DNA from: Halostagnicola kamekurae
Lineage (GTDB): Archaea; Halobacteriota; Halobacteria; Halobacteriales; Natrialbaceae
DNA: 64,000 bases
Direction of reading: 5' to 3'
Assembly (NCBI RefSeq): GCF_900116205.1
Contig: NZ_FOZS01000002.1
Span: 930,001-994,000, forward strand
The notes beneath the pieces are model-generated. The model saw only the letters and a list, made by a program, of their open reading frames with translations, did not search any database and was not told the DNA's origin. The position numbers were made by a program, and so were the translations under genes. How positions within the stretch are numbered: the stretch's first letter is position 1; the number at the start of each line of letters is the position of its first letter. Positions 1 to 64,000 of the stretch are shown here, in pieces.

Positions 1-1
1 G

Positions 2-250
2 ACGAAACCTGAGACCGACATCTCGATCGAAGCGCCGTTCGTCGAGTGGTCCAAGACCGACATCGCCCGCCGCGGGCTGGAACTCGAGGTCCCCTACGAG
101 CACACTTGGTCGTGCTATCGCGACGATGAACCCGCCTGCGGGACCTGCGATTCGTGTGCGTTTCGACTCGAGGCGTTCCGAAACAACGACGCTCGCGATC
201 CGATCGCGTACGCGAAACGGCCCCCTCACTCTGGGACAGACGACGGGTAG
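2..250 (+). CDS. queC: QueC, 7-cyano-7-deazaguanine synthase, C-terminal part
   Basis: The reading frame enters from the left edge and ends at a TAG; 82 residues are visible. QueC makes preQ0 from carboxy-deazaguanine with ATP and ammonia; in archaea preQ0 leads to archaeosine in tRNA. The visible tail holds the family's zinc site: a Cys in TWSCY followed by CGTCDSC, four cysteines in all, then FRLEAF. The phrase IEWSKTDI-like (here VEWSKTDIARRG) before it also fits the family. The start and the PP-loop ATP site lie outside the window. Assignment is firm from the zinc motif; nothing suggests damage. Confidence 0.9.
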   Translation, partial: TKPETDISIEAPFVEWSKTDIARRGLELEVPYEHTWSCYRDDEPACGTCDSCAFRLEAFRNNDARDPIAYAKRPPHSGTDDG

Positions 251-338
251 AGCCACGCCGGTTCGGCCATCAGCGTCTCACAGACTCGAACGACCGCGAG
301 GAAAACGCTCATCCGTCGCTGCATTGAACTACCAGTAA

Positions 339-788
339 ATGCGATCGATACCGCTCGAGTGGTTTCGAGACGAGGACGGCGACTGGACGGTTTTTGCCGA
401 TCGTCGCGGCGAATTCGTCGTCCTCCTCGCCGGGCTTCCCCTCGTCGTTTGGCTGCTCGCGAGCGAGGTGGGCGGGCTCGATCCGGGGTGGCGCTGGCCG
501 GCGGTTCCGCTCGGTATCGTCGTTGGAATCGCGTACACGCGGCGCTATCGATCGCTCGTCATCGATGCACTTCCGGAGGACTCGAGCACGACGATACTCC
601 TGACGCTGTTCGGCAGCGGGTTCGGACTCTCGACGCTCGAGACCTTACACCTCGCACAGCCCGTACTATTGTTTGTACTCGCTGCGGGGACGACGGTGGC
701 GCTCGTCTATGCCCTTCGGCTACTCTCACCGCTTCACGACGGCTGTGAGCCCGCGCGCCGCGGGGTCGATCCCCCGGGAACGATCTGA
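339..788 (+). CDS. Hypothetical membrane protein
   Basis: A 149-residue protein I do not recognise. After an acidic, hydrophilic N-terminus (about 25 residues) come three or four hydrophobic stretches: about 27-45, 51-65, 85-105 and 108-128, consistent with an integral membrane protein. The tail is short and rich in Arg, Pro and Gly. It follows queC by about 90 bases on the same strand and faces the NosL-like gene convergently. No catalytic motif is visible, and no function is proposed. Confidence 0.6.
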   Translation: MRSIPLEWFRDEDGDWTVFADRRGEFVVLLAGLPLVVWLLASEVGGLDPGWRWPAVPLGIVVGIAYTRRYRSLVIDALPEDSSTTILLTLFGSGFGLSTLETLHLAQPVLLFVLAAGTTVALVYALRLLSPLHDGCEPARRGVDPPGTI

Positions 789-828
789 GTCGCTTCGAGG
801 CCGCAGCGAAGACGAAAACCAATCACGG

Positions 829-1401
829 CTAGTAGATCGAGGCCGCCTCGCTGTCCGCGTCCTTGAGTCCGACGATGTCGTCTTCGGTGAGGTCGTCGTA
901 CTCCTCGACGTACGCGACGGCGTCGTCTCGGTCGGCGAACGGCACGGGACTGTCCATCGGCGCGTCGATGCGCTCCTGATCGTGCTCGAGGACGAACGAG
1001 GCCTCCGTCGCGTCGATCAGATCCAGACTCTCGTGGCCCGTCGTCCAGACGGCGCTGATCTCCGCGTCTGGTCCCCCCTCTTTCGCTGGATCGACGTAGT
1101 AATTGAACAGACAGCCCGCGGAGTCGAAGAACGTGGCACCTTCTCCTTCGTGGACGAGCTGTGCGTTCGAGTTGTCCCAATCGGCGGGCAGCATATTACA
1201 GACTGGACACCGGTACTCCTCGGGCGGCTCGATCGGCTCGTCGCCGGGATGGTCGACGAGTTCGATCGGCTCGGGTTCGTCTTCGGAGTCCCCCTCGGGC
1301 TCCTCCGAGCGATTCAGACAGCCCGCGAGGCATCCGGCGCCGACGCCCGCGGCGGCGACGAACGCCCGCCTCGAGAGCGGTCGGCTCCCGGTTCGGTTCA
1401 T
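829..1401 (-). CDS. NosL-like Tat-exported lipoprotein
   Basis: A 190-residue protein. The N-terminus has a twin-arginine stretch (SRRAFVAAAG) and a lipobox LAGC near residue 28, so it is probably exported by Tat and lipid-anchored outside the cell. An acidic linker follows. The mature domain has the CPVCNM motif, matching the CxxCxM signature of NosL, a copper-binding accessory protein of nitrous oxide reductase. Haloarchaea also carry NosL-like proteins outside denitrification loci, and no nos gene is seen here, so copper handling or metal delivery is an inference. It is followed on the same strand by nothing closely spaced; upstream lies the SRPBCC gene about 100 bases away. Confidence 0.8.
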   Translation of the reverse strand: MNRTGSRPLSRRAFVAAAGVGAGCLAGCLNRSEEPEGDSEDEPEPIELVDHPGDEPIEPPEEYRCPVCNMLPADWDNSNAQLVHEGEGATFFDSAGCLFNYYVDPAKEGGPDAEISAVWTTGHESLDLIDATEASFVLEHDQERIDAPMDSPVPFADRDDAVAYVEEYDDLTEDDIVGLKDADSEAASIY

Positions 1402-1504
1402 GCCGGAGGTACTCGGCCGAGTCGCAAAACCAATTTGGTTCGCTCGTCGAACGCGCTTCGAATCGAGGGCTCCGACCGCACCCGCGGGACGTGCGAGACA
1501 ACGG

Positions 1505-1993
1505 TTAGTGAGGCGACTCGAGTCGGTCTTTCGTTCGCCCGTGTCGGATCCGGAACATCGGCTCGAACCCGATCCGGGAGAACGGCGTGACCGCGTCGCC
1601 GACGACGCCGAACGGAAGCGCGTACTCGACGTGATCGCGGAGGATCGTCTCGTCGCCGTCCGCGTGGAACGAGTGGGTATGGACCCAGGTTTCGAACGGG
1701 CCGTCGATCATCTCGTCCCGGAAGTACGCGCTGCCGTCGGACCGTTCCCGCGCCGTGATGACCGACCGCCACCGCTGTCTCGGACCGACACCGAACGGGC
1801 GTATCGAAAGCGAGACGCCGGTCCCGGCGGCGAGCACCGGCGGATCGCGGTCGCCGTCGGGGCCGACCACGGACTCGACGCGCAGGTTCAACCAGTCGGG
1901 CGTGAGCGCCTCGAGTCCCGAAATCGACGAGTGAAACTCCCACACGTCCTCGAGCGGCGCCCGAACTCGCGTCTCTCGCTGGTAGGTAGCCAT
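1505..1993 (-). CDS. SRPBCC (START-like) family protein
   Basis: 162 residues from the second ATG of the frame (MATYQRETRV), which matches the usual family start. The pattern TRVRAPLEDVWEFHSS, then a region around TPDWLNLRV, and a late DHVEYALPFG is typical of SRPBCC cyclase/dehydrase-like proteins that form a deep hydrophobic pocket. The ligand cannot be told from sequence. Many haloarchaeal relatives are annotated only as SRPBCC family proteins. A start four codons earlier (MYPP) is possible. Confidence 0.8.
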   Translation of the reverse strand: MATYQRETRVRAPLEDVWEFHSSISGLEALTPDWLNLRVESVVGPDGDRDPPVLAAGTGVSLSIRPFGVGPRQRWRSVITARERSDGSAYFRDEMIDGPFETWVHTHSFHADGDETILRDHVEYALPFGVVGDAVTPFSRIGFEPMFRIRHGRTKDRLESPH

Positions 1994-2057
1994 GGGCGGA
2001 TACACGCCCTCGAGCGGGAAAAGTACGAAGCCGCCGTTCGTCGGGTCCGGTCGGCGA

Positions 2058-2486
2058 TTACTTCAACCGTTCCTGGAGGAAAGATGGATGTGCCGCCGTG
2101 ACGCCGTCTATCTCGAGGATTTCGTCGGAAATGAGTTCGCCGAGCGAGTCGCCGTCCTCGGCTCGAACCTCCGCCATCAGCATGTGATCGCCGCTCGAAC
2201 TGTAGAGCGCTTCGACCTTCTGGAGGGATTTGAGCGCGTTCGTCGCCTCGACGTATCGCTCGCTGGCGACGTCGATCCCGACGAGTGCGATCGTTTGGCT
2301 CGAGAGCTTCTTCGGATCGATATCCGCAGAGTAGCCGATAATGACGCCTTCTTCTTCGAGTTGTTTGATGTATTTTCGAACGGTTGGTTTCGAGACGTCC
2401 GCCCGATCGGCGATGTCGGCGTAGGACGCCTGCGCATCCTCCTCGAGAACCTCGAGGATGCGATCTTGCGTTGCCTGAGTGCTCAT
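2058..2486 (-). CDS. Lrp/AsnC family transcriptional regulator
   Basis: 142 residues. Residues 1-60 form the Lrp-type helix-turn-helix (DRILEVLEEDAQASYADIAD then VSKPTVRKYIKQLEEEGVI), followed by the RAM ligand-binding/oligomerisation domain with VGIDVASERY and a C-terminal HPSFLQERLK. The start at the ATG giving MSTQATQDR was chosen because it matches the family N-terminus and has a TATA-like box about 25-34 bases upstream; an upstream in-frame ATG would add 35 atypical residues. Lrp proteins regulate amino-acid and central metabolism in archaea; the effector here is unknown. Confidence 0.9.
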   Translation of the reverse strand: MSTQATQDRILEVLEEDAQASYADIADRADVSKPTVRKYIKQLEEEGVIIGYSADIDPKKLSSQTIALVGIDVASERYVEATNALKSLQKVEALYSSSGDHMLMAEVRAEDGDSLGELISDEILEIDGVTAAHPSFLQERLK

Positions 2487-2510
2487 ACCAGTATGTTTTG
2501 CTGGCGCAGA

Positions 2511-2520
2511 AAAATATCTT
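2511..2520 (-). promoter_or_regulatory. TATA box of the Lrp gene
   Basis: On the minus strand the AT-rich decamer AAGATATTTT lies 25-34 bases before the ATG of the Lrp-type gene, in otherwise GC-rich DNA. This spacing implies a leaderless or nearly leaderless transcript, the usual form in haloarchaea. Confidence 0.5.
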
Positions 2521-2691
2521 TTGTATCTGGAAACGACGGATCGTTGATGAACGCCGGTCCGAAACTGCCGCTCCGCCGGTGAGCGCGACACGTCTCGTCA
2601 CCGCCGGATCACGGACTCGAGGCGACGAGTGAGTCGACACCGAGGCCGGGCGACCGTGGAACTTATTCGGCCGGTGACCGCAGAACACCCA

Positions 2692-3030
2692 ATGATCGAC
2701 TACAATCTGATCAGCGGGCTGGTCTGGCTCGCCTGTGGCGCGGCGATTCTCTATCTCGGCTACCTGATCGCCGTTCGAGGCCGCGTCGACCTCCACTCGG
2801 CGTACGAGGAGTCGGTCGATCCGGCCTACGCCTCGCGGTGGGCCGGCGGCACCGCCGTTCTCATGGGCGTGATCGTCGTCCTGTACGGACTTCGAGAACT
2901 AGCGTACGGCTTTCATCCGTACGCCCTCGGCGGACTGGTCGGATCCCTTCTGGTTCTCAGTCACGTCTCGAAGCTGTTCGCCCGCGGGTACGGCCCTCGA
3001 GGAAAGCGGAGGACCGAATCGGATGGCTGA
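2692..3030 (+). CDS. Small three-helix membrane protein
   Basis: 112 residues from the ATG giving MIDYNLISGL. Hydrophobic segments lie at about 5-25, 49-68 and 75-95, separated by a hydrophilic loop with RVDLHSAYEES. This layout resembles small DUF3784-like membrane proteins, but that family name is only a suggestion. An upstream in-frame start at 2629 is less likely since it adds a basic, non-hydrophobic leader. It runs in the same direction as the following lipoprotein gene. Confidence 0.65.
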   Translation: MIDYNLISGLVWLACGAAILYLGYLIAVRGRVDLHSAYEESVDPAYASRWAGGTAVLMGVIVVLYGLRELAYGFHPYALGGLVGSLLVLSHVSKLFARGYGPRGKRRTESDG

Positions 3031-3122
3031 ACACGTTTTCGAGAGGACCGATCGATCGCGCCGCGAGGCGGTTCCAACTCGAATCCGATGAAATAATAGC
3101 CTCCACGAGAAAGTCATTTCGC

Positions 3123-4286
3123 ATGAGACTGCCTCGCACCGCATTGGGTTTCATCATTCTCGCTCTCGTGGTGCCGACGGCTGGCTGTGTCGGTTTCGTC
3201 GATGGGGCTGCGGAATCGGGAACCGAGGTCCGTCAGGAACTCTCGAAAGCGGAGCCGCCCGAGACCCTCTCGGCGACGGTCGAAACGACGACGACCACGA
3301 CCACTCCGAACGGCTCCGACACCCGAACGATAACCGAGTCCGTCTGGCTCCGCGAGACTGGCGAGAGCCGAACCGAAGGCGGCGGTGAGCGATCGGGTGA
3401 CGAGGACGGCGGTTACGTCGTCGTCGACGACGGCGATACGGTCTGGCATCAGGAGTCCGGATCGGTCACGAGCTACGAAAGCCAGAACAACGATACCAGT
3501 CGACTCGAGCGGATCTACGCGGAACAGGAACGATACTTCGAGCGGTTCGACGTCCAATCGGTCGATGAGACGACCGTCGACGGCCGACGGGCCCACCGGG
3601 TCGTCTTCGAACCGCACCAGAACGAGACGGTCGAGCGCTCGATCGACGTCATGGTCGATGAGACGACCTATCGGATTCCGCTCGAGACGGAACTCCAGGC
3701 CGTCGACGACGACCAGCCGAACGAAATCGAGATCGTCTTCGACGCGGAGACGATGTTCCCGCTCCAGTTCGAGATGGTCTCCGATCGGGTCGAGTTTAGC
3801 GTCACGTACCGAGACGTTTCGTTCAACGACGAACTCGAGGACGATCTCTTCGAGTTCGAACCGCCGGCCGATTCCGAGTCGGAGGGGATCACGCTCCCGG
3901 AGATCACGGAGTACGACACTGTCGAGGCCGCAAACGAGTCGGTCTACTTCACCGTGAGCGCTCCCGACGCCGACACGCTCCCGTCCGGTTTCGATCTCGA
4001 GTCGGTCACGCGTACCGTCTATCTCAAGGAGGACCGAACACAGGTCACACAGTCCTACCGGGACGACGAAGACCGAAGCGTTCGGGTCGCCATCGGCGAC
4101 GGCCCGCGGGCAATTCCGGTCGAGGGGTCGCCAGCTTCCGTAAACGGTGCCGACGCGACACTCGGCGAAACCGAACACGGGACCGAACTCGAGTGGGAAC
4201 ACGACGGCCACTACTACCACGTCTTCGCCGATGCGGACCTCGAGGAGGAAACGGTCCTCGAGATCGCCCAGTCGCTACACGCCTAA
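3123..4286 (+). CDS. LolA-like lipoprotein
   Basis: 387 residues. A hydrophobic signal segment ends in a lipobox TAGC with the lipid-modified Cys at residue 22. A Thr-rich linker follows, then a domain of many antiparallel-strand-like segments that resembles the LolA/outer-membrane-lipoprotein-sorting fold found in secreted haloarchaeal proteins. The start was placed at the ATG directly before the signal peptide. It is very acidic, as expected for an extracellular halophilic protein. A second gene of nearly equal length and alignable sequence, but frameshifted, lies at 13059-14211. Substrate and role are unknown; with no outer membrane in archaea, true Lol transport is not implied. Confidence 0.8.
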   Translation: MRLPRTALGFIILALVVPTAGCVGFVDGAAESGTEVRQELSKAEPPETLSATVETTTTTTTPNGSDTRTITESVWLRETGESRTEGGGERSGDEDGGYVVVDDGDTVWHQESGSVTSYESQNNDTSRLERIYAEQERYFERFDVQSVDETTVDGRRAHRVVFEPHQNETVERSIDVMVDETTYRIPLETELQAVDDDQPNEIEIVFDAETMFPLQFEMVSDRVEFSVTYRDVSFNDELEDDLFEFEPPADSESEGITLPEITEYDTVEAANESVYFTVSAPDADTLPSGFDLESVTRTVYLKEDRTQVTQSYRDDEDRSVRVAIGDGPRAIPVEGSPASVNGADATLGETEHGTELEWEHDGHYYHVFADADLEEETVLEIAQSLHA

Positions 4287-4475
4287 TCGGATCGAACCGG
4301 TCCACAGACGCGGAGAATTGAACAGACGGGGCGAACCGAACAGGCGAGGGAAACCGAGGCGGTCCGCGACGGCTATCGTTCTCGCGGTATTTGCTGACAG
4401 CCGTCTCTTCGGGTTTGTGAGATCGGCGCGTCGGCGGCCAGCCCCAAGAAAAACGGGTCGAACGGGTCGCGGTGG

Positions 4476-5411
4476 TTACGTGTGGCGCTCGAGCAGGTCG
4501 TAGCTGCGTTCCCACTCGGCGTCGTCGTCGAAGTACCGCTCGGCCAGCGGTTCCTGCGGGACGCGACCGAGGTTCTTTTTCTCCTCCTGGTAGGACGGAC
4601 TCTCCTCGTCGACGTAGTAGCGACCGGTGAGGACGGTTCCCTCGTTGAGGACGTCCTCGGTCTCCTGCATCATCTGGGCGGCCTCGCCGCGGTCGGTGAT
4701 GTCGAAGTCGTAGTCGTCGGACTCCTGAACGTCGATGTAGGGGACGTACTGGCGCGCGTCCTTGTTCCAGGTCGGACACTGGGTGAGGAAGTCGACGTGT
4801 GCGAAGCCGTCGTGTTCGATCGCTTCCGCGATTATCTCTTTTGCCTGGTTCGGGTTGACCGCCGCGGTGCGGGCGATGTACGTCGCACCGGAGGTCAGCG
4901 ACATCGAGAGCGGTCGGATCGGCGTCTTGGCCGTTCCGCCGGGCTGGGTCTTCGACTTGTGACCCTTCGGGCTCGTCGGCGAGGTCTGGCCCTTCGTCAG
5001 GCCGAAGATCTCGTTGTTGAACACGATGTAGGTCATGTCGTGGTTCTCTCGAGCCGTGTGGATGAAGTGGTTGCCACCGATGCCGTAGCCGTCGCCGTCG
5101 CCGCCGGCGGCGATCACTTCGAGGCCGTCGTTAGCGAGTTTCGCCGCGCGAGCGACCGGCAGCGAGCGGCCGTGGATCGTGTGGAAACCGTAGGTGTCGA
5201 GGTAGCTGTTTAGCTTCCCCGAGCAGCCGATTCCGGTACAGACGAGCGTTTCTTCGGGGGTTCGTCCGACTTCCGGAAGGGCCTGTTTCAGCGATTTGAG
5301 CACACCGAAGTCACCACAGCCCGGACACCACGTCGGCTGTGGCTCGACCCCTGGGGTGTACTCCTCGCGGTCGATCTCTCGTTCGTCGCCGATTGCGTTG
5401 AATGCACTCAT
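4476..5411 (-). CDS. korB: 2-oxoacid:ferredoxin oxidoreductase, beta subunit
   Basis: 311 residues. This subunit binds thiamine diphosphate and an iron-sulfur cluster and oxidises a 2-oxoacid to the acyl-CoA with ferredoxin as acceptor. WCPGCG (C29, C32), GIGCSG (C63) and TQCPTW (C212) supply the four cluster cysteines; GDGDGYGIGGNHF (about 104-116) is the thiamine diphosphate motif, followed by NNEIFGLTKGQTSPTSP. It begins three bases after the alpha-subunit stop, so the two are one operon. Haloarchaea have paralogous pyruvate and 2-oxoglutarate enzymes; the two-subunit form and lengths fit the Kor type, but the substrate is not proved by sequence. Confidence 0.92.
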   Translation of the reverse strand: MSAFNAIGDEREIDREEYTPGVEPQPTWCPGCGDFGVLKSLKQALPEVGRTPEETLVCTGIGCSGKLNSYLDTYGFHTIHGRSLPVARAAKLANDGLEVIAAGGDGDGYGIGGNHFIHTARENHDMTYIVFNNEIFGLTKGQTSPTSPKGHKSKTQPGGTAKTPIRPLSMSLTSGATYIARTAAVNPNQAKEIIAEAIEHDGFAHVDFLTQCPTWNKDARQYVPYIDVQESDDYDFDITDRGEAAQMMQETEDVLNEGTVLTGRYYVDEESPSYQEEKKNLGRVPQEPLAERYFDDDAEWERSYDLLERHT

Positions 5412-5414
5412 GGG

Positions 5415-7328
5415 TTAGTCACCTGCTGCGGGTTCGATGTGTACCTGTGCGGACGGTTCCTCGTCGCCACCGTTGAGGTTGATCTCGGCGGATTCGACGA
5501 CCTCTGCGGGTTCGAACGGGTTGCCGTTGTACTTCAACAGACTTGTCATCTTCTCGCCGTAGCGTCCGAGTTCCTTCTGGATCAGGCCGCGGAACTGGGC
5601 GGTCGCGTTCATCTCGACGACCATCGCCTCGTCGACGCTCTCTAAGAACTCGACCATCTCGGTCTCGGGGAACGGCATCATGTCGGAGACGCCGATCGCC
5701 TTGACCGACTGGCCGTTCTCGTTGAGCCGGGAGACCGCCTCGGCCACTGCTCCCTGGGAGGAGCCCCAGGTGATGATGCCGAAGTCGGCGTCCTCGTCGC
5801 CGAAGTAGGTCTGGTTCGAGTCGTGTTCCTCGTCGAGCTCCTCGCGAATGTGCTCGAGCTTCTGGACGCGGCGGCTCATCTGGTAGACGCGGTTGTCCGG
5901 GTCCTCGCTGATGTGACCGACGGGCGTGTGCTCGTTACCGGTCGCGAGGTAACGCCCACCTTCCTGTCCGGGCAGCGAGCGTGGGCTGACGCCGTTTTCG
6001 GCGCCCGACTCGTGCTCGTAGGCGAAGCGGTGGAACTTCCCGGAGGCGTCGTGTGCGGCCTCCTTGAGTTCGTCTTCGGTGAGCGTCGAGCCGAGGTCCG
6101 GATTCGGCTCGCGGTCGAAGAACTCGACCGGCACGTTCGTGTTCTCGCCCGAGAGCTTCTGGTCGTAGATGATGATCGACGGAATCTGGTACTCGTAGGC
6201 GATGTGGAACGCGAGGCGCGTCTGTTCGTAACACTCCTCGATCGTTCCCGGCGCGAAGACGACTCGAGAGGAGTCACCCTGACTCGTATAGAGGACGAAC
6301 TCGAGGTCGCCCTGTTCGGGTTTGGTCGGCATCCCCGTCGAGGGGCCGGCGCGCATCGACTCGAGGAGGACGATCGGCGTCTCGGTCATCTCCGCGAGTC
6401 CGAGCGGCTCGCTCATCAGGGCGAAGCCGCCGCCGGAGGAGCCGGACATCGCTTTCGCGCCCGCGTGGCTGGCACCGACGGCCAGCGCCGCGGCCGCGAT
6501 CTCGTCTTCGACCTGTTCGGCGATCCCGCCCATATCCGGGAAGTTCTGGCTGAGGATCGTGAACACGTCCGTCCACGGCGTCATCGGGTAGCCGGCGATG
6601 AACCGACAGCCGGCGTCGATCGAGCCGTAGGCGATCGCGTTCGAACCCGAGAGCAGCGCCTGCTCGGTCTCGTGCTCGCCGGTCGGCGCGCGAAGGTCGT
6701 GTTCGAAATCGTACTCCTCGTTGACGATCTCGTAGGCCTCGTGGAGGATCTCGAGGTTCGACTCGAGGACGTCACCGCCCATCGCGTCGCTCATGAGGTC
6801 CTCGATGTGTTCGAGATCCATGTCGAGCAACGCGGCGGTGACGCCGACGCCCGCGGTGTTTCGCATGACTTCGCGGCCGTGTTCTTTCGCGAGGCCGCGG
6901 AGATCCATCGGGAAGACGTGCCAGTCGTTCTCCTCGGCACGCTTTTCTAGCTCGAGATCTGCCACGTCCTCCTCGCTGATGAGCCCCTCGTCGTAGACGA
7001 TGATTCCGCCCTCGCGGAGGTCGTCTAGGTTCTCCGAGAGCGGCTTGATCTCTTCGTTTCCGTAGTAGGCCTCTTCCTGTGGGTTTCGCGCGAACGAGTC
7101 GCCCAGCGCGAGCAGGAAGTTGTAGCCGTCGCCGCGTGACTGTACGTCATCGGCCGATGCGCGGATCTCGACGTACGTGTGACCACCGCGAATCCGTGAC
7201 GGATAGTGACGGTGGGTGAATACGTGCAACCCGGCGCGCATCAGCGCCTTTGCAAAGTTCTGGCTCGTCGAGTCGATTCCATCCCCGGAACCCCCTGCGA
7301 TTCGCCAGATGAGTTCGTCATCGCTCAT
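5415..7328 (-). CDS. korA: 2-oxoacid:ferredoxin oxidoreductase, alpha subunit
   Basis: 637 residues, a fusion of the gamma domain (about 1-190, with GGSGDGIDSTSQNFAKAL and the CoA-region motif RIRGGHTYVEI) to the alpha domain (from about 220, with AGYPMTPWTDVF and a glycine-rich SGSSGGGFALMSEPLG). It pairs with the beta subunit three bases downstream. Together they replace the NADH-linked 2-oxoacid dehydrogenases in central metabolism. A 350-base AT-richer region precedes the gene and must hold its promoter. No damage is seen. Confidence 0.93.
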   Translation of the reverse strand: MSDDELIWRIAGGSGDGIDSTSQNFAKALMRAGLHVFTHRHYPSRIRGGHTYVEIRASADDVQSRGDGYNFLLALGDSFARNPQEEAYYGNEEIKPLSENLDDLREGGIIVYDEGLISEEDVADLELEKRAEENDWHVFPMDLRGLAKEHGREVMRNTAGVGVTAALLDMDLEHIEDLMSDAMGGDVLESNLEILHEAYEIVNEEYDFEHDLRAPTGEHETEQALLSGSNAIAYGSIDAGCRFIAGYPMTPWTDVFTILSQNFPDMGGIAEQVEDEIAAAALAVGASHAGAKAMSGSSGGGFALMSEPLGLAEMTETPIVLLESMRAGPSTGMPTKPEQGDLEFVLYTSQGDSSRVVFAPGTIEECYEQTRLAFHIAYEYQIPSIIIYDQKLSGENTNVPVEFFDREPNPDLGSTLTEDELKEAAHDASGKFHRFAYEHESGAENGVSPRSLPGQEGGRYLATGNEHTPVGHISEDPDNRVYQMSRRVQKLEHIREELDEEHDSNQTYFGDEDADFGIITWGSSQGAVAEAVSRLNENGQSVKAIGVSDMMPFPETEMVEFLESVDEAMVVEMNATAQFRGLIQKELGRYGEKMTSLLKYNGNPFEPAEVVESAEINLNGGDEEPSAQVHIEPAAGD

Positions 7329-7679
7329 AGTAAGGTCAGTGGCCGGTGGGCCAGCAGTACCTGATTCTTCGGTCTTACCTCCCTAAAGACTTTGCTATAG
7401 ATTGCCATGCATCTATCGTGAAGAATGAACAACCATCCACTTTAGACGGTCAGATCTCTCATGTTTGTTCGGAACGTTCACCAAAAGTGTGTGATATCTC
7501 CCGTTCGAAAACCAAATTCGCGTAATCTATTAGTAGAGTGGACGTTCGGTCACCAAACCCAAAAAGAGCTGCCCAGTCTGCCACTCGTAGCGAATAGCGC
7601 CGAAACGACAGTGAAAACGTACTGGAACGATAATATGTTTGGCCTGATTCGGCTATCTGCGTCGAACTCGAGAGTCCGG
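7329..7679. other. Intergenic region upstream of korA
   Basis: About 350 bases, AT-richer than the flanking genes, between the aroC stop and the korA start. On the minus strand a TATA-like TCTTTAGGG lies near 7381-7389. A dyad GTTC-G-GAAC at 7467-7475 overlaps the perfect palindrome GAACGTTC at 7472-7479, and related sequence (GACGTTCGGTCACCAAA) recurs near 7540. Reading frames crossing this region have no protein-like features. It is likely regulatory. Confidence 0.4.
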
Positions 7680-8831
7680 TTACTCGTTCTGTGGATTACT
7701 CGGATGGTAGTCGGTGTCGTACTCTCCGGGCTGATCGTCGAGCCGATCCGGATTAATGCGTCCCGACAGTAGCATGAAGTCGACGAGGGTGAGCGCGAGC
7801 ATCGCTTCGACGACCGGAACGCCCCGCGGCGGAAGGACCGGATCGTGGCGGCCAATGACCTTCTCTTCTTTCAGCTCTCCCGTCTCCCAGTCGGCGGTCT
7901 GCTGGCTCTTCGGGATCGAGGTCGGCGCGTGTAGCGTTACCTCGCCGTAGATCGGTTCGCCCGAACTGATTCCGCCCTGAATGCCGCCGTGGTCGTTCTC
8001 GACCGGCGTCGGGTTCCCGTCCGCGTCGAACTCCCAGTCGTCGTTTCGGTCCTTGCCGGTCCACTCGCGCGCCTCGCGGCCGAGACCGAACTCGAAGGCC
8101 GTCGTCGCGGGCACGGCCATCATCGCCTGCCCGAGCCGCGCCGAGAGCGAATCGAATCGCGGCGCGCCCAGCCCGGTCGGCACTCCCTGGGCTTCGAAGT
8201 AGATCGAACCGCCGATAGAGTCGCCTTCCTCCTGATAGTCCTCGATGAGTTCTTGCATCTCCGCTGCGGTCTCGGGATGAGCACAGCGAACGTCGTTCTC
8301 CTCGCTGTGTTCTATGATCTCCTCGAAACTCACCTCCGGTGCCTCGACCGATCCGATCTGGTTGACGTGCGCTTTGAGCTCGATCCCCTGGGTCGCGAGG
8401 ATCTTCTTCGCGATCGCGCCGGCGGCGACCCAGTTGACCGTTTCGCGCGCGGACGAACGACCGCCTCCGCCCCAGTTTCGCGTCCCGAACTTCGCCGAGT
8501 AGGTAAAATCGCCGTGGGACGGCCGCGGCGCGGTGATAAACGGCTCGTACTTGCCGGACCGGGCGTCCTTGTTCTGGATGACCATCCCGATCGGCGTCCC
8601 GGTCGTGTACCCGTCCTGGACGCCCGATTTGATCGAGACGGCGTCGGCTTCGCCGCGACTGGTCGTGATCATCGACTGGCCCGGTTTGCGCCGATCGAGG
8701 TCCCCCTGGATGTCCGATTCGGACAGCTCGAGGCCGGCCGGACAGCCCGAGACCGTACAGCCCATCGCCTCGCCGTGACTCTCGCCGAACGTGGTCACCT
8801 GAAAGAGGCGACCGAACGTATTGCCGTTCAT
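7680..8831 (-). CDS. aroC: Chorismate synthase
   Basis: 383 residues from MNGNTFGR; an ATG three codons earlier is possible. The enzyme converts EPSP to chorismate, the last shikimate-pathway step, using reduced FMN. Signatures seen: VTTFGESHGEAMG, RRKPGQS near residue 50, GRSSARET around 130 and GGIQGGISSGEP around 280. Length is standard. aroA, which makes its substrate, is on the same strand about 2.8 kb upstream, separated by an ABC exporter. Confidence 0.95.
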   Translation of the reverse strand: MNGNTFGRLFQVTTFGESHGEAMGCTVSGCPAGLELSESDIQGDLDRRKPGQSMITTSRGEADAVSIKSGVQDGYTTGTPIGMVIQNKDARSGKYEPFITAPRPSHGDFTYSAKFGTRNWGGGGRSSARETVNWVAAGAIAKKILATQGIELKAHVNQIGSVEAPEVSFEEIIEHSEENDVRCAHPETAAEMQELIEDYQEEGDSIGGSIYFEAQGVPTGLGAPRFDSLSARLGQAMMAVPATTAFEFGLGREAREWTGKDRNDDWEFDADGNPTPVENDHGGIQGGISSGEPIYGEVTLHAPTSIPKSQQTADWETGELKEEKVIGRHDPVLPPRGVPVVEAMLALTLVDFMLLSGRINPDRLDDQPGEYDTDYHPSNPQNE

Positions 8832-8916
8832 TACCACCACATCAGAGACGCGGACACTTAGCGATGCAGGGATCGAGCCAAGGACTCGAGCGGCCCGATC
8901 GACGCGGCGGAATTCG

Positions 8917-10548
8917 TCAGTCGAAGTGGAACCGTTCGATCGCTCGAGACGAGCGGAACACCGACAGCGCGCCGAGACAGCCCGCCATCGCTGCGCTCAG
9001 TGCGGCCCCAAGAACGCCGATAACGACGGGGTGGACGCCGAGCGAGTCGGCGAGGGCGTCGTTGATGAGGCCCGTGTGTGCGAACATCGTCGGCGCCGCG
9101 ACCAGAAAGAGCGCGATCGAGTAGACGGCGAACGCGATCGTACTCGGGATGATCGCTTCCTGACTCCGGGAGACGCTCACCTCCTCGTACCGCGGAAAGA
9201 GCGTCCCGATTCCCGACGCGAGCGGGCCGGCACACAGCCCCAGGACGAGCGCCGAGAGCGTGTACGTGCCGACCAGCGGGAGCACCATCGGACTCACGAT
9301 GCCCAGTGCGGCGGTCGCAATGACCGTCACCGGGACGCCGACGAGGACGCCGGCGACCACGTGCCCGGCGACCAGGGTTTTACCGGAGGACACTCCGAGC
9401 GCAGTTACCGGCAGCGACGCGCCTTCGTTCCCGAGCACGTTCAACGTGAACAGCGACCCGGTGATCCAGGCCCCAGAGAGGCCGACGAGAAGCGGGAGGA
9501 TACCACCGACGCTGCCGGTCCGGACGGTCGACGTGATCGGCATCACGAGTAACATCAGCGGGTAGAGTACGAACGAGAGCGTGATCGGGTTTCGTCTGGC
9601 GCGGATCCAGTCGACTCGAGCGACGCCGTAAATCGGCCTCGAGACGACGGACGCGAGCCTCGAGGAGCCCGATTCGGTCGGTTCTGTCTTCGTTTCGTAG
9701 TGATCGACCCGAACCGGGTCGGCGTACCAGAGCCACTCCGCGAGGCGGCCGAGGACGGCGGGGGCGATCGCCACGCCGACGGCGACCAACCCGACCGCAC
9801 CGAACGCGCGGAGTACGGACGCGTCGGTACTGAGCGCGAGTAGCGCCAGATCACCGAACCACGCCAGTGGAGTTCGGACCACGATCGAAACCACCGGATC
9901 GAGCACGGATCCGACCGAGTTGGTGATGAAGACGCCCATATAAACCACTCCGAGGATTGCGAGAAATACCGTCCGAAGACGGGCCAGAAGCTTCGACCTC
10001 GCCCCGGAGTTCTTGACCGCGAGGGCGAGTACGAACCCGGAGAGAATGCCGAGCGTGACGATCGAACAGAAGGTAACGAGCAGGAGCGGCGCGGTGGCGA
10101 CCGACCCGGCGCCGGCCGCGAACACGAGCGCGCCGATTCCGCCGAGGACGAACGCAGGGACGCCCCAGAGAAGTAGCTTACCGACGACCAACCCGCCGAT
10201 CAACTCGCGGTGAGAAATCGTCGTCAACAGGCCGTCGGATCGATCCGGGTCCAATCCGGTCGCGTACGTCTGGTAGCCGCTCAACCCCGTGATGAAGATC
10301 CAGACGTAGACGACACCCATCCGCGCGACCTCGAGCGGTTCCTCGAACTCCCCGGACGCGACGCCCGATCCGAACGCGTACAACAGACCGATTCCCACCA
10401 TAGCGAACAGTCCCATAAATCCGATCGCGATCACGATGGCCAGCAATTGCATCGGATTGTCGCGCAGTTTGCGCCACTGACGGCGGATCTCCGTTCGGCC
10501 GACGGTCCAGACGTGGCTCATCGCCTGCGAGCGATTCGCGCCGATCAT
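8917..10548 (-). CDS. ABC-2 type transporter permease
   Basis: 543 residues with about 12 hydrophobic segments spread over the protein, separated by a charged loop near residue 270-310 (YETKTEPTESG). The architecture of N-terminal MSHVWTVGRTEIRRQW then paired membrane blocks fits large haloarchaeal ABC-2 exporter permeases. The start at ATG 10548 was chosen because a strong Shine-Dalgarno GGAGGGG lies seven bases before it; a GTG at 10608 would add 20 residues. The ATP-binding partner is immediately upstream. Substrate unknown. Confidence 0.8.
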   Translation of the reverse strand: MIGANRSQAMSHVWTVGRTEIRRQWRKLRDNPMQLLAIVIAIGFMGLFAMVGIGLLYAFGSGVASGEFEEPLEVARMGVVYVWIFITGLSGYQTYATGLDPDRSDGLLTTISHRELIGGLVVGKLLLWGVPAFVLGGIGALVFAAGAGSVATAPLLLVTFCSIVTLGILSGFVLALAVKNSGARSKLLARLRTVFLAILGVVYMGVFITNSVGSVLDPVVSIVVRTPLAWFGDLALLALSTDASVLRAFGAVGLVAVGVAIAPAVLGRLAEWLWYADPVRVDHYETKTEPTESGSSRLASVVSRPIYGVARVDWIRARRNPITLSFVLYPLMLLVMPITSTVRTGSVGGILPLLVGLSGAWITGSLFTLNVLGNEGASLPVTALGVSSGKTLVAGHVVAGVLVGVPVTVIATAALGIVSPMVLPLVGTYTLSALVLGLCAGPLASGIGTLFPRYEEVSVSRSQEAIIPSTIAFAVYSIALFLVAAPTMFAHTGLINDALADSLGVHPVVIGVLGAALSAAMAGCLGALSVFRSSRAIERFHFD

Positions 10549-10664
10549 AGTCTCCCCTCCATCCGTCGTACCCGCGGCTGCACCGACCGCTCGAGTCGTC
10601 TTCGCCACGGTGGTGCGAGATCGACCCTTTCGTGACTGTGCCGGAAGAGTGCTCCGTACATCCG

Positions 10665-11417
10665 TTACTCACCGACGACTGGGGCACTGTGGTCGGTCGT
10701 TACCGAGAGGAAGACGTCCTCGAGAGTGGAGTCTTCCGCGGCCTCGAGCGTTCCGGTCAACTCCGCCGGATCGCCCTCTTCGACGATGCGGCCCTGATAG
10801 AGCACGCCGACGAGGTCCGCCAGTTCCTCGACGACCGAGAGGATGTGCGTCGAGAGGAAGACGGTGTGGCCCTCGTCGGCGACCTGGTCGAGGACGTCGA
10901 GAACGGTCCGCGCCGCGCGCGGGTCGAGTCCGGACGTCGGCTCGTCGAGGAAGACGACATCGGGTTCGTGTAGCAAGGCCTGGATGAGTCCGATCTTCTG
11001 GCGCATCCCTTTCGAGTACGCCTCGATCCGCTTTGTGGCATCTGCCCGGAGATCGAACCGATCCAGCCAGCCGTCGATGCGTTTGTTCGCGGTCTCCTCT
11101 GGAATGTCCCTGAGGCGCGCGTAGTACTCGAGTTGTTCCCTGCCCGTGAGTTCGTCGAACACCGGCGGGTCCTCGGGGAGGTAGCCGATCGACGATCGGA
11201 CGGCGTCGCGGTCGGTGACCGGTTCGCCCATGATCGTCGCGCTCCCGGAAGTCGGCCGCGTCAACGTCGTCAGCATTCGCATCGTCGTCGTCTTCCCGGC
11301 ACCGTTCGGTCCGAGAAAGCCGTACACGGTGCCGCTGGGAACGACGAGATCGAGATTATCGACGACGACTGTTCCGTCGAATCGCTTCGTGAGATCGGTT
11401 GCTGTGATAGCGTTCAT
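10665..11417 (-). CDS. ABC-2 type transporter ATP-binding protein
   Basis: 250 residues from MNAITATDL. Walker A GPNGAGKTTTMRML (about 40-53), the signature EAYSKGMRQKIGLIQAL and Walker B DVVFLDEPTSGLDPRA are all present, followed by the H-loop STHILS. This is the DrrA/CcmA-like exporter class. It pairs with the permease gene on the same strand. A perfect dyad (GTGAGT-AC-ACTCAC) lies 19-32 bases before the start and a TTTTATA stretch lies between the dyad and the ATG. Likely exports a lipid, peptide or drug-like compound, which cannot be specified. Confidence 0.88.
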   Translation of the reverse strand: MNAITATDLTKRFDGTVVVDNLDLVVPSGTVYGFLGPNGAGKTTTMRMLTTLTRPTSGSATIMGEPVTDRDAVRSSIGYLPEDPPVFDELTGREQLEYYARLRDIPEETANKRIDGWLDRFDLRADATKRIEAYSKGMRQKIGLIQALLHEPDVVFLDEPTSGLDPRAARTVLDVLDQVADEGHTVFLSTHILSVVEELADLVGVLYQGRIVEEGDPAELTGTLEAAEDSTLEDVFLSVTTDHSAPVVGE

Positions 11418-11435
11418 GTCTATAAAATTTCTCTT

Positions 11436-11449
11436 GTGAGTACACTCAC
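11436..11449. promoter_or_regulatory. Dyad before the ABC exporter operon
   Basis: GTGAGT and ACTCAC form a perfect 6-base inverted repeat with a 2-base centre, overlapping the place where a TATA box would sit for a leaderless transcript starting at 11417. This is a plausible operator. The rest of 11418-11666 has no recognisable gene; it contains the separate upstream flank of aroA's 3' end. Confidence 0.35.
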
Positions 11450-11666
11450 TAAGTGTATGCCAATTAAAAGAACCCACCGCTAGTGTCGCGGTTCCAATCG
11501 AAAATGCGTCCCCCGAACGAACGCGAGGCGCGTCGAGTGCTCCCCCTGAGCCGAACTCGCGTCAGCGGCCAATTCATGGGCATCCGTTCGTTTCCCTCGA
11601 ACCCATAAAACACGATCTACCGTTTTCCGGGTCAGAAAAATCGAGGGGTGAGACGCTGGAGCCGCC

Positions 11667-12959
11667 TTAGTTCTCGGTCTCGAGCGTCGCACCGAGACTC
11701 GAAAGGGTGTCGAAAAACCCGGGGAAGGAAACGTCGACGTGTTCGCCGCCCCGGATCGTCGTTTCGCCGTCGGCGACGAGTCCCGCGAGCGCCAGCGACA
11801 TGACGATGCGGTGGTCGCCGCGTCCGTCGACGATCGCTCCCCGAACCGTCGACTCGTCGCCGTGAACGGTCAATGAATCCCGGGTTTCGGTCGTTTCGAC
11901 GCCCATCTTCTCGAGTTCCTCCGCCATTGCGCTCACGCGATCGGTCTCCTTGTATCGGACGTGTTCAGCGTCGGTGATCCGCGTCTCGCCGTCGGCGACC
12001 GCGCCGAGGGTCGCGATCGTCGGGAGGAGATCAGGCGTGTCTTCGACCGAAACGTCGATTCCCTCGAGCGCACCCGTCGAGACGTCGATCGTCCCGTCGT
12101 CGCGGTTCCATTCGACGTTCGCGCCCATCCGATCGACCACATCGACGATCGCGGTGTCACCCTGCGCGCTCGGATGTGCCCCCTCGATTCGAACGCCACC
12201 CTCGCTCGCGATCGCGCCCGCCGCGAGCGGATACGAGATCGACGAGAAGTCGCCGGGGACGGCGTACTCGCCGCCTTCGGGCGCGTAGGACTGCCCACCC
12301 GGGACCGCGAAGCCGTCATCGGTCGATTCGGCGTCGACGCCGAAGTCAGCCAACACTTCGATCGTCACGTCGACGTACGGCGCGGACTTGAGTTCCGTCT
12401 CGAGGTCGATCTCGAGACCCTCTGCCGTCACCGCGCCGGCCATCAACAGGGCGGTGATGTACTGCGAGGACACGTCGCCCGGAATCGACACGCGGTCGCC
12501 CGACAGCGGACCGGTGACGACCAGTGGTGCCTGTCCATTTTGTCGCGTGCTCGCCGCGTCGGCTCCCAGATCCGAGAGCGCCTCGAGCAGCGGCCCCTGT
12601 GGACGCGACCGGAGCGACCCGTCGCCGGTGAGCACGCTCGTGCCGTCGGCCAGCGCCGCCGCCGCGGTGACGAGACGCATCGTCGTGCCGCTGTTGTCGC
12701 AGTCGATCACGTCCGCCGGCACCTCGGGAGTCCCGTCGAAGCCCTCGATCTCGAGGGTCCCGTCGTCCGATCGGGTGACGCTGCCCCCGAACAGGGTCAC
12801 CGCACGCGCGGTCGCTCGCGTATCCGCACTCCAGAGCGCGTCGCGGACCGTCGCGCTATCGGCGTACCCCGACGCCAGAATCGCACGATGCGTGTAACTC
12901 TTCGATGGCGGTGCCGTCGCCGTTCCCTCGAGCTCCGACGGAGCGAGCGTGACGTTCAT
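11667..12959 (-). CDS. aroA: 3-phosphoshikimate 1-carboxyvinyltransferase (EPSP synthase)
   Basis: 430 residues. It joins shikimate 3-phosphate and phosphoenolpyruvate. [10 protein letters not shown] (about 17-26), DNSGTTMRL (about 87-95), [10 protein letters not shown] and [12 protein letters not shown] are the expected substrate-binding motifs, in order. Length is normal. aroC is downstream on the same strand with two exporter genes between. Confidence 0.95.
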
Positions 12960-13058
12960 GCTCGGTCTGTGGAGTGGATGCCCTATACCGATACCGGTAC
13001 GGTTGGCCAGAACGATCGGACCGCTCTCTCGGCCGCCAGATTCTGCAGGAGGATTCGA

Positions 13059-14211
13059 TCACTCGGGACAGCCGATCGACGCCACGATTTCCTCGAGCGG
13101 TTCGCCCGGATGCGGGCTCGAAACCTCGTAGCTCACGCCTTCGCACTCCCAGAAGATGCTCTCGAGGCCACCGGCGCGACGATACGCCTCGTGACCGGCG
13201 ATATCGATCGGTGTGAGCACGTCCGGATGGAATCGGGGTTGCTCCCTGACGGCGACGAACAGTTCGCGTTCGGGCGTGGTCGGCTCGACGTACCAGCTCG
13301 TCGCCGTCGTGCCGAAACCCCTGTTCAGGACGGTGATTCGGTCGAGTTCGAAGCCGTCCGGTATCGCGGGGTTCGGGAGGTCGAACGAAAGTTCCGCCTC
13401 CGCGGCCGCCGGCGTGTCGAAGACTCCGATGGGTTCGGCGCCGATCGACTTGACCTCGGCGTTCGGCGGCGGATCGTAGGTAAACGTCTCGTCGTCTATC
13501 CCCTCGTTGATCTCGAGCTCGTCGTAGGTCACCGTGAGGCTGTGGAGGGTACGGTCGTCGGTTTCGACGACCGTCCGCTCTTTGATCGGGTATCGACTCT
13601 CGCGATCGACCCAGATCGACCGGACCGTCTCCGCCTCCTCGACCTCAGCCTCATCGACCCCCCCCCCCGAGCGGAATCGTGTATATCGTTTCCCCGACCA
13701 GCAACTCGATCGATCGGCCGACTTCCTCGTCCGATTTCGGGGTCGCATCGACGACGTACGCGTCCCTGTCGTCGACCGTGTCAGTTCCGTCGAGGGCCAG
13801 ATCGTACTCCTCGAGGAGCGATTGCAGGATCAGACGGGTTCGGTCCTCGACGAACCGGTTCGGGTGGTGGCGTTCGAGAACTTTTCCCGTGGTCGGATAG
13901 TACCCCCACGTCACCGCCTGCGTTCGGACCGACACTGTCCCCTCGGGCGCCCGCGAGTCGGACGACTCGAGGACCTCCCGTCGCTGGGCGTCCGGCGGTC
14001 GCTGAAAGAGTCGTTCCCGGCGTTCGATGGTCTCTTCCGGCGTTTCGGCCGTCATCGTCCGGACGGCGGCGAGGTTGTTGACGGCCTCTCGAGCGTCGAT
14101 GGCCGCTCGAACGAGGTCGTCGCCGGAAGGGTCGTCCGCCGAACTCGTTTTCTCGAGACACCCGGCGAGGGCACCGGTGACACCTGCTGCGATGAGACGG
14201 CGGCGGCGCAT
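13059..14211 (-). pseudogene. LolA-like lipoprotein, frameshifted at a G11 run
   Basis: The 5' part (14211 down to a TGA at 13651-13653) encodes a lipoprotein N-terminus with a lipobox LAGC (Cys 18) and runs to YTIPLGGGGR. The 3' part continues in another frame from about 13671 to 13059. The break is at 11 G on the coding strand (C at 13658-13668). Ten G would join the two frames into one protein of 383 residues, close to the 387 of the intact paralogue at 3123-4286, and the two align across the join (YRIPL versus YTIPL; DGFELDRIT versus SGFDLESVT). It may be a sequencing error, a real lesion or a switching tract. Confidence 0.8.
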
Positions 14212-14349
14212 ACGTCATCGTTGTAAGGTTTATTGAAAAACGTGGGGATTTGTTTCGAACTTACGGCGACGCCGGACGAAGGGAAGATCCCGTTCCGCGC
14301 CGGTGCCGGGACCCTCGTAATTATGTGCTCGCCTGCCACAGTTCCGGCC

Positions 14350-15630
14350 ATGGATATCGACCTCGAACCGCTTCGGTCCGCGCTCGCGGCCGAGGGTATC
14401 GACGGCTACCTCATCGACGCCGACGGATCGGACTCCGACCAGCGGTACGTCTCCGATTTCACTGCCCCGGACCCCTACCAGACGCTGGTTACGACCGCGC
14501 CGACCGGCCAGTCGAGCGGATCGGCCGGTCCGTCCGAGCCGACTGGTTCGTCCGAATCAGCAGAGTCGCCCGGATCGGACGAGTTCGGCGGGCGTCGCGG
14601 CGTCCATCTCCTAGTCTCCGGCCTCGAGTACGGGCGAGCGCGCACGGACGCGACCGTCGACTCGATCGCTCGACGCGCCGACTTCGACTATCGCGACCGC
14701 GTCGCGGAATACGGCCCCCAGGAGGGAACCGTCCGGACGATCGCGGCGTTTCTCGAGTCACACGACGTCGAGTCGGTGGCCGTTCCCCCGAGCTTCCCGA
14801 CGGGGACCGCGGACGGACTTCGGGAACGGGGGATTTCGGTGACGGTCGAATCCCAGAGGATCGTCGAAACGGAGATCCGAGCGCGCAAATCCGGGTGGGA
14901 GGTCGAACAGATTCAGTCGACCCAGCGTGCGAACGAGCGGGCGATGGCCGTCGCCGAGGAGTTGATCGCGACCGCGGACGTCGAGGACGGCGTTCTCGTG
15001 TACGACGGCGACCCGCTGACGAGCGAGCGCGTCACGACTGAGATCGAAATCGAACTGCTTCGCAACGGCTGTGCGCTCGACGAGACGATCGTCGCCTGCG
15101 GGGCCGACGGCGCGGACCCCCACGACCGCGGCAGCGGCCCACTCGAGGCGGACGAACTGATCGTGATCGACATCTTCCCGCGGGACAAGGAGACTGGCTA
15201 CTTCGGCGATATGACCCGCACGTTCCTGCGCGGCGTCCCGAGCGAGGAACAACGCCGGCGATACGACGTGACCCAGCGCGCTTACGAGGCGGCCCTCGAG
15301 GCCGTCGAGGCGGGCGTAACGGGAGCGGCGGTCCACGACGTGGCCTGCGACGTGATCGAAGACGCCGGCTACGAAACCCTGCGGAGCGATCCGACGACGG
15401 AAACGGGCTACATTCACAACACGGGCCACGGCGTCGGCCTCGACATCCACGAACAGCCCACGGTGTCGCCGTCCGGCGGGGAACTCGAGCCCGGCCACGT
15501 CATCAGCATCGAGCCCGGCATCTACGATCCGGCCGTCGGCGGCGTCCGAATCGAGGATCTGGTCGTCGTCACCGAGGACGGACACAGGAATTTCAACGAG
15601 TACGGCGTTCGCCTCGAGCCGAGGGCGTAG
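14350..15630 (+). CDS. M24 family metallopeptidase (Xaa-Pro peptidase-like)
   Basis: 426 residues from MDIDLEPLRSAL. Residues about 1-200 form a creatinase N-terminal domain; the C-terminal pita-bread domain holds the five metal ligands: Asp in IVIDIFPRD, Asp in FGDMTRTF, His in HNTGHGVGLDIHE, Glu in SIEPGIYD and Glu in VRIEDLVV. It probably removes an N-terminal residue before proline. There is a low-complexity Ser/Gly/Glu insert at about residues 55-80 (SGSAGPSEPTGSSESAESPG), typical of halophile loops. An upstream in-frame ATG at 14233 would add 39 residues overlapping the divergent promoter and was not used. Confidence 0.9.
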   Translation: MDIDLEPLRSALAAEGIDGYLIDADGSDSDQRYVSDFTAPDPYQTLVTTAPTGQSSGSAGPSEPTGSSESAESPGSDEFGGRRGVHLLVSGLEYGRARTDATVDSIARRADFDYRDRVAEYGPQEGTVRTIAAFLESHDVESVAVPPSFPTGTADGLRERGISVTVESQRIVETEIRARKSGWEVEQIQSTQRANERAMAVAEELIATADVEDGVLVYDGDPLTSERVTTEIEIELLRNGCALDETIVACGADGADPHDRGSGPLEADELIVIDIFPRDKETGYFGDMTRTFLRGVPSEEQRRRYDVTQRAYEAALEAVEAGVTGAAVHDVACDVIEDAGYETLRSDPTTETGYIHNTGHGVGLDIHEQPTVSPSGGELEPGHVISIEPGIYDPAVGGVRIEDLVVVTEDGHRNFNEYGVRLEPRA

Positions 15631-15675
15631 CCGGCACCGAGACGAATCGGTCTCGAACGAGACAGAGTGGGAGAT

Positions 15676-16230
15676 TCAGTTACCCGCACAGATCTCGAGG
15701 AAGTTCTCGAAGATCTCGTCGCCTTCCTCGGTGTGAGCGACCTCCGGGTGCCACTGGACGCCGTAGAGATCCCGGTCGGTGTCGCTCATCGCCTCGACAC
15801 CGCAGACGTCGCTCGAGGCGGTCCGTTCGAATCCATCGGGAACTTCTTTGACCTCGTCGGCATGACTCGCCCAGACGCGGGTTTCGGGATACAGCGAACC
15901 CGTGAGCGGGTCGTCCTCCGAGTGCAGGTCGACGGTGACGTCGGCGTAGCCGCCGTACTCGCCGCCGCCGACGCGACCGCCGAGTTCCTCGGCGATCAAC
16001 TGCATGCCAAGACAGATTCCCAGCACCGGCATGTCCGACTCGAGGTACGCCGCCGATTCTCCAGTGCGATCCATGTCCGGCCCGCCCGAGAGCACGACGC
16101 CGTCGGCGTCGACGTCTTCAGGTGGCGTGTCGTTGTCGATCAGTTCCGAGTCGACGCCGAGGTCCCGAAGCGCTCGATCCTCCAGGTGCGTAAACTGTCC
16201 GTGGTTGTCCACCACGACGATCTTCGTCAT
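15676..16230 (-). CDS. guaAA: GMP synthase glutaminase subunit
   Basis: 184 residues from MTKIVVVDNHGQ. This class I glutamine amidotransferase releases ammonia for XMP amination. The nucleophile Cys lies in GICLGMQ (about residue 75), and His/Glu in QWHPEV (about 160). Archaea encode this subunit apart from the synthetase, and the short length agrees. An in-frame extension upstream to 16350 would read through a tandem-repeat region and is rejected. No synthetase subunit gene is in the window. Confidence 0.93.
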   Translation of the reverse strand: MTKIVVVDNHGQFTHLEDRALRDLGVDSELIDNDTPPEDVDADGVVLSGGPDMDRTGESAAYLESDMPVLGICLGMQLIAEELGGRVGGGEYGGYADVTVDLHSEDDPLTGSLYPETRVWASHADEVKEVPDGFERTASSDVCGVEAMSDTDRDLYGVQWHPEVAHTEEGDEIFENFLEICAGN

Positions 16231-16289
16231 TGGCGGGGGATAGCGAGCGAGTCGGTAAAAGCAGTCCGGAAGCGAACCCGATCGCTGCC

Positions 16290-16401
16290 GTCGGCCCTGA
16301 CTCGTCGGCCCCGTCGGCTCTGATTCGTCGGTGTCACCGGCCTGACTCACCGGTATCGTCGGTCTGATTCATCGGTACCGTCGATTCTGACTCGTCCGTC
16401 T
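16290..16401. repeat. Five imperfect tandem copies of a 22-23 base unit
   Basis: Units at 16290-16312, 16313-16335, 16336-16357, 16358-16379 and 16380-16401 share the core CTGAYTCRTCGG followed by a variable pyrimidine-rich end; each starts GTCGG or ACCGG. The array lies between the divergent guaAA gene and a 45-residue ORF, 60 bases before the guaAA start. There are no unique spacers, so it is not CRISPR. Confidence 0.8.
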
Positions 16402-16456
16402 GCTACCGGTGCGCGCAGTCGGTACGTTTATGCGCATTTCCGACGATGATCCGCGC

Positions 16457-16594
16457 ATGGCTATCGATCTCAGCGAGTTCGACCATCCGGCGTGGCTCAC
16501 CGCAGCGGGAACGGGCGTGGGATACCTGTTGATCCTCGTTTTGCTGACTATCCTGCTCTTTCTCGTTCCGTGGGGCATCTTCGAACTGTTGTAA
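16457..16594 (+). CDS. 45-residue membrane protein
   Basis: MAIDLSEFDHPAWLTAAGTG is followed by one strong membrane segment (LLILVLLTILLFLVPWGIF) and a short end. The single-span topology and position beside guaAA suggest a small conserved haloarchaeal membrane protein; its role is not known. An ATG at 16409 in frame is possible but adds a hydrophilic leader. Confidence 0.6.
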   Translation: MAIDLSEFDHPAWLTAAGTGVGYLLILVLLTILLFLVPWGIFELL

Positions 16595-16764
16595 GTCGCT
16601 CCCTCGGTCGCTTATCCCTACGCCGAAAGCGACTTGCTCGTATCTTAGGTGGTTTCTAGAGATTGGTATTGGCCGTCAGTGTTCTCGCATTACAGGTTCA
16701 TGGTTTATTGAATTTCATATTAATGGGACAGAAGTAATTTAAATTTAGCTTCCATGTTCGAACC

Positions 16765-16935
16765 ATGACATCCAGGCAGTTTAAGACAATTATCGGGATA
16801 GCAATGGTTGGAATCGGACTTGTACAGGTGTCTCTCTATGCCGTACAAAGCGAGTTGATTCCCACCGGTTTGGGAGCCTTTTACTCGCTACTCGGAATCG
16901 TTTACCTCTGGGCTGAAGTATACGCTGCTGAGTAG
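16765..16935 (+). CDS. 56-residue membrane protein, AT-richer than neighbours
   Basis: Translation begins MTSRQFKTIIGIAMVGIG and ends WAEVYAAE at a TAG. Two hydrophobic segments are predicted (about 8-24 and 36-51) joined by AVQSELIPTG. A TTTAAATTTA box lies about 20-28 bases before the ATG. Codon third positions are much less G/C-biased than in flanking genes, suggesting recent arrival or relaxed selection. No homologue recognised. Confidence 0.5.
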   Translation: MTSRQFKTIIGIAMVGIGLVQVSLYAVQSELIPTGLGAFYSLLGIVYLWAEVYAAE

Positions 16936-17046
16936 TACTGTTTCCGGGATCATCGCGTCGAAGCACGCGTTTGAACGACCTGCGTAGAATAGCAGCAGCG
17001 TCGCGCTCGAGAATCGTCCTCCTACAAACCGGCTCGAGAAGCCGCT

Positions 17047-18264
17047 TCAGGCGAACGTCTTCGAGACGTCCTCGGTCTCGTCGGAACTGGCCTGAACCTT
17101 CTCCCAGGCGTTCTGGAAGTCCTCCATCCGGATCTCGGTTCGGTCGTCGCGGATGGCGAACATCCCGGCCTCGGTACAGATCGCCTTGACGTCGGCACCG
17201 GAGGCCTCGTCGGCCTCGGCGGCGAGGGACTCGAACTCGACGTCGTCGGCGACGTTCATGCCTCGAGTGTGGATCTGGAAGATCAGTTCTCGGCCCTCCT
17301 GATCGGGTTTGGGAACTTCGATGAGTCGGTCGAAGCGGCCGGGGCGGAGGATGGCGCGATCGAGCATGTCGAAGCGGTTGGTGGCGGCGATGATGCGGAT
17401 CTCGCCGCGCTCTTCGAAGCCGTCCATCTCCGAGAGCAGTTGCATCATCGTCCGCTGGACTTCGGCGTCGCCGGAGGTCTTGGACTCGGTTCGCTTGGCG
17501 GCGATGGCGTCGATCTCGTCGATGAAGATGACCGCGGGTTCGTGCTCGCGTGCGACCTCGAAGAGGTCTCGAACGAGTTTCGCACCTTCACCGATGAACT
17601 TGTGGACCAGCTCCGAGCCGGCCATCTTGATGAACGTCGCGTCGGTCTGGTTTGCGACCGCTTTCGCGAGCATCGTCTTACCGGTTCCCGGCGGTCCGTG
17701 AAGGAGGACGCCGCTCGGCGGTTCGATACCGACGTCGTCGAACATGCCGGGTTTCTTCATCGGCATCTCGACGGTTTCGCGAACCTCCTGTAGCTGGTCC
17801 TCGAGCCCGCCGATGTCCTCGTACTCGACTTCGGGGCTCTGGGTGACTTCCATCACGCGAGCCCGGACGTCGGTCTCTCCGGAGAGGGTCTTGACGATCG
17901 AGAGGGAGTTGTTGACGGCGACCCGGGAATCGGGCTCGAGGTCCTCGCGCATCTCCTCGGTGACCTCGGTCAGGGCCTCCTGATTGTTTCCGTGCTGTTT
18001 GATGATGACGCCTTCGTCGGTCAGTTCCTGAACCGTCGCGACGAAAAGCGGCGACTGCTTTAGCTTCTTGTTTTCGTGGGTGAGTCGCTCGAGTTTCTGC
18101 TGGTACTTGTTGTTCTCGGCGTTCGCATCGAGGAGTTTGTCGCGCATCTCCTCGTTTTGCGACTCGAGGATCTCCAGGCGGTCCTCGAGCGACTGTATTT
18201 TCTCCTGTTGGGACGCCTCGTCCTCGTCGTATGGGAGGTCGACGTCGTCCACAGTGTCGCTCAT
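17047..18264 (-). CDS. pan: Proteasome-activating nucleotidase PAN
   Basis: 405 residues from MSDTVDDVDL. An N-terminal coiled coil (about 15-75) precedes an OB domain, then a AAA+ domain with Walker A GPPGTGKTMLAKAV, Walker B VIFIDEIDAIAAKR and an RPGRFDR arginine-finger region. PAN is the hexameric unfoldase that feeds the archaeal 20S proteasome. The last three residues are TFA, so the usual hydrophobic-Tyr-X docking motif has Phe in place of Tyr. An upstream ATG at 18339 would add 25 atypical residues. The proteasome beta gene is in the same window at 41097. Confidence 0.95.
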   Translation of the reverse strand: MSDTVDDVDLPYDEDEASQQEKIQSLEDRLEILESQNEEMRDKLLDANAENNKYQQKLERLTHENKKLKQSPLFVATVQELTDEGVIIKQHGNNQEALTEVTEEMREDLEPDSRVAVNNSLSIVKTLSGETDVRARVMEVTQSPEVEYEDIGGLEDQLQEVRETVEMPMKKPGMFDDVGIEPPSGVLLHGPPGTGKTMLAKAVANQTDATFIKMAGSELVHKFIGEGAKLVRDLFEVAREHEPAVIFIDEIDAIAAKRTESKTSGDAEVQRTMMQLLSEMDGFEERGEIRIIAATNRFDMLDRAILRPGRFDRLIEVPKPDQEGRELIFQIHTRGMNVADDVEFESLAAEADEASGADVKAICTEAGMFAIRDDRTEIRMEDFQNAWEKVQASSDETEDVSKTFA

Positions 18265-18352
18265 TAACCCACCTTTGGGTGTTGGTTCATAAGAGGCTTC
18301 GGGTCGATACATCGGATATATTTTATTACCGCTGAGCATTTATCGAAACAGA

Positions 18353-18360
18353 AAATATTA
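18353..18360 (+). promoter_or_regulatory. TATA box of the winged-helix gene
   Basis: AAATATTA lies 28-35 bases before the ATG at 18388, as expected for a leaderless transcript. On the other strand TATATTTTA near 18317-18326 may serve the divergent pan gene, about 55 bases before its start. Confidence 0.45.
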
Positions 18361-18387
18361 TCACCCTGTATCCGAAACGGGTATTCG

Positions 18388-18657
18388 ATGAGCGCTTCAG
18401 AGCCGTTTCGACAGGAGTCGACCCCCCGGGGGAGCTGGGAGGACGTCCGGGATCTGCCGCCGAGTGCGAAACTCGTCGCGAAGGTCCTCGAGTACAACGA
18501 CACGATGACCCAACAGCAGATTGCAGACGAGACCCTGCTTCCGGCGCGAACCGTCCGTTACGCGCTCAACCGCCTCGACGACCAAAACGTCATCGACTCT
18601 CGCTTTTCGTTCTCGGACGCCCGAAAACGGCTTTACAGCCTCGACATCGAATCCTGA
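18388..18657 (+). CDS. Winged-helix (MarR-like) transcriptional regulator
   Basis: 89 residues. After a short polar N-terminus, LPPSAKLVAKVLEYNDTMTQ begins a winged helix: QQQIADETLLPARTVRYALN is the helix-turn-helix and VIDSRFSFSDARKRLYSLD the wing. Proteins of this size and pattern are common in haloarchaea, often annotated as MarR family. It lies between divergent pan and co-directional mre11; the target is unknown. Confidence 0.85.
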   Translation: MSASEPFRQESTPRGSWEDVRDLPPSAKLVAKVLEYNDTMTQQQIADETLLPARTVRYALNRLDDQNVIDSRFSFSDARKRLYSLDIES

Positions 18658-18755
18658 ACTCGCTTTCGCGCTTCTGACCGCCCTCGATCGATCCAGTCAT
18701 ACTTTCAGTCCGGTCACGGAACCCATTTAGGGGAGCCAGAACAAGAACGGCGTAG

Positions 18756-20258
18756 ATGACGCGGGTGATACACACGGGCGATACCCACATCGGGTACCAG
18801 CAGTACAACACACCCGAGCGACGACGCGACTTTCTCGAGGCGTTCCGCGAAGTCGTCGACGACGCGGTCGAGGACGACGTCGACGCGGTGGTCCACGCGG
18901 GCGACCTGTTTCACGACCGACGACCGGGACTGGTGGATCTGCAGGGCACGGTCGAAATTCTGCGCACGCTCGAGGACGCCGACATTCCGTTTCTCGCCGT
19001 CGTCGGCAACCACGAGTCCAAACGCGACGGCCAGTGGCTCGACCTGTTTGCCGACCTCGGCCTCGCGACTCGACTCGGCGCCGAACCCCACGTTCTCGAC
19101 GACGTCGCGCTCTACGGCCTCGATTTCGTCCCCCGATCGCGTCGGGATGCCCTCGAGTACGATTTCGACCCGCTCCCGGACGCCGCAGACCATGCGGCGC
19201 TCGTGACCCACGGCCTGTTCGAGCCGTTCGCTCACGCCGACTGGGACACCGAACGCCTGCTCGAGGAATCGACCGTCGACTTCGACGCCGTCCTCCTCGG
19301 CGACAACCACAAACCCGACACCGCGGAGGTGCTCGAGACGTGGGTCACCTACTGCGGATCGACCGAGCGCGCGAGCGCCAGCGAGCGCGAGGACCGCGGG
19401 TACAACATCGTCACCTTCGACTCCGCAACCGAGTCACAATCCGACGAGACGGACGAGGTGACGATCCGCCGACGCGGGCTCGCCGACACGCGCTCGTTCG
19501 TCTTCGTCGACGTCGAACTCGGCGAGGGAGAGGGCCTCGAGCGCGTACAGGAACGGGTTCGGGAGTACGACCTCGAGGACGCCGTCGTGATCGTCACCGT
19601 CGAAGGGGACGGTCGGCCGATCACGCCCGCGACCGTCGAGGAGTTCGCGACCGACCGCGGCGCGCTCGTCTCGCGAGTCAACGACCGCCGAGAGCTTCCC
19701 GAACAGGACGAGGAGGTCTCGGTCAGCTTCGCCGATCCCGACGACGCCGTCCGAGAACGGGTCCGCGAACTGGGACTCAGCGACGCCGCGTTGAACATAG
19801 ACCGGACAGTTCGACGCGCGGATCTCGCGGACTCGAACGTTCGAGAAACCGCAGAGCGGCTAGTTCGAGAGCTCCTCGAGGAGGATCGTTCGGCGTTCGA
19901 ACCCGCGCCGGATCGCGATCCCGAAGATGTCACGACGCTCGCCGATGCAATCGCTGATGGAGACGGCGAGGCGGTCGACGGAGACAGCGAGACGGCCGGT
20001 AAAGGTGTCGAGCCAGCCGACGAAGCTGTCGAGGCGGCAGATAAAGACGGCGAGTTGGCTGACACAGACACTGACACGACAGACGAACTACCGTCCGACT
20101 CGAGCGAGGAGACTACCGGCTCTCCCTCGGAAGAGGGGGGACCCCAATCAGAAAGGACAACGGAGGACGCGACGGCGACAGCCCCCTCTCAGTCCGACGA
20201 CCGATCCGACGATCCCGAGACCGATTCGGAGACGACCTCGCTGGGTGATTTCGCGTGA
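18756..20258 (+). CDS. mre11: DNA double-strand break repair nuclease Mre11
   Basis: 500 residues. The phosphodiesterase motifs appear in order: [34 protein letters not shown] and GDNHKPD, giving the two-manganese site. The last roughly 110 residues are acidic, low-complexity sequence rich in Glu, Asp, Ser and Thr, longer than in non-halophile relatives. The gene overlaps rad50 by four bases, so the two are coupled. Mre11-Rad50 processes DNA ends; in haloarchaea it is known to influence the choice of repair route. Confidence 0.95.
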
Positions 20259-23041
20259 AAGTCGAACGCATCCGGCTTCGGAACTTCAAGTGCTACGGCG
20301 AGGCCGACCTCGGCCTCGAGCGCGGTGTGACCATCGTCCACGGCGTCAACGGCAGCGGCAAGTCGACGCTGCTCGAGGGCGTCTTCTTCGCGCTCTACGG
20401 CTCGAAAGCGCTGGACGATCGCACGCTCGACGACGTGATCACGACCGGCGAGGAGGAAGCCGAAATCGAACTGGCGTTCCGACACGACGACGTCGACTAC
20501 CGGGTCGAACGCCACCTCAAACTCCGCGGCGATCGGGCAACGACGACCAAGTGCGTCCTCGAGACGCCCGAGGGAACGGTCGAGGGCGCGACCGACGTTC
20601 GCGAGCGAGTGACGACCCTCCTGCGGATGGACGCCGAGGCGTTCGTCAACTGCGCGTACGTCCGTCAGGGCGAGGTGAACAAGCTCATCCACGCCTCGCC
20701 AAGCGACCGCCAGGACATGATCGACGACCTCCTGCAACTGGGCGCGCTCGAGGAGTACCGCGAGCGCGCGAGCGACGCGCGGCTGGGCGTGAAGACGGTC
20801 CTTGACGGCCAGCAGGACGTCCTCGAGGACGTTCGAAGTCAGGTCGAACGAAAGGAGGACAAGGACCTCCACGAACGCCTGAACGAACTCGAGGAAAGGC
20901 GGGCCGACCTCGCGGCGGACATCGAGAACTACGAGTCCCAGCGCGAGAACGCGAGCGACACCCTCGAGGCCTCGACGGAGATCCTCGAGCGCCACGAGGA
21001 GACCCGCGAGGAGATCGAAACGCTCGAAGATGAAATAGAGACGATTCGATCCAAGATCGCCGAGACCGAGCGAAAACGCGAGGGCGCGGGAGAGACGATC
21101 GACGATCGAAAGACGCGGCGGGACGAACTCGCAGACGAGCGCGAGAGGGTTCTCGCGGCTATCGACCACGTGAGCGAATCCAGCGTCGAGAACTCCGCCG
21201 ACACCGTCGACGAGACCGATACTGATGGTACTTCGGGCGCTGACGGCGATGCTTTCGGGCTATCCGATCCACCCGAATCGCTCGAGTCGACCGCGGCCGT
21301 CGAGGACCGGATCGACGCGCTTGAGCGAGCGGACGAACGACTTCGCGACGACCTCGAAACGCTTCGCGTCGAGATCAGCGAGGGCTCGAACGAGAAAGAG
21401 CGACTCGAGAGCCAGGCGGACGACTGTGAGTCGGAAGCGACGGAAAAGCGCGAGCGGGCGGCCGAACTCGAGTCGAAGATAGCCGACGACGAGGACGCGA
21501 TCGAAGATCGAGCGGAAAAGCTCTCGACGCTCGAAGAGCGGATCGAGACCGCCCGCGAGCGGTTCGACGACGCGCCGGTCGGCTTCGGCGAAGCGGCCGA
21601 CCACCGTGAGACCCTCGCCGAAGAGCGGGAAGCGATCGTCTCTGAACTGGGCGACGTGACCGCGGAGATCAAAGCCGTTGAGGGCTCGATCGAGGAGGGC
21701 GAAGCGTTGCTCGAGGAGGGCAAGTGTCCCGAGTGCGGCCAGCCCGTCGAGGACTCGCCCCACGTCGACGCGCTCGCGGAAAAGCGGGAGCGACTCGCCG
21801 AACTCGAGGCCGAACGCGACGCGCTCGAGGACGAACGAGACGAGATCGACGAGCGACTGGAACGCGCCGAGGAGCTGCGGGAGGCCGAGCGCGAGGTCGA
21901 CCGGCTCGCGGACAACCGCGACAACGTCGCCCAGTTGCTCGCGGAGAAACGCGAGACGCTCGCGGATCGACGCGAGCGGTGCGAACAGCTCCGCGAGGAC
22001 GCGGACGAACTCCAGGCCAACGCCGAACAGCACCGAGACGCCGCGAGCGACCTCGAGGGCCAGATCGACGACGCCCGGGGCGATCTGGGCGAGATCAACG
22101 CCACGCGAGGCGATATCAGGAGCGAACTGGAGGAGCTGCGCCGACTCGTCGAGATCGACGACGAACGCGAGGAGCTCGAGCGCGAGATCGAGACCGCCCG
22201 CGAGCGCCGGGAAGACTGGCGGACGATGAACGACGAGCGCCGAGAGCAGCTCTCTGCAAAGCGGGAGCGAAAGCGAGACCTCGAGGACGAGTTCGACGAC
22301 CAGCGGATCGAGCGGGCACGCGAACAGAAACACAATGCCGAGGACTACCTCGAGAAGGTCGACGAGAAGCTCTCGACCCTGCGGGAGAACCGAACCGAGA
22401 TCCAGAACGCGATCGGCGGCGTCGAAAACGAACTCGAGGAACTCGAGCGCCTGCGCGAGCGCCTCGAGACCATCGAAGCCCGGTGTGCGGACCTCGAGTC
22501 GCTGTACGACGAGGCCGAGACCCTGCAGGCGACCTACGGCGACCTCCGAACCGAGCTTCGCCAGCGAAACGTCGAGACGCTCGAGCGGCTGCTCAACGAG
22601 ACGTTCGAGCTTGTCTACCAGAACGATTCATACGCGTCGATCGACCTGGACGGCGAGTATCGGCTCACCGTCTACCAGAAGGACGGCGAGCCCCTTGAGC
22701 CCGAACAGCTCTCGGGCGGCGAACGGGCGCTTTTCAACCTCAGCCTCCGGTGTGCGATCTACCGGCTGCTGGCCGAGGGCGTCGAGGGAACCGCGCCGAT
22801 GCCGCCGCTGATCCTCGACGAGCCGACGGTGTTTCTCGACTCGGGACACGTCACGCAGCTCGTCTCGCTGGTCGAATCGATGCGGGATCTGGGCGTCGAA
22901 CAGATCGTCGTCGTCAGCCACGACGAGGAACTCGTCGGTGCCGCCGACGAACTGGTCCGCGTCGAAAAGGACGCCACGTCGAACCGCTCGCAACTCGAGC
23001 GCGGCGAGCCGCCCGAGATCGAACTACTCGGCGCCGACTGA
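20255..23041 (+). CDS. rad50: DNA repair ATPase Rad50
   Basis: 928 residues starting at a GTG that overlaps the mre11 stop. Walker A ([11 protein letters not shown], about 32-42) is at the N-terminus; two long coiled coils flank the zinc hook CPEC at Cys 491 and Cys 494; the signature [13 protein letters not shown] and Walker [13 protein letters not shown] lie near the C-terminus. A short non-coiled acidic insert (about 305-345, [20 protein letters not shown]) interrupts the first coil. It forms the clamp of the Mre11-Rad50 complex. Confidence 0.96.
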
Positions 23042-23108
23042 ACGGAATCGAAACGGATCGACTGGCGAGCTCGGTCGGGCCGGTTTGCCCGCTAGCTGTT
23101 TTCAATCC

Positions 23109-24260
23109 TCAGGGTGCCTGTCGGTAAATCAGGTTCCGTTGGACCTCGTTCGCGCCTTCGTAGATGACCGGGACGCGAACGTCGCGATAGACCCGCGCGA
23201 TCCGGCGTTCGTCAAGAATCGACCGGCCGCCGTGAAACTGCATCCCCTGTTCGGCGACGTCCACCGCCGTCTCCGTCGCTTTCGTCTTCGCCATCGCAGC
23301 CCAGTAGCCCGCGCTGTCGTCGTTCGCGACCTTTTCGCACGCTCGCCAGACGAGCGCTCGAGCGCTCTCGAACTCGACTAACATGTCCGCGAGCCCGTGC
23401 TGGACGGCCTGGAACTCGTTTATCGTTCGGCCGAACTCCTCGCGGTCGTGGGTGAACTCCCAGGCTTCCTCGATGGCCGCGGCCGCCAGGCCGAGGCCGT
23501 GCCCGGCGACGACGACTCGCCCGTGGTTGAAGAAATCAGCGAGCATCATGAAGCCGGCTCCCTCGTGGCCGATCCGGTTTTCCGCGGGGATCCGACAGTC
23601 CTCGAACGTGATGTGTGCCTGCTTCGAGGCGGGCATCGCCATCTTCTCCGGAACGTGTTCGGCCTCGTAGCCGTCGGCGTCGGTAGGGACGATGAACATC
23701 GAGTGATTGCCGTAACGGTTGTCCTCGTCGTCGCCGGTCCGAGCGTAGACGGTGAGCCAGTCGGCTTCCACGCCGTTGCCGATCCAGTACTTCTCGCCGT
23801 TCAGGACGTACTCCTCGCCGTCCCGTTCCGCGGTGGTTTGCATCCCAGCGAGGTCGCTTCCGGTCTCCGGTTCCGAGACGGCGAGTCCGGATATCTGCTC
23901 GCCTTCGGCGACGGGTCTGACGTACTCCTCGCACTGTTCGTCGGTCCCGTACTCGTAGGTTATCTCGCAACCGAAACTGGCGAGCTGGATCGTCAGGGCG
24001 ATGCCGGCGTCGGCCCGGTAGAACTCCTCCGTGAGCGCGAGCAGTTGCGCGAGATCGAGCCCCCGACCGCCCAACGATTCTGGGATGTCCTGTCCGGCGA
24101 GGCCCGCATCCTGAGCGGCCTCGAGGATCTCCCAGGGATACTCGCCCGACTGGTAGTACTCGGCGGCGGCGGGTTCGATGTGCTCTCGAGCGAACTCTCT
24201 GGCTTCCGCTTTGACATCGCGCGCGCGGTCGGGAACGATGGTCTCCTCGAGCGGGTTCAT
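23109..24260 (-). CDS. Acyl-CoA dehydrogenase
   Basis: 383 residues from MNPLEETIVPDRARD. FAD-linked enzyme that makes the 2,3-double bond of an acyl-CoA. Motifs: LAVSEPETGSDLAGMQT (FAD site), YVLNGEKYWIGNG, and the C-terminal YEGANEVQRNLIYR with the catalytic Glu of many members. Start chosen to match the family; the frame extends 19 codons further upstream. Chain-length preference unknown; could be short/branched-chain. No electron-transfer flavoprotein gene nearby. Confidence 0.9.
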   Translation of the reverse strand: MNPLEETIVPDRARDVKAEAREFAREHIEPAAAEYYQSGEYPWEILEAAQDAGLAGQDIPESLGGRGLDLAQLLALTEEFYRADAGIALTIQLASFGCEITYEYGTDEQCEEYVRPVAEGEQISGLAVSEPETGSDLAGMQTTAERDGEEYVLNGEKYWIGNGVEADWLTVYARTGDDEDNRYGNHSMFIVPTDADGYEAEHVPEKMAMPASKQAHITFEDCRIPAENRIGHEGAGFMMLADFFNHGRVVVAGHGLGLAAAAIEEAWEFTHDREEFGRTINEFQAVQHGLADMLVEFESARALVWRACEKVANDDSAGYWAAMAKTKATETAVDVAEQGMQFHGGRSILDERRIARVYRDVRVPVIYEGANEVQRNLIYRQAP

Positions 24261-24362
24261 AGGCCATTCATCGGCCCCGAGCGGGATATATTCGAGGGCA
24301 ACGCGAGTCCGGATCACCGTCTCGAGTGAGACAGATCGGTCGCTGGATCGGCAAAAAGAGGA

Positions 24363-24740
24363 TTATCCGGCAAAGCCACTCAGGAGCCACTCGCCGTCGG
24401 TATCGTCGTCGTCGGCGATCGAGGGCGCGCTCACGAGCACGAACGCGCTTTCGGTCTCGCCGTTGCGGATCTGTCTGGTCGACTCCGGCGGGATCCACAG
24501 TGCGTCGCCCGTCGTCATCTCGACTGGTTCGTCGTCGACGACGACCTCCGCTTCGCCTTCGATGAGGACGTAGACTTCCTCGTGGTCGTTGGCGCTGTGG
24601 TCGTGGGGTTGGCTCTTCCAGTGTGGATCACACCGGGCGACCGTCACGCCGACCTGCTCGGTCTCGAGCGGATCGCTCAGAAAGTGCATCGCGCTCGAGA
24701 CCTGGTCGACCTCCTCGTAGTTGACCTTCGTGTATGTCAT
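24363..24740 (-). CDS. Cupin domain protein
   Basis: 125 residues with the conserved cupin core: CDPHWKSQPHDHSANDHEEV contains the clustered His/Glu metal ligands and YVLIEGEAEVVVDDEPVEM the second beta-barrel part. Single-domain cupins may be isomerases, dioxygenases or sensors; none can be picked here. It lies between the acyl-CoA dehydrogenase and nikR, all on the minus strand, with no tight spacing. Confidence 0.85.
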   Translation of the reverse strand: MTYTKVNYEEVDQVSSAMHFLSDPLETEQVGVTVARCDPHWKSQPHDHSANDHEEVYVLIEGEAEVVVDDEPVEMTTGDALWIPPESTRQIRNGETESAFVLVSAPSIADDDDTDGEWLLSGFAG

Positions 24741-24913
24741 CTCGAGTCAGTCTACGAGCGGGAAATAGTAAAAGTACGCCCTCGGTCTCGCACGCTTGGG
24801 GCCGCGATCGTCGGGCGATATCCGAAAACCGTTACGACGGTGAGCACGCGAATGGATTCCACCGAGCTCGGTCGCTGTTCGAACGGGGATTCGGCCGCCC
24901 ACCGGCCCTTCGA

Positions 24914-25342
24914 TCAGCGCTCCTGGCTGAGCGGGTCGAAGCTGTCGACGGGGGTCACCGAATAGTCGACGGTGAGCGCGTCCTGTGTCGCGCGGATCTT
25001 CCCGACGAACGTCGAGATGTCCTCGAGTGCGCCCTCAAGGACGAACAGTTCCATACAGTGGTGGTCGCCGACGTGGCTGTGGAAGTTCGAGGCGACGAGC
25101 GATTCGTGTTCGTGTCGCAGGTGCATCATCCGCTCTTCGACGCTCGTCGTCTCGTAGTCGAAAAGCACCGTGACGATGCCCATGAGTTCTCTGTCCTCGA
25201 GTCGCGTGTCCTCGAACTCGCCGAGGAGGTCGCGCGAGGCCTCGCGGACGACTTCGCTTCGCCCGGTGTAGCCATGATCCTCGGCGAACTGATCGAGTCG
25301 GTCCAGTAGTTCGTCCGGCATGGAGACGCTTACGACTGCCAT
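24914..25342 (-). CDS. nikR: Nickel-responsive regulator NikR
   Basis: 142 residues. Residues 1-45 are a ribbon-helix-helix ([34 protein letters not shown]). The ACT-like domain keeps the nickel ligands H77, H88, H90 and C96, with the spacing known from E. coli NikR (76, 87, 89, 95). It should act as a nickel-sensing repressor or activator. No nickel importer is in the window, but the urease operon at 50-55.7 kb needs nickel. An inverted repeat TAATAA-N15-TTATTA lies just before the start and may be its own operator. Confidence 0.94.
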
Positions 25343-25343
25343 A

Positions 25344-25370
25344 TAATAACCTACGCAGGAGTATTTATTA
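25344..25370. promoter_or_regulatory. Candidate NikR operator
   Basis: TAATAA (25344-25349) and TTATTA (25365-25370) form a 6-base inverted repeat with a 15-base spacer, beginning two bases before the nikR start codon. NikR tetramers bind separated half-sites, so autoregulation is plausible, but AT-rich arms could also be TATA-type promoter sequence. Confidence 0.4.
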
Positions 25371-25462
25371 ATCTTTATCAGCGGTTCTGGGGCCAGCTCT
25401 CCTTCCCCGACGACGCGATGGTTCCTCGATCGACTCCTGAGCTTCGTTTCGAGCCAGCCCTA

Positions 25463-27007
25463 TCATCGGGCTGGTTCGCCCGTCGTCTCGATGGTGTCTT
25501 CCTCGGCGTCGTCCTCGAGCAGTCGGTGCTGGAGGCGACCGCCGACCGACTCGTCGACGTCGGGCAGCGGAACTCCCGGCAAGAACGGCATCGAAGCGAC
25601 GTCGAGGCGGACCGTCACGAGACCGATTCGTCGCTGAAACGGGCTCTGGGAAACGGTGAGGTTCTGGATCGTGTCGGTCGGGACGACGTAGGTCCGACGC
25701 GTCCAGAAGCCGCGCCGAGCCACGACGTGGTCGTCGAGCAAGGCGTAGCCGCGATGGGTCCACGTCACGTGGGCCGCGAGCGGCGAAAGGACGAGGAGCG
25801 GAACGAAAAGCGGGAGCGGAATCGCCCGAGTCGCCGGAACGACCTGCTGGACGAGCGCCGTCCCGGCGGCCAGTACGACGACGCCGAGCGCGTACCTGAC
25901 GGCGTACCGCCGGCGCGCACGGGTCGGTAGCCGCTGTAACTCGACCGCCGATCGATCGACGCCGACCGCTCGTTCGAGCAGCTCCCACGCGACGTCTCGC
26001 CGCGCCAGCGGCGCGAGCGGCCACTGCAGGCCGAACGGGCTCGGCTCCGAAATTCCGGCGGTGCCGACGTCCGCCTGGGCCAGCCCCAGCAACCGATGGA
26101 GCGGGTTCGATCGAACGCGAGCGAGCTGGATTCGGTCGCTCGAGACGTCCGCGTCGGTCGTCCGGACGAAGCCGTGGCGTCGCCGGAACGAGCCCTCGCC
26201 CGCGGAGAGGCGAAAGTTCCCCATCCGTTCGATCGCGAGGCCGACGCCGAGGAGCCAGCCAGCGAGGACGACGAGCACCAGCATCACTGCCGGCGAGAGC
26301 GGTAGCAAATTCTCGAGAGCGGTGATGACGATCGTTTGCAGGTCGGTTATCGCGTCCGGTTCGAAATAGTTAGCTCCGACCCACGCCAGCACCGCCAGAA
26401 GTATCGTCTTGGGGTGGGTTCGAGCCACGCCGTACAGGGCGAGTTCCCGAGGTCGAAGCGTGAAGACGCGATGGCGGGCCGGTGGTTCAGACGAGGTCGT
26501 ATCGACCTCGGTTACCGATCCGATCCGTCTCTGGAGGTCGTCGGCGTCGGCCCGCTCGAGGTATCGCACGGAGAGATCCGGTTCGTCGGGATTGCCGGCG
26601 GTCTCACACTCGAGGGCGGCAAGCCCGAACAGGCGACTCACCGTCGTCGTCGAGACTGTCGACTGCTGGATCCGAGAGACGGGAATCGTCCGTCGTTTCG
26701 GGCGGAGGATTCCCGAACGGACGACGAGCGACTCCTCCTCGAGGGTAAGTTCGTAGTGCCACCACCGGACTGCTTCGATGGCGAGTTGAAAAAGCCCGAA
26801 GGCGATGGCGATCAACACAAGCCGGAGTACTACCGAGACGATCGCATCGATCCCGAACGCTAGGCCGCCGTCGAGTAGCGTCAACACTACGGCGAGCGTC
26901 GCAAACATCCCTAGATCGAAGTTCTCGAACGCTCTTGCCGGGACGGAACGGAGACTCGGTTTCAGACTCGTGCTCATACTCGAATTCATACTCGTATTCG
27001 CACTCAT
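25463..27007 (-). CDS. Membrane protein with repeated bPH2 (PH) domains, YdbT-like
   Basis: 514 residues with several pairs of membrane segments (about 33-80, 200-265, 385-430), alternating with PH-like cytoplasmic domains; each begins with a pattern such as YELTLEEESLVVRSGILRPK followed by RRTIPVSRIQQSTV, and the third by DHVVARRGFWTRRTYVVPTDTIQNL. This is the YdbT layout of Bacillus. It overlaps the partner PH-domain gene by four bases. The first codons contain three in-frame ATG in a 12-base repeat (MSANTSMNSSMSTS). In Bacillus the pair affects antimicrobial resistance; here the role is unknown. Confidence 0.85.
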   Translation of the reverse strand: MSANTSMNSSMSTSLKPSLRSVPARAFENFDLGMFATLAVVLTLLDGGLAFGIDAIVSVVLRLVLIAIAFGLFQLAIEAVRWWHYELTLEEESLVVRSGILRPKRRTIPVSRIQQSTVSTTTVSRLFGLAALECETAGNPDEPDLSVRYLERADADDLQRRIGSVTEVDTTSSEPPARHRVFTLRPRELALYGVARTHPKTILLAVLAWVGANYFEPDAITDLQTIVITALENLLPLSPAVMLVLVVLAGWLLGVGLAIERMGNFRLSAGEGSFRRRHGFVRTTDADVSSDRIQLARVRSNPLHRLLGLAQADVGTAGISEPSPFGLQWPLAPLARRDVAWELLERAVGVDRSAVELQRLPTRARRRYAVRYALGVVVLAAGTALVQQVVPATRAIPLPLFVPLLVLSPLAAHVTWTHRGYALLDDHVVARRGFWTRRTYVVPTDTIQNLTVSQSPFQRRIGLVTVRLDVASMPFLPGVPLPDVDESVGGRLQHRLLEDDAEEDTIETTGEPAR

Positions 27008-27492
27008 ACGCCGGAATCACCCCTCGCGAGCCGGTCGAGTCGATCCGCGAGTTCGGTCGCCGTCTCCCTGTCGAGTCCGGGGAGCGCGACCCGCCCGCCG
27101 AACGTTCCCGCGGTGTAGATTCGGACGGCAACGAGCCCGAACGGCCTCGAGAGCAGCGGCTCGTCCACGTCGACCTGCTGAATGCTCTCGGGCGGGACGA
27201 CGGTCTCGTTGACGGTGAGCAGTCCGCGGCGCACGTAGACGCCCTCGTCGGTGACCGCGTACCGAAAGCGCCGGTAGCGAAGGAACGCCAGCGAGATTCC
27301 GACGGCGGGGCTCGCGGCGGCGACGGCGAGGAGGAGCATCTCGAGATCCGACCTCGAGGACAGTACGACAATTCCGACGGCAGCCACAGCGATGCCGATG
27401 CACACCCACTTGATCGCCCAGACGATCCGCATGCGAGAATGGACCCGGTTCGTCACCGAGTCGGCGGGGGATCGACTCGAGAGTTCGTCCAT
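27004..27492 (-). CDS. PH-domain membrane protein, YdbS-like
   Basis: 162 residues: two membrane segments (about 25-45 and 49-65) followed by one bPH2 domain (YAVTDEGVYVRRGLLTVNET, VVPPESIQQVDV). It is the small upstream partner of the three-PH-domain membrane protein and is translationally coupled to it by an ATGA overlap. Both probably form one membrane complex. Confidence 0.83.
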   Translation of the reverse strand: MDELSSRSPADSVTNRVHSRMRIVWAIKWVCIGIAVAAVGIVVLSSRSDLEMLLLAVAAASPAVGISLAFLRYRRFRYAVTDEGVYVRRGLLTVNETVVPPESIQQVDVDEPLLSRPFGLVAVRIYTAGTFGGRVALPGLDRETATELADRLDRLARGDSGV

Positions 27493-27705
27493 TTTGTCGG
27501 CAATCCGTTCGTCATATAGTTATATCTACGTGTTTCGATGTAATCGGCGACCGGGCTCGAATACGGCGTATCTCCCGACGCAGGGTCGATCGACTTCCAC
27601 CTTCGCGGTCAGACGGGTTTTCATATCGCTGCATCTGATTTATCGCGGTCTTCGATACCTGATTTCGCCACCCACCGTTTTGCGACTCGAGACCGATGTG
27701 AGCCT

Positions 27706-28503
27706 ATGTACCTGCCACATCGGACCTGGCCGGACCTCGGCGAGTACGTCGAAGACGAGTCGCTCGCCGTCGTTCCGCTCGGGTCGACGGAACAGCACGG
27801 CCCGCACCTCCCCGAGGGCACCGACCACCTCATCGCCGACGCGCTCGCTCGAGCGGCCACCGATCGGACGGGACACCTCTGTACGCCGGTGATCCCGATC
27901 GGCGTCAGTCCGCACCACCGGCAGTTCCACGGGACGATGTGGGTCGACGCGCCGGTCTTTCGCGATTACGTCGAGAACCTCTCGAGAAACCTTACCTATC
28001 ACGGAATCGATCGCATCGTCTTCGTCAACGCCCACGGCGGGAACGTCGCGCACCTGCGCGAGGTCGGCCGTCGGCTGCGCGACGACGGGACCGCCTACGC
28101 CCTCGAATGGATGTGGGACGAGTCGATCCCCGATCTGATCGAGGAGTCCTTCGAGACGCCCGGTCCCCACGGCGGACCGAAAGAGACCGCGATGATCATG
28201 CACATCGCCGAAGAACTGGTTCGCGAGGATCGACTCGAGGACGCCCGAGACGGTGGTATGATGGCGTTCGACCCCGCGGCCATGGCCGTCACCGGCGCTC
28301 GGGTCACCTACGATTCGATCGAGATCTCCGACAACGGCGTCTTCGGCGACCAGACCGACGCGACGCCGGCGATCGGTTCGGACCTCTTCGAGGCGGCGAA
28401 CGACCAACTGTGTGCGCTCCTCGAGTGGCTCGACGACCAGCCGTTCGCCGACCTCCTCCCCGACGAACACGTCGCTCCCCGACCGAAACGCACCGGCGAG
28501 TGA
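27706..28503 (+). CDS. Creatininase family amidohydrolase
   Basis: 265 residues. Metal-binding motifs of the family are present: GSTEQHGPHLPEGTDHLIAD (residues about 26-45), the Asp/His of the central part, and NAHGGNVAHL followed by HGGPKETAMIMH with its Glu. The archaeal members include ArfB, the FAPy deformylase of riboflavin and F420 synthesis, and creatinine amidohydrolases; the close fit of length and the archaeal context favour ArfB-like chemistry, but this is an inference. Confidence 0.85.
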   Translation: MYLPHRTWPDLGEYVEDESLAVVPLGSTEQHGPHLPEGTDHLIADALARAATDRTGHLCTPVIPIGVSPHHRQFHGTMWVDAPVFRDYVENLSRNLTYHGIDRIVFVNAHGGNVAHLREVGRRLRDDGTAYALEWMWDESIPDLIEESFETPGPHGGPKETAMIMHIAEELVREDRLEDARDGGMMAFDPAAMAVTGARVTYDSIEISDNGVFGDQTDATPAIGSDLFEAANDQLCALLEWLDDQPFADLLPDEHVAPRPKRTGE

Positions 28504-28693
28504 GACGGCCTCCCGGATCGCCGGACCGGTGGCCTGGCCTCCTGGCCGGTGGCCTCGAACGAGCGGGTTCACGTTGCCGTCGACTCGAGTGAGCACATTC
28601 GCGACGCCGGTCGACTCGAGCGGGTCGGCTCTCGATCTCGTTAGGGAGGCCCTCGACCCTGTCACTGTGTGCCGCATACGCGAGCAGCCAATA

Positions 28694-28702
28694 ACTATAT
28701 AG
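28694..28702 (+). promoter_or_regulatory. TATA box of the 151-residue membrane protein gene
   Basis: ACTATATAG is 29-37 bases before the GTG at 28731 in GC-rich flanks, matching a leaderless start and supporting that GTG. Confidence 0.5.
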
Positions 28703-28730
28703 CCGACCGCATGTTGGTGCCACCAACGCA

Positions 28731-29186
28731 GTGTCAGCCGTGATCCAGATACCCGCCCACTCGGACCGATCGCTTCTGGCCGTATCGCTCGCGCTGTTCG
28801 CAGCCGCCGGCGGTATTGCGACGCCGACCGATTCGGTGGTCCCGACCGCCGCCGGCACGGCAGTTGCGATCGGTGGCGTGTACGCAGTCTCGCGATTCGC
28901 TGCGGCCGTGAGTCGCAAGCGCCTCGCGGTGGCGTCGCTTTCACTCTGGTGTGGCTTTCTCGCGGTCGCGGGGGTTCACGCCCTCGAGACCAGCGCGTTC
29001 GCGGCTGTATCGTCCGCCTCGAGTCCCGTTTTCGCTATCGCCCTCGGAGCGCTCACGTGGGCGACGCTGCTTTCGGCCTGTTCGTCGACCGTCTTCCTCG
29101 CCTTTCGCGAGTACGGCGTGACGCCCGACGCGGACGCCGCCGAAGACGCGGTCGTCGAGAACGACTCCGATTACTCCGTCCGGTAG
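28731..29186 (+). CDS. Four-helix membrane protein, unknown
   Basis: 151 residues beginning with GTG. Hydrophobic segments at about 15-33, 38-58, 65-85 and 95-125 make it an integral membrane protein, with an acidic tail (DADAAEDAVVENDSDYSVR). The stop lies 16 bases inside the 3' end of the convergent methyltransferase gene. The upstream TATA box supports the chosen start. No family recognised. Confidence 0.65.
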   Translation: MSAVIQIPAHSDRSLLAVSLALFAAAGGIATPTDSVVPTAAGTAVAIGGVYAVSRFAAAVSRKRLAVASLSLWCGFLAVAGVHALETSAFAAVSSASSPVFAIALGALTWATLLSACSSTVFLAFREYGVTPDADAAEDAVVENDSDYSVR

Positions 29187-29881
29187 CTCACCGCGATTCC
29201 CTCGCCGATCGGGAGGACGATCGTTTCGAACGCCGGATCGTCTCGAACCGTCGCGAGATACGTCGCGATCCCTCGAGTGGCGTCGGTCGCATCGTTCGGG
29301 ACGTCCGCGGTTAGATCGGCGTCTCGACGGTCGGGGTCCCTGTCGCTCGTTTCGAGGATCTCGAGCACCGTCTCGAACTGAATGCTACCGGCAGTCATCG
29401 CGTTGTCCGCGACGATCGCGCCGCCGACCGGCACCTTCGATCGAACTGCATCGAAGGCTTCCGGATAGCGGCGTTTCTGATGGTCGAGCAGGACGAGATC
29501 GAACGGCCCGTCGTACCGGTCGACGATCTCGAGCGCGTCGCCCAGTTCGTACTCCGCGAGCTCCTCGAAGCCGCCCGTTCGCATGTACTCGCGAGCCATC
29601 TCGAGTTCGTCCTCGTCGATCTCAGTGAGGACGATCCGCCCGTCGTCGGGAAGCGCTCGCGAAAACCAGTACGCGGAGTAGCCGTATCCCGAGCCGAACT
29701 CGAAGACGATGCGTGCGCCAGTCATCCGCGCGAGCAGAGTCAGCGTGCCACCGACCTCGGGGCCAACGTGGGGGAAGCCGGCTTCCGCGGCGTACTCGTC
29801 CATCTCTCGGAGCGTGTCGTCGGGGGCCGGTCCTGCGGCGCGAACGAAGCGAGCGACCTCGTCGGACAGTACGTCGGTCAT
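29171..29881 (-). CDS. Class I SAM-dependent O-methyltransferase
   Basis: 236 residues from MTDVLSDEVARF; two ATG further upstream (29887 and 29905) are possible. Motif I FEFGSGYGYSAYWFSR (about 72-87), acidic motif II around LTEIDEDEL, and DLVLLDHQKRRYPEAF match the catechol O-methyltransferase-like family with a metal-linked Asp. The methyl acceptor is unknown. The 3' end overlaps the convergent membrane protein gene. Confidence 0.85.
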   Translation of the reverse strand: MTDVLSDEVARFVRAAGPAPDDTLREMDEYAAEAGFPHVGPEVGGTLTLLARMTGARIVFEFGSGYGYSAYWFSRALPDDGRIVLTEIDEDELEMAREYMRTGGFEELAEYELGDALEIVDRYDGPFDLVLLDHQKRRYPEAFDAVRSKVPVGGAIVADNAMTAGSIQFETVLEILETSDRDPDRRDADLTADVPNDATDATRGIATYLATVRDDPAFETIVLPIGEGIAVSYRTE

Positions 29882-30009
29882 AGGCATAGATTCGCGCGCG
29901 CTCACATCAAGGTCCGGGGCCGGAGAATTCCGTCGGCGCCGTCGAAAGCGGGTGGGATCTCGTTTCGTGCGTCCGTTTTTTGAGGGTGCAGACCGTCAGT
30001 CGACCCAAC

Positions 30010-30486
30010 ATGTCCGACGAGCAGCCGCTCGCGGCTCACGTGGATAACCTCATCTACGAGCCGGTCCAGGTCCACGAACACGGTATCGATCTGACGGTGA
30101 GCGCGATATACACCGTCGACGCGCCAGGAAAACTCGATTTCGGCGGCGACGAACTCGAGGACGCCGACTTCGAGGCCGTCGAGACGACGACCCGAAACCC
30201 CGACGACGAGTACGGCTGGTGGGTCCTCGAGGGCGGCCGGTACGTCCTCCAGCACAACGAGTTCCTCACGGATAGCGAGGAGCCGTTCGTGCTCCAGCCG
30301 CGCAACGAACTGCTCGCTCGGGGCTGTTCCCACCCGACCGTCCGAGTGCGTTCGCACCTCCCGTTGGTCCCCCTGAGCGTGCCGGACGGCGGCGTCGAAA
30401 TCAAAGAGAACGCGCGCGTTTCGACGCTTCTTTCGCCGACCGCGGCCACGGACTCGAGCGTCGAGAACCGCTCGGCGGACGGCTAG
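30010..30486 (+). CDS. dCTP deaminase/dUTPase-like protein
   Basis: 158 residues from MSDEQPLAAHVDNL. LQPRNELLARGCSHPTVRVR and SVPDGGVEIKENARVSTLLS resemble the trimeric dUTPase/dCTP deaminase fold, as annotated for haloarchaeal relatives. The usual catalytic signature of Dcd (an SSxARxG-type motif with its Glu) is not clearly visible, so catalytic activity is doubtful and a nucleotide-binding regulatory role is possible. Confidence 0.6.
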   Translation: MSDEQPLAAHVDNLIYEPVQVHEHGIDLTVSAIYTVDAPGKLDFGGDELEDADFEAVETTTRNPDDEYGWWVLEGGRYVLQHNEFLTDSEEPFVLQPRNELLARGCSHPTVRVRSHLPLVPLSVPDGGVEIKENARVSTLLSPTAATDSSVENRSADG

Positions 30487-30530
30487 CCGTTTTTCGTTCT
30501 CCCGCCGTCGGCCGCGCTGTGACTCGAGCA

Positions 30531-30538
30531 TATTTATA
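30531..30538 (+). promoter_or_regulatory. TATA box of the universal stress protein gene
   Basis: TATTTATA lies 28-35 bases before the ATG at 30566 and fits a leaderless promoter. Confidence 0.45.
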
Positions 30539-30565
30539 CGAGACGCACCAAATCCGATCGAATCG

Positions 30566-31270
30566 ATGTATCAGAACGTGCTTATTCCGACGGACGGGAG
30601 CGACGGGACCCGAAGAGCGATCGAACACGGGCTCGCGATCGCGAATCGATTCGGGGGACGCGTCCACGCGCTGTCGATCGTTCCCGAGGGGCCGTTCGGA
30701 ACGATGACCAGCGGGGAGGTGACTGTGGGCGCAGAGCGGGCGGTCCAGTACGTCGAACGCGAGGCCGAGCGCGTTGGCGTCCCGATCACGACGGCCATCG
30801 AGCGCGGCGTGCCACACGAGCGGGTGCTCGCCTACGCCGAGGAAAACGACGTCGACGTGATCGTCATGGGAACGCAGGGCCGAACCGGCCTCGACCGGTT
30901 TCTCGTCGGGAGCGTCACGGAGCGAATCGTTCGGATGGCGGAACCGCCCGTCGTGACCCTTCGAATGACCGACGACGTCGAACTCGAGGACCCGACGGAG
31001 GCGATTCGGATCGCCCGCCGATCGCTCGAGGAGCGGTCGGGTGACGAGCCGACACCGGCCGACCAGTCGGAAGCGGGCGGGAACGTCGAGTCGACTGACG
31101 AACCCAATCAGACCGACGAGCCCGATCCGACAGACGAACCGACCGCGTTCGAGGACCCGTATCGCACGAGCGGCGCGTGGGTCGTCCCGCTCGAGACGGA
31201 CGACGGCCCGGTCGACGTCCACGTCGACGCGGTCACCGGTGCCGTCAGAACCACCGCCGCTCGAGAGTAG
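30566..31270 (+). CDS. Universal stress protein with C-terminal extension
   Basis: 234 residues. Residues 1-140 are a UspA domain, with VLIPTDGSDG at the start and the ATP-binding motif GTQGRTGLDRFLVGS (G-2x-G-9x-GS). It then has an acidic linker of about 45 residues, rich in Asp, Glu, Pro and Thr, and a small C-terminal module (about 195-230) with SGAWVVPLETDDGPVDVHVD, which resembles a PepSY-like strand pair. Most Usp proteins of archaea end near residue 145, so the extension is unusual. Confidence 0.85.
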   Translation: MYQNVLIPTDGSDGTRRAIEHGLAIANRFGGRVHALSIVPEGPFGTMTSGEVTVGAERAVQYVEREAERVGVPITTAIERGVPHERVLAYAEENDVDVIVMGTQGRTGLDRFLVGSVTERIVRMAEPPVVTLRMTDDVELEDPTEAIRIARRSLEERSGDEPTPADQSEAGGNVESTDEPNQTDEPDPTDEPTAFEDPYRTSGAWVVPLETDDGPVDVHVDAVTGAVRTTAARE

Positions 31271-31351
31271 GTGATTCGAGACGCGACGTCGGCTCCCGCG
31301 GATCGTCGCTCGAGCAAAAACGTTCTTCACCCCGGTCTCCAATGAGGCGGT

Positions 31352-32596
31352 ATGTCCGTTTCCGGGGGATCGATCTCCGAACCCACCGTTCTCGCACACG
31401 CGAAGCAGCGACTGTTTCCCGACGACGGCGACGACACCTACGCCGTCGTCGACACGCAGTTCGCGAGCGAGCGCTGGCTGGCCGACGAGCCGATCGAACG
31501 GACCGTTCGGGAGACCCTCGCCCCGTTCAACCGCGTCGAGGTCGGCGGCGGCTATCCCGACCTCGTCGGCGTCCGAGCGCTCGAGTCGGAGTTTCTCGCG
31601 GTCGAGCGCTTCGGCGACGAGCAGCCGCTGATCGCCGTCGAAGCGAAAGGCCACACGGCCAACGGACTCGTCGATACCCGACGAGGGATCGTTCAGGCCC
31701 ACGATCGATTACACGAGGCTAACGCCGCGTTCCTCGCGGCTCCAAAGCAGGCGGTGACCCAGACCGATCGAACGCTCGCGCGCGAACTCAACGTCGGCGT
31801 ACTCGGCGTGGATTCCGCGGGCTCCGTCGAGGCGCTCGAGACGCCCCGCGTCGTCGGCAACCGAACGACGTCCGCGGCGAACGCGATCCGGTTTCAGGCG
31901 GGCGCACAGGGCGTCGCCGACCAGTCGTTCGGCCTCAACCACCCGAAGAACTACCTCGGCTACCCGCTCGCACACTACGCCGACGGCGACACGGCATCGC
32001 TGCTCTCACAGCACAAGGTGGTCAACGCGACCGACGCCGCGCGACAGGGAGCCGCGTTTCTCGATCTCGTGACCGTCCATCCCGATCGGGTAACGCTGAC
32101 CGCGCTCGGCCGTGAGGTCGTTCGGTTCGCCGTTCGCCGCCACGGCTCCGTCGAAGCCGCGCTCGAGGCGTTCGAAGACTGGTACCGATCGACCGCGCGG
32201 TTCATCGACGCCGCGCCGGCGTGGGGCCAACTGGCCCGTCGGGTCGTCTTCGCGTACCCGGCCACGCAGTTGCTGGTGACCGAACTCGAGAACATCCACG
32301 CGGACGGGAATCCGACGCCGTCGCTGCCGACGCTGGTCGAGTACCTGCACGTCCTCCATCCCGCCTTCGCCGTCGAACTGTTCGTCCGCGGCGACGAGGC
32401 CACTCGCCGGCGCGTGCTCACTCAGGACGGCGACCTCAGACCCGAGGCGCTCGCGGACGGTTCGATCTATCACGCGCCAACTGTCTTCCAGCTAAAGGCG
32501 ATGTTGTACCACGCCGGCATCGTCACGGAGCGCGGCTCGGAGCCACACCGACTCGAGCCCACCGAAGACGTCTGGGCGTTGCGCGAACGGCTCTAA
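31352..32596 (+). CDS. PD-(D/E)XK nuclease-like protein with winged-helix region, orphan
   Basis: 414 residues, not recognised by name. The N-terminal part has GGGYPDLVGVRALE and then PLIAVEAKGHTANGL: D70, E97 and K99 match the D-(E/D)-x-K core of PD-(D/E)XK nucleases, followed by Arg 110 and Gln 115 in a helix. From about residue 230, VHPDRVTLTALGREVVRFAV looks like the wing of a winged helix, and the C-terminal 150 residues are alpha-helical. Function is inferred only: DNA cleavage in restriction, repair or defence. No methylase or partner gene is next to it. Its own start has no strong alternative. Confidence 0.7.
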   Translation: MSVSGGSISEPTVLAHAKQRLFPDDGDDTYAVVDTQFASERWLADEPIERTVRETLAPFNRVEVGGGYPDLVGVRALESEFLAVERFGDEQPLIAVEAKGHTANGLVDTRRGIVQAHDRLHEANAAFLAAPKQAVTQTDRTLARELNVGVLGVDSAGSVEALETPRVVGNRTTSAANAIRFQAGAQGVADQSFGLNHPKNYLGYPLAHYADGDTASLLSQHKVVNATDAARQGAAFLDLVTVHPDRVTLTALGREVVRFAVRRHGSVEAALEAFEDWYRSTARFIDAAPAWGQLARRVVFAYPATQLLVTELENIHADGNPTPSLPTLVEYLHVLHPAFAVELFVRGDEATRRRVLTQDGDLRPEALADGSIYHAPTVFQLKAMLYHAGIVTERGSEPHRLEPTEDVWALRERL

Positions 32597-32688
32597 TTGT
32601 CCGGCGCAATTGTCGGCTTCTCCACTCGAGAGCGACCGTTCGCAATTCGCCAAAAACGGCTTCGGAAACGGATCGGCTCGAGCGCCGA

Positions 32689-34521
32689 CTACTCGAGGAC
32701 GACCAGACTGTCGCCCATGTCGACGCTGTCGTCTTCCTCGACGGCGATCTGGGTGACGGTTCCGCCGCTGGAGGCGACGATGTCGTTTTCCATCTTCATG
32801 GCCTCGAGCACGACCAGCACGTCGCCTGCTGCGACCTCGTCACCCTCTTCGACCTCGACCGAGAGGATCGTCCCCTGCATCTCGGCGTCGACGAGTTCGC
32901 CCTCACCCGCGAGTTCCACGTCGTCGTCGCTGGAATCCGGCCCCGCTGCCGCCGGGCGATTCGGCCCCGAAGGGTTCGCCTCGCCGCCGGTCGGAATCGG
33001 CGGCGCGCCGCGTTCCTCGAGTTCGACCTCGAACCGCTTGCCGTTGACTTCGACGGTGAACTCCCGTTCGACGACCTCCTCGTCCTCACCATCGGCCGTC
33101 GACTCGTCGCCGCCCCACTGTCGCTGGGCCTCCTCGATTCGGTCCGGGTCCATCTCCTCGTCGAGGTACTTCGTCGTGTGTCGACTCTGGACGAACGCCT
33201 CGTCGGTCAACATGAGGCGGTGGAACGGAATGATCGTCGGGATCCCCTCGATGTCGTACTCCCGAAGCGCTCGCAGCGACCGCTCTATACACTCGTCTCG
33301 GTCCTCGCCCCAGACGATCAGCTTCGCGATCATCGAGTCGTAGTCGGTGACGAGTTCGTCGCCCTGACGGAGCGCGTCGTCGAGGCGGACGCCGACGCCG
33401 CCCGGCGGATCGTAGGTGGAAAGCGACCCGCCCGACGCCGGCTGGAAGTCCTCGGCTGCGTTCTCGGCGTTGATCCGAAACTCGATTGCGTGGCCGTCGA
33501 TCTCGACGTCGGACTGCTCGAAGTCGAGTTCCTCCCCGTCGGCGACCCGAATCTGGCGTTTGACGATGTCGATTCCCGTGATCTGCTCGGTGACGCAGTG
33601 TTCGACCTGAATCCGCGTGTTCACCTCGAGGAAGTAGAAGTTCGTCTCCGGGCCGAGCACGCCGTCGCGACTCTGGTCCTCCTCGACGAGGAACTCGACG
33701 GTGCCGGCGTTCGTGTAGTCCGCGGCCGCGACGCCGCGGCGGGCAGCGTCGCCGATCTGCTCGCGGAGTTCGTCCGAGAGCGCCGCGGAGGGTCCCTCCT
33801 CGATGACCTTCTGGTGACGGCGCTGGAGCGAGCAGTCCCGTTCGCCCAGGTGGCGAACGTTGCCGTGGTGGTCCGCGACGATCTGGACCTCGATGTGTCG
33901 CGGGTTCTCGAGGTAGCGCTCGAGGTAGACCGAATCGTTGTCGAAGTACGCTTCGCCCTCGCGCTGGGCGCTCTCGAGTTGCTCCTCGACTTCGTCCTCC
34001 TCCCAGACGACTTTCATCCCGCGGCCGCCGCCGCCGCCTTCCGCCTTGATTGCGATCGGGTAACCGTGTTCGTCCCCGAAGGCTTTGACCTCCTCGGGGT
34101 CGGTAACCGGCTCCGTGGTCCCCGGCACGATCGGCACGTCCGCCTCGTTCATGACGGTGCGGGCCTTCGTCTTCTCGCCTAGCGTTTCCATCGCGTCGCT
34201 CGAGGGGCCGATCCAGGTGAGTCCGTCTTCGGCCTCGACTCTGGCGGCGAATTCGGCGTTCTCCGCGAGGAAGCCGTAGCCGGGGTGGATCGCGTCGGCG
34301 TCGGCTTTCAGCGCGGCCTCGATCACCGCCTCGTGGTCCAGATACGAATCGGCCGCGCGCGCAGGGCCGATGTTGTACGCCTCGTCGGCGTATCTGACGT
34401 GTCCCGAGTCCTTGTCGGCCTCGGAGTACACGGCGACGGTTCCGACGTTGAGCTCCTCGCACGCGCGCATGACTCGAACCGCGATCTCACCGCGGTTCGC
34501 GACGAGAACCTTCCTGAACAT
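32689..34521 (-). CDS. pccA: Acyl-CoA carboxylase, biotin carboxylase and BCCP fused subunit
   Basis: 610 residues. Biotin carboxylase domain about 1-450 with [17 protein letters not shown], the ATP-grasp [15 protein letters not shown], and [16 protein letters not shown] and [10 protein letters not shown]. The C-terminal biotinyl domain carries EAMKMEN with the biotin Lys at about 576. An acidic/Gly linker joins them. With the upstream carboxyltransferase it carboxylates acetyl- or propionyl-CoA, an anaplerotic and 3-hydroxypropionate-type reaction. The small subunit gene is directly upstream on the same strand. Confidence 0.93.
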
Positions 34522-34603
34522 TCTACAAGAAAAGTCGTAAGCGCCCTACCTTACTTTTTCGCAACTGATCCGCCGGCCGTTCGCCGAAACAGTGCTCCCT
34601 CGA

Positions 34604-34918
34604 TCAGAACCTGTCAGTTCGTCCCGCCGCGCTCCAGGGATTCGTCGGTGCCGTTCGAGGCACTCGAGCGGTCCGCTGTTGCTGGGCGCTGACGCGGCCC
34701 GCGAACGCCCACCGCCTGTCGTCCCAGGTCTCCTCGTCCTCGGCGGCCGCTGCCGCGGCGGCCAGTTCCTGATCGCGGACGTGGGCGCCGATGGCCGCGG
34801 CGATCGCTGCCGCTTCCGCCTCGTCGGCGTTGTCCGGGATACTGATCTCAACGGTTCGCTCCCCGGTCCGCTCCGCCTCTGGCGTCTCCTCGACGCGAGC
34901 CTGTTGTTGGGACGCCAT
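34604..34918 (-). CDS. pccX: Acyl-CoA carboxylase small (epsilon-like) subunit PccX
   Basis: 104 residues: [20 protein letters not shown] then an Ala-rich stretch ([18 protein letters not shown]) and a basic tail with [17 protein letters not shown]. This matches the small, Ala-rich subunit encoded between pccB and pccA in Haloferax mediterranei, which is needed for propionyl-CoA carboxylase activity. It starts within two bases of the pccB stop, so it is part of the operon. Structure of the subunit is not visible from sequence. Confidence 0.85.
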
Positions 34919-34919
34919 C

Positions 34920-36464
34920 TCAGAGTGGGATGTTGCCGTGTTTCTTGTCCGGCTTGTCCTCGCGTTTGGTCTCGAGCATCTCGAGGTCGGCGATCAGGCG
35001 CGGGCGGGTTTCGGTCGGGAGGATGACGTCGTCGAGGAAGCCCTTGTCCGTCGCCGTGTAGGGGTTCGCGAACTCCTCGCGGTACTCCTCGATGAGTTCG
35101 TCCCGGAGTTCGTCCGGGTTCTCCGCCTCCTCGAGTTCCTCGCGATAGAGGATGTTGACCGCGCCCTGCGGTCCCATCACCGCGATTTCCGCGGTCGGCC
35201 AGGCGTAGTTGACGTCTGCGCCGAGGTTCTTCGAGGCCATCACGCAGTAGGCTCCGCCGTAAGCTTTGCGCGTGATAACCGTCAGCAGCGGCACGGTCGC
35301 TTCGGAGTACGCGTAGAGCAACTTCGCACCGTGGCGGATGATCCCGCGATGTTCCTGATCGGTTCCGGGCATGTAGCCGGGCACGTCGACGAAGGTGACG
35401 ATTGGAATGTTAAATGAATCACAGAAGCGGACGAACCGCGAGCCCTTCATCGACGCGTCGACGGTGAGCGTCCCCGCGTTGACCCGCGGCTGGTTCGCGA
35501 CGATGCCGACGGATCGGCCGTCGAGGCGGCCGAAGCCGACGACGATGTTCTGCGAGAAGTTGTCCGCGATCTCGAAGAACGAACCCTCGTCGACCACCGA
35601 ATCGATCACGTTGGTCATGTCGTAGGGTTTCTGCGGGCTCGAGGGGACGATGTCCTCGAGCGCGTCGTCCCGCCGGTCCGGGTCGTCCCAGGGCTCGACC
35701 CGGGGGGGATCCTCGACATTGTTCTGCGGGAGATACGAGAGCAGTCGCTTGATCTTATCTAGAGCCTGCTCTTCGCTTTCGCAGGCGAACTCGGCGACGC
35801 CGGTTTTGTTGGCGTGGGTGACCGCGCCCCCGAGTTCTTCGTGGGTCACGTCTTCACCGGTGACGGTCTTGGTGACGCCGGGGCCGGTGATGTACATGTG
35901 ACTCGTGTCCTTGACCATGAAGATGAAGTCCGTGATCGACGGGGAGTACACCGCACCACCCGCACACGGTCCCATGATGCCCGAGATCTGTGGGACGACG
36001 CCGCTGGCTTCCTGATTCCGGCGGAAGATTTCGGTGAAGCCAGCGAGGCTCTTGACCCCCTCCTGAATGCGCGCGCCGGCCGAATCGTTGAGGCCGACGA
36101 TGGGCGCGCCGACTTCCATCGCCATGTCCATCACCTTGCAGATCTTCTCGGCGAACACCTCGCCGAGCGAGCCGCCAAAGACGGTGAAGTCGTGGGCGAA
36201 GACGAACACCGTCCGCCCGTCGACCTCGCCGTAGCCGGTGACGACGCCGTCGCCGGGGATCTTCTTCTCCTCCATCCCGAACTCGCTCGTCTGGTGGGTT
36301 CGGAGCTGATCGAACTCGGTGAAGGTATCCTCGTCGAGGAAGTAATCGATCCGCTCGCGCGCGGTCATCTTTCCTTTCTCGTGTTGTCTTTCGATTCGAT
36401 CCTCGCCGCCGCCTTTCAACGCCTCCGTTCGAAACTCCTCCAACTCCGCGATACGGTCCTCCAT
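34920..36464 (-). CDS. pccB: Acyl-CoA carboxylase carboxyltransferase subunit
   Basis: 514 residues from [12 protein letters not shown]; an upstream ATG at 36536 would add 24 atypical residues. Two crotonase-like halves are visible: [20 protein letters not shown] and [13 protein letters not shown] in the first, [20 protein letters not shown] and [20 protein letters not shown] in the second. It transfers the carboxyl group from biotin to propionyl- or acetyl-CoA. It is the first gene of the pccB-pccX-pccA operon; substrate preference cannot be fixed by sequence. Confidence 0.94.
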
Positions 36465-36623
36465 CGTCACGGCGACCACCTGCTCCGAGTCATAGCAGAC
36501 AGTCGTGTAACCACTGGGAAAAAGATTTCCGTCCATTTTTCAGGCAAAATCCCTCGAGTTGACATTGCACCAATACATCATGTCTAGTAAGTTATTTGTG
36601 GTGCTGGGTTTGATATCCCGTGC

Positions 36624-38034
36624 ATGGTAGAACGAGAAACATGGGCAACGAGAACAGGGTTCATACTAGCGGCGGTGGGAAGCGCCGTCGGACTAGGGAA
36701 CGTCTGGCGCTTCCCCTACCAGGTCGGCGAATTCGGGGGCGCGGCGTTCCTCGTCGTCTACCTCGCGTTGATCGCGCTGGTCGGGTTCCCAGTGTTGATG
36801 GTCGAGTTTACAGTCGGTCGATACACCGACCGAAATCCGGTCGGCGCACTCAAACAGATCGGACAGGGACCGGCCAAACGGATCGGATGGGTGTTCGTCA
36901 CCGCCGGATTCGTCATTCTGTCGTACTACAGCGTCGTCGCCGGGTGGGTCCTGCAGTACACGGCGTACGGATTGCAGGGTAACTTCGCTACAGACGGCGC
37001 AGCGCAGTTCGGAGCCACCACGGGTGGCGCGGTATCGGTTCTCACACACGCGATTTTCATGGCCGCCGTCATCGCCGTCGTCGGGCTCGGTATCCGGCAG
37101 GGTATCGAACTCGCCGTCAAATTGATGGTCCCCGCGATCATCGTGTTGACGGTCGGTCTCGCAGTTTACGCGTTTACGCTTCCCGGCGCTGGGGACGCGT
37201 ACGCGTACTATCTCTCGCCCGATCTCGGTACCATCGCGACGAACTTGACGGACATCCTTCCTGCAGCCGCCGGTCAGGCCTTCTTCACGCTCTCACTGGG
37301 GATGGGCGTAATGATCACGTACGCGTCTTATCTCGGAGAGGATCGCAACCTCGCCAAGGACGGCCTCATCATCGTCGCGCTGGATACGGCGATCGCGTTT
37401 ACCATCGGATTGGTCGCGTTCCCGATCCTCTTCTCTGGCGGCGTTGGCGTTTCTGAGATCACAGAAGTCGGTGCCGGTGCTGGTTTCATCTTCATCTCGC
37501 TCTCACAGGCGTTCGCTAACCTCCCGCTCGGTGGCGTCCTCGGCGCGGTCTTCTTCGCCACGGTCGCCATCGCAGCGCTCTCGAGCGCGATCAGCATCCT
37601 CGAGGTCGTCACCTCGTACCTGATCGACGAACACGGCGTCGATCAGGTACGAGGTCGTCACCTCGTACCTGATCGACGAACACGGCGTCGATCGCGGCCC
37701 CGCGACCGCCATCGTCGGAACCGCTATCTTCCTCGTCGGCGTTCCCGTGGCGTACGACGGGAGCCTGTCGTGGCTCACGGTCTACGACCAACTCGCGAAC
37801 TACGTCCTGCTCGTCCTCGGTGCGCTGTTGCTCTCGGTCTACGTCGGCTGGGTCAAAACCGACATGGGACTCGAGGAACTCGGAAAGGGAGTCAAAGACC
37901 TCGGCGCGTGGGGGATCACCTGGATCTGGGTCCTTCGGATTCCGGTCATCATCGTATTGGTCGTCGTCCTCACGCTAAACGGAATAGAAGCATACACCGA
38001 AATCAGCGGTGTTCTCGGCGGATTCCTCGGCTGA
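36624..38034 (+). pseudogene. Sodium:neurotransmitter symporter family protein, broken by a 49-base duplication
   Basis: The 5' part encodes an NSS transporter with the signature GSAVGLGNVWRFPY and nine or so membrane segments. At 37601-37693 a 44-base sequence is present twice (37601-37644 and 37650-37693, period 49), which shifts the frame by one. Removing one 49-base period gives a normal 453-residue protein whose last part (GVGWVKTD-like and LEELGKGVKD region, stop near 38034) has the expected final membrane segments. In the present sequence translation continues in a wrong frame to 38096. It would have imported amino acids or related solutes with sodium. Confidence 0.85.
37601..37693. 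repeat. 49-base period duplication with an inverted junction
   Basis: Two identical 44-base copies are separated by five bases (AGGTA). The sequence at 37641-37655 is the reverse complement of both 37611-37625 and 37660-37674, so the middle forms a hairpin with a 4-base loop (CGTC). The extra bases are not a simple copy of flanking DNA; they match the complement of upstream bases, as expected from a fold-back template switch at GATCGACG and CGTCGATC. Confidence 0.85.
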
Positions 38035-38055
38035 CCACTGGAACGTTTTCACGCC

Positions 38056-38766
38056 TCAGGCCTCGCCGTAGACCGGGACAGCAGCGCCGCTCGTGACCGA
38101 CGCACCGTCGCTACAGAGAAACGCCATCACGTCCGCGATCTCGAGCGGGTCGACCCACGAGTCGTGATCCGAATCGGGCATCATCTCGCGGTTCATCGGC
38201 GTGTCGATCACGCTCGGCATGACGCAGTTCGCCCGGACAACGCCACGATTCTCCTCGGCCAGCGTCTCGGTGAGGATTCGGAGGCCGGCTTTTGTGATCC
38301 GGTAGGGGCCGTCGCCCTCGCCGCCCTCGAGACTCGAGCGCGCGCTCACGCTGACGATCGATCCCTCGCTGTCCTGTAGGTGCGGAAGGGCGTGTTTCGA
38401 CGCCAGAAACGCCGTTTTCAGGTTGATGTTCATCAGTGCGTCGAACTCCTCGAGATCCGTCTCCGCTACGTGCTGGCCGCCCATCCACGTGCCGGCGATG
38501 TTGAGCAGGTGATCGACCCGCCCGTGGTCGTCGACGATATCCTCGAACAGCTCGGCGACCTCGTCCTCGTCAGTCAGATCCACCTCGTAGAACTGGACGG
38601 CGTCGTCCGGCTCGAGGAGGCTGTCGTCCGCGTCCGGTTCGACGACGTCGACGGCGCAGACGGTCGCGCCCGCGTCTCGAAACCGTTCGACCGCGGCGCT
38701 GCCGAGCGCGCCGCTCGCGCCGGTGACCACCGCGACCGTCTCCGAGAAATCGTACGTGACAGACAT
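38056..38766 (-). CDS. Short-chain dehydrogenase/reductase
   Basis: 236 residues from MSVTYDFSETV. Nucleotide-binding TGASGALG near residue 15, NIAG about 80 and the catalytic YRITK (YxxxK) with an upstream Ser in VSARSS are all present. The Asp at the end of the second strand (VDVVEPDAD) favours NAD over NADP. Substrate unknown. It faces the broken symporter and lies about 120 bases from the divergently arranged quinone reductase gene, which is on the same strand. Confidence 0.88.
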   Translation of the reverse strand: MSVTYDFSETVAVVTGASGALGSAAVERFRDAGATVCAVDVVEPDADDSLLEPDDAVQFYEVDLTDEDEVAELFEDIVDDHGRVDHLLNIAGTWMGGQHVAETDLEEFDALMNINLKTAFLASKHALPHLQDSEGSIVSVSARSSLEGGEGDGPYRITKAGLRILTETLAEENRGVVRANCVMPSVIDTPMNREMMPDSDHDSWVDPLEIADVMAFLCSDGASVTSGAAVPVYGEA

Positions 38767-38885
38767 GCACACTCCTGCCACCCGCAGGTGCAAAAGTTCC
38801 CACCCGGATCTCGAGCGACGACGACTCGCTCGAGAGCCAGATCCCGAGCGAGCAGTCCCAACACGAGAGATGCGTTCGACGGGAG

Positions 38886-39842
38886 CTACGGCGTGACGAC
38901 CAGTTTCCCGAAGAAGCTCTCGGAGAGTACGGCCTCGTGTGCCTCTGGAACCTCCGACAGGTCGTACGTTCGGTCGATCTCCGGCGAGAGCTCGCCGCTC
39001 GAGAGCAACGTGGCGACGCGGCGGAGCACCGCGGCGAGATCCGACGTGTTGAACATGCTGATCAGGTGGATCCGCAGTTCCTTCGAGCGCGCCGCGGGGA
39101 CGTTCGAGAAGCCGGCCTCGGGAACCGTGTTACCGATGCCGACGACTCGAGTCCCCTGCGTCGCGACGTTCGCGTCGAACTGGAGGTAGTCGTCGAGTCG
39201 GTGATCGAGGATCACGTCGGGAGCGCCCGCGGTGATCACCGCGTCCTCGAGATCCTCGCGCGCGTAGTCCAGTACGACATCGGCCCCGAGGGACTCGAGT
39301 TTCTCGTGGTACTCCGGCGCGGCCGTCGTCGTCACCTCGGCCCCGGTTGCGGCCGCGATCTGCACTGCAGCGTGACCCACCCCGCCGCTGCCGCCGTGGA
39401 CGAGACACCGCTCCGCTGGCTCGAGTTCGGCGTGATCGATCAGCGACCGCCAAGCGGTCACCGCGGGAACGCCGAGGGCCGCGCCGGTCTCGAGCGATAC
39501 ACCGTCGGGCAGCGTCGCGATCCGATCGGTCGGCGACGCGGCGTACTCCGCACAGGTTCCCGGGATGTCCTTCCCGAGTCCGGTGCCGAACACCCGGTCG
39601 CCCGGCTCGAACGCGGTTACCTCGTCGCCGACGGCTTCGACGGTCCCGGCGAAATCCGATCCGGGGATCCACGGCAGTTCCGCGGGCGCGTAGGACCCCT
39701 CGCGAAAGTAGGTGTCGACGGGATTGATCCCCGCCGCGCCGACCTCGACCAGCACTTCGTCTTCGTCGGGTTCGGGCGTTGGGATTTCCTCGAGTTCCAG
39801 TACGTCCGCGTCGCCGTGTTCGTGGTATCGAACGGCTCTCAT
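38886..39842 (-). CDS. Zinc-independent medium-chain reductase, quinone oxidoreductase-like
   Basis: 318 residues from MRAVRYHEHGDADVLEL. GroES-like N-terminal part with GAAGINPVDTYFREGSYAP, then VHGGSGGVGHAAVQIAAATG (the NADPH motif). The catalytic zinc ligands of alcohol dehydrogenases are lacking, as in the QOR class. It probably reduces quinones or enals with NADPH. Start chosen at the family-typical MRAVRYH; the frame extends 42 codons upstream without support. Confidence 0.88.
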   Translation of the reverse strand: MRAVRYHEHGDADVLELEEIPTPEPDEDEVLVEVGAAGINPVDTYFREGSYAPAELPWIPGSDFAGTVEAVGDEVTAFEPGDRVFGTGLGKDIPGTCAEYAASPTDRIATLPDGVSLETGAALGVPAVTAWRSLIDHAELEPAERCLVHGGSGGVGHAAVQIAAATGAEVTTTAAPEYHEKLESLGADVVLDYAREDLEDAVITAGAPDVILDHRLDDYLQFDANVATQGTRVVGIGNTVPEAGFSNVPAARSKELRIHLISMFNTSDLAAVLRRVATLLSSGELSPEIDRTYDLSEVPEAHEAVLSESFFGKLVVTP

Positions 39843-39894
39843 ACCCGCCTGTAGGACGGCCCGCGATATAGGAGCACGTGATCGACCGCGAGTC

Positions 39895-40011
39895 GTGGCA
39901 CTACCAGCCTGCCCGCGGTGTAACACGCCCGTGGCGCTGGTCACGAGCCGCGGCCCGACGGAGCACACCTGCTCTCCGCGTGGCTGGTCGGCTCGCCTAA
40001 TTCCGGAATAG
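39895..40011 (+). CDS. 38-residue zinc-finger-like microprotein
   Basis: A GTG-started ORF encoding (M)ALPACPRCNTPVALVTSR and ending SARLIPE. It has CPRC plus a downstream HTC, giving three Cys and one His that could bind zinc; the pattern fits the many tiny CPxCG-type proteins known in haloarchaea. A TATA-like GATATAGG is about 17-24 bases before the start. It is short, so coding is moderately supported only. Confidence 0.45.
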   Translation: MALPACPRCNTPVALVTSRGPTEHTCSPRGWSARLIPE

Positions 40012-40053
40012 TGCTTGAGGGTCCGAACAAAGGGGCAAAGGCCCCAACTCCCG

Positions 40054-40545
40054 CTACTCGTTCTCCCGGTCGTTGTTGAACGCTCGATCCGTTTCGAAGG
40101 GATAGTCTTGGAACGCCGTCTGTCGCGTCGTCGTATTCGTCACCCGGTAGTCGACTTCGTACGTGGACTCCTCGGACGCGGACAGCTCCGCGGAGTCGGT
40201 AACGCCGCCTCGACACTCGAGTTGGACGTCAAACGCGCCTGTACTGGCGTTCGAAACCGAGAGGGAGGTGCAGTCGGCTATCACCCGTTCGTCGGATTCG
40301 AAACTGTGGTCGTGGCTCGCGAGGAGGTCGTTGTAGAAGAGTCGCTCCTCGTACGTCGAAGTATAGGTCCCAACACTCGAGGAGTCAATGGGTGTCGGTT
40401 TCTCGGGACCGACCGGGTAGGACTCGATGTGTGCCTGTTCTTCTGGCTCGTCTGACAGGGGATGGAACGACGTGACGACCCCGATTCCAGTGACGAGTAC
40501 CAGGACGACGACTCCGAGCGAAACGAACGTCCGGTTCGAGACCAT
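40054..40545 (-). CDS. Membrane-anchored hypothetical protein
   Basis: 163 residues with one N-terminal membrane segment (FVSLGVVVLVLVTGIGVVTS) and an acidic, probably extracellular remainder. Two cysteines (DCTSLS and LECRGG) could form a disulfide. A second ATG one codon earlier is equally good. No family recognised; it faces neighbours divergently from cspA across 150 bases. Confidence 0.65.
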   Translation of the reverse strand: MVSNRTFVSLGVVVLVLVTGIGVVTSFHPLSDEPEEQAHIESYPVGPEKPTPIDSSSVGTYTSTYEERLFYNDLLASHDHSFESDERVIADCTSLSVSNASTGAFDVQLECRGGVTDSAELSASEESTYEVDYRVTNTTTRQTAFQDYPFETDRAFNNDRENE

Positions 40546-40696
40546 CATCTTGGAGTTAGATTCCTAACACAATATGCGTTCTGCACCATCGAACCGTACT
40601 CTCGAGCGGTCACGACACGCTCGAATGAGTGTGAAGGGTCGTGGTACCGTGACCCTCGGAAGGGTTATCCCTCACCCGCCTCTCTGTTTGTTCGTA

Positions 40697-40903
40697 ATGG
40701 CAAACGGTAAGGTTGATTTCTTCAACGACACTGGCGGCTACGGTTTCATTTCGACTGATGACGGCGACCTCGACGACGACGAAGACGTTTTCTTCCACAT
40801 GGAGGATGTCGGCGGCGAGGACCTCACGGAAGGGACGGAGGTCGAGTTCGACATCGAGTCCTCGCCCAAGGGGCCTCGTGCGGCGAACGTCGTCCGACAG
40901 TAA
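40697..40903 (+). CDS. cspA: Cold shock protein
   Basis: 68 residues. The single cold-shock domain has the RNA-binding motifs GYGFI (RNP1) and VFFHM (RNP2), flanked by a highly acidic loop (DDGDLDDDEDVF). It binds single-stranded nucleic acid and probably acts as an RNA chaperone. Starts at MANGKVDFF; a TTAT-type promoter element lies about 30 bases upstream. A T-rich stretch after the stop (about 40949-40953) may be a terminator. Confidence 0.93.
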   Translation: MANGKVDFFNDTGGYGFISTDDGDLDDDEDVFFHMEDVGGEDLTEGTEVEFDIESSPKGPRAANVVRQ

Positions 40904-41096
40904 CACCGAGACACACCTGTCGTTCACAGCGACAGACAACGCTCTCGATTTTTCAGAAGGTCACACGTCTGAGCTGATGCTATCTATACACTCTGTACGT
41001 ACCGACAGACTCGGCCGAATACCGAACAGACCGGCCGACAGACGGTACTCTACACATCAAACCTAGCGAAAAGGACCCGATTCGACCCGAGACGGC

Positions 41097-41828
41097 CTAT
41101 ATGACTTCTTCGAAGTCGTTGTGGCCCTGAATGTCGACGCCGTCCTCGGTGATCTCACAGAGGAAGACACCGTTGCCCGAGCCCGTGTCGCGCTCGGCCG
41201 CGGACTTGATACCCTGCGCGGCGATGGTCGTCGCCTCGTCGTTCGAGAGCCCTTCCTCGTAGGTCTGCTCGAGATGGCCGTAGGCCAGTTGCATTCCGCT
41301 GCCGGTGACGGTGTAGTCATCTTCCATGACGCCGCCCGCCGGGTCGATGCTGTAGACGTGGCTTCCCTCCTCGTCGACGCCGCCCAGAATCGGGTGGATC
41401 GCGAAGAACGGCCCGCCTCGAGCGAAGTTCCCCGCGAGCGTCGCGAGCGCGTTGATGCTCATGCTCTCGTCGCGGCGGGTCTCGAAGAGGTTGACTTCCG
41501 CGCGGAGACTCGAGATGAACGACTGTGCGCCGCCGACGCTGCCGACCATCGTCAGCGCCGCGGTCGGGTGGATCTGTTCGACCTTCTGGACGTTCTTGTT
41601 CGAGACGAATCGGCCGCCGAGGCTCGCGCGCATGTCAGTCGCGATGACGACGCCGTCGGCCGTCGTGATCCCGATGGTCGTCGTCCCGGTCTTGTTGACG
41701 TTGTCGAGGTCGGCGCTCGAGATATCGTTCTGTGGCATCGCGCCGAGTTCCGGGCCGTATGGGTCCGGGTCGTCCGCCAACTGGTCGACCGTTCGAGAGA
41801 AGTCCGAGTCGTGGGTTGGTGTTCGCAT
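41097..41828 (-). CDS. psmB: Proteasome beta subunit
   Basis: 243 residues. A 48-residue acidic propeptide ends in KTG, and Thr 49 (of TTTIGITTADG) is the active-site nucleophile after self-cleavage; the length matches haloarchaeal beta subunits. ATDMRASLGG, SNKNVQKVEQI and GSGMQLAYGHLEQ confirm the fold. It builds the 20S proteasome with alpha subunits, which are not in this window; the ATPase PAN is at 17047. The leaderless-type TATA box is at 41853-41860. Confidence 0.95.
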   Translation of the reverse strand: MRTPTHDSDFSRTVDQLADDPDPYGPELGAMPQNDISSADLDNVNKTGTTTIGITTADGVVIATDMRASLGGRFVSNKNVQKVEQIHPTAALTMVGSVGGAQSFISSLRAEVNLFETRRDESMSINALATLAGNFARGGPFFAIHPILGGVDEEGSHVYSIDPAGGVMEDDYTVTGSGMQLAYGHLEQTYEEGLSNDEATTIAAQGIKSAAERDTGSGNGVFLCEITEDGVDIQGHNDFEEVI

Positions 41829-41852
41829 TATCGGTATCTAACGACCGGGACG

Positions 41853-41860
41853 ATATAAAA
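41853..41860 (-). promoter_or_regulatory. TATA box of psmB
   Basis: On the minus strand TTTTATAT lies about 25-32 bases before the psmB ATG at 41828, indicating a leaderless transcript. Confidence 0.5.
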
Positions 41861-41929
41861 CACCGGCGGTCACCGCTCTGGTTTCCGCTTCTCTGTCGGG
41901 GCCGGAGTCAGTACTCTCAGCTCGAGTAG

Positions 41930-42015
41930 GTGTAGAGTCGGATCGGGTGAGTGTAGAGTCACCCCGAGTGGACACAGAGTCACTCGGGCGGGTGAGGAGC
42001 TACTCGAGCGAGTGC
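41930..42015. repeat. Four degenerate tandem copies of about 21 bases
   Basis: Copies at 41930-41950, 41951-41972, 41973-41995 and 41996-42015 each carry AGAGTC or AGCTAC near the start and a GGGTGA or similar at the end. It lies 100 bases upstream of psmB on the minus strand. The remainder of 41861-42131 contains no gene that I can support. Confidence 0.5.
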
Positions 42016-42131
42016 GAGTCTTCTGGACAGTCTCGAGAAGGTCGACCGAGACGGAGAAAGTTTCGTCCGTCGGTTCGACGATGTCGAGAATTCGGTTCAG
42101 CGGGGTCCGGGTGTCGTGGGTGCTGTCGAGT

Positions 42132-42302
42132 TCACTTTTGGGCGTTTTCGTAGGCCTCGCCGACGTTGGCGATCACCCGGTGTACTGGGAGGGAGAGACC
42201 GATCTGGTTAGCAACGATTGCAAGCGGCATCGCCGCGATACCGACGACGATACACAGTTGGTACATTGCGAACAGCAGCGCGTTGTGTGCGCGGGATTTC
42301 AT
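42132..42302 (-). CDS. 56-residue membrane protein, conserved-looking
   Basis: MKSRAHNALLFAMYQLCIVV begins a protein with one or two membrane segments (about 6-28, with AAMPLAIVANQIGLSLPV after), then an acidic tail VGEAYENAQK. A TGA lies in frame just upstream, fixing the start as the first ATG. The pattern of R-A-H-N-A-L-L-F and the tail suggest a conserved haloarchaeal microprotein. Role not known. Confidence 0.55.
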   Translation of the reverse strand: MKSRAHNALLFAMYQLCIVVGIAAMPLAIVANQIGLSLPVHRVIANVGEAYENAQK

Positions 42303-42587
42303 CAGCGTTCATCGTCGCTCAGTTCGAGGGAGTATATAACTCTTCGTGTCTCTCGCCGCACTCTCACGATCGTCTCGAGAGCCAGCCTCGACGCCGTACT
42401 GCGATCCAAGTTAACTTGCACGGGGAGCAACTGAAGGCGGATTCGTTGACGAACTACGCCGATGATGACTGGAATCGATCCGGGCGATTCTCATAAGTTA
42501 TGCCCATCATCTGGCTCTCGTGCGCGCTCGCCGACAGGGCGCGGGACGAATCGCAAGAGAAGAAACCCCCCACCACGTTGAACGTGT

Positions 42588-42947
42588 ATGAGCAACTATC
42601 TCGTCGCGATGGAGGCCGCGTGGCTCGTTCGAGACGTCGACCAGGTCGACGACGCAATTGGCGTCGCGGTAAGCGAAGCAGGGAAGCGACTCAACCAGGA
42701 GAATATGGAGTACGTCGAGGTCGAAGTCGGCGCGACTGGCTGTCCCGCCTGCGGCGAACCCTTCGACTCCGCGTTTATCGCGGCCGATACCGCGCTCGTC
42801 GGCCTTGCCCTCGAGATGGACGTCTTCAACGCGGACGGGGAGGAACACGCCTCGCGGATCGCAAAGAGCGAGGTCGGCGGCGCGCTTCGAGACGTCCCCC
42901 TCTCGGTCGTCGAAGTCTTCGAGACCGAGGCCGACGAGGACGAGTAA
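42588..42947 (+). CDS. DUF555 (UPF0212) family protein
   Basis: 119 residues, MSNYLVAMEAAWLVRDV start, with a CPACGEPF motif (about 52-59) and an acidic C-terminus (ETEADEDE). The length and these features fit DUF555, an archaeal family of unknown function with a putative metal-binding CxxC. It runs divergently from the 56-residue membrane gene and precedes the HTH-CBS regulator on the same strand by 60 bases, possibly in one transcript. Confidence 0.85.
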   Translation: MSNYLVAMEAAWLVRDVDQVDDAIGVAVSEAGKRLNQENMEYVEVEVGATGCPACGEPFDSAFIAADTALVGLALEMDVFNADGEEHASRIAKSEVGGALRDVPLSVVEVFETEADEDE

Positions 42948-42980
42948 CTACCGCCCAAAGTCGACACGACCCAAAGACTT

Positions 42981-42988
42981 TCTATAAC
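42981..42988 (+). promoter_or_regulatory. TATA box of the HTH-CBS regulator
   Basis: TCTATAAC lies about 19-26 bases before the ATG at 43007, fitting a leaderless start; it is between two same-strand genes. Confidence 0.4.
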
Positions 42989-43006
42989 CCGTGGTTATTC
43001 AAAACC

Positions 43007-43546
43007 ATGGAGTTACCGACGCCCGCGGACCTCCGACAGCGCCGCACCGAACTCGGGCTGACCCAGAGCGAACTCGCCGAGAAGGCGAGCGTCTCCCAGC
43101 CGTTGATCGCCCGGATCGAGGGCGGCGACGTCGATCCGCGACTCTCGACGCTGCGTCGAATAGTGACGGCACTCGAGGAGGCAGAAAGCGACGTCATCCG
43201 AGCCGAGGACCTCATGAACGAGGCGGTCGTCAGCGTCTCGCCCGACGAACCGATCAGCGAGGCCGCCCGCAAGATGGAGTCCGAAGCCTACTCGCAACTC
43301 GCCGTGATTCAGGACGGGATTCCGGTCGGCTCGATCAGTCAGAGCGATCTGGTCCACCTCGATTCGGAGTCTCGAGACGAGTCGATTGACAACCACATGA
43401 GCGAGAGCTTCCCGACGGTTTCGAAAGACGCCACGCTCGACGAGATCAGCAACCTCCTCGAGCACTACAAGGCGGTCATGATAACCGAAGCGGGGGAAAC
43501 GATCGGGATCATCACCGAGGCGGATCTGACGGCTCGACTGTCCTGA
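43007..43546 (+). CDS. HTH-CBS domain transcriptional regulator
   Basis: 179 residues. Residues 5-60 are a Cro/C1-type helix-turn-helix (LRQRRTELGLTQSELAEKAS, VSQPLIARIEGGDVDPRLST). Two CBS motifs follow (about 68-120 and 125-178), with SVSPDEPISEAARKMESEAY and TVSKDATLDEISNLLEHYKA, that may bind adenine nucleotides and report energy state. Haloarchaea have several such regulators; the target is unknown. The start is fixed by the MELPTPADL family sequence and the TATA box before it. Confidence 0.9.
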   Translation: MELPTPADLRQRRTELGLTQSELAEKASVSQPLIARIEGGDVDPRLSTLRRIVTALEEAESDVIRAEDLMNEAVVSVSPDEPISEAARKMESEAYSQLAVIQDGIPVGSISQSDLVHLDSESRDESIDNHMSESFPTVSKDATLDEISNLLEHYKAVMITEAGETIGIITEADLTARLS

Positions 43547-43617
43547 ACCGGCTGACGAGCGGCGTCGACGATTCGTCTGTGGTTCGCACCAGAATATAAC
43601 CCGATTGTAGTAGCCAC

Positions 43618-43625
43618 CTATATTG
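43618..43625 (+). promoter_or_regulatory. TATA box of tenA
   Basis: CCTATATT sits 26-33 bases before the tenA ATG. A second AT-rich box (GAATATAACCC) lies farther upstream at about 43592-43602. Confidence 0.45.
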
Positions 43626-43650
43626 TGCTGGACGATCTTTCGTTCGGATA

Positions 43651-44310
43651 ATGGCGTTCAGTGATCAGCTACTCGAAGCCGGCGACCACATCTGGGAGGC
43701 ACAGAAAGACCACCCCTTCGTCCGCGAACTCGCGACGGGCGAACTCGAGGAGGAAGCGTTTCTCACCTGGGTTCGACAGGATTACCGCTATCTGCTTGAT
43801 TACGCGCGCGTATTCGCCATCGCCGGGACGAAAGCGCGGGACGAAGAGACCATGACGCACCTGCTCGGAGTCGCACACACCGTCCTCGACTACGAGATGG
43901 ATCTGCACCGGGAGTTCGCCGCCGACTACGGCATCGATCGATCGGAACTCGAGTCGGTACAGAAGTCGCCGACCTGCATCGCGTACACGAACTACCTCGT
44001 CCGAACGGCACACGAGGGGTCGCTGGCCGAAATCGCGGCCGCGATCTATCCCTGCGGACAGGGGTATCTCGACATCGCAGAGCACATGGCCGAACTCGCC
44101 GACGGCGAGCACCGGTACACGCCGTTCATCGAGAAGTACACGAGCGACGACTTCCGCGAAGCGGTCGACTGGATGCGAGAATTCGTCGACCGCTGTGGGC
44201 AACGGTACCCTGGCGAGCACGAGGCGATGGAGGAGGCGTTCCTGACCTGCGCCCGACTCGAGCATCGATTCTGGGAGATGGCCTACGCTCGAGAGGACTG
44301 GGATCTGTAG
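43651..44310 (+). CDS. tenA: TenA-type aminopyrimidine aminohydrolase (thiaminase II)
   Basis: 219 residues. The catalytic residues of Bacillus TenA are at matching positions: Asp 44 (RQDYRYLL), Tyr 112, Cys 135 (IYPCGQGY) and Glu 204. It hydrolyses aminopyrimidine breakdown products of thiamine to recover HMP, releasing ammonia. It converges with the urea importer genes on the other strand; any link between the two is only an inference. A clean TATA box precedes it. Confidence 0.92.
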   Translation: MAFSDQLLEAGDHIWEAQKDHPFVRELATGELEEEAFLTWVRQDYRYLLDYARVFAIAGTKARDEETMTHLLGVAHTVLDYEMDLHREFAADYGIDRSELESVQKSPTCIAYTNYLVRTAHEGSLAEIAAAIYPCGQGYLDIAEHMAELADGEHRYTPFIEKYTSDDFREAVDWMREFVDRCGQRYPGEHEAMEEAFLTCARLEHRFWEMAYAREDWDL

Positions 44311-44359
44311 CGCAGCAACTCGGTTTTCGTCGAACGGACCGGGAGCGTTTCCAGTCCGT

Positions 44360-45058
44360 TCAGACCGCGAGATACTCGGTCACGGCGTCTCGAGACTCGA
44401 GTCGCTCCGGGCCGAGTTCGTCGACGATCGTTCCCTTGTCGATGGCGTAACACCGTTCGGCGAGGTTCTGGACGACGTGGAGGTTCTGCTCGACGAAGAG
44501 GATCGTCGTCCCGAGTTCCTCGTTGACCTGCGTGAGGTCCCTCGTGAGATCCTGCACGATCGATGGTTGGACCCCTTCGGAGGGTTCGTCGAGCAACAGG
44601 AGGTCGGGATTGCCGACCAGCGCACGACCGATCGCGAGCATCTGCTGTTGGCCGCCGCTCATCGTGCCCGCCTCTTGATCGGCCCGTTCCTCGAGGATGG
44701 GGAAGTAGTCGTAGACCGTCTCGTACTGGAAGTCGGTACTCGACTCGTTTATCGTCTCGCCCATCCTGAGGTTCTCCTCGACTGTTAGTTCTGGAAAGAC
44801 GTCCCGTCCCTGCGGAATATAGCCGATTCCGCGACGAGCGCGAACGTCTGCGGGCTCGTCCGTCACGTCTTCCCCGTCGAAGGCGATCGTCCCGTCGTCG
44901 GCTTCGAGAAGCCCCATGACGGCTTTGACCAGTGTCGTCTTGCCGACGCCGTTCTTGCCCATGATGCCGACGATTTCTCCGTCGTCGACGGTCACGTCGA
45001 CGTCCCGAAGGATCGGCGTTCGTCCGTACGATGCGCGCAGGTCGGTGAGTTCGAGCAT
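44360..45058 (-). CDS. urtE: Urea ABC transporter ATP-binding protein UrtE
   Basis: 232 residues. Walker A GKNGVGKTTLVKAVMG, Q-loop, signature TMSGGQQQMLAIGRALVG and Walker B LLLLDEPSEGVQPSIV. It is the LivF-like ATPase of the urea importer, and its stop ends the operon. The ATG overlaps the urtD stop by one base. Assignment to urea rests on the five-gene urtABCDE order beside urease; branched-chain amino acids are the alternative. Confidence 0.9.
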   Translation of the reverse strand: MLELTDLRASYGRTPILRDVDVTVDDGEIVGIMGKNGVGKTTLVKAVMGLLEADDGTIAFDGEDVTDEPADVRARRGIGYIPQGRDVFPELTVEENLRMGETINESSTDFQYETVYDYFPILEERADQEAGTMSGGQQQMLAIGRALVGNPDLLLLDEPSEGVQPSIVQDLTRDLTQVNEELGTTILFVEQNLHVVQNLAERCYAIDKGTIVDELGPERLESRDAVTEYLAV

Positions 45059-45837
45059 TAGTGATCGTCCCCTAGATAAATTCGTTTGACTTCCGGATCG
45101 GCCCTGATCTCCTCGATCGAGCCCTCGCGGAAAATCGAGCCCTGATCGAGGACGGTCACCCGATCCGCGATGGATTCGACGAAGTCGATGTCATGTTCGA
45201 TCACGATCAGGGCGACGCCGTCGTCAGCTACGATTTCCTCGAGCAATTCGGCGACGTCGGCGGTTTCCTCGACCGAGAGGCCGGCGACCGGTTCGTCGAG
45301 CAGCATGAGCTTCGGCTCCATTGCCATCGCCATCCCGATCTCCAATCGCTGTTGTTGGCCGTGTGAGAGGTCCGACGCGGTCGTTTCGCGCTCGGCGAGC
45401 AGATCGAACCGCTCCAAGATTTCACGCGTCCGCGACCCGTACTCGTCGCCGTCGACGACCTGCTGGAGCGGAATGCGAAGGTTCTGGGCCACGGTGAACT
45501 CGTCGTAGATGCTGGGAACCTGGAACTTCATGGTGATTCCCCGATCGACGCGCTCGTGGGGCGACGTTCCAGTGATCTCGCGGCCGTCGTAGTATATCGA
45601 CCCCGCAGAGGCCTCGAGCTGGCCCGTAAGCAGATTGAGGAACGTGCTCTTTCCGGCCCCGTTAGGCCCAATGAGACAGCGCAGTTCCCCCTCCTCGAGC
45701 GCGAAGTCGACCTCGTCGGTCGCGGTGAGCCCGCCGAAGTGTTTGGTCAGGCCTCTCGTCTGGAGAATGCGCGAGGACCCCTCGCCGGTTTCGTCGACCG
45801 CGGGCGTCGTTTTGACGGTTGGATCGCTGACGCCCAT
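45058..45837 (-). CDS. urtD: Urea ABC transporter ATP-binding protein UrtD
   Basis: 259 residues, the LivG-like ATPase: Walker A GPNGAGKSTFLNLLTG, signature DLSHGQQQRLEIGMAMAM and Walker B LMLLDEPVAGLSVEET. It overlaps urtC and urtE by one base each, as expected in a tight operon. A polar N-terminal leader (about 25 residues) precedes the ABC domain. Confidence 0.9.
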   Translation of the reverse strand: MGVSDPTVKTTPAVDETGEGSSRILQTRGLTKHFGGLTATDEVDFALEEGELRCLIGPNGAGKSTFLNLLTGQLEASAGSIYYDGREITGTSPHERVDRGITMKFQVPSIYDEFTVAQNLRIPLQQVVDGDEYGSRTREILERFDLLAERETTASDLSHGQQQRLEIGMAMAMEPKLMLLDEPVAGLSVEETADVAELLEEIVADDGVALIVIEHDIDFVESIADRVTVLDQGSIFREGSIEEIRADPEVKRIYLGDDH

Positions 45838-46955
45838 CAGTCGCTCACCTCCTCGGCGTTCGCGGCTCCATCGCTCCCCGGCGACTCCGTCGGCGTCGAC
45901 GTCGATCGACGGCCGGCGACGAGATCGTGAAGGCGCGGTGCCACCCCTTCAGGGATCACGAGCACGACGAAGACCAGCAGCGATCCGATCACCACCAGCG
46001 CCCACTCGCTCCCGGAGATGGCGAGTCGGTAGTCCAGAAACTGGATCGCGAGAGCGGCACCCACGGTTCCGAGCAGGGACGTGCGACCGCCGACGCTCGC
46101 CCAGACCACGGGGAGCGCGGCCGCGGTGATTCCGAAAACGCTGGGGTCGATGTAGTTGTTCTGGGTCGTGAACAACACGCCGCTCAACCCGGCGATAGCG
46201 CCGCCGATCGTGAAGACGGCGAACTTGATGAACGTCGTGTCGTAGCCGAACATCTCAGTCCGCGTTTCGTCTTCGCGGGTCGCGACGATCGCGTATCCGA
46301 ATCGGCTGTTGAGCAACACCCGAAGGCCGAGGTAGGTCGCCACGACCGCGCCGAGGGTCACGTAGTAGTGAGCGGCGATGCCGAACTCGTAGCCGATCGA
46401 TCCGACCCCGATTCCGAGATCTGGCACGCTGTTCATCCCGTTGAATCCGCCGAGACGAGCGTCGCCGATCGACCACTCGCCGCCCGCGGTCTGGCCCATG
46501 AAGGTGTGCAAGACGAGCGCGACGACGAGCGTGAGGATCGTGACGTAGACGTCGCGGACACCGCCGTAGAACATGAAGTAGCCGAGCATCGCGGCGAAGA
46601 GCGTCGAAACGACCAGCGCCGTGAGCAGTCCGAGCGTCAGACCGCCCACCGTCGAGACGTTGATCGCGACGATCCCGAAGGCGTAGCCGCCGATACCGAA
46701 GAACGCGACCTGACCGAAGCTCAGGATGCCACAGTACCCCCAGATGAACGCGAGGCTCATGGCGAGCAACGCGTACGCGAGAAAGACCGAACCGATCTCC
46801 GCGGCGTAGTAGCCAAAGAGGACCGGCAACGCGGCGAGAAGCGCCACGGCGACCGCCAGTCCGGCCCAGAACGCGGGCGAGTTCCCCATCATGTTCGGCC
46901 CACCGAGAAGACCAGCGACTCTGGCGTGAAGCCCGTCGCTCGTGCCTTGGCTCAT
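45837..46955 (-). CDS. urtC: Urea ABC transporter permease UrtC
   Basis: 372 residues with about ten membrane segments, LivM-like, containing FGQVAFFGIGGYAFGIVAIN and FIKFAVFTIGGAIAGLSGVL. The C-terminal tail is acidic and Ser/Thr rich. It overlaps urtB by four bases. With UrtB it forms the channel for urea import. Confidence 0.9.
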   Translation of the reverse strand: MSQGTSDGLHARVAGLLGGPNMMGNSPAFWAGLAVAVALLAALPVLFGYYAAEIGSVFLAYALLAMSLAFIWGYCGILSFGQVAFFGIGGYAFGIVAINVSTVGGLTLGLLTALVVSTLFAAMLGYFMFYGGVRDVYVTILTLVVALVLHTFMGQTAGGEWSIGDARLGGFNGMNSVPDLGIGVGSIGYEFGIAAHYYVTLGAVVATYLGLRVLLNSRFGYAIVATREDETRTEMFGYDTTFIKFAVFTIGGAIAGLSGVLFTTQNNYIDPSVFGITAAALPVVWASVGGRTSLLGTVGAALAIQFLDYRLAISGSEWALVVIGSLLVFVVLVIPEGVAPRLHDLVAGRRSTSTPTESPGSDGAANAEEVSD

Positions 46956-47836
46956 CGGTTCTCACCCCACCGTTGGCGAACCGTCTCGAGGAAGCCGGTG
47001 ATCCCGTCGGGCATCAGGCGAATCGCGACGATCGCGGCGAGCAACATCGCGACCAGTCCAATGAACGTGCTCTCGGTAATGTTCGTGAACACCGCGTTGA
47101 CCGATCCGAGGAAGCCACTTGCCAGCAACGTCCCGACGATGACCGACGACCCGCCGACGACGACGGCGACGAACGCCTCGACGAGGAATCCGGTCCCGTA
47201 CTGGGGCGTGATCGTCATCACCGGCGCGTAGAGGGCTCCGGTAAAGCCCGCGAGCGCGGAGCCGATGGCGAACGTCGACATGTACATCCTGTCAGTGTCG
47301 ATACCCATGCTGCGTGCGGTCTCCGCGTCTTGCATCGTCGCGCGTGCGCGGACGCCGAAATCCGTCCACATGAACAGCGCGTAGAGCCCACCGAGGGTGC
47401 CGACGGCGAGCACACCGAGGACGAGGTAGTAGGCCGGGCCGTCTACGACCGGAAGCTCGCCGAAGGGAATCCCGATCCCGGGAGCGGAGTTTCCGAACAC
47501 GATCCGCACGAGCTGGACCATCACGAGGCTGACCCCCCAGGTGACGACCATCGAATCGAGCAATCGCCCGTACAGGTGACGGATGACGAGTCGCTCGAGG
47601 ACGAGTCCGAAAATCGCCGTCAGGACCACGCCGGTAAGCATCGCGAGCGGAAGGGGGAGACCAGCGGCGAACGAGTACGTCGTCGCGTAGGCTCCCACGA
47701 GAATGAACTCGCCGTGGGCGAGATTGATGATCCCCATCATGCCGAAGATCACCGCGAGCCCGACCGTCGCGAGCACGATGAACGCGAAGATCTCGAGGAA
47801 TTCGAACCCGAAGTTCAGGAGACCGATTCCGGTCAT
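46952..47836 (-). CDS. urtB: Urea ABC transporter permease UrtB
   Basis: 294 residues, LivH-like, with about eight membrane segments including MGIINLAHGEFILVGAYATT and IGSALAGFTGALYAPVMTIT. It begins one base after the urtA stop and overlaps urtC by four bases. The paired permeases and separate solute-binding lipoprotein are typical of urea-uptake systems next to urease. Confidence 0.9.
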   Translation of the reverse strand: MTGIGLLNFGFEFLEIFAFIVLATVGLAVIFGMMGIINLAHGEFILVGAYATTYSFAAGLPLPLAMLTGVVLTAIFGLVLERLVIRHLYGRLLDSMVVTWGVSLVMVQLVRIVFGNSAPGIGIPFGELPVVDGPAYYLVLGVLAVGTLGGLYALFMWTDFGVRARATMQDAETARSMGIDTDRMYMSTFAIGSALAGFTGALYAPVMTITPQYGTGFLVEAFVAVVVGGSSVIVGTLLASGFLGSVNAVFTNITESTFIGLVAMLLAAIVAIRLMPDGITGFLETVRQRWGENR

Positions 47837-49105
47837 TTAGATCCCCTCGTAGTACGCGCCGGGCTCGTACTGGGTCTGTTCGGCCTCGCTGGTCAGGTCG
47901 CACCCGACCTTCTCTAAGAACGCGGGCCCGATCGTGCCCGCGTCCTCGAACGTTATCTCGTGGGTTTCGTCTGAATGTGCAACGCGCATGTTGTGTTCTA
48001 TGTGGTGTGTCTCCGGGTCGAGCGTAACGTCGCCCTCCGGCGCTTCGACCTCGATGCCGCCCTCGAGTTCCGCGATGACCGCGTCGGTATCGAAGGTGCC
48101 AGCGCGCTCGACCGCCTCCTTGTAGAGGTAGATCGAGAAGTAGTTGTTCTGAGCCTCCTGATTGATGTATTCCGCGTCGTCCCAGCGCTCGTAGTAGCGC
48201 TCGACGAACGCCTCGTTTCGGTCGGTCGGGAGTTCCTCCATGTAGTTGACGCCGGCGTAGACGTCTTCGAGGGCAGGCGGGTCTATCCGCAGGTGCTCGT
48301 ACTCCTGTGCCATATTCGTCGACGTGCCGATCGGAATGTCCGTCAGGCCGCTCGCCAGTCGCTGTTCGTAGAACGCGGAGTGGGTCTGCCCGACGAGCAT
48401 CGACATCACGAAATCGGGATCGGCCGACTGGATCCGATTGATCGTCGACCCGAACTGGGACTCGCTGAGCGGGATGTACTCCTCGTCGACGACTTCCGCA
48501 CCGTGTTCCTCGGCGATGATCTGCACCCAGTCGCCCGACAGCTGTCCGAAGTTGTAGTCGGCGGCGATCGTGTAGATCTCGTCGCCGTACTCCTCGATCA
48601 TGTACGGGACGACCGCGCCGAGTTGCTGGCGCGCCGTCGCGCCCATAGGAAAGACGGTTTTATCGCACACGCCGCCCTCGTACTGGGTCGTATAGAAGTA
48701 CAGGAGTTCGTGTTCGTTGATGATCGGACGGATCGCCTCCCGCGTCGCGCTCGAGTACCCCGCCCAGATCGCGTCGACGTCTTCCCGATAGATCGCGTGG
48801 CGAGTCAGATCCTGATACAGCATGTTGTCCGACTGGGGATCGGGGGCGAAGACGTCGACCTCCTCGCCCAGAATCCCGCCGTCACGGTTGATCTCCTCGA
48901 TTGCGAGCATCGACGTCCGGTACTTCGGCGTTCCCGTCAAGGCGAAGTCCTGGGACCGATCCTCGAGAATGGCAAGCGTCGGCCCATCGGAGCCGGATTG
49001 GATGCCGAGCACGCCCGCTTCAGTAACACAGCCGGCGAGTCCAGCGAGCCCTGAGGCTGCACCGCCGGCGAGGATTTTTCGTCGAGAGATGCTGGGATCT
49101 CTCAC
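47837..49105 (-). CDS. urtA: Urea ABC transporter substrate-binding lipoprotein UrtA
   Basis: 422 residues, GTG start. It has a twin-arginine motif (SRRKILAGGAA) and a lipobox LAGC near residue 26, so it is Tat-exported and lipid-anchored. The body is a type I periplasmic-binding-fold protein of the UrtA/amide-binding class: SQDFALTGTPKYRTSMLAIE and TATRQQLGAVVPYMIEEYGD-like segments. First gene of urtABCDE. The 900 bases upstream separate it from the divergent urease operon. Confidence 0.92.
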   Translation of the reverse strand: MRDPSISRRKILAGGAASGLAGLAGCVTEAGVLGIQSGSDGPTLAILEDRSQDFALTGTPKYRTSMLAIEEINRDGGILGEEVDVFAPDPQSDNMLYQDLTRHAIYREDVDAIWAGYSSATREAIRPIINEHELLYFYTTQYEGGVCDKTVFPMGATARQQLGAVVPYMIEEYGDEIYTIAADYNFGQLSGDWVQIIAEEHGAEVVDEEYIPLSESQFGSTINRIQSADPDFVMSMLVGQTHSAFYEQRLASGLTDIPIGTSTNMAQEYEHLRIDPPALEDVYAGVNYMEELPTDRNEAFVERYYERWDDAEYINQEAQNNYFSIYLYKEAVERAGTFDTDAVIAELEGGIEVEAPEGDVTLDPETHHIEHNMRVAHSDETHEITFEDAGTIGPAFLEKVGCDLTSEAEQTQYEPGAYYEGI

Positions 49106-50007
49106 CGTCGATCACCGACGGTCTGAGCGTCGTCTCGGGATAACCGTAAGCACATCCGATTATTGCACCCCATCCGGCTCAAACATTTCTGAGGGATCTA
49201 GCACCAGTTTCGCGTACTCGGTTTTCATTCGTCCAAACATTTCGATGTCTCCCCGAATATTGTAGCAATATAAAAGACTTGTCTCGAGAAAGTACAATGT
49301 ATGCTAAAATGTGTTGGAACGGATAAATGGAAATAATCAGTTGGAATAGGATAATATTATTCACGAACGTAGCTATATTCGGGTATACCTGAACGCGCGT
49401 CTACCATGAGACCTGCGAGCAGGCGGACGACGAGCGAATACGGAGACGGAAACAATCGGTCACAGCTGTCGTCGGGTCATATTCGGTGGCATAGCGGCTT
49501 CTCTCACACAGGACACCGAACTCGAGCGGCGTGAAGTCGGCTACGCGGATTCGGTCTCGTATCCCGGTAAAACCCGATCTACAGCGAGTAGACGTGCACT
49601 GTTTAGTTTTTGTAATTTTGGTTCGACGGTCGGGGGACGGATTCCGGGGTTCCATATACCAAATCTTCCGTCGAAAAGTTGTAACATGTGGTATTAACGC
49701 TCTCGTTCGAGTGATCCGTCAGAAGCGCCCCGTTTCTACGGCAACAATAGTGGGGAGACAGACGATCGTCACTCTGGACCCGTTTAAAACAACGATATAT
49801 TCGTCGGCAAATGGTAGAATGAACGATCTTGGTAGGTCCTAAATGAATTAGTATCGAATGAACAACGCAATATACAGTATCGAATAGCCATCCGTAAGCC
49901 TTCTGGGCAAATATTGTTGGACTCGGACTCCTTTACACCGATCGTTTGTGTATTCTCCCCCGTGATGACCAAACGTTTTCAAACTATTCGGTCGGCACTG
50001 ATCGGAA
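49106..50007. other. Intergenic region between urt and ure operons
   Basis: About 900 bases, AT-rich from about 49180 to 49400 with several possible TATA boxes on both strands and a perfect ATAATATTAT palindrome at 49351-49360. A direct repeat AGTATCGAAT occurs at 49850-49859 and 49876-49885 (26-base spacing), about 120-160 bases before ureB. Reading frames in 49400-49850 are short and not protein-like. It must hold both promoters and may hold a small RNA; nothing firm is seen. Confidence 0.5.
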
Positions 50008-50409
50008 ATGAGTGAGTTCGTCCCCGGGGAACTCGAGCCGGCCGACGAGCCGGTCGTGATAAACGAAGGGCGAGAAACGACGGCCGTAACCGTCGAGAAC
50101 ACCGGCGATCGACCGGTACAGGTCGGGTCGCACTTTCACTTCTTCGAGTCGAATCCCGGCCTCCTGTTCGACCGGAACGAGGCCTACGGCTTTCGACTGA
50201 ACGTACCGGCCGGCACCGCGATCCGGTTCGAACCGGGCTGTGAGCGCGAGGTCGACCTCGTGGCCATCGGCGGCGACCGCATCGTCCACGGGATGGGCGG
50301 GCTCGTAAACGGCCCACTCGACGACGATGCCGTTCGAGAACGCGCGCTCGAGCGCGCTGCGAGCTACGGCTATCAGGGCGTCGACCGCCCGACGGAGGAC
50401 GACCGATGA
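50008..50409 (+). CDS. ureB: Urease beta subunit
   Basis: 133 residues. [20 protein letters not shown] and [17 protein letters not shown] are the conserved UreB core, followed by [18 protein letters not shown]. It contacts the alpha subunit in the (alpha-beta-gamma)3 enzyme. First gene of the operon; it overlaps ureC by four bases. It is slightly longer than typical, with an acidic C-terminus. Confidence 0.95.
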
Positions 50410-52112
50410 CTCGAGAGCTGCCCCGCCGCGAGTACACGGATCTGTTCGGCGCGACGAAAGGCGACCGGGTCAGACTCGGTGATACGAACCTCTTCGCGGA
50501 AATCGAGACCGATTACGGCGTTCCCGGCGAGGAGGCTGTCTTCGGCGGCGGCAAGACGATGCGCGACGGGATGGGGATGCAGTCGGGGACGACCCAGGCC
50601 GAAGGGACTCTCGACTGGGTCTTTACGAACATCGTCATCATCGATCCGGTGCTCGGGGTCTGCAAGGGCGATATCGGAGTCCGCGACGGCGAAATCGTCG
50701 GCGTCGGCAAGGCCGGCAACCCCAACACGATGGACGGCGTCGACATGGTGATCGGACCGAGTACCGATACGATCCCGGCGGACGGCCTAATCGCGACGGC
50801 CGGCGCGCTCGATATTCACGTCCACTTCAACAGCCCGCAGTTGATCGAACACGGCCTCGCCTCCGGCATCACGACGATGTTCGGCGGCGGCTTCGGCGGC
50901 GGCGCGACGACCTGTACGCCCGGTCCGCGGAACGTCCAGCGATTCCTCCAGGCCGCAGAGGAGTGGCCGATGAACGTCGGCTTCTACGGGAAGGGCAACA
51001 GCAGCCGGCCCGACGCGCTCTACGAGCAGATCGAAGCCGGCGTCTGCGGGTTGAAACTCCACGAGGACTGGGGATCGACACCTGCCGCGATCGACACCTG
51101 TCTCGAGGTCGCCGACGAGGAGGACGTGCAGGTCTGTATCCACACGGACACGCTCAACGAGTCGGGCTTCGTCGAGGATACCTTCGACGCCATCGACGGG
51201 CGCGCGATCCACACGTTCCACATCGAGGGCGCGGGCGGCGGTCATGCGCCGGACGTCCTCGAGCTGGTCGGACACGAGCACATGCTTCCGTCCTCGACGA
51301 ATCCGTCGATGCCCTACACGGAGAACACGTTCGACGAGCACCTCGATATGGTGATGGTCTGTCACCACCTCAACCCCGACGTTCCCGAGGACGTCGCGTT
51401 CGCCGAGTCGCGGATCCGCGCCGAGACGCTCGGCGCGGAGGACGTCCTCCACGATACGGGCGCGATCAGCATGATGACCTCGGACTCTCAAGCGATGGGC
51501 CGCATGGCCGAGGTCGTCAGCCGAACCTGGCAGACGGCCCACAAGATGAAGAATCAGCGCGGGCCGCTCCCCGCCGACGAGGGGACCGGAGCTGACAACG
51601 CCCGCATCGAGCGATACGTCGCCAAGTACACGATCAACCCCGCGATCACGGCCGGCATCGACGACTGTGTCGGCTCGCTCGAGCCCGGAAAACTGGCCGA
51701 CATCGTCCTGTGGAAGCCCGCGTTCTTCGGGATCAAACCGAAGGTAGTGATCAAGGGCGGGTTCCCCGTCTGGTCCCAGATGGGCGAAGCCAACGGCTCG
51801 CTCATGACCTGCGAGCCGATCATCGGCCGCGAACGGGCCGGCGCACAGGGGCGCGCTAAACAGGCGCTTTCGGTCTCGTTCGTGAGCGAGGCCGCTTACG
51901 AAAACGGCGTCGCCGACGCCTACGACCTGAAAACGCCGGTTCGACCCGTGACCGGAACCCGCTCGGTTCGCAAAGAAGACATGGTCCACAACGACCGCTG
52001 TCCGGACGACATCGACATCGACGCCCAGACCTTCGAGGTGTCAATCGACGGCGAACACGTCACCTGCGACCCGGCCGACGAGGTGCCGCTCGCACAGCGA
52101 TACATGCTCTGA
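50406..52112 (+). CDS. ureC: Urease alpha subunit
   Basis: 568 residues. The nickel ligands are present: [17 protein letters not shown] (two His), GLKLHEDWG (carbamylated Lys and His), CIHTDTLN and [15 protein letters not shown] (His), and Asp in [10 protein letters not shown]; the flap has MVCHHLN. It hydrolyses urea to ammonia and carbamate. The catalytic residues are complete, so it should be active when nickel is loaded. Next in the operon are a 39-codon ORF and ureA, rather than the usual gamma-first order. Confidence 0.97.
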
Positions 52113-52120
52113 GAGAACTC

Positions 52121-52240
52121 ATGACCGAACACACAACGATACTCACCCCCGAAAGCCGACGAATCCGATTCAGCGATCGAGCCGCAGGAAGCGTCCTGCA
52201 GAACCGACCGGCGAGCGCGCTCGAGGTGAGCAGCCGATGA
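52121..52240 (+). CDS. 39-residue ORF between ureC and ureA
   Basis: [19 protein letters not shown] begins a short basic protein ending LEVSSR; it starts 9 bases after the ureC stop and its TGA overlaps the ureA ATG (ATGATG) by four bases, as the other operon genes overlap. There is no membrane or metal motif. It may be a real microprotein needed for translational coupling, or an accidental frame in a 124-base gap. The G/C third-position bias is weak. Confidence 0.4.
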
Positions 52241-52623
52241 TGCTCTCGCCAAAGGAGATGGAACGACTCACCGTCTTCACGGCCGCCGAACTCGCGCGTC
52301 GGCGCAAGGACCGCGGCGTGAAGCTCAACCATCCCGAAACAGTCGCATACATCTCCGACTGGGTCTGTGAAGGCGCTCGAGACGGAAAGTCCGTCTCACA
52401 GCTCCGAGCCGAGGCGACCCAGCTACTCACCCGTGAGGACGTGATGGACGGTGTACCCGAGATGGTCGACATGGTCCAGATCGAGCCGGTCTTCCCGGAC
52501 GGGACGAAGCTCGTTACCATCCACGACCCGATTCGGGCGGACTCTCGGGAACAGCTCGAGGAACTGGACGAACGTGAAGCTGTGAGCGATCGTGAGGCCA
52601 CAGACGGAACGGAGGTCGAATAA
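52237..52623 (+). CDS. ureA: Urease gamma subunit
   Basis: 128 residues from [51 protein letters not shown] and EGVxxM-like [17 protein letters not shown] are conserved UreA. It is about 28 residues longer than most bacterial UreA because of an acidic tail ([11 protein letters not shown]). Its stop shares a base with the ureG start. Confidence 0.95.
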
Positions 52624-53243
52624 TGGGATACCGAGACGTCGCGAAGATCGGCATCGGCGGCCCCGTCGGTTCCGGAAAGACGGCGCTCGTGAGACACCTC
52701 GTGCCGGCGTTGCTCGAGCGCGACTACGAGGTCGGGGTCATCGCCAACGACATCATGACTCAGGAGGACGCAGACGTGTTTAGGGAGTCGTTCGCGGACA
52801 TGATCCCCGAAGACCTCGTCGACGGGGTCGAGACCGGAGCCTGCCCGCACACGGGCATCCGCGAAGATCCGTCGATGAACCTCGCGGCGATCGACGAGTT
52901 CACCGAGTCCCATCCCGATCTGGACGTGGTGATCGTCGAGAGCGGCGGCGACAACCTCGCCGCGACCTTCAACCCCGAACTGGCGGATTACTTCCTGTTC
53001 GTCATCAGCGTCGCCGAGGGCGAGGACATCCCCCGCAAGCGCGGGCCCGGCGTGACTCAGGCCGACCTCCTGATCGTCAACAAGACCGATCTCGCCCCCT
53101 ACGTCGACGCCGATCTCGACGTGATCGAGCGCGATACGGAGACCGTCAGAGGAGACGACCCCTTCGTCTTCACCGACTGCAAAGCCGGGAGGGGAATCGA
53201 CGACGTACTCGAGCACGTCGAACACGAGGTGCTGTTCGCGTGA
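52623..53243 (+). CDS. ureG: Urease accessory GTPase UreG
   Basis: 206 residues. P-loop [15 protein letters not shown] near residue 11-25, [11 protein letters not shown], and the G4 motif NKTD. It powers nickel delivery to urease together with UreE, UreF and UreD. It overlaps ureA by one base and ureD by four bases. Confidence 0.96.
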
Positions 53244-54280
53244 GCGCTGGCGCGGAGGAAGACCCTCGAGCGAGCAAGCAGCCACTTCCGAGCGCCTTCG
53301 AGGCCTACGCCGGCGAATCGCTGGCACAGGCACCGGCGGGCGGCCCCGGAAAGAACGGGCTGCTCGAGGCGACGCTCGCCCGCTCGGGAACCGAGCAGAC
53401 GCGCCTCGTTCGCGACCGCGTCCACGTTCCGTACCACTTGACGGGAACGCTCGAGACCGATCCGATTTCTGGACTCACGACGCTCATCGCCCAGGAGCCG
53501 ACCGGCGGCGTCGCCCAGGGCGATAGACACCGACTGACCGTCGAGACTCGACCCGGCGCGCGCGCACACGTCACCACCCAGAGCGCGACGAAAGTCCACA
53601 GCATGCGGGCGAACTACGCCCACTTGGACGCGACGCTCGAGGCCCGCGCGGGCAGTTACCTCGAGTACCTGCCGGGACCGACGATCGTCAACGAGGACGC
53701 GCGTTGTCTGCAGACGATCAGCGTCGACCTCGCGGACGACGCCGCGGTCGTCGTCGGCGACGTGCTCGTTCCGGACGGGTTGAGCGACCACGAGCCGTTC
53801 GCGTTCGATCACTACCTCGCGCGCGTCGAAGCCGAACGCGACGGCACGCTGGTCTGTGCTGATACGGTCGACATTCGGACCGACGAGCGCGACCCGTGTC
53901 ACCCGACGAGCGTGGGAGAGTACGCGGTCGTCGGCTCGCTGTACGTCTTCGCACCCGATCGGGACCTGCAGTCGTTGACCGACCGGGTTCACGATCGGCT
54001 CGAGGATGGGGCCGAAGACGGAACCGGGGCCGCGTCAGCGAGCGCCAGCGAACGCGACGGGGGCGAACGCGATGGGGACGAATCCGACGAGGGCGAACCC
54101 GGCGGCGACCGAGCGGGTTCCACGCTCGTCGGCGTTTCGGCGCTCCCACACGAGGCTGGCGTCGTCGTCCGTGTACTCGGCGACCGACAGCTCGACGTGA
54201 CGAACGCGGTTCGCTCGGCGTGGGACGAAACGAGACGCGAGCTCTTCGATGTCGGCGTTCCGGCCGACCGGAGGTACTGA
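53240..54280 (+). CDS. ureD: Urease accessory protein UreD
   Basis: 346 residues, the scaffold (UreD/UreH) that binds apo-urease. [20 protein letters not shown] and [15 protein letters not shown]-like segments, then [17 protein letters not shown], mark the family. An acidic insert at about 255-290 ([20 protein letters not shown]) is unusual and typical of halophilic loops. It overlaps both neighbours. Confidence 0.93.
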
Positions 54281-54915
54281 TGCGGCGGATCGACGGGGTC
54301 CTCGGTAACGTCCACTCCGACGAGACCCTCGCGCGCGCTCGAGAACACCACGCGAGCGAGGGCACTCTCGAGCGGGTCGTGATCGAGGCTGATCGGCGAC
54401 AGCGCTCAAGGTTTCGAACGACGACCGACGCCGGAACCGACGTGGGCGTCGTCCTCGAGAAGCCGGCGCTTTCGATCGGCGACGTGTTAGTCCACGAGGA
54501 AGGGCAGATGATCGTCGTCGCGTTCGAACCGCTGGAGGCGCTGGCGGTCGATCTGCCCGAACCGACGGCGGAAGCGCTCGAGGCGGCGCTCGAGCTCGGC
54601 CACCGCGTCGGAAACCAACACTGGGACCTCGCGATCGACGACGGGGTCGCGTACGTCCCGCTCGAGGCGGACCGCCACATCGTCGAACGCGTCGTCGAGG
54701 ATATCGTTCCGGGGGCGACCGTTCGAGCGGAGACGGTCGACGCGGAACTATTCGTCACCGACCTCGAGGGCGATGACGAGAGCGGTCTCCCCCACGACCA
54801 TTCGCACACGGGTGACCACGGCCACTCACACGAATCCGAGCACACGCACGAGTTAGACCACGACCACCCGCATGACCACGGGGATCACGGTCACGATCAC
54901 CAGCATGGCGACTGA
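54280..54915 (+). CDS. ureE: Urease nickel chaperone UreE
   Basis: 211 residues. Two-domain core (residues 1-160) with EKPALSIGDVLVHEEGQMIV and LELGHRVGNQHWDLAID, then a C-terminal tail of about 40 residues with 16 His interspersed with Asp, Glu and Gly (e.g. HDHSHTGDHGHSH), which should bind nickel. Its start overlaps the ureD stop and its end overlaps the ureF start by 11 bases. Confidence 0.94.
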   Translation: MRRIDGVLGNVHSDETLARAREHHASEGTLERVVIEADRRQRSRFRTTTDAGTDVGVVLEKPALSIGDVLVHEEGQMIVVAFEPLEALAVDLPEPTAEALEAALELGHRVGNQHWDLAIDDGVAYVPLEADRHIVERVVEDIVPGATVRAETVDAELFVTDLEGDDESGLPHDHSHTGDHGHSHESEHTHELDHDHPHDHGDHGHDHQHGD

Positions 54916-55672
54916 GCCGGCCCCCTTCCTGACCGCGTTGCGCCTCTCGGATTCGTTTCTCCCGACCGGCGGCTACACGTCGTCGTACGGCCTCGAGCAG
55001 TACCTCAACGAGGACCGTATCGAGACGGCCGACGAGTTAGGGGAGATAATCCGGGGCTACCTCGAGCGGATCGTCGGCCCCTGCGAAACCGTCGCCGTCG
55101 CGAACGCACACGACGCGGCGACGAGCGAGGATCTCGAGGGGCTCCTGACCGTCGACGAACGACTCCACGCGGTGACGATGGCCGCGGAGTTCCGCGAGAG
55201 TTCGACGAAAGCCGGCCGACAGCTCTCGGAACTGGTGCTCGTCGAGGATGGAGGGCGTCGCGTTAGCGATGACGGACAGCGGCGTCGCGCTGGCGGGGAC
55301 GACGCGAGCGAATCAGGTAGTGACCGCCCGCTCGAGGCGGCCTACGCCGAAGCGATCGAGAGCGGGGAAACGCCAGGTCACTATCCCGTCGTCTTCGGCG
55401 TCGTCGCCGCCCAACGGGGGCTTTCGAAACGCGAGGCCTGTCTCGCACAGGCGTACTCGTTCGTCACCGGCGTGCTCGGCGCGACCCAGCGGCTGGGTCG
55501 GTTCAGTCACACGGACATCCAGTCGATACTGGCGGCCCTGCTGCCGGTCATCACCGACGTCTGCGACCGACACGCCGACGACGATATCGCCGCGATGGCC
55601 TCGTTCGCCCCGCTGACCGAGATCATGGGGATGCGCCACGAACGCGCCGGCAGGCGGCTGTTCATGAGCTAG
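54905..55672 (+). CDS. ureF: Urease accessory protein UreF
   Basis: 255 residues from MATEPAPFLTALRL. FLPTGGYTSSYGLEQYL and HYPVVFGVVAAQRG are conserved; the fold is all-helical. A low-complexity insert (about 117-147, VSDDGQRRRAGGDDASESGS) interrupts the usual helix bundle. It completes the ureBCAGDEF operon; nickel import genes are not in the window. Confidence 0.92.
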   Translation: MATEPAPFLTALRLSDSFLPTGGYTSSYGLEQYLNEDRIETADELGEIIRGYLERIVGPCETVAVANAHDAATSEDLEGLLTVDERLHAVTMAAEFRESSTKAGRQLSELVLVEDGGRRVSDDGQRRRAGGDDASESGSDRPLEAAYAEAIESGETPGHYPVVFGVVAAQRGLSKREACLAQAYSFVTGVLGATQRLGRFSHTDIQSILAALLPVITDVCDRHADDDIAAMASFAPLTEIMGMRHERAGRRLFMS

Positions 55673-55714
55673 CTGCGTGGGCGACCGGAACGACTCGGCG
55701 TCCCCGCCGCGTCG

Positions 55715-56185
55715 CTAGTTCGTCTCGCCGCGCCAGCTCCAGAGTCCGATGACCCCGAGCGCCACGGCAAGCACGGCGATGAGCGTCACCGATTCGATCT
55801 CGCCGGTCGTAAAGCCGGCCGACTCGGATATCCGAGTCCCCTCGAGCATGAACACAGCGAGCAGGAGCAGTCCGAACAGGGAGGCGATCGCGACGCCGAT
55901 CCCCTCGCGAAGCATCCACCTGAACTCCTCGACGTCGACCTGTGCGGCTTCGGTATGATCCTCGGGCGGCTCACCCGCCGTATCGTACTCGGTGTAAGCC
56001 GTGTCGTCCCAGGAGGTGCCCAGATAGCCGATCACGTACGAGAGCATCGTTCCCGCGACCATGACGACGAGGAACGTCGAGGTCGCCATCACGATGTTCT
56101 CCGGCGCGAGAAACACGGTGAGGACGGCAGCGGCAACGATCGATCCGCCGAGCATGACGAGGAAGCGTTTGAGGGGTGTGCTCAT
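55715..56185 (-). CDS. Three- or four-helix membrane protein, unknown
   Basis: 156 residues from MSTPLKRFLVML. Membrane segments at about 10-28, 35-55, 95-115 and 128-148 flank a cytoplasmic or external acidic loop (DTAGEPPEDHTEAAQVDVEE). It lies between ureF, which faces it, and a co-directional aldo/keto reductase. No family recognised. Confidence 0.65.
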   Translation of the reverse strand: MSTPLKRFLVMLGGSIVAAAVLTVFLAPENIVMATSTFLVVMVAGTMLSYVIGYLGTSWDDTAYTEYDTAGEPPEDHTEAAQVDVEEFRWMLREGIGVAIASLFGLLLLAVFMLEGTRISESAGFTTGEIESVTLIAVLAVALGVIGLWSWRGETN

Positions 56186-56263
56186 ACGACTTGCTACGCG
56201 CTCGAGCACTATATTTCTACAACCACCCTCGACCGGGAAATCATCGATTACTCTGGGCGAGGA

Positions 56264-57241
56264 TCAGGCGTGTCCGGAGACGACGACTGGTTCGTAGGGC
56301 TCCTCGAGCCACTCGATGTCGGACTCCGAAAGCGAGATATCGAGCGCTTCGACGGCCTGCTCTAAATGTTCGACGCTCGTCGTGCCGACGATCGGTGCGT
56401 CGACCCAGTCCTTGTGCAGTTCCCAGGCGAGTGCGATCTGTGCCATGCTCGCGTCCTTCTCGTCGGCCAACTCCTGCACTCGTTCGTTGATCGTCGGCCC
56501 GCCGCCGTCGCGGTAGGGGTGTTCGTACAGATGCTCCTCTGTCTCGCCGCGCGTCGTCGCGTCGACGTCCTCGTGCGGGCGCGTGAGATAGCCGCGGGCG
56601 AGCGGCGACCACGGAAGGACGCCAACGTTCTCCTTGTCACACAGCGGGAGCATCTCCCGCTCCTCCTCCCGATAGACGAGGTTGTAGTGGTTTTGCATCG
56701 TCGCGAATCGCTCGAGGCCCAGTCGGTCGCTCGCGTGTAACGCCTCGGCGAACTGGTGGGCCCACATCGAGGACGCGCCGAGGTAGCGAACCTGCCCGCG
56801 GCGGACCGCGTCGTCGAGCGTCCGCATCGTCTGCTCGATCGGCGTCTCGTCGTCCCAGCGGTGGATCTGGTAGAGGTCGATCGTGTCCATTCCGAGTCGC
56901 TCGAGCGAGGCCTCGAGTTCCTGCTCGATGGTCTTGCGCGAGAGCCCGCCGGAGTTCGGATCGTCCTCGCGCATGGGATGATAGACCTTCGTCGCGACGA
57001 CCTGCGCGTCCCGGTCGTACCCCTCGAGCGCGTCCCCGAGCACGCGTTCGGACTCGCCGTTCGAGTACATGTTCGCCGTATCGAAGAAGTTGATCCCCAG
57101 ATCGATCGCGCGCTCGATGATCTCGTGGCTCTGCTCGTCCTCCAAGACCCACTCGCGCCAGTCGCTCGAGCCGAAACTCATACAGCCCAGACAGAGTCGG
57201 CTCACTTCCGTCCCCGTCTCGCCGAGTGTCGTGTACTCCAT
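56264..57241 (-). CDS. Aldo/keto reductase
   Basis: 325 residues from MEYTTLGETGTEVSRL. TIM-barrel reductase; catalytic tetrad visible as Asp and Tyr in NFFDTANMYSNG, Lys in VATKVYH and His in YQIHRWD. SVEHLEQAVEALDI near the end is the NADPH-region. It resembles the YajO/AKR11-12 type, acting on aldehydes or methylglyoxal-like compounds. Start chosen to match the family; the frame extends 40 codons further without support. Confidence 0.9.
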   Translation of the reverse strand: MEYTTLGETGTEVSRLCLGCMSFGSSDWREWVLEDEQSHEIIERAIDLGINFFDTANMYSNGESERVLGDALEGYDRDAQVVATKVYHPMREDDPNSGGLSRKTIEQELEASLERLGMDTIDLYQIHRWDDETPIEQTMRTLDDAVRRGQVRYLGASSMWAHQFAEALHASDRLGLERFATMQNHYNLVYREEEREMLPLCDKENVGVLPWSPLARGYLTRPHEDVDATTRGETEEHLYEHPYRDGGGPTINERVQELADEKDASMAQIALAWELHKDWVDAPIVGTTSVEHLEQAVEALDISLSESDIEWLEEPYEPVVVSGHA

Positions 57242-57348
57242 GGCCTCGCATACATCGGGCGGGGAAAAAACAGTACGTGCATCGGCGATTCGGGCAGACC
57301 GATCATACGTCACCTGACAAAATTTTTTAGTTTCTCGCCCTCCTACTC

Positions 57349-57444
57349 GTGACCGTGACACGGGAACAAAACGACCGAGATACGGATCGTGACGACGACA
57401 GTGAAATCGTCTCGCGAATCAAGGGCGTCCTCGATCGCGACTGA
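57349..57444 (+). CDS. 31-residue acidic microprotein, tentative
   Basis: A GTG-started frame (or the GTG two codons on) encodes (M)TVTREQNDRDTDRDDDSE and then IVSRIKGVLDRD before a TGA. A TATA-like AATTTTTTAG lies about 20-30 bases upstream, fitting a leaderless start. It is too short to be sure. Around it, 57242-57348 and 57445-57672 hold no other supported gene. Confidence 0.35.
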   Translation: MTVTREQNDRDTDRDDDSEIVSRIKGVLDRD

Positions 57445-57672
57445 CGCCCTGAATCGGTCGTTTACTCACCAGTTGTTCTCCGAGTGACCGTCCCCGGTAG
57501 CTGCCGTCTGACTTCCTACGGAGTGGCCGAACGCAGCGAACACCGACCCAGCGCGCGGACACTGGGTCAGCCATCGGAGTAGAATAGGTCGGCGGCACGA
57601 TTTGACAACGGAATCCATTTTCACGATCGCTATCACGGAAAGCCAACGTTCCTCCCCGTCCTACGGGACGGT

Positions 57673-58182
57673 ATGACGCAACTCCGAACCGTCGCCACGC
57701 CGGACGGTCTCCGCCTCGAGGCCTCCCACGTTCTCGAGGCCGATCCCGACGCCGCCTGGGACCTTCTCGTGGACACGCACCGATGGCCCGAATGGTCGCC
57801 GATAGTGACCGACATCGAGGCGAGCCACCGCCGGATCGAGGAGGGGACGACAGGTCGGGTTCGCGTGCGGCCGGGAGTCTGGCTCCCGTTTACGATCACC
57901 AGTTGTGACCCCGCCGAGCGACGGTGGGCGTGGAACGTTGCCCGCCTCCCGGCGGCGGCACACCGCGTCGACGCCCTCGAGTCAAACCGGTGTCGAATCG
58001 CCTTCGAACTGCGTGCGCTCGAGAGCGTCAACGCGCCGGTGTGTCTGCGCGCGCTCGAGCGGATCGACGACCGCCTCTCGAGCGAGACCGTCGTCGACTC
58101 GAGCGACGACGCGTCGTCGGCAGAATCGGACGAGTCGGCGGAGTCAAACGGGTCGGACGAGTCGCCGACTACGGACGAGTAA
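57673..58182 (+). CDS. SRPBCC-like ligand-binding protein
   Basis: 169 residues. ASHVLEADPDAAWDLLVDTH followed by WPEWSPIVTDIEASH is the polyketide-cyclase/START-like opening; RRWAWNVARLP is a later strand. It ends in an acidic Ser/Asp/Glu-rich tail (DDASSAESDESAESNG). Ligand unknown. An alternative is a second small lipid-binding type; it is distinct from the SRPBCC gene at 1505-1993. Confidence 0.75.
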   Translation: MTQLRTVATPDGLRLEASHVLEADPDAAWDLLVDTHRWPEWSPIVTDIEASHRRIEEGTTGRVRVRPGVWLPFTITSCDPAERRWAWNVARLPAAAHRVDALESNRCRIAFELRALESVNAPVCLRALERIDDRLSSETVVDSSDDASSAESDESAESNGSDESPTTDE

Positions 58183-58274
58183 GGCTGTGCGGTCGCAGTA
58201 AAAGACGATTGGCGCTTCGGTGAGCGCAACCTAACGTGTGCGCTCGAGCGAACGCGATCAGGGCAGCGGTTCGA

Positions 58275-58886
58275 TCAGGGCGGGCGCTCGAGTCCGAACC
58301 GATCCTGGGTCGTCGCGTACATGCTCCCGGCGAGACGGCCGACCGCGTCGACGTTCGCGACGTCGATCTTTCCGTCCTCGCCGAGCAGGTCCGGATCGAG
58401 GTGGACGTGCTCGACTTCTCCGAGCACGAGCACCGACCCGCCGACGTCGATGGTCTCGTGGAGCGTACACTCGAAGGCGGCCTTCGCCGCGGCGACCCGC
58501 GGCGGCTCGACGGTCGTCGATTCCGCGCGATCCAGACCGACGCGGTCGAACTCGCTCTCGTCGGCGGGGAGCGTCGCGGCCGTCTCGTTCATCCGCTCGA
58601 CGACGTCCTCGGTGACGAGGTTGAAGACGAACTCGCCGGTCTCGCTCGCGTTCGTCGGCGAGTCCTTCTCATCGTCGACCGGTGCGAACAGGACGATCGG
58701 CGGGTCGACGGAGGCGACGGTCGAGAAGCTGTAGGGGGCGAGGTTGTCGACGCCGTCGCCGTCTGTCGTCGAGATCCACGCGATAGGACGGGGAATCACG
58801 ACGCTCGAGAGGATCCGGTAGATCGATCCCTCGACCTCGCTGACGTCGATCTCGACGGACTCGGATTCGGGCGGTTCGTCGGACAT
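58275..58886 (-). CDS. Flavin reductase-like FMN-binding protein
   Basis: 203 residues from MSDEPPESESVEIDV. VIPRPIAWISTTDGDGVDNL and APYSFSTVASVDPPIVLFAP are the FMN-binding split-barrel motifs of the flavin reductase/DIM6 class. It may supply reduced FMN or act on a small substrate. It lies 26 bases downstream of the VOC gene, so the two form an operon, divergent from the HxlR regulator. Confidence 0.88.
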   Translation of the reverse strand: MSDEPPESESVEIDVSEVEGSIYRILSSVVIPRPIAWISTTDGDGVDNLAPYSFSTVASVDPPIVLFAPVDDEKDSPTNASETGEFVFNLVTEDVVERMNETAATLPADESEFDRVGLDRAESTTVEPPRVAAAKAAFECTLHETIDVGGSVLVLGEVEHVHLDPDLLGEDGKIDVANVDAVGRLAGSMYATTQDRFGLERPP

Positions 58887-58912
58887 AGGTCGTGTTCTGT
58901 CCTCGCTCACCG

Positions 58913-59383
58913 TTAGTGTTCCTGTGGATCGACGAACTCGGTTCCCGGTTCGTCCTCGTCGACGGCGAATCCCGGCCCGCCCGTCGCGAGTTCGAACACG
59001 AGTCCGTCCGGATCGCTGAAGTAGATACTCTTGAAGTACGTTCGATCCCGAACCTGCGAGACGCGCACGCCGTGGTCTTTCAGGTGCTCGCGCCACTCGA
59101 GGAGCGTCTCCTCGTCCTCGACGCCCATCGCGAAGTGGTGGCTCGCGCCGGGGCCCGGTTGTCCCCTCGAGTTCGGGTACTCGAAGTAGGTCACGTTCGT
59201 CCCCGGTTCTCCTTCGGGCGTCGACGAGAAGTAGTAGTGAAGCGTTCCCGGATCGTCGTAGTTCTCGGTCATCTTGACCGTGTGAAAGCCGAGAACGTCC
59301 TCGTAGAACGCCTTCGTTTCGTCCATGTCTGTGCAGATGTTCGTCACGTGGTGCAACCCGGTCGTTGGCGGTGTTTCGGTCAT
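58913..59383 (-). CDS. VOC family (glyoxalase/ring-cleaving dioxygenase-like) protein
   Basis: 156 residues. GLHHVTNICTDMDET opens the first VOC half, SHHFAMGVEDEE the second, and DGLVFELATGGPG gives the metal-binding Glu; two His and one Glu are placed as in extradiol dioxygenases of the DUF-type often annotated ring-cleaving dioxygenase. Length is that of a single two-fold unit. It is first in an operon with the flavin reductase. Confidence 0.88.
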   Translation of the reverse strand: MTETPPTTGLHHVTNICTDMDETKAFYEDVLGFHTVKMTENYDDPGTLHYYFSSTPEGEPGTNVTYFEYPNSRGQPGPGASHHFAMGVEDEETLLEWREHLKDHGVRVSQVRDRTYFKSIYFSDPDGLVFELATGGPGFAVDEDEPGTEFVDPQEH

Positions 59384-59492
59384 TGTGTCTCTCAGTTGTA
59401 TCGGGTGGCCGCTGTCTCCTTTTGGACAACCTCCGAACGCCGAAGAGTCGCCCGCCGCTCGAATGCCGAGGGGTCGGCCACCGGACGATGAA

Positions 59493-59525
59493 CTAACCTC
59501 GTGTTAGCTGGTTCGTTTCCGAACC
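59493..59525. promoter_or_regulatory. Two dyads before the HxlR gene
   Basis: CTAAC-N5-GTTAG spans 59493-59507 and the perfect GGTTCG-N4-CGAACC spans 59510-59525, directly upstream of a TATA-like CTATACC. They lie between the divergent VOC gene and hxlR-like gene and are natural candidates for operator sites of the HxlR protein. Confidence 0.45.
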
Positions 59526-59566
59526 TCTATACCCTTTCGCGACGTACGGGTTATCAGGTAAACACG

Positions 59567-59929
59567 ATGTCACCAGCGCAAACGCAGCAGTCGGTCGAGG
59601 AGGTAAACGCCGACGCGTGTCCGGTCATCCAGTCGCTCGAGCAGATCGGCTCCCAGTGGCGACTCGCCGTCTTGCACGACTTACTCGAGGGAGAACGCCG
59701 GTTCAACGAACTCAAGCGCTCGACGGGCGCGAACGCTCGAACTCTCTCGCGGGTCCTCGACGACCTCGGCGAGAACGGGTTCGTCGACCGACGCATCGAG
59801 GAGGACGCGCCGATCGCGACCTACTACAGCCTCACCGAGAAGGGCGAATCGCTCGAGCCGGTCTTCGAGGAGATCGACTGCTGGGCGAGTTCGTGGCTCG
59901 AGCAGGGCGACGACATCACGGCGGACTAA
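59567..59929 (+). CDS. HxlR family winged-helix regulator
   Basis: 120 residues from MSPAQTQQSVEEV. A conserved Cys (NADACPVIQSLEQIGSQW) is followed by a winged helix with RRFNELKRSTGANARTLSRV and a wing ending ATYYSLTEKG. Cys-containing HxlR proteins of bacteria sense quinones and disulfide stress. The regulator divergently faces the VOC and flavin reductase operon, which suggests it controls it. Start chosen for the family N-terminus; the frame extends 22 codons upstream through the promoter. Confidence 0.9.
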   Translation: MSPAQTQQSVEEVNADACPVIQSLEQIGSQWRLAVLHDLLEGERRFNELKRSTGANARTLSRVLDDLGENGFVDRRIEEDAPIATYYSLTEKGESLEPVFEEIDCWASSWLEQGDDITAD

Positions 59930-60131
59930 CATCTCCGTTCGGAACCGCGCCGGTGGCTGGTTCTCGGACCGGTGAAATGTGACCGCTCCTCGGGTCCGTT
60001 CGGTTTTGCCACTCCTCGAGTCTGAGAACTCTGCTCGGTTCTCGAGTTTGGAGATCCGATCGATCGCCGAGTGAAATCGGGGTCGTCCTGCAGCGAAAAA
60101 GCGAGGTGGTCGTCGAGCGTTCCCTCTGACG

Positions 60132-60569
60132 TCACGCTCTCGTTCTCGCCCGCTCGGGCATATCGGCGCTGTTGTTCGCGTACGCGGTATACCCCGCGAG
60201 GATCGCGACGACGAGCCCGGAGAGAGCCGTCCCGGTCGCGAGTTGGCCGCTTCCCATCTCGACGAGCGCCGGCGAGACGAGCGCCCACAGCCCGAGGAGG
60301 ACCGTCAGCGACGCGACACCGACGCTGGCCAGCCGATCGCGAGACATGCGGACGAAGTTGTACCCCGCGAGCAGGAAGATGGCCGTGCCGACGAGGGTGT
60401 CGTTCCAGACCGCCGCGTTCGTCGCCTCGAAGAGAAACGGCGACGCGACGAGATAGAGTCCGACGAGTGCGGCGAGTGCGCTCACCCACTGCATCATATC
60501 CGTATTGAGTGTGTTCTGTCCGTGCTCATCGCCTCGAGTCGAGTCGCTGTCCGTTGGTGTAGTGCTCAT
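60132..60569 (-). CDS. SPW-repeat membrane protein
   Basis: 145 residues with four membrane segments and two repeats having SPFLF-type and WNDTLVGTAIFLLAGYN-type motifs, the hallmark of SPW proteins of unknown function. The first 27 residues are polar. The second ATG-rich cluster (MMQW) shows an alternative later start, but the first Met matches the frame. Confidence 0.8.
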   Translation of the reverse strand: MSTTPTDSDSTRGDEHGQNTLNTDMMQWVSALAALVGLYLVASPFLFEATNAAVWNDTLVGTAIFLLAGYNFVRMSRDRLASVGVASLTVLLGLWALVSPALVEMGSGQLATGTALSGLVVAILAGYTAYANNSADMPERARTRA

Positions 60570-60645
60570 CGTACCACGCGTTCGGAGCTACCCGCTATCC
60601 GGCTAAAACGGCAGTGCCTGCGTCTGTCGGGTGGGCGGAATCGGC

Positions 60646-61092
60646 CTAGTCCTCGACCTCGAGTTCGACTTGCTGTAACGATCGGTTCAGGTGACAGACG
60701 TCGTGTGGCGGGTCGCCGACGATTTCGCGAATGCGATACTCCCCGTCGAGGTCGACGCCGTCGGGTTCGCAGTACTCGTGGCTCGGACACTCGACGTACG
60801 GGCACGATCCCGGGAGGCTGTTCGTGCTACCCGCGTACGCGCCTTTCTTCCTGACGTTCGCCGTGACGGAGACCGGTTCGACCTCGACGGCTCGGACGCC
60901 GCCGTCGTGGACGCCACACTCGAGGGTCTGGGCGTTTTCGCGGATCGACGTGACGCGGTATTTGGTTTCCTCGGAGAGATTGAGACACTGGCTCCGGTAC
61001 GGGCAGCCCTCGCAGGCGTCGGCCTCGCCGTGGTAGACGAATTCGGTTCCCGGTTCGGCGAGCCGGGTCCCGAGGAGGGTGACGGTCGACAT
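60646..61092 (-). CDS. UPF0179 family protein
   Basis: 148 residues from MSTVTLLGTRLAEPG. Two Cys clusters, DACEGCPYRSQC and SCPYVECPSHEYC, suggest an iron-sulfur or zinc site. The family is archaeal and of unknown function. Another ATG 12 codons upstream exists. It precedes the DUF5820-like gene in the same direction. Confidence 0.85.
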   Translation of the reverse strand: MSTVTLLGTRLAEPGTEFVYHGEADACEGCPYRSQCLNLSEETKYRVTSIRENAQTLECGVHDGGVRAVEVEPVSVTANVRKKGAYAGSTNSLPGSCPYVECPSHEYCEPDGVDLDGEYRIREIVGDPPHDVCHLNRSLQQVELEVED

Positions 61093-61171
61093 ATCGGGCG
61101 CTAGTCGCCACTCGCGGTTAAGCCTCACGTCCCGTACCGACGCCTCGAGACGCGGCTACTCGATCGCTCGA

Positions 61172-61576
61172 TCACTCCTCGAGTTCGTCCGATCCGGTGA
61201 GCTCGTCGAGTCGCTCGAAGTACGCCTCCCGCGGGACCTGATAGAGGTCGCGGTAGTCGATCTCCCCGCGATCGAACTGCACGGCGAGTTCGACGAGACG
61301 CTCGAGCGCGGTCGAGCGCGTCGGGAACCGATTGGTCTCGCGCAGGTGGACCTCGGGCTCGAGATACAGCGTGACGTGCCAGTCGTCGTCCGCGGTCCCC
61401 GGATTCGATCCCGGCCGCCGAGTCCGCTTGCCGTGGGTGAGATAGAGCGTCGGCAGACACGCTGCCGGAAAGGCGTCGCCGTTGAAGACGTCCGGTCGGT
61501 ACGCGAGGACGACCCGACCGTCCTCGCTCTCGTTCCAGACGGTCCAGCTATCGGGGATGGCCGCCAGATCTACCAT
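61172..61576 (-). CDS. Conserved haloarchaeal protein, possibly DUF5820
   Basis: 134 residues: IPDSWTVWNESEDGRVVLAY, then PTLYLTHGKRTRRPGSNPGT and DDDWHVTLYLEPEVHLRETN. I recall similar short haloarchaeal proteins under the DUF5820 label, but cannot confirm. Mixed alpha/beta, no membrane segment or catalytic motif. It ends just before the intergenic region upstream of prkA. Confidence 0.6.
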   Translation of the reverse strand: MVDLAAIPDSWTVWNESEDGRVVLAYRPDVFNGDAFPAACLPTLYLTHGKRTRRPGSNPGTADDDWHVTLYLEPEVHLRETNRFPTRSTALERLVELAVQFDRGEIDYRDLYQVPREAYFERLDELTGSDELEE

Positions 61577-62222
61577 TACGGAAAGGACGAACGGCGAACG
61601 TAAAGTATCGTCGTCAATCGGCTGGTGCGGCGCTACGAGTTCGCCCTCGGGTTCCGTCGAATCCGCGCGTTAGCGACTGCGTGTCCTCGCAGGCCGTCCG
61701 TTTATACGCTCGATTCCCTAACATACGGTGTGCCGCCAATTGACAATCAGCGATTCTGTCAATATTGGCCTCAAAGCCGCTCCTCATAAATACTCTTTGG
61801 GGCCAAGCTTAAGGTGCTGTATTACTACATATTAAATACTTCCGGTATCCGATGGCCGGATCGTGCCTGCTCGCAGGGTCAGCCGTCCCGCGTGGACCCC
61901 ACAGGTGCTGTCGTCACGCGACGAGGTGTCGATCACTGTGCGCTCGCGCGGTGACGATCAACTATGACACCACAACCGACGCCGCCCGCAGACGCCCGCT
62001 CCCAGCGGACTGGTCCCTCGAGGAGCCCCGACCGTCTCTCGGTTCGAGCCCCGTCGGCGTCCGTCGGCGGAGACAACGAGGGCCACACCGTTCGACGACC
62101 GGCAGTACCGGGACCGGTCGGCGATCGGTCGATCGTTCCCGCTCGCACCGAGTCCGGTCGGGCTCGCGTCGAGGACGATCACGCACGACGAACGGAGAGA
62201 CATCCCGGACAACTGCTATACC
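61577..62222. other. Long intergenic region before prkA
   Basis: About 650 bases. Between 61690 and 61860 it is AT-rich with several TATA-like boxes (TTTATAC, ATAAATAC, ATTAAATAC at 61836-61844) and a dyad at 61735-61769. From about 61850 to 62222 it is GC-rich with overlapping open frames on both strands, of which none has protein-like features. It may be a long leader of prkA. Nothing firm is seen in the second half. Confidence 0.5.
61735..61769. promoter_or_regulatory. Imperfect hairpin before prkA
   Basis: GCCAATTGACA (61735-61745) pairs with TGTCAATATTGGC (61757-61769) with a two-base bulge and an 11-base loop; the inner seven bases (ATTGACA/TGTCAAT) are perfect. It could be an operator or an RNA hairpin. 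The unit lies about 60-100 bases upstream of the AT-rich box at 61836-61844. Confidence 0.4.
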
Positions 62223-64000
62223 ATGACTGGTGACACCGAGACACTCGAGACGCTCAGTACCGATTACAAGGAGTCGATGCCCGAAGACCTCCGCGAGACC
62301 AAGTCGTTCGACTGGTATCTCGAAGAGGCCTACCGGGACCCGAAGATCACCCGCAACGCCCACCAGCGGGTCGCGGACATGTTCGACTACTACGGAACGA
62401 CCTACGACGAGACCGAGGGGGTCGTCGAGTACCACCTCGCCAGCGAGGACCCGCTCGGCGACGGCGAGAACACCTTCTACGGGAAGGTGATCCACCAATC
62501 GATCCACGAGTTCGTCAACAAGGTCAAATCCGGCGCTCGTCGACTCGGCCCCGAACGCAGGATCAAACTCCTGCTCGGTCCCGTCGGCTCCGGGAAGTCT
62601 CACTTCGACAAACAGGTCAGGGCGTACTTCGAGGACTACACCCTCCAGGAAGAGGGGCGAATGTACACCTTCCGGTGGACGAACCTCTGTGACGTCATCA
62701 AGGATCAGGACCCGACCGACGACGTGGTCCGTTCGCCGATGAACCAGGATCCGCTCGTCTTGTTGCCCCTCGAACAGCGGCTCTCGGTGATCGAGGATCT
62801 GAACGAGCGACTCGACGCGCCGTACACGATTCAAAACGAGCAGAGCCTGGATCCGGAAAGCGAGTTCTACATGGACAAGCTGCTCGCGTACTACGAGGAC
62901 GACTTGCAGGCCGTCCTCGAGAACCACGTCGAGATCGTTCGGCTGATCGCAGACGAGAACAAGCGCCAGAGCCTCGAGACGTTCGAACCCAAGGACAAGA
63001 AAAACCAGGACGAAACCGAACTGACGGGCGACGTCAACTACTCGAAGATCGCCGTCTACGGCGAGAGCGACCCGCGCGCGTTCGATTACTCGGGCGCGTT
63101 CTGTAACGCGAACAGGGGAATATTCAGCGGGGAAGAGCTCCTGAAGCTCCAGCGGGAGTTCCTCTATGACTTCCTGCACGCGACCCAGGAGATGACGATC
63201 AAACCGAAGAACAACCCGCGGATCGACATCGACCAGGTCATCGTCGGGCGGACGAACATGCCCGAGTACAAGGACAAGAAAGGCGACGAGAAGATGGAGG
63301 CGTTCAACGACCGCACCAAGCGGATCGACTTCCCCTACGTCCTCTCCTACGAGCAGGAGTCACACATCTACGACAAGATGTTGAACAACGCCGACGTGCC
63401 CGACATCAACGTCGAGCCCCACACCCTCGAGATGGCGGGGCTGTTCGGCGTCCTCACGCGGATCGAAGAGCCCGACACCGAGACGGTCGACCTGCTCTCG
63501 AAGGCCAAAGCCTACAACGGCGAGATCGACGAGAGCGACGACATCGACGTGAAAAAGCTCCGCGAGGAGGCCGCAGCAAAGGCCGAGGTCGGCGAGGGGA
63601 TGGTCGGCATCTCGCCGCGCTTTATCGGCGACGAGATCGCCGAGGCGATCATGGACTCGAAACACCGTTCTCGAGGCTTCCTCTCGCCGCTTACGGTCTT
63701 TAACTTCTTCGAGGAGAATCTCGAGCACCACGGCTCGATCCCCGAGGAGAACTTCGAGAAGTACTACCGCTACCTCGAGACGGTTCGCGAGGAGTACCGC
63801 GAGCGGGCCATCGAGGACGTGCGCCACGCGCTGGCCTACGACATCGACGAGATCCAGCGCCAGGGCGAGAAGTACATGGACCACGTGATGGCCTACATCG
63901 ATGACGACACGATCGAGGATTCGCTGACCGGCCGCGAGCAGGAACCCGACGAGACGTTCCTGCGCTCGGTCGAGGAGAAACTCGACGTGCCCGAAGACCG
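62223..64000 (+). CDS. prkA: PrkA-type serine protein kinase/AAA+ protein, N-terminal part
   Basis: The frame opens at MTGDTETLETL and runs off the right edge with 592 residues visible and no stop. Walker A GPVGSGKSHFDKQ lies near residue 120, and the region AVYGESDPRAFDYSGAFCNA and IVGRTNMPEYKDK match PrkA proteins. Haloarchaea usually have PrkA genes in pairs with YeaH-like and SpoVR-like genes; those would lie to the right. Its leader is unusually long. Confidence 0.92.
   Translation, partial: MTGDTETLETLSTDYKESMPEDLRETKSFDWYLEEAYRDPKITRNAHQRVADMFDYYGTTYDETEGVVEYHLASEDPLGDGENTFYGKVIHQSIHEFVNKVKSGARRLGPERRIKLLLGPVGSGKSHFDKQVRAYFEDYTLQEEGRMYTFRWTNLCDVIKDQDPTDDVVRSPMNQDPLVLLPLEQRLSVIEDLNERLDAPYTIQNEQSLDPESEFYMDKLLAYYEDDLQAVLENHVEIVRLIADENKRQSLETFEPKDKKNQDETELTGDVNYSKIAVYGESDPRAFDYSGAFCNANRGIFSGEELLKLQREFLYDFLHATQEMTIKPKNNPRIDIDQVIVGRTNMPEYKDKKGDEKMEAFNDRTKRIDFPYVLSYEQESHIYDKMLNNADVPDINVEPHTLEMAGLFGVLTRIEEPDTETVDLLSKAKAYNGEIDESDDIDVKKLREEAAAKAEVGEGMVGISPRFIGDEIAEAIMDSKHRSRGFLSPLTVFNFFEENLEHHGSIPEENFEKYYRYLETVREEYRERAIEDVRHALAYDIDEIQRQGEKYMDHVMAYIDDDTIEDSLTGREQEPDETFLRSVEEKLDVPED

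Follow-up and report, generated by a model that had tools for sequence, protein, structure and literature searches.

The locus described here raises the question of how an SNF/NSS (sodium:neurotransmitter-symporter-family) gene, at positions 36624-38034 of the window (the whole 64,000-nucleotide stretch of DNA that was analysed), came to carry a 49-base extra period and to lose its frame. Our answer is that the gene was probably inactivated by a single replication accident, in which fold-back self-copying at two small hairpins inserted the 49 bases. The preliminary description of this DNA had already noted the extra period and its two identical 44-base copies, as well as five intervening bases that it read as the complement of those just upstream of GATCGACG. 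All of this was recovered:

37601-37644, plus strand: first 44-nt copy, the original sequence, which aligns without gaps to Halostagnicola sp. A56 and further relatives
37645-37649, plus strand: AGGTA filler, matching on sequence comparison the reverse complement of TACCT (37617-37621)
37650-37693, plus strand: second 44-nt copy, identical to the first; 49 nt are missing from the relatives at this point

The 49 nt are thus the spacing between the two copies, and TACCT directly adjoins GATCGACG (37622-37629) on its upstream side.

The consequences for the protein were read from two frames:

36624-38096, plus strand: symporter open reading frame as sequenced, 490 amino acids, with a PF00209 match up to residue 340
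37694-38034, plus strand: former C-terminal coding frame, now out of register with the start, with a weak PF00209 C-terminal match and alignment to A56 and the congener G018

The match of the open reading frame to PF00209 is strong (E 3e-54; 184.9 bits vs a cut-off of 27), and in frame it ends at residue 340, profile position 381 out of 524, short of a full-length core with its C-terminal helices. Residues 341-490 (150 residues) form an out-of-frame tail that contains 33% Arg and no hydrophobic segment; those found past residue 340 in relatives are gone. The encoded protein has 490 residues vs 449 in strain A56. Because the match stops at residue 340, the tail is Arg-rich and the hydrophobic segments have disappeared, the gene is probably non-functional after the frameshift. 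Contig 4 holds a paralog with 42% identity, an open frame of 477 amino acids and a PF00209 match reaching into its C-terminal part; judged by its sequence, it is intact but distant. A signal of relaxed selection after the break was looked for as well: downstream of the junction, five amino-acid changes fall on the window branch vs five on the A56 branch. Since C-terminal changes are equally frequent in A56, in which the gene is intact, nothing can be read from them on continued selection.

To which state the 49 bases belong was settled by comparing close relatives, as had been proposed in the preliminary description. Strain A56, the closest named relative at the locus (flanks 95.3% identical), has no such insertion, and neither has G018, which is syntenic across about 19 kb. 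Among the 37 matches listed (A56 appears twice; identity down to about 67%), three alignments stop short of the junction, and none of the relatives alignable through it has the insertion. AGGTA was likewise not found at the junction point in the relatives compared (A56, G018 and others alignable there). As the relatives all lack the 49 bases, these alignments establish that the insertion is derived and that the ancestral state is an uninterrupted gene.

Two hairpins at the locus belong to this ancestral state, as indicated by folding and by the relatives:

37601-37616, plus strand: seed hairpin 1, CGAGGT-CGTC-ACCTCG, with a 6-bp stem (5 bp in A56)
37622-37644, plus strand: seed hairpin 2, GATCGACG-AACACGG-CGTCGATC, with an 8-bp stem

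Both are present in A56, the second with the same 8 bp and the first as GAGGT-CGTC-ACCTC (5 bp); hairpin 1 is mostly missing from more distant relatives. The additional pair of hairpin 1 in the window is due to position 37601, which is C there (Leu codon CTC) and G in A56 and most relatives. This C, which fold-back copying of ACCTCG would give, may belong to the same switch event or to one before it.

The insertion also stands out among other differences between these genomes. Over 19 kb, the window and G018 differ by 70 indels, of which this one is by far the largest (the next has 16 nt), and none of the other indels of at least 5 nt in this comparison showed a repeat signature. The indel census against A56 was limited to 3.4 kb because the flanks differ: window positions 36464-39890 are the sole 3.4-kb block that aligns well to A56 contig G019 C11 (124 kb compared; 120 kb of the contig examined), unlike G018, whose synteny with the window extends roughly from 26 to 45 kb of the latter. 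The edge of this block in A56 may represent a rearrangement or transfer boundary. Directly downstream of the junction, seven differences are clustered in 17 bases (37695-37711 compared with L005:4023-4039). G018 mostly agrees with the window there, and the cluster probably arose in A56; its CTTCTC..GGGACC resembles some Natrinema sequences.

The age of the insertion is bounded only by these comparisons, as later than the split from A56 and earlier than sampling. The identity of the two copies had been taken to mean that the event was either recent or an artefact. With a divergence from A56 of about 5% here, we estimate that even an event of the maximum possible age would leave only about 2 differences between the copies, so that their identity is a weak sign of recency. 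In polyploid haloarchaea, gene conversion between chromosome copies could also remove differences between repeats.

The product of the event contains two new inverted repeats, both identified in a stem census:

37611-37655, unstranded: perfect 19-bp inverted repeat with a 7-nt loop
37637-37678 (37637-37655 / 37660-37678), unstranded: perfect 19-bp inverted repeat with the 4-nt loop CGTC

The two stems overlap, as 37637-37655 pairs with 37660-37678 and equally with 37611-37629 in the first copy. The preliminary description had given a 15-base inverted repeat around CGTC; the loop was correct, while the stem is longer and has a second one beside it. The census (perfect stems of at least 10 bp, loops of 3-20) covered 322 kb of the 4.1-Mb genome, i.e. 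the window and 13 other stretches. The only stems longer than 13 bp that it found were these two, and the next longest had 13 bp. DNA folding of the 107-nt region gave a z of -6.8 vs dinucleotide shuffles. The inverted repeat has thus become more perfect, from stems of 8 and 6 bp to two of 19 bp.

To reconstruct the event, we searched exhaustively for two-switch paths (stems of 4 bp or more) leading from the 49-base-free sequence to the observed one. The derived sequence was reproduced exactly by two equivalent families of solutions, one per strand, with a return homology of up to 6 nt for the 8-bp stem and up to 8 nt for the 6-bp stem. In the four-point notation (PMC7954356), the order of the switches on the ancestor is 4-3-2-1. 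The path put forward in the preliminary description (a stop at CGTCGATC, pairing with GATCGACG, copying of AGGTACGAGGT and return through CGAGGT) yields the derived sequence exactly. A mirror path on the opposite strand, which it had left out, fits equally well (6-bp stem, 4-nt loop, 8 shared bases).

In the proposed mechanism, the growing strand would halt during copying where a small hairpin ends and then pair with itself. On the plus strand, the nascent end CGTCGATC would pair with GATCGACG (8 bp, 7-base loop), copy AGGTA plus up to six bases, and return before or within CGAGGT. On the minus strand, ACCTCG would pair with CGAGGT (6 bp, 4-base loop), copy TACCT plus up to eight bases, and return within GATCGACG. 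The self-templated stretch, made in the reverse direction, would comprise 5-13 bases (AGGTA and the shared bases). The strand would then return to its ordinary template upstream of the point of departure, annealing at the second hairpin, and the same 44 bases would be copied anew. The outcome would be a 49-base tandem period that includes a short inverted insert, together with a +1 frameshift and the pair of 19-bp inverted repeats. We infer that all this took place in the cell during replication, on one strand or the other. The path agrees with template-switch models already in the literature, of the quasipalindrome and of the four-point kind (PMC7202029, PMC7954356). Counted against it is the return upstream, which requires a reopened duplex and is less simple than ordinary quasipalindrome correction (PMC7954356).

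An identical 49-nt period would also result from a plain tandem duplication, by slippage or by unequal crossing-over between sister strands, together with a five-base filler that was either untemplated or unrelated. Other perfect tandem duplications are found in this genome, e.g. of a 35-nt unit in L125, so a process of this kind operates there. It would however leave AGGTA and the inverted repeats at both ends as a coincidence. We quantified the latter with 1.5 million random 44-nt duplications carrying random 5-nt fillers, a null model that tests the filler and the seeds and takes the duplication itself as given. In 6 of them (about 4 per million) the forward end had an 8-bp stem that templated the filler, and in 3 (about 2 per million) each end had a stem of 4 bp or more. 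With the hairpins given, the probability of AGGTA by chance is about 6e-4, from base frequencies. Furthermore, the copies do not abut, as they would after simple strand slippage, and the five bases between them match the fold-back template. We therefore consider a plain duplication very improbable. The L125 case (15501-15570; G000 C1) is a perfect head-to-tail doubling of a 35-base unit with no filler, directly upstream of a UspA-like gene; this genome apparently underwent a further recent tandem duplication there.

The complete junction occurs once in the genome and is missing from 292 other genomes of the order, and therefore was not imported from a known copy elsewhere. Outside the locus, only matches with 1-2 mismatches to CGTCGATCAGGTACGAGGT-like sequences were found, and import from elsewhere in the genome or the order was rejected.

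More weight has to be given to a sequencing or assembly artefact, in which chimeric fold-back reads formed at the native hairpins reached the consensus. Chimeras that arise at inverted repeats during library preparation are documented (PMC10908179), the native hairpins are exactly such chimera-prone sites, and the event is present in one assembly only, and the compared genomes come from outside the species, points that also count against the fold-back event itself. The reported library chimeras are, on the other hand, low-frequency calls rather than a consensus (PMC10908179). The k-mers (k of at least 10) that span the switch points are absent from both strands of the parent sequence, with 25 novel 21-mers. 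The assembler would therefore need supporting reads and cannot have created the junction itself; a De Bruijn graph artefact was rejected for k of at least 10 on account of these k-mers. In other respects the assembly is of good quality (4.1 Mb in 16 contigs, 99.94% complete), and the limit of 13 bp on all other stems in the 322 kb gives no indication of a general fold-back problem. An artefact, one of the two options in the preliminary description, is accordingly reduced to an unlikely explanation.

The structure could also be functional, if the 19-bp hairpin signals recoding or if the 44-bp repeat acts as a reversible on/off switch. The hairpin is strong, precise excision could occur between perfect 44-bp direct repeats, and the out-of-frame C-terminus still resembles that of the relatives. 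Yet none of the relatives has the 49-base structure, which is thus not conserved, and amino-acid changes in the C-terminus are just as frequent in the intact A56 gene; we regard a functional role as extremely improbable. When the sequence ahead of the hairpin was inspected, no slippery heptamer was seen. Programmed frameshifting was rejected for want of a visible slippery site and of conservation. Only slightly less remote is a version in which the twin-hairpin hotspot repeatedly gives rise to the duplication and precise excision between the 44-bp repeats removes it again, so that the symporter would phase-vary within a polyploid population.

The fold-back event was thus retained. The suggestion in the preliminary description that this is a quasi-palindrome-templated mutation in an archaeal gene is supported by the relatives and by the exact reconstruction of the path. 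The insertion is a clean, well-formed new example, in an ordinary gene, of a known class, that of quasipalindrome-associated, short-range template switching. It makes a two-switch fold-back event legible in an archaeal chromosome, where the ancestral form, the two seeds and the product are all at hand. It supports the expectation that this class of error is universal and leaves existing views unchanged; the twin-hairpin locus offers a natural test site. In searches of an open-access library and in passages of two papers on haloarchaeal mutation (PMC2816208, PMC9997560), we found no report of an earlier archaeal fold-back event, a thin basis for claiming priority.

Template-switch mutations associated with quasipalindromes are known from E. 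coli thyA and lacZ QP reporters, yeast CYC1 and T4 rIIB (PMC7202029). As in those cases, an imperfect inverted repeat was present beforehand, the nascent strand would have served as template and the repeat in the product is more perfect; the change is derived, and the filler is the reverse complement of a neighbouring stretch, joined on at the repeat. Unlike the classical event, in which one arm is corrected locally, the upstream return here also duplicates 44 bases. In this respect the insertion resembles the four-point class in which point 4 precedes point 1, which appears as one large insertion with a direct repeat, contains a reverse-complement segment of a few bases and requires the new duplex to reopen (PMC7954356). 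It differs from the great-ape cases of that study in being archaeal and in having obvious inverted-repeat seeds at both switch points. Among haloarchaeal genes, the short direct-repeat indel hotspots of Halobacterium salinarum pyrE2 likewise point to replication misalignment at short repeats (PMC2816208). In the accessible part of that report, the pyrE2 events are deletions between direct repeats and no inverted self-templated segment is described, unlike the junction analysed here.
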